NCBI GenBank assembly: GCA_002418705.1
Contig: DIEQ01000041.1
Coordinates: 39,749 to 51,894 of the forward strand
Source of the DNA: Mageeibacillus sp. UBA5770
GTDB taxonomy: Bacteria > Bacillota_A > Clostridia > Saccharofermentanales > Saccharofermentanaceae
Reading direction: 5' to 3'
DNA: 12,146 bases
In this document: positions 1 through 12,146 of the stretch, piece after piece
Position numbering within the stretch: position 1 is the stretch's first letter
How the letters are laid out: each line of letters begins with the position of its first letter
Position numbers and translations under genes: made by a program
Notes under the pieces: generated by a model
The model's input: the letters and a program-made list of their open reading frames with translations, nothing else
Told to the model about the DNA's origin: nothing
Databases searched by the model: none

Positions 1-38
1 TTCCCGGAGGCTGATCCGCCGATAACAAGGGTTCGCAT
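1..38 (-). CDS. cobU: Adenosylcobinamide kinase / guanylyltransferase, N-terminal fragment
   Basis: Only the first 12 codons and two bases of the next are inside the window; the gene runs off the left edge. The visible protein reads MRTLVIGGSASG, then a codon beginning AA. This is a hydrophobic beta strand leading into a P-loop of the GGxxSGK type that opens CobU/CobP proteins. The family phosphorylates adenosylcobinamide and then transfers GMP to it, making the corrinoid half of the nucleotide-loop assembly in the cytoplasm. The ATG follows directly after the cobT stop codon (TGA then ATG), and an AGGAGG sits inside the cobT end at 47-52, so the two are translationally coupled. The identification rests on a very short stretch plus the cob gene context; another small P-loop NTPase cannot be strictly excluded. 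Confidence 0.75.
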   Translation of the reverse strand, partial: MRTLVIGGSASG

Positions 39-1103
39 TCAAACGTCCTCCTGTGGGGTATAAGCCTCAATTCCTATATCTGAAAAAGTCGACATATCAT
101 TATAGACAGCCAGCGCCATATCCAGAAGTGGCCAGGCACATACGGCGCCGGTTCCTTCGCCGAGCCGCATCCCGGCTGTTATCAGCGGCTTCAGGTCAAG
201 TGCGTCAAGTGCCATGTATCCTGCAGGCTCTGCAGAGACATGGCTCGATATCATGGCACAGCCGCATCCCGGACACAGGCGCGCTGCAAGAAGTGCACTT
301 ACGGCACTTATAAAGCCGTCAATCATCACAGGTATGCGGTAAATTGCTCCTCCGATGAATACACCGGCCATCCCTGCAATATCAAATCCGCCAAGCTTAT
401 GAAGTATATCGAGTGCATCAGAAGGATCCGGTTTATTGCATTCGATTGCCTGCTCGATTACTTTGATCTTTCGTTTCAAACCTGTATCCGATAATCCTGC
501 GCCACGGCCGGTAACATCAGAGACAGGACGGCCAAGAAGAACCGAGGCAACAGCACTTGATGTTGTCGTATTGCCGATACCCATTTCTCCTGTAGCAAGC
601 ATCGAATAACCTTGTTCTTTTTTCTGACGTACAAGGTCTATTCCAACTTCTATTGCCTGCAGCGCCTGATTCCTTGACATCGCAGGACCAACCGCAATAT
701 TTCCTGTACCGGGACCAACTCGTCTGTCAAGAATCCCTGGCACTTCGGAGTGGCTGTTCATTCCAATATCCACCGGAATAACAGCAGCATGGGCAATGTC
801 CGCCATGCGGCAGACGGAGGAATTCCCGCGGGCAATATTTTCGGCAACGATACGTGTTACATCACTTCCGCACTGTGTCACGCCCTCAGCGACAACACCG
901 TTATCCGCACACATGACAAGGACTGCACGCCTGCTTATATCGATGCTTTCGGTTCCGGTAAGTCCGGCAATTTTAACGACCGTTGCTTCCAGAAGTCCGA
1001 GACTCCCGAGCGGGATTGCAAGATTCGTCCAGCGGGCAAGAGCACGTTTTGTCACTTCAGGATTCACCGGTGCAATGAAATCATTCCAGTTTCCAATACT
1101 CAT
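39..1103 (-). CDS. cobT: Nicotinate-nucleotide--dimethylbenzimidazole phosphoribosyltransferase
   Basis: This 354-aa cytoplasmic enzyme transfers the phosphoribosyl group of nicotinate mononucleotide to 5,6-dimethylbenzimidazole (or another lower-ligand base). The product is the alpha-ribotide joined to GDP-cobinamide in late cobalamin synthesis. Family hallmarks are visible in order: DNGVVAEGV near residues 67-75, GEMGIGNTT at 172-180, SHVSAEPAGY at 287-296, and RLGEGTGA at 313-320. Glu316 in the last motif matches the catalytic glutamate of the Salmonella enzyme. The length agrees with the usual 350-360 aa. An open frame extends 16 codons further upstream, but the ATG at 1103 has AAGGAGGAG five bases before it, so I start there. 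The gene is the fourth of btuF-btuC-btuD-cobT-cobU, and its ribosome binding site overlaps the btuD stop codon. Confidence 0.95.
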   Translation of the reverse strand: MSIGNWNDFIAPVNPEVTKRALARWTNLAIPLGSLGLLEATVVKIAGLTGTESIDISRRAVLVMCADNGVVAEGVTQCGSDVTRIVAENIARGNSSVCRMADIAHAAVIPVDIGMNSHSEVPGILDRRVGPGTGNIAVGPAMSRNQALQAIEVGIDLVRQKKEQGYSMLATGEMGIGNTTTSSAVASVLLGRPVSDVTGRGAGLSDTGLKRKIKVIEQAIECNKPDPSDALDILHKLGGFDIAGMAGVFIGGAIYRIPVMIDGFISAVSALLAARLCPGCGCAMISSHVSAEPAGYMALDALDLKPLITAGMRLGEGTGAVCAWPLLDMALAVYNDMSTFSDIGIEAYTPQEDV

Positions 1104-1107
1104 ATCG

Positions 1108-1116
1108 CTCCTCCTT
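1108..1116 (-). promoter_or_regulatory. Ribosome binding site that sets the cobT start
   Basis: On the minus strand this reads AAGGAGGAG, five bases before the ATG at 1103. It overlaps the TAA stop of btuD (1115-1117), suggesting coupled translation. It decides against the longer open frame that would start at 1151 inside btuD. Confidence 0.85.
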
Positions 1117-1918
1117 ACTCCTGCCACAGTGCAAGCAAGCTCTCCATCCAAACATATACATCCATAGAATAGGTTTTTTTCAGGTTTTCCCGTGTAAGGA
1201 CTTCATTAATATCCCCGGAAGATACCAGGTTCCCATGGTCAAGAAGTAAGGCATGTGTACCATATGCCTTTGCCAGGCTGAGATCATGTACCACTGATAT
1301 AACCGCCCGTCCCGAATCTTTGATCCATTCCTTAATCAGTCCGAACATCTGTTTCTGGTACACCAAATCCAGGTGATTGGTTGGTTCATCAAGGATCAGA
1401 AGCCTCGGATTCTGAGCAAAAAGCTGCGCAAGAAAGGTTCTTTGCAGCTCTCCGCCGGAAAGCGTCAGCACCGACTGCTGCCTGATCGGAAGCATCCCGG
1501 TCAATTCAAGCGCACGGTGTATCTTTTGCTCGTCTTCATCTGAAGTCGCCCCGAAAATTCCCGTTGAATATGCATACCGGCCCAGTTTGACAACTTCTTC
1601 AACAGAAAACGAATAACTGACATTGTGATTCTGCGTAAGAACGCCCAGTTTTCTGGCAAGGTCAGAAGGTTTGTGCCGGATTATATTTGATCCGTCAAAT
1701 TGTACCTTCCCTGAATATGGCACTCCCTGTGAAACGGCATTTACGACCGTACTCTTCCCCGCTCCGTTCGGTCCGACAATCATCAGCCATTGTCCCGGTT
1801 CAATCGAGAAGCTCACATTGTTGACGATGGTCAATTTCCCATAACGAACGGTCAGGTCTATAACATCCAGCAGATTTTCTTTTTCAGTCAGGCCGGATTC
1901 AATTATCTTTTTTGACAT
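1115..1918 (-). CDS. btuD: Corrinoid ABC transporter ATP-binding protein
   Basis: This 267-aa cytoplasmic ATPase powers the BtuC permease. All ABC motifs are intact: Walker A GPNGAGKST at residues 49-57, Q-loop Gln96, signature LSGGE at 153-157, Walker B LLILDE ending at Glu178, and the switch His211 in VVHD. It belongs to the FecE/BtuD/FhuC type that serves class II importers. Cobalamin rather than siderophore as substrate is inferred from the upstream cobalamin riboswitch and the cobT-cobU neighbours. The start ATG at 1918 lies three bases after the btuC stop, with a purine-rich AAAGGCGGGA before it, so translation is probably coupled to btuC. The N-terminal 18 residues before the first ABC strand are slightly longer than usual. 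Confidence 0.92.
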   Translation of the reverse strand: MSKKIIESGLTEKENLLDVIDLTVRYGKLTIVNNVSFSIEPGQWLMIVGPNGAGKSTVVNAVSQGVPYSGKVQFDGSNIIRHKPSDLARKLGVLTQNHNVSYSFSVEEVVKLGRYAYSTGIFGATSDEDEQKIHRALELTGMLPIRQQSVLTLSGGELQRTFLAQLFAQNPRLLILDEPTNHLDLVYQKQMFGLIKEWIKDSGRAVISVVHDLSLAKAYGTHALLLDHGNLVSSGDINEVLTRENLKKTYSMDVYVWMESLLALWQE

Positions 1919-1921
1919 AAT

Positions 1922-2953
1922 TCATCCCGCCTTTCTTGCTTTGTAAAATATTAATACAAATGCGATGGCACCGATAAATGAGGTAACAACGCCAATCGGA
2001 ACTTCAAGAGGTCTCAGAAGTACTCGCCCGGCAAGATCAGCAAGCATCAGGAACGATGCCCCCGTGAAAAGGGATACGGGCAAAAGTTTTTTATGGTTCG
2101 GACCTACGATCATGCGCGTCATGTGAGGTATGACAAGGCCGACAAAACCGATTGTTCCTCCAATAGACACACATACACCGATTAGCGCAGATACGGATAT
2201 CAGCACGGTAAACTTCACTTTTCTCACATTTACGCCAACATGACGGGCATTATCCTCGCCGATGGCAAATGCATTCAATTCCTGTGAAAACAACAGAATG
2301 AGCGCGCCAAAAATGACCAGTGCAGCAAAAAGTATCAAAGCATTTTCATAACTGCTTCCGGCCAGAGACCCCATCGTCCAGAACATTATGGATTTGATTT
2401 TATCCCCGGAAAAAGTAATGATAAGGCTGATGATACTGTGCGCAAACATGGTAAATATCACACCGATCAGGATGATGGTATTCGTCGAAAGCGAAAAATC
2501 TAATTTATATGACAGGGACAGTATCAGAATGAGGGACAAAAATGCAAAAAGCATCGCCATAATAACCGTCCCGCCAAAAGGCAGGCCCGGGACGGTGATG
2601 CCGAAAGCGATCGCAATGACGGCTCCGAGTGAAGCACCTGAAGATACCCCCAAAGTGGATCCGTCTGCCAGCGGATTGCGCAGCAGTCCCTGCATCGCAC
2701 CGCCGCAAAGGGACAGGGATGCGCCGACAAGTGCAACACACAGGATACGCGGAAGCCTTACAAAAATAATGATGGACTGGGAAATACCCGCAGGTATCGG
2801 CAGGCCCCATATCGTATACCATATTGCTGTCAGCGTATCCTTTACGGGAACGCTCACGCTCCCGGCACACACACACAGCAGCATGACACACAGTGTAACG
2901 ATGCCAAACATAATATATTCAAATAATATGAAGCCTTCACGTCTGTTTTTCAC
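1922..2953 (-). CDS. btuC: Corrinoid ABC transporter permease (FecCD family)
   Basis: This 343-aa polytopic membrane protein should form the homodimeric channel of the importer. It has the many hydrophobic segments expected of the FecCD/BtuC family. It also carries its two recognisable motifs: GGAMQGLLRNPLADGSTLG at residues 84-102 and GTIGFVGLVIPH at 266-277. The latter lies near the segment that docks the ATPase. The start is a GTG at 2953 with an AAGG seven bases upstream. An internal ATG at residue 15 is possible but would trim the N-terminal helix lead-in and lacks a better ribosome binding site. It is the second gene of the riboswitch-controlled operon, separated from btuF by 57 bases containing a GC-rich hairpin. 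Confidence 0.93.
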   Translation of the reverse strand: MKNRREGFILFEYIMFGIVTLCVMLLCVCAGSVSVPVKDTLTAIWYTIWGLPIPAGISQSIIIFVRLPRILCVALVGASLSLCGGAMQGLLRNPLADGSTLGVSSGASLGAVIAIAFGITVPGLPFGGTVIMAMLFAFLSLILILSLSYKLDFSLSTNTIILIGVIFTMFAHSIISLIITFSGDKIKSIMFWTMGSLAGSSYENALILFAALVIFGALILLFSQELNAFAIGEDNARHVGVNVRKVKFTVLISVSALIGVCVSIGGTIGFVGLVIPHMTRMIVGPNHKKLLPVSLFTGASFLMLADLAGRVLLRPLEVPIGVVTSFIGAIAFVLIFYKARKAG

Positions 2954-2975
2954 TTGATTACCTTCAAATATTTGG

Positions 2976-2999
2976 GGGGGCGGAGCAATCCCCGCCCCC
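2976..2999 (-). promoter_or_regulatory. GC-rich intergenic hairpin between btuF and btuC
   Basis: On the minus strand GGGGGCGG and CCGCCCCC form a perfect 8-bp stem around an 8-base loop. The sequence after it is CC then AAATATTT rather than a run of T, so it does not look like an efficient terminator. Its place just after the binding-protein gene fits an mRNA-stabilising or partial-termination element that gives more BtuF than BtuC/BtuD, a common arrangement in ABC importer operons. That role is inference. Confidence 0.6.
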
Positions 3000-3010
3000 T
3001 GTAATTCATA

Positions 3011-4015
3011 TTAAGAACCTGAATTTGTTTCATAAACGTATGTATACAGAGTCTTTACCGCATCGGCAAGGCGCGGACCGGGACGGGATATTTCATTGGA
3101 GTCTGCATTCAGGATTGTTTCGTTCTTTATAGCCTTCATATCCTGCCAGCCTTCACGTCCCATGATTTCTTCGACCGGGGTTACACCTTCACCAAAGTAC
3201 ATTGCGATGGTTACAATATAATCGGGATCACGCTCGATGACCTGTTCCTGAGACACCTCGCCCCAGCCTTCTACATCGACGAAAATGTTTGTCAGCCCGA
3301 TCATTGTGGCCAGTTCATCCATGAATGTACCTTTTCCAGCGGTCCAAAGGCCATATTCGAGAGGAGACACTTCAAAATAAACTGTTTTGCCGCTTGCTGC
3401 ATCTGACTTCGAAGCAATCTCATCAAATGCGGTCTTCATCTGGTCAACCACACCAGCCGCCTGTTCATCTTTGCCTGTAATGGCACCGATGAGTTCAATG
3501 GCCGTATAGACACCGTCAATATCTTTCGCATCACTGACCACAACGGAAATACCTGCCTCTTCAAGGGCAGCAATCTGTTCCTCGGTCTGTGCCATTGTGC
3601 TCATAAGTACAACCTGAGGCTCAAGTGCTATGATTTGTTCAATATTGGTATCCATTCCGGACTGTACGGAAGGAACACTGCTGACCTCTGCCGGATAATC
3701 ACAGTATTCACCGCGGCCGACAAGCGCAGCTCCTGCACCGAGGGCAAAGAGGATTTCACAATCCGATGCCGTAAGGGCTACAATTTTGTCTGCAGGTGCT
3801 TCGAGAGCGATTTCACGACCGGTCATGTCAGTAATCGTAATGCCGGGAACTGCAGCCTCCGTGGATTTTGTCTGAGACGCTGTCGTTTCAGTTACGGCAG
3901 ATAATTCCGTCGAAACAGCAGCGGTGGTTGCACTCGCTTCTGTTGAACAGCCTGCGGCAAGTGACAGCATCATAACAGCGGACAGGGCAATTGATAATAG
4001 TTTTGTGATTTTCAT
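3011..4015 (-). CDS. btuF: Corrinoid-binding lipoprotein of ABC importer
   Basis: This 334-aa protein is the extracytoplasmic receptor that captures corrinoid and delivers it to BtuC. A lipoprotein signal peptide is clear: a basic start, a hydrophobic core, and the lipobox LAAGC with Cys23 as the lipidated residue. A Ser/Thr/Ala-rich linker follows to about residue 57. A class III (BtuF/TroA-like) binding fold then begins with the strand pattern ITDMTGREIAL, followed by KIVALTASDCEILFALGAG and IIALEPQVVLM. AAGGAGGG sits just upstream of the ATG at 4015. It is the first gene behind the cobalamin riboswitch, and that context is what argues for corrinoid over heme or siderophore. No ligand-determining residues can be read with certainty. 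Confidence 0.9.
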   Translation of the reverse strand: MKITKLLSIALSAVMMLSLAAGCSTEASATTAAVSTELSAVTETTASQTKSTEAAVPGITITDMTGREIALEAPADKIVALTASDCEILFALGAGAALVGRGEYCDYPAEVSSVPSVQSGMDTNIEQIIALEPQVVLMSTMAQTEEQIAALEEAGISVVVSDAKDIDGVYTAIELIGAITGKDEQAAGVVDQMKTAFDEIASKSDAASGKTVYFEVSPLEYGLWTAGKGTFMDELATMIGLTNIFVDVEGWGEVSQEQVIERDPDYIVTIAMYFGEGVTPVEEIMGREGWQDMKAIKNETILNADSNEISRPGPRLADAVKTLYTYVYETNSGS

Positions 4016-4063
4016 AAATTCCCTCCTTCAATATAAGCCAATGAATAGATTGGGAAGGAGCAC

Positions 4064-4097
4064 AAAAAAGTTGCTCCCCTAGTTCGCGGAGCAACTT
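4064..4097 (-). terminator. Intrinsic terminator of the riboswitch expression platform
   Basis: On the minus strand AAGTTGCTCC and GGAGCAACTT form a perfect 10-bp stem around a 10-base loop, followed at once by a T-rich tract. It lies between the cobalamin aptamer and btuF, about 50 bases before the btuF start. Ligand-bound aptamer should favour this terminator. I could not find a convincing antiterminator pairing by eye. Confidence 0.88.
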
Positions 4098-4159
4098 AAT
4101 AAAGATAGACGAATCACGCCTAACAATACAAATTCTCAACCCCAGGAGTTTAAAAAACG

Positions 4160-4326
4160 TGTAAACAGGTCTCCCGACTTAGCTTCATCCTACTTTGGCG
4201 TCTTCCCGTCATAAGACAGTGACTTATTTGCCATTTCGTCAGCTTCACGGTTACTGGGATAGTCCGGAAATCTCATCCGCGTTCCCTTGGTATCTTTCGA
4301 CACCAGCACATTTCGTGCAGTTCACA
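4160..4326 (-). promoter_or_regulatory. Cobalamin riboswitch aptamer
   Basis: The minus strand carries the conserved cobalamin-aptamer elements in order. GGTGTC-GAAA-GATACC forms a hairpin leading into AAGGGAA. GATGAGATTTCCGGAC follows, then the GTCACTG core element (4217-4223), and finally the B12 box AAGTCGGGAGACCTG (4166-4180). The ends can close a P1 helix: TGTGAAC (4320-4326) with GTTTACA (4160-4166), seven pairs including one G-U. It lies upstream of btuF and is followed by an intrinsic terminator, so adenosylcobalamin binding should stop transcription of btuF-btuC-btuD-cobT-cobU. Which cobalamin form is preferred cannot be told from sequence alone. Confidence 0.92.
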
Positions 4327-4343
4327 AGCTATTCATTTGCTAT

Positions 4344-4372
4344 ACGATATCACATCGCATATTTACAGACAA
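4344..4372 (-). promoter_or_regulatory. Candidate promoter of the btu-cob operon
   Basis: On the minus strand TTGTCT (4367-4372) and TATCGT (4344-4349) are separated by exactly 17 bases. Each matches the sigma-A consensus at four of six positions. Transcription would start about 10 bases before the P1 helix of the riboswitch. Matches are moderate, so the position rather than the sequence carries much of the weight. Confidence 0.45.
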
Positions 4373-4416
4373 GCAATCTTTTCTGTTTTTTTGTACAATA
4401 TCAATGGATTTAACTC

Positions 4417-4959
4417 TTATGATAAGGTGGATAATATGTCAGAAGGTATTCTTCTGTCCTGTTTGTCCGTCTCTGTAATAATTACCATTGGGTCAGCAGC
4501 CAAAAAAGCAAGTGTAATTTCTTTAGCCAGCTCCCTGATTACATCCTGGAAAGAGACAATTCCATCCTTTTCAGGCCAAGTCTGAATCGAAAAAACGCAC
4601 TTGGTGAAGTTCTTTTTTGCTGTGAAAACGGCAGCTGCACGGCCATGACCGGCGTCCTGTGTTTCGAATGCATAAATGATCCAGTCTTGTGTCCTTGACA
4701 TCAGATAAAGCTTTTCGGGATCATTCGAAGTTGATTTAGCTGCATGAACATGAAGCGCGATTTCTTTCATGATATCCGGAACCGTCGCTGTTGTCTCATA
4801 AATAATTTTACGCCTGACGAGCTTAAGTCCAACCATATATTGAGAACGATTCAAAAATTGAGTCACAACTGTTTTTCGAGCCGAATTCCTGGCCTTATGA
4901 AAAAGAAAAGCAAAACTATTCTGCATGCCGGCGGCAAAAGAAGAATCCAAAATACTCAT
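4417..4959 (-). CDS. Unrecognised soluble protein, about 180 aa
   Basis: I do not recognise this protein. It has no signal peptide and no membrane segment. An N-terminal stretch rich in Ser, Phe and Lys/Arg leads into a mixed alpha/beta pattern: strands around MVGLKLVRRKIIYET (42-56), WIIYAFET (93-100), AAAVFTAKK and CVFSIQTW (121-128). Helices lie around PDIMKEIALHVHAA and FQDVIRELAKEITLAFLAA. The open frame extends 18 codons upstream to a GTG without a ribosome binding site. The ATG at 4959 has AAGGG upstream at a longish 11-base spacing and is preferred, though not firmly. The gene stands alone between the terminator of the SipW cassette and the riboswitch promoter, with no terminator of its own visible before 4372. 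A weak TTGTTA/TACAAT pair with a short 15-base spacer lies upstream. The length and codon regularity support a real gene. Confidence 0.7.
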   Translation of the reverse strand: MSILDSSFAAGMQNSFAFLFHKARNSARKTVVTQFLNRSQYMVGLKLVRRKIIYETTATVPDIMKEIALHVHAAKSTSNDPEKLYLMSRTQDWIIYAFETQDAGHGRAAAVFTAKKNFTKCVFSIQTWPEKDGIVSFQDVIRELAKEITLAFLAADPMVIITETDKQDRRIPSDILSTLS

Positions 4960-5045
4960 ATATATAATCACCCTTAAGTAAGCTGCTGTGGATGTCTGAT
5001 TTATTGAATTCACTTAACCAATTGTATTTCTTCTTATAGAATAAC

Positions 5046-5097
5046 AAAAATAATTGTTATGAATAGGTTGAAATTTCTTCAACCCTCTATTCATAAC
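5046..5097 (-). terminator. Terminator hairpin overlapping the end of the 332-aa client gene
   Basis: On the minus strand GTTATGAATAG and CTATTCATAAC (11 bp), plus the inner pair GTTGAA/TTCAAC (6 bp), form a 17-bp stem. It has a three-base bulge and a five-base loop and is followed by AATTATTTTTG. The 5' arm contains the last sense codons (Gly-Tyr-Glu) and the TAG stop of the upstream gene. It closes the SipW cassette. Confidence 0.82.
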
Positions 5098-6085
5098 CAA
5101 CATTTATGGAAAAATCCGACTGACTGCCTATTGATGTATAGTCAAATGATATCGTAAATGATCCATCAGCGTTGGGTACAAAGTTCCTGAATAATCTGAC
5201 CTGTTCGCTCATACTGTTCAGATATGGACCGGCATATATTATTCCATTCAAGTTAAGTGAAGTAATCTGTGTATAATTACCGGCATCTGAATTCAAATTC
5301 TGTATGACTATGGCATTCGGGCCAACATACACTGACGTGTCAATATTCGTGTACTGATAAGAAACCTGATTATTTCTGTATATAGTAAGAGTAGCGGCAG
5401 GTTTATCAAAAACGATATTGATCGTACCGGTTTGACTGTTATTATAGTTTCTGGCTGGAGAGATAGCTCCCGGAACCGGTACTTTTAAATAAGCCCAGAC
5501 ATCCGTCTTATTGGGAAACTTTGGTTTCAGATATACTGAGTACCAGCGATTAACTAATACATTATCAATGATCTGCTGCAGAGATGTCGGTGTTCCCCAG
5601 CATGTGACACTTGCACGAACCGTTTGCGCTGCAAAAGGAATGTTATCCGTACTGATCGGCTGACCATTATAGAAATATGCAAGCTTCATTTGTTTATAAT
5701 CTACAACACCACTGACAAACTGATTCTTCAGCACAAGGACTGCTGTATCACCGACAAATGATGATATCGCAAGCTGCGTGTTATCAAGGCTGTAAACGCC
5801 TGCCTGCAGTCCGGCAGTTGATTGCCCGGGAGTAATTTGAATTTGAATATTTGTATCATAATCATAGTCTGAAATTGCTGCCGTATTAAACGCTGTGAAC
5901 ATCCAGTCAGGCGTGTTCTCAATAAATTCCGAATCAGCTACAGTTAAGGTTTGAGAAATATCAAACACTTTCGTAGAGATCACTGACGAATTCACATTCA
6001 CTGTCGATGTATACAGTGAAAATGATTCAGTAACCATTGCAGAAAATATCAATACAGACATCAGCAGCAAAAAGACTTTTTTCAT
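5087..6085 (-). CDS. Secreted protein with SipW-type signal peptide, 332 aa
   Basis: This is a probable surface or fibre component exported through the general secretory route and processed by the SipW peptidase of the same cassette. The N-terminus has two lysines, a hydrophobic core at about residues 4-18, then ESFSLYTSTVN and a Ser-rich stretch ending in FDIS near residue 43. This layout resembles SipW-dependent leader regions, and the 177-aa protein at the head of the cassette shares it (LAAYTVTLN). The mature part is rich in Asn, Thr, Ser and Tyr with alternating beta-strand patterning, no further membrane segment and no sortase motif. GGAGGAA lies ten bases before the ATG, and the gap from the preceding gene is 35 bases. 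As the larger, last-placed client it could play a TapA-like anchoring or minor-subunit role, but that is inference. No enzyme motifs are visible. Confidence 0.78.
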   Translation of the reverse strand: MKKVFLLLMSVLIFSAMVTESFSLYTSTVNVNSSVISTKVFDISQTLTVADSEFIENTPDWMFTAFNTAAISDYDYDTNIQIQITPGQSTAGLQAGVYSLDNTQLAISSFVGDTAVLVLKNQFVSGVVDYKQMKLAYFYNGQPISTDNIPFAAQTVRASVTCWGTPTSLQQIIDNVLVNRWYSVYLKPKFPNKTDVWAYLKVPVPGAISPARNYNNSQTGTINIVFDKPAATLTIYRNNQVSYQYTNIDTSVYVGPNAIVIQNLNSDAGNYTQITSLNLNGIIYAGPYLNSMSEQVRLFRNFVPNADGSFTISFDYTSIGSQSDFSINVGYE

Positions 6086-6120
6086 GATTGTCTTGTTCCT
6101 CCAAAGAACTTGTCAAATGT

Positions 6121-7521
6121 CTATTGCCTGGATTTTAAAGATTTCGATGACTTCATCAGGAAATTGTATATTGGTTTGTAGAAGAAAATCAGAAAAGACG
6201 GGATTAGAAGCGACAGTAATCTTCCGAAAATCGTATTATTGAATAAAATCAGGGCACCGAGCCACCGGCTTCTGTTTTCATAGATTCCATAGATATCTTT
6301 TCGGTCGATTTCCTTTTTAAGAGCTTCAGACTGCGACATCGGCGGATAATAATCAACATCAACAGTCAACACTTCTTCATTAACTGCAACAATTCTTTCG
6401 ATGAAAACATCCTGATTTACTTTGAATAATACAATATCCTGTACTGCAAGAGGTTGTTCTGTATCAATTCTTCTGATAAAGATCAGATCATTTTTCATGA
6501 TAGCAGGCTGCATCGTGTCAGATTGGAACACATAAGGAATGTATCCTGAGAAATCCACGTCTTTTTCAGGTGACATTGCAGATACGATCAGAACAGCAAC
6601 ATTGAAAAGGATACCTGCACCAATAATGCATAATAATATCGTTTTAAAGAAAACGGCGGTTATTCTGTTAATGCCTCTCTCCTCTACATGTTTTGCCATG
6701 ACAATTTCATGTGTCCTGTAGTTCTGCACGGCATATTTTTCATTATTATCTTCCTTCACACAGTAGAATTTTGAAATACTGTGTGCACGGTAAATGCAGA
6801 CGATCACGCATGTCACAATTAACACACCGAAAATAAGTATATAAATGGATTCACGCAGGTTAAATAGATTGCCGATATTCTTCATGGAGTCCCGGTTCGA
6901 GATGATGCGGTAATACCCTGTCACAATTTTCAACAAGAAAATCGCAAGGGCCGAAAACAAAATTACTAATCTGGCATTATCAAAAACTCTGAAATACAGA
7001 GAAATAGTCATAGAAATGAATACAATGATCATAATATCGAAAAGTCCGCTGAAATAAACCGGCAAAAAGTAATCCGGAATAAATGGATATTTGAGAATGG
7101 CAGTCAGCAGGATAGTTAATGCAAACCCCAGACTGTATGTTATGACAACCGAAATCAGGCGAACAGCAAGCTTTGTCAGAATCATTTTTCGAGTACTGAA
7201 CTGCATTTTGATTAAAAGATACCAGCTATTATCACGAATCTCCGAAAAGGTCAGATACTCGTAGAAATAGAGGAAATATAGAAGAAAGAAAATATAGGAA
7301 ATATTGGTATAGGCAAAAGTGACGGAGAAATACCCCGGAATCATTAGCTCGGGCAGCTTCTCGGTTAAGACACTCTCATAAACAGTCTGCAGCAGAAAAT
7401 GAAAGGCAAAAGAAATCAGTCCTAAAAAGACACCGAAAGAAAACAGACTCGTGATGCTGATTCTGTATTCGGTATATGACTGTCGTAATTCTTTTTTAAA
7501 GTAATTCGTATTATAAATCAT
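6121..7521 (-). CDS. ABC-2-like permease fused to a catalytically degenerate SipW-like signal peptidase domain
   Basis: This 466-aa membrane protein has two parts. Residues 1-280 contain about six hydrophobic segments (near 24-45, 71-88, 118-142, 157-176, 182-200, 224-243), and EIRDNSWYLLIKMQ at 94-107 resembles the coupling region of ABC-2 permeases. After a seventh segment (290-314) comes a SipW/S26-like domain. Its box I is QSDTMQPAI (333-341) where active enzymes have SxSMxP, so Thr336 replaces the nucleophile Ser. Box II reads FIERIVAV (373-380) where SipW has THRI, so Glu375 replaces the catalytic His. The usual KGDN box is not preserved. The typical C-terminal IYGIYENRSRWLG is followed by an eighth segment (431-449). 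The start overlaps the pseudo-ATPase gene by 11 bases. The ribosome binding site GGAGGAA is 13 bases away and lies in a small hairpin. An inactive membrane partner or scaffold for SipW is my reading. Confidence 0.8.
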   Translation of the reverse strand: MIYNTNYFKKELRQSYTEYRISITSLFSFGVFLGLISFAFHFLLQTVYESVLTEKLPELMIPGYFSVTFAYTNISYIFFLLYFLYFYEYLTFSEIRDNSWYLLIKMQFSTRKMILTKLAVRLISVVITYSLGFALTILLTAILKYPFIPDYFLPVYFSGLFDIMIIVFISMTISLYFRVFDNARLVILFSALAIFLLKIVTGYYRIISNRDSMKNIGNLFNLRESIYILIFGVLIVTCVIVCIYRAHSISKFYCVKEDNNEKYAVQNYRTHEIVMAKHVEERGINRITAVFFKTILLCIIGAGILFNVAVLIVSAMSPEKDVDFSGYIPYVFQSDTMQPAIMKNDLIFIRRIDTEQPLAVQDIVLFKVNQDVFIERIVAVNEEVLTVDVDYYPPMSQSEALKKEIDRKDIYGIYENRSRWLGALILFNNTIFGRLLSLLIPSFLIFFYKPIYNFLMKSSKSLKSRQ

Positions 7522-8491
7522 GCAGTCTATTTAATTCCTCCAAGGAATTCTCCACCCTTCCCTTATTTATTTTGATATTGTCAGGTGAAATTCCATTTTC
7601 AAAAAGTATGCGAAGAAATTCACTGTCGGTCAGTCGGGAATCGGAATAGTTATATACTAATATGCTGTTCCCATGTGTTACATATGTGTAATTACTGTAT
7701 GACTTTGCCAGTGTTTCAGCCACGGCTTTCGGATTGCTGTCTGAAATCAAATACAATACTTTATCCCAGGTTCTGCACAGATCTGCGACAGAACCAAAGA
7801 AATGTATGGAACCTTCCAGTACATAGGCAACTTTATCACAGCAGACACCGATAAGTTTGGGCTGGTTGGTACCGATTACAATACTTCCACGTTCTTTTAT
7901 ATAAGAACAGATCTTCATAATCGAACGAACCTGACTATCCGTAAAGTCATATTCCAGTACGTTGAATACAACAAGGGTGCTGTTGGAATCAGCTGCTGCC
8001 AGAAGCTCAATGATTAATTTCTCGGTATCGCTTAAATCTGCGATTTGGGAAAGCGCAATATAATCCAATCCATATTCAATAAGTGTATCAAGATGCTTTT
8101 TTTGTCTGTTCTTCAAGGAAATCCCAGAATATGACGTAACAAATACCAGAAACTCGAGTACGGTCATATTGTCATAAAGCATATTGGGTGTATCTATGTA
8201 GAAGAGATGCGGCAGAATAAGGCGTTTTTTCTGCATCATTCCTTTTTCCGCAAGTACGCATTTTCCGCTGTAATAAGGTCGGACATTAGCAAGGATTTCC
8301 AGAAGAAGTCTGGCCTCCTGCTTCACTTTTGCAGTAATACCGACAGCCTCACCCATCAATACTTCAAAAGAAATATTCTTAAGGATTCTATCAAGCTCGC
8401 CGGATCTGAAGTAATGCTCCGCTGAGCAGATATCTGACATCATGACTGCTTTTTTAATCTGATTATTCGAAAAGTTATCTGTTAGTAACAT
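7511..8491 (-). CDS. ABC ATPase homologue lacking all nucleotide-binding motifs (pseudo-ATPase)
   Basis: This 326-aa cytoplasmic protein follows the ABC-2 ATPase fold from end to end. The A-strand pattern is ILKNISFEVLMGEAVGI, and a mid-domain region has TVLEFLVF. The terminal extension ends NSLEELNRL, like the usual SLEDVFLEL. Yet the catalytic motifs are gone. The Walker A slot aligns without gaps as AKVKQEARL (52-60) in place of GPNGAGKST. The signature is LSDTE (153-157) in place of LSGGQ. Walker B is LVVFNV (173-178) in place of hhhhDE, and the switch is GTNQP in place of xTHD. The frame is intact and coupled to its neighbours, so this is a maintained protein rather than a decayed gene. 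An upstream in-frame ATG at 8521, directly after the sipW stop, has no ribosome binding site. The ATG at 8491 has GGAGGAG at close spacing and is preferred. It probably pairs with the downstream permease as a structural or regulatory subunit. Confidence 0.82.
   Translation of the reverse strand: MLLTDNFSNNQIKKAVMMSDICSAEHYFRSGELDRILKNISFEVLMGEAVGITAKVKQEARLLLEILANVRPYYSGKCVLAEKGMMQKKRLILPHLFYIDTPNMLYDNMTVLEFLVFVTSYSGISLKNRQKKHLDTLIEYGLDYIALSQIADLSDTEKLIIELLAAADSNSTLVVFNVLEYDFTDSQVRSIMKICSYIKERGSIVIGTNQPKLIGVCCDKVAYVLEGSIHFFGSVADLCRTWDKVLYLISDSNPKAVAETLAKSYSNYTYVTHGNSILVYNYSDSRLTDSEFLRILFENGISPDNIKINKGRVENSLEELNRLHDL
7533..7549 (-). promoter_or_regulatory. Hairpin containing the permease ribosome binding site
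   Basis: On the minus strand AATTCCT-TGG-AGGAATT is a perfect 7-bp inverted repeat with a 3-base loop. It includes the GGAGG that serves the permease-fusion gene. It lies inside the end of the pseudo-ATPase gene, so ribosomes finishing that gene would melt it. This suggests translational coupling that keeps the two products in proportion. Confidence 0.5.
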
Positions 8492-8521
8492 GACTCCTCC
8501 ATAAAAGAGAAAAGACTGCAT

Positions 8522-9046
8522 TTATGTCAGGGGAACTTTCAGAACAAGAACGGCAGATACAGCCGAAGGCGCAACAACTTCACTGTCAGGCGAATTAATT
8601 ACATTATCGCCTTTCGTTTTATAGCCATTTGTACCATCATCCATCGTTACAACCTCAATAATACGATGCGTTATGATCATATCCTTTGAGTTAATAAAAG
8701 TAATGATATCCCCCACTTTCAAGCTGTCTGCATCTTCAGGGGTTTGGGACAGGATAATACTTCCAACCGGTAATGTTGGATCCATACTGGCAGATTCAAT
8801 TTCATAAAGTTGAAATCCAAAAACAACAGGTGTCTTGCCGCCTGACTTGGCCAACAGAATAAGAATCAGTACTGCAGAAAGAAGCACAACAGCAATTCCA
8901 AACATAATATTCATATTGAAATGTAGTATTTTTCCGGGCAAAAAACTGCGTTTGGGGAATGATTTCCCTTCAAAGTCAGAATCTGCCAGTTCCTGCTGCA
9001 TTTTTTGAATCTGGTCGTGTGTCGTATAGCCGTTACGTAAAGGCAT
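8522..9046 (-). CDS. sipW: SipW-type (ER-type) signal peptidase I
   Basis: This 174-aa membrane peptidase should cleave the signal peptides of the two TasA-like clients in the cassette. About 44 residues of hydrophilic N-terminus precede one membrane segment (about 45-66). The S26 boxes follow: ESASMDPTLPVG with nucleophile Ser87, LKVGDIITF, and ITHRIIEV with His127. The last takes the place of the lysine used by ordinary bacterial enzymes and is the mark of the SipW/ER type. YKTKGDN with Asp147 and a SPDSE segment come next. The ATG at 9046 has GGAG six bases upstream; the longer frame begins with a TTG lacking one. Unusually the protein stops soon after the catalytic core at VLVLKVPLT, so the C-terminal membrane segment typical of SipW is absent. 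The fusion protein downstream carries such a segment. Confidence 0.9.
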   Translation of the reverse strand: MPLRNGYTTHDQIQKMQQELADSDFEGKSFPKRSFLPGKILHFNMNIMFGIAVVLLSAVLILILLAKSGGKTPVVFGFQLYEIESASMDPTLPVGSIILSQTPEDADSLKVGDIITFINSKDMIITHRIIEVVTMDDGTNGYKTKGDNVINSPDSEVVAPSAVSAVLVLKVPLT

Positions 9047-9052
9047 AAGATT

Positions 9053-9056
9053 CTCC
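9053..9056 (-). promoter_or_regulatory. Ribosome binding site that sets the sipW start
   Basis: GGAG lies six bases before the ATG at 9046, on the minus strand. The alternative TTG start at 9082 has only TCTCTTTGA upstream, so the shorter 174-aa form is favoured. Confidence 0.65.
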
Positions 9057-9122
9057 GTATAATTTGATGTCAGTAATGTCAATCAAAGAGATGCAATGCA
9101 TTGTATTCTATAATATAAATGC

Positions 9123-9156
9123 AAAGAAAGGGCTTCCCCATTATTAGGGAAGCCCT
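9123..9156 (-). terminator. Terminator-like hairpin between the small client and sipW (probable attenuator)
   Basis: On the minus strand TGGGAAGCCC-type symmetry gives a perfect 10-bp stem: AGGGCTTCCC type arms at 9129-9138 and 9147-9156, with an 8-base loop. It is followed by TTTCTTTG, an interrupted T tract. I see no convincing promoter between it and sipW, so partial read-through would give much client protein and little peptidase. This ratio logic is inference. Confidence 0.75.
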
Positions 9157-9174
9157 CAGCAATTAAATGATTGT

Positions 9175-9708
9175 TTATGCCTGTGTTCCGGTTACTGATA
9201 CAGTCACGGCCGTTCCGAATGAGTGTCCGGCATAAGCGATGTCGCCTGCTGCGGACGGCCAGGTAATGGCAACCCGGTAGGTGTTTGTGGCAGCAGTTGT
9301 ACCGAAAGAATCAGTAACAGAAAGTACACCTGCACCGTTTGTCAGTGAACCTGTTGATAAAGTAGTCAAATTATCGATAGTGGTAACTTCAGCTGTTAAC
9401 GGAACAATAATTGATTTGCCTGAAGCAGCTTCAAACGTTACGGAAATAGCAAGATCCATCGGTACTTCAGATGTAATAGTTCCGTCGTTATTTGAGACGG
9501 TAAAGTCCATATAAATTGTCTCCGAAGGTGCAATCAGAACATCAGTCGTAAAGTTATCTTCACCTTCACCGGTAAGCTTGAAGTTCTTAGCCATTGCTGA
9601 ACCTGAAGCAATCGGATTCAATGTAACCGTATAAGCGGCCAGTGTGCCTGAGACCATAGATGCAACAATCGTAAGAACAAGAGCAGACATGAGCAATAAC
9701 TTTTTCAT
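9175..9708 (-). CDS. TasA/camelysin-like secreted protein with SipW-type signal peptide, 177 aa
   Basis: This is a likely abundant surface-fibre subunit or matrix protein. The leader has KK, a hydrophobic core, then SGTLAAYTVTLN and ASGSAMAKNFKL, the pattern seen in SipW-dependent proteins (compare GTLAYFTD...FxAGxLDL in TasA and camelysin). Cleavage is expected near LAA at residues 23-25. The mature chain of about 150 residues is Thr/Ser/Ala-rich and strand-forming. It contains IAPSETIYMDFTVSNN (59-74), which parallels the PGDS...F.(L/V).NNG strand pair of the TasA fold. There are no Cys residues, no sortase motif and no second membrane segment. A strong promoter lies upstream, GAGGGGG precedes the ATG, and a terminator-like hairpin follows, all fitting high expression. 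Fibre formation is inferred from family resemblance and context, not shown. Confidence 0.85.
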   Translation of the reverse strand: MKKLLLMSALVLTIVASMVSGTLAAYTVTLNPIASGSAMAKNFKLTGEGEDNFTTDVLIAPSETIYMDFTVSNNDGTITSEVPMDLAISVTFEAASGKSIIVPLTAEVTTIDNLTTLSTGSLTNGAGVLSVTDSFGTTAATNTYRVAITWPSAAGDIAYAGHSFGTAVTVSVTGTQA

Positions 9709-9745
9709 TATGTTTCCCCCTCATATTTAGCCAGCATTTTACGTT

Positions 9746-9774
9746 AGTTTAATAGTTTGGACATTTATTGTCAA
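9746..9774 (-). promoter_or_regulatory. Sigma-A promoter of the SipW cassette
   Basis: On the minus strand a perfect TTGACA (9769-9774) is followed after 17 bases by TAAACT (9746-9751). The expected start near 9739 gives a leader of about 30 bases before the 177-aa client. The AT-rich stretch from 9775 to 9919 upstream holds no gene; I see no clear operator in it. Confidence 0.82.
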
Positions 9775-9919
9775 CGCTTTGATCACAAATTATGCTATTT
9801 ATCTTCACAATTCTTCGCATTTAATTCGGATATTTGCTTAAATATGACCTATTCAGGTATTTATTAACAAAATCGAGCTAATTATCAGCGCTTATTTTAT
9901 ATTATCAAATTATGCCGGC

Positions 9920-9955
9920 AAAAAACCGGTCAGATCCAATTGGGATTCTGACCGG
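9920..9955 (-). terminator. Strong intrinsic terminator of the surface-protein gene
   Basis: On the minus strand CCGGTCAGA and TCTGACCGG form a 9-bp stem, extended inward by TCC/GGA after one bulged base. It is followed immediately by six T. It separates the surface-protein transcript from the SipW cassette promoter. Confidence 0.92.
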
Positions 9956-9986
9956 CTGTCTGAAAAAACAATAAAGGTTCTCTTAT

Positions 9987-11924
9987 TTACGTGATTTTTT
10001 CATAATAACTTCCGAAGTGTGAGCTTGAATAACCATAATATTTAATTGTATCATATGTAAATGTGTAAAAGATTTTTGTATACGAATCATACCAGGTGTT
10101 ATCCCCAACAATATCAAAATAAATATATGCTGAGGATCCGGCTGGGATTTCAATCCAGGAAATCGCGTAGCCGCTAGAATCTGTTAATTGCAGCAGTCTG
10201 TCGAAATCGTAATAGTCATAATCATAAAGAAGACAATCTTCATTGTATATCCTTATGGGCTGTGACCCTGTATTTTGAAAATAGATGGCTATATTTCCCG
10301 TATTTAAGTTAGTATACGAACTGCATATTACGTTGTAATTCGGCTCGTATGGTGCCCGGGGAACAACCTGTACCTGCACAAACGCATCATACACTTTTAC
10401 AGTACCGGCAGTTCGGCATGCTCTCACCTTGTAATAATATGTTCTGTTAGCGGTTAGTCCGGAATCCTTGAAGGAAAGAAGCGATGTCTCTTTTATCATT
10501 ACAAAGGAAGTTGTCGCAGAAGTTGACCGATATATCTGGTAACTTGTTGCCCCCGAAACAGCGTTCCACCTTACGGTTGAACCATATAATGCGGACGATG
10601 CGCTTAAACCTGTCAGTGAATTGAGTGATGGCGCAGCATTTTTGATGGCTGAGAATGCTCCGTATCTTTTTGCAGTACCAACCATTCTAAAGGCTCTGAC
10701 TTTGTAATAATATTTCGTACCGGTAACCAGCCCGGTATTTAAAAGTGTAGTTGCAGATGTGGATTTTATTATGACAAACCCGCTTGTAGCAGATGTCGAT
10801 CGATATATTTCATATCCATTTGCCCCGGAAACAGCAGACCAGGTCAGGTTGATACTGTTATATGATGCACGTGCTGCTGTTAAGCCTGATACGGCTCCAA
10901 GCGTTGTTTTTACACTTTTGTATGCACTGTATGAGCCATACGTAATTACCGTTCCGGCGGTGCATTTTGCGCGGACTTTATAGTAATAAGTCTGTCCCGT
11001 TGAAACACCAGTATTTGCATAACTTAGGGATGAAGATTTACCAACAAGAGAATACGAACCTGTGGCGGAAGATGCGCGATAAACTTCATAAGATACCGCG
11101 CCTTTAACTGCACTCCAGGTAATCGTTATTTTATTATATGAGGAAGGAGTGGTTGAGATCACGGGTGCTGTAATTTGCCCGAAAACGGCTTTAATTGTTC
11201 TTGCGGATGTTACCGGAAAACTGTAAGTATATTGGGTTGAGACGTTTGTGGAACCTTCCAGCCAATACGCAAAATAGTAACCTGCGTTGGGAATTGCTGT
11301 AATAGTTGCCTGTGTTACACCATCATCGGCATATGTGCCGCCGCCTGAAACGGTACCGGCCGGTGTGCTGTTGACAAGTACAGAAATTCTATACTGGTTT
11401 ACAAGAAGTCCAATTGCACTATTTACCGCATCCGTCTTCCCTGTTACTTCCAGATTCGTGCTTTCAGGCATTGCAAAAGCCGAGTCCCTTGCGCTTATAA
11501 ATAAAGTCCAGCTGTCCGGAGTAAAATCAGCCTGATTCAATGCATTGGCTGAATTTACCGCAGCATCGAGAGCGGTCTTACCGGCAAATTCCAAAGCGTC
11601 TTTCGCATCGGCAATCGAATCTGCAGCCATATCAACAGTTAATTGGTCTGCATCAATATTGCTTTCGACTTCAATAGCCGACTGTATCGCACCTGAATAA
11701 TTATTCCAGGTTACATCAGAGTAATCCGTCGAAGTCAGATTATAGACGGTTCGGGTCATACCATCGCTGAATTCAAAATTGATTGCTGCTGTGAGTGCGG
11801 TTTTATCGGCAGCCGTTAATGCAAAAACAAAAGTCGGCAAACTGCAGATTATGGCAATAATAATAAAAAGAGTAATGAAAAATCGAGTTGATCCCCTTTT
11901 ATCAGTACAAACTTTTAACTTCAT
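9987..11924 (-). CDS. Secreted multidomain surface protein: FIVAR-like, InlB-like repeat, three fibronectin III domains
   Basis: This 645-aa exported protein is probably adhesive or matrix-associated. Domains in order are as follows. An ordinary Sec signal peptide (1-35) ends TFVFA before LTAADKT. Two helical FIVAR-like units span about 36-175; the second has the typical spacing DFTPDSWTLFISARDSA...GKTDAVNSAIGLL. A divergent InlB-type repeat (about 177-249) contains GGGTYADDGV, ITAIPNAGYYFAYW and AVFG. Three tandem fibronectin III domains (253-340, 343-432, 434-523) each show TWSAV-G---YE-YR and TYYYKVRA-like motifs. A Tyr/Asp-rich C-terminal domain (about 524-645) is unassigned. No LPXTG or S-layer anchor is visible, so attachment is unclear. 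The ATG at 11924 has GAGGA eight bases upstream; the longer frame starts at a TTG without one. It is transcribed apart from the SipW cassette, so a functional tie to it is only positional. Confidence 0.88.
   Translation of the reverse strand: MKLKVCTDKRGSTRFFITLFIIIAIICSLPTFVFALTAADKTALTAAINFEFSDGMTRTVYNLTSTDYSDVTWNNYSGAIQSAIEVESNIDADQLTVDMAADSIADAKDALEFAGKTALDAAVNSANALNQADFTPDSWTLFISARDSAFAMPESTNLEVTGKTDAVNSAIGLLVNQYRISVLVNSTPAGTVSGGGTYADDGVTQATITAIPNAGYYFAYWLEGSTNVSTQYTYSFPVTSARTIKAVFGQITAPVISTTPSSYNKITITWSAVKGAVSYEVYRASSATGSYSLVGKSSSLSYANTGVSTGQTYYYKVRAKCTAGTVITYGSYSAYKSVKTTLGAVSGLTAARASYNSINLTWSAVSGANGYEIYRSTSATSGFVIIKSTSATTLLNTGLVTGTKYYYKVRAFRMVGTAKRYGAFSAIKNAAPSLNSLTGLSASSALYGSTVRWNAVSGATSYQIYRSTSATTSFVMIKETSLLSFKDSGLTANRTYYYKVRACRTAGTVKVYDAFVQVQVVPRAPYEPNYNVICSSYTNLNTGNIAIYFQNTGSQPIRIYNEDCLLYDYDYYDFDRLLQLTDSSGYAISWIEIPAGSSAYIYFDIVGDNTWYDSYTKIFYTFTYDTIKYYGYSSSHFGSYYEKIT
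10356..11168 (-). repeat. Three tandem fibronectin III coding repeats
   Basis: Three consecutive units of about 88-90 codons share WSAVxGAxxYEIYRSTSAT and YYYKVRA motifs. Units two and three are most alike, and the third has WNAV and YQIYR variants. They encode likely spacer or adhesion modules and arose by internal duplication. Confidence 0.8.
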
Positions 11925-11984
11925 GTATGATATCCTCACTTTATATATATTTTTCTTATATCTCAAATAAAATCTTTATATATT

Positions 11985-12013
11985 ATATTATAACGATCAT
12001 CATGCCATTTCAA
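11985..12013 (-). promoter_or_regulatory. Candidate promoter of the surface-protein gene
   Basis: On the minus strand TTGAAA (12008-12013) precedes TAATAT (11985-11990) by 17 bases. A perfect TATAAT (11987-11992) lies at 15 bases in the same AT-rich run. Transcription would begin about 50 bases before the start codon. AT-richness makes chance matches likely. Confidence 0.5.
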
Positions 12014-12047
12014 TGATATTTGACAAATATCTAAATTATTTTTAATT

Positions 12048-12080
12048 AAAAAACTCCCGCCAGGAATATCCTGACAGGAG
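12048..12080 (-). terminator. Terminator of the tRNA-Tyr transcript
   Basis: On the minus strand CTCC plus TCCTG...CAGGA plus GGAG arms (12069-12080 with 12054-12065) form a stem with a small internal loop. It is followed by six T and further AT-rich sequence. It begins seven bases after the tRNA CCA end. Confidence 0.85.
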
Positions 12081-12086
12081 CTTTTC

Positions 12087-12146
12087 TGGTGGGAGGAGAT
12101 GGATTCGAACCATCGAAGTCACTGACGACAGATTTACAGTCTGTTC
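12087..12146 (-). tRNA. tRNA-Tyr (GTA), 3' portion, cut by window edge
   Basis: On the minus strand the anticodon arm ACAGA-CTGTAAA-TCTGT gives anticodon GTA (12135-12137). It is followed by a long variable arm of the type found in bacterial tRNA-Tyr. The T arm is GATGG-TTCGAAT-CCATC (12098-12114). The acceptor strand TCCTCCC is followed by discriminator A and an encoded CCA ending at 12087. The 5' half lies outside the window. Confidence 0.95.

Follow-up and report, generated by a model that had tools for sequence, protein, structure and literature searches.

A conserved SipW cassette with a degenerate ABC pair and its possible role in the maturation of TasA-like fibres

SipW loci and an inactive peptidase in known fibre systems

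In bacteria a signal peptidase is usually regarded as a single protein, and those of the S26B type work by Ser-His-Asp catalysis. In the tapA-sipW-tasA operon of Bacillus subtilis and the camelysin operon of B. cereus a dedicated SipW is encoded beside secreted client proteins. As the original prediction had held, the accessible parts of the published descriptions mention neither an ABC ATPase or permease nor an inactive peptidase for either operon. TasA polymerises through its N-terminal strand (PMC9674648, excerpts). Clostridium perfringens also has a clostridial SipW-dependent fibre operon, sipW-bsaABCRSD, which includes a two-component system; the term 'ABC' is absent from the main text of the report, as far as it is accessible (PMC7395162).

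A precedent of another kind is SipA (LepA) of the Streptococcus pyogenes pili, a protein of S26 fold encoded in a surface-fibre locus. The accessible part of a 2014 paper describes SipA as devoid of catalytic residues, essential for pilus polymerisation and still in possession of a peptide cleft; in vitro it bound neither pilin, sortase nor peptides, which puts its mechanism in doubt, and the paper leaves open what an inactive SipA does in fibre assembly (PMC4049620).

The cassette in the window and in other genomes

The window, i.e. the whole stretch of DNA analysed, comprises 12,146 nucleotides from Mageeibacillus sp. UBA5770. The original prediction described a five-gene cassette, and all five reading frames are indeed open and run in one direction, on the minus strand, where it had placed them. 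Client 1 (9175..9708, minus strand) is a small TasA-like secreted subunit of 177 aa with a SipW-type signal peptide (cleavage between SGTLA and AY). It is preceded by a promoter-like site, TTGACA-N17-TAAACT (9746..9774, minus strand). The proposal of one strong promoter is weakened, as the window has 39 promoter-like sites against 30.7 +/- 5.8 in shuffles, a number not above chance. Between client 1 and sipW there is a 13-bp hairpin (9157-9128, minus strand), a possible attenuator or processing site, and because of its position the machinery genes may be expressed by read-through or by processing of a longer transcript. A stable hairpin is found in this gap at all 24 loci examined, scored as the best 40-nt window without a shuffled control.

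Linkage, together with the degenerate motifs, is kept across several genera, and the cassette is conserved in many anaerobic bacteria, far beyond the window. In 25 of the 26 genome_contigs loci whose sequence reaches far enough upstream, sipW lies upstream of the pseudo-ATPase and fusion genes; at L010, L019, L022 and L023, which are outside the 26, the sequence stops before the possible sipW site. The same order is found in 8/8 new loci (ten of 18 fetched regions duplicated earlier loci and were left uncounted), for a total of 33 linked loci out of 34. Of 82 genomes from the class that includes Desulfosporosinus hippei, the identical 17 have all three components: a SipW of the cassette type, a pseudo-ATPase and a fusion of full length. 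SipW scores there are at least 234.9 bits, and seven other matches reach at most 96.9 bits. The genome searches scored candidates only in part for some genomes (up to five in one search, up to 26 in one of the co-occurrence searches), and absences in those genomes do not amount to proof. Homologues are thus not confined to the window, nor are the ABC genes unlinked from sipW, with one exception.

The exception is L030, which has the pseudo-ATPase and a fusion eroded even further, without sipW and next to apparently unrelated genes; a search of that genome for client 1 gave no relative. The pair can therefore persist alone, which weakens the idea of a scaffold for SipW. It also lends something to the proposal that the ABC-derived pair has a job of its own and only shares a transcript with SipW and the clients. 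That proposal is improbable, given that the three genes are together in 33/34 loci and 17/17 genomes and that SipW itself carries cassette-specific features.

The closed five-gene unit of the original prediction does not hold as the general form. Other loci usually have a long client upstream as the extra partner (22 found), and client 2 is rare, with one relative (at L020) in 30 loci searched. The four long clients scanned, of the 22, all have a CBM2 domain, and from this cellulose-binding domain it may be supposed that the fibres attach cells to plant matter. Client 2 (5087..6085, minus strand) was confirmed as a gene for a 332-aa secreted protein with a SipW-type signal peptide (cleavage between ESFS and LY). 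Its similarity to client 1 is weak (hhalign probability 12%, E 0.0024).

The signal peptides of both window clients have Tyr at P2' (sites read by eye), as do 58/58 client 1 relatives in which the pattern fixes the cleavage site. Client 1 thus stands as an open frame with a SipW-type signal peptide; membership of the TasA/camelysin family above cut-off does not. PF12389 is matched by 4/27 members of the client 1 family at E up to 0.1, the best at 0.0041 and 17.4 bits against a cut-off of 22.5. Assignment to any known family was likewise rejected, as the window protein has no match above cut-off and the other 26 members, judged by E-values, reach 0.00042 at best. In a sequence search of the PDB, TasA is absent from client 1's three matches, the best being an S-layer protein (0.0032). 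In the predicted model client 1 forms a beta-sandwich and its N-terminus is loose; the fold matches include TasA, tied with unrelated beta-sandwiches. Foldseek places phage tail fibres, toxin domains and generic beta-sandwiches first, and TasA is not among the 50 matches listed. N-terminal residues 26-37 of the model have a pLDDT under 50, which is compatible with fibre formation by an N-terminal donor strand. No TapA was recognised in the cassette, without a profile search. An anti-phage or mobile element was also considered and set aside: PADLOC gave no match at 0.01 for five proteins, and the fusion has no relative in viral contigs.

One intact peptidase and two degenerate partners

The sipW gene (8522..9046, minus strand) starts with an ATG at 9046 preceded by GGAG, and encodes an ER-type signal peptidase. 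It was described at first as active-looking, and its open frame with catalytic Ser87, His127 and Asp147 agrees; the three residues are invariant across 26 aligned cassette SipWs. The protein scores 84 bits against TIGR02228 (cut-off 51.85). With the Bacillus SipW equivalog NF046067 it reaches 95.3 bits, under the cut-off of 190, in an alignment that ends at profile position 124 of 189. It has a cytosolic N-terminal motif and a single transmembrane (TM) helix, and lacks the C-terminal one. The comparison set was of 28 non-cassette SipWs, from loci that one search chose to return; two have no recognised Ser box, and the helix comparison has n=26. A C-terminal TM helix is found in 0/33 cassette SipWs versus 21/26 others, one of which is borderline (1.64, threshold 1.6); the five without it are two short frames and three multi-helix proteins of about 400 aa. 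The N-terminal motif, YTT..QI..M, is present in 24/26 cassette SipWs (L011 and L020 lack it as written) versus 0/28 others.

The pseudo-ATPase (7511..8491, minus strand; 326 aa) has a likely start at ATG 8491, with GGAGG before it, and overlaps the fusion gene by 11 nt; in two comparisons the window's row begins one codon past this ATG. Its profile (A2) shows homology to ABC nucleotide-binding domains, the best PDB match being 2.4e-17, with 254 sequences at 0.01. It had been called a motif-less ABC ATPase homologue, and Walker A, signature and Walker B are all missing from their positions in the window protein and throughout the family: none of the three stands where expected in any of the 62 aligned rows covering these positions. 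A P-loop is present in 0/70 homologues versus 9/9 controls (the 70 are 67 distinct strings; two of them, L010 and L023, are fragments that do not cover the P-loop). A GK[ST] string occurs within the first 110 residues of nine of the 70. Two of these, in L016 and L083, have G..GKS in the Walker A region without the remaining P-loop, in a column that is variable in other rows; the other seven lie outside that region. Two signature-like and five hhhhDE strings are off the signature and Walker B positions.

Conservation, counted over 59 distinct sequences of the 62 rows, is concentrated at the expected ATPase-permease contact. The Q-loop/permease-contact stretch is equalled by only 0.7% of windows of the same length, and the former ATP motifs by 27-64%. 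The pseudo-ATPase/fusion pair is under purifying selection, with dN/dS of 0.03-0.43 in four close pairs. That the pair is a decaying relic, as the loss of both active sites might suggest, is therefore scarcely credible: dN/dS is well below 1 in all four pairs, and conservation is strong outside the lost sites.

The fusion protein (6121..7521, minus strand; 466 aa) was predicted to join an ABC-2-like permease to a SipW-like domain lacking catalytic residues, and this is borne out. The permease half (6760..7500; residues about 8-254) is followed by the pseudo-peptidase domain (6262..6558; residues about 322-420), both on the minus strand, with T336 at the position of the catalytic Ser and E375 at that of His. 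None of 72 distinct fusions has Ser plus His; His is found in none, and Glu replaces it in 62. (The 72 are distinct over residues 301-441, out of 75 rows, with L030 excluded.) An active peptidase working through Thr finds no support, since no fusion in the set has His at that position. NCBI records call three fusions 'S26 family signal peptidase', a name that the lost residues contradict.

In a predicted model the permease half has the NosY/ABCG-like fold of the ABC-2 permease class, and the S26 half the signal peptidase fold, superposing on SipA at 1.9 A over 90 residues. SipA ranks first in Foldseek (E 0.005), and of the 50 matches listed in the fold comparison of the halves no other is an S26 chain. 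In a sequence search SEC11C/A ranked ahead of SipA, with no match significant. The whole fusion has no Foldseek match at E <= 0.001, and the fold claim thus rests on the two halves. A C-terminal TM helix is present in 43/43 fusions (value at least 1.73 on aligned columns; a looser first measure gave values down to 1.27). Residues 416-446, in this part, are the best conserved stretch of the fusion (0.9% of windows). The coupling-helix stretch of the permease is also well conserved (5.7% of windows equally so).

An inactive S26 domain of conserved fold, encoded beside an active one and co-occurring one-to-one with it in 17/17 genomes, could also be read as a regulator. The dead transporter would then be no platform; its inactive S26 domain would serve as decoy or inhibitor and time cleavage by sequestering SipW or the signal peptides of clients, possibly signalling to the cytosol via the pseudo-ATPase. 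This is unlikely. That SipW has lost its C-terminal helix speaks for a constitutive subunit more than for an occasional inhibitor, and no regulatory domain was seen in the window's proteins.

Proposed working and comparison with known systems

The original prediction had also suggested that the inactive transporter forms a scaffold to hold SipW or to dock clients. With linkage and degeneracy conserved, this is the best-supported reading, and it suggests that a dead transporter is now part of a fibre-making machine. We put at slightly better than even, roughly 0.55, the view that SipW is a subunit of a non-hydrolysing ABC-derived scaffold handling fibre-subunit precursors, a dedicated maturation machine for TasA-like fibres. 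The scaffold gains from features beyond those of the original prediction: cassette SipW has lost its C-terminal helix and carries a cytosolic N-terminal motif, the S26 half has a SipA-like fold, and conservation is concentrated at the expected ATPase-permease contact and in the C-terminal helix of the fusion. The complex itself, its topology, its binding of clients and its function, and even that the clients form fibres, are what we infer from these features.

The cassette would make extracellular fibres of TasA-like subunits together with the membrane machine that matures them. SipW, the sole intact enzyme, would be held in a complex built from the dead ABC transporter. The pseudo-ATPase would dock on the permease at its cytosolic coupling helix, and the cytosolic N-terminal motif and single helix of SipW would tie the peptidase in. 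Beside SipW, the inactive S26 domain would face outward, and the fusion would make up for the C-terminal membrane helix missing from cassette SipW. As proposed for SipA in pili, the S26 domain may bind, but not cut, the signal peptides of clients or their newly cut N-termini. Cleavage, and with it release of the polymerising N-terminal strand, would be restricted to sites of fibre nucleation or growth.

The cassette differs from the tapA-sipW-tasA and camelysin operons in that its SipW has no C-terminal TM helix. An ABC scaffold is not needed in general, since the TasA, BsaA and camelysin operons, in the accessible parts of their descriptions, have SipW and no ABC partner. SipA is a separate protein that serves sortase pili, whereas the S26 domain of the cassette is fused to an ABC-2 permease and encoded beside an active SipW. 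With the cassette one could probe what inactive signal peptidases such as SipA contribute to fibre assembly. NosY and ABCG permeases have ATPase partners that hydrolyse ATP, and we know of none with an S26 domain.

An ABC transporter with a functional link to the processing of signal peptides is SAUSA300_0351-0353 of S. aureus, which can bypass the signal peptidase SpsB; in the accessible part of the report, mutation of Walker A abolishes the bypass (PMC5013292). This precedent, with the retained permease fold of the model and the well-conserved coupling-helix stretch, favours a pair that still transports. The permease would export or clear cut signal peptides, lipid or polysaccharide with energy from another ATPase, the pseudo-ATPase being the regulatory half of a mixed pair. 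We consider this quite unlikely: the Walker A needed in S. aureus is lost here, a second ATPase is absent from the cassette, and the ABC ATPases near some loci are at scattered positions.

The scaffold reading leads to a last comparison, with the eukaryotic signal peptidase complex, the SEC11 of which cassette SipW resembles. That complex has non-catalytic partners around a single catalytic subunit; to our knowledge its accessory subunits are not ABC-derived. If true, an active SipW with a dead ABC motor and a dead peptidase-permease would amount to a signal peptidase complex in bacteria and be a case of an entire ABC transporter converted to a scaffold. It is a tentative idea, somewhat short of even odds, that the cassette encodes such a multi-subunit counterpart of the eukaryotic complex, in which a whole ABC transporter has become a non-hydrolysing scaffold and a permease-borne inactive peptidase domain passes fibre-subunit precursors to the single active SipW, coupling cleavage to fibre growth.

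Gene order in the window and in other genomes

The five genes lie on the minus strand at window positions 5087–9708. In transcription order they encode client 1 (177 aa), SipW (ATG at 9046; 174 aa), the pseudo-ATPase, an ABC ATPase homologue devoid of ATP motifs (ATG at 8491, preceded by GGAGG; 326 aa), the fusion of an ABC-2 permease half with an inactive SipW-like S26 domain (466 aa; 11-nt overlap with the pseudo-ATPase) and client 2 (332 aa). The original prediction placed them under one strong promoter, which is not borne out, as promoter-like sites are no commoner in the window than in shuffled sequences. The gap between client 1 and sipW contains a 13-bp hairpin. Stable hairpins occupy the corresponding gap in 24/24 loci examined, counted without a shuffled control, and would fit strong expression of the client and weak expression of the machinery.

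Directly upstream of client 1, at 9987–11966 (minus strand), lies a gene for a secreted protein of 659 aa that has InlB-like and fibronectin type III domains and may be a surface adhesin; its FIVAR match falls below cut-off. Downstream of client 2, a putative gene at 4417–5013 (minus strand) has a 198-aa frame with no family match above cut-off. A cobalamin riboswitch (4147–4322, minus strand; 76.8 bits) precedes genes at 39–4015 (minus strand) that resemble, by eye, cobT and the binding protein, permease and ATPase genes of B12 uptake.

The protein collection contains 59 matches to the fusion and 48 to the pseudo-ATPase, and each count takes in a few fragments as well as the protein from the window itself. 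No relative of the fusion was found in the viral contigs searched. Scanning a single genome from each species yielded 30 loci, whose titles include the isolates Desulfosporosinus and Anaerobacterium chartisolvens as well as MAGs labelled Lutispora, Gracilibacter, Mageeibacillus, Peptococcaceae, Clostridiaceae, Oscillospiraceae, Ruminococcaceae and others. Four loci end too early upstream to be scored for sipW, and 25 of the other 26 have the order SipW (at least 224 bits), pseudo-ATPase, fusion. The sole exception, locus L030, has a pseudo-ATPase and a more eroded fusion (L030:8977–11353) with no adjoining sipW; a relative of client 1 was sought in its genome and not found.

Two classes were sampled more deeply. 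In 291 genomes from the class of A. chartisolvens, the fusion profile matches 35, five at full length, and sipW and the pseudo-ATPase adjoin the fusion in all five; three of these duplicate L007, L012 and L015 (the last by matching scores). Every other listed match starts at or beyond profile position 194 and misses most of the permease. Among 82 genomes of the D. hippei class there are 22 matches, 17 of them full-length, and exactly those 17 genomes carry both a cassette-type SipW (234.9–285.6 bits) and the pseudo-ATPase (at least 390.9 bits); seven other SipW-like matches reach at most 96.9 bits. The three genes are side by side in 18/18 regions taken (16 from among those 17 genomes and two from genomes of the A. 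chartisolvens class), eight of which are new loci. Altogether, linkage holds at 33 of 34 distinct complete loci, a count that leaves out the window. The original observation is confirmed and extends to other genomes, with motifs degenerate across the family. At L014 a 421-nt gap separates sipW from the pseudo-ATPase. In 24/25 loci the pseudo-ATPase frame runs 11–53 nt into that of the fusion (fusion starts were picked by pattern, and one locus gave none), as expected under translational coupling.

Some homologues depart from the usual form. Fusion frames at L019 and L023 are 613 and 678 aa long, compared with the usual 447–494, and thus have extra C-terminal sequence. Proteins of about 400 aa at L057, L061 and L064, with several predicted transmembrane helices followed by a SipW-like domain, are by their sequences another predicted membrane-protein/signal-peptidase fusion.

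The degenerate ATPase and the altered SipW

The P-loop is found in 0/70 cassette ATPase homologues, two of which are fragments that do not include this part, versus 9/9 control ABC ATPases. L016 and L083 have a GKS string in the region, the remainder of the motif being absent. Across an alignment of 64 proteins, two fragments aside, Walker A, an LSGG-type signature and the Walker B Asp-Glu are nowhere in place. Membership in the ABC family is nevertheless plain (best profile match to the PDB, 2.4e-17). The segment LPHLFYI..LEFLVF, the expected permease contact, is among the best-conserved parts, with just 0.7% of stretches of equal length conserved to that degree; the share rises to 27% for Walker B, 33% for the signature, 45% for the H-loop and 64% for the Walker A place. 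In four Desulfosporosinus pairs, one with synonymous sites close to saturation, dN/dS is 0.09–0.43 for the pseudo-ATPase and 0.05–0.19 for the fusion.

Cassette SipW keeps all catalytic residues and ends about 26 residues past KGD. A C-terminal hydrophobic helix is present in 0/33 cassette SipW proteins, compared with 21/26 SipW-like proteins outside the cassette, all from the A. chartisolvens class. Conversely, a cytosolic N-terminal motif, YTT..QI..M, occurs in 24/26 cassette proteins and 0/28 others; its conservation is 3.1 bits, that of the catalytic boxes 3.2–3.7 and that of the linker 1.4. A membrane helix closes the S26 half of the fusion in 43/43. The simplest reading is that SipW has turned into a subunit, and that what it has lost and what it has gained both fit the dead transporter. 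The scaffold of the original prediction, an inactive transporter with SipW, is something we infer, and is the leading reading; the observation under it stands.

Clients, a possible role and known systems

At L001, L007, L016 and L028 an extra small protein (70–255 aa) with a SipW-type signal lies between the long, upstream secreted client and the small client, and may serve, like TapA, as an anchor or nucleator. A C-terminal CBM_2 cellulose-binding domain is present on the long clients of L003, L015, L001 and L012 (all four scanned).

TasA subunits are joined via an N-terminal strand (PMC9674648), and TapA is a strand-donating chaperone for TasA (PMC10151520). If the clients polymerise as TasA does, signal peptide cleavage would free the polymerising end. 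A dead transporter would hold SipW, and the inactive S26 domain, itself non-cutting, would keep precursors or cut N-termini; cleavage would thereby be tied to fibre growth. On the same condition, it is plausible that a non-cutting S26 domain beside SipW acts as keeper of the polymerising end.

SipA offers the closest functional precedent. This S26 protein, which lacks Ser and Lys, is required for pilus polymerisation and has a conserved peptide cleft; its proposed role is to bind a key component in a conformation favourable to assembly, though the authors could detect no binding in vitro (PMC4049620). An ABC transporter of S. aureus that bypasses SpsB shows that a connection between ABC proteins and signal-peptide processing is possible, but there Walker A is required (PMC5013292). 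Among the titles and abstracts found in the open literature, a collection that covers a minority of subscription papers and no bioRxiv preprints, none described an ABC-derived partner of SipW, and no open paper was found that treats SipW together with Desulfosporosinus. The cassette, for whose dead ABC and dead S26 module no described counterpart was found, is best placed with the SipW/TasA kind of system.
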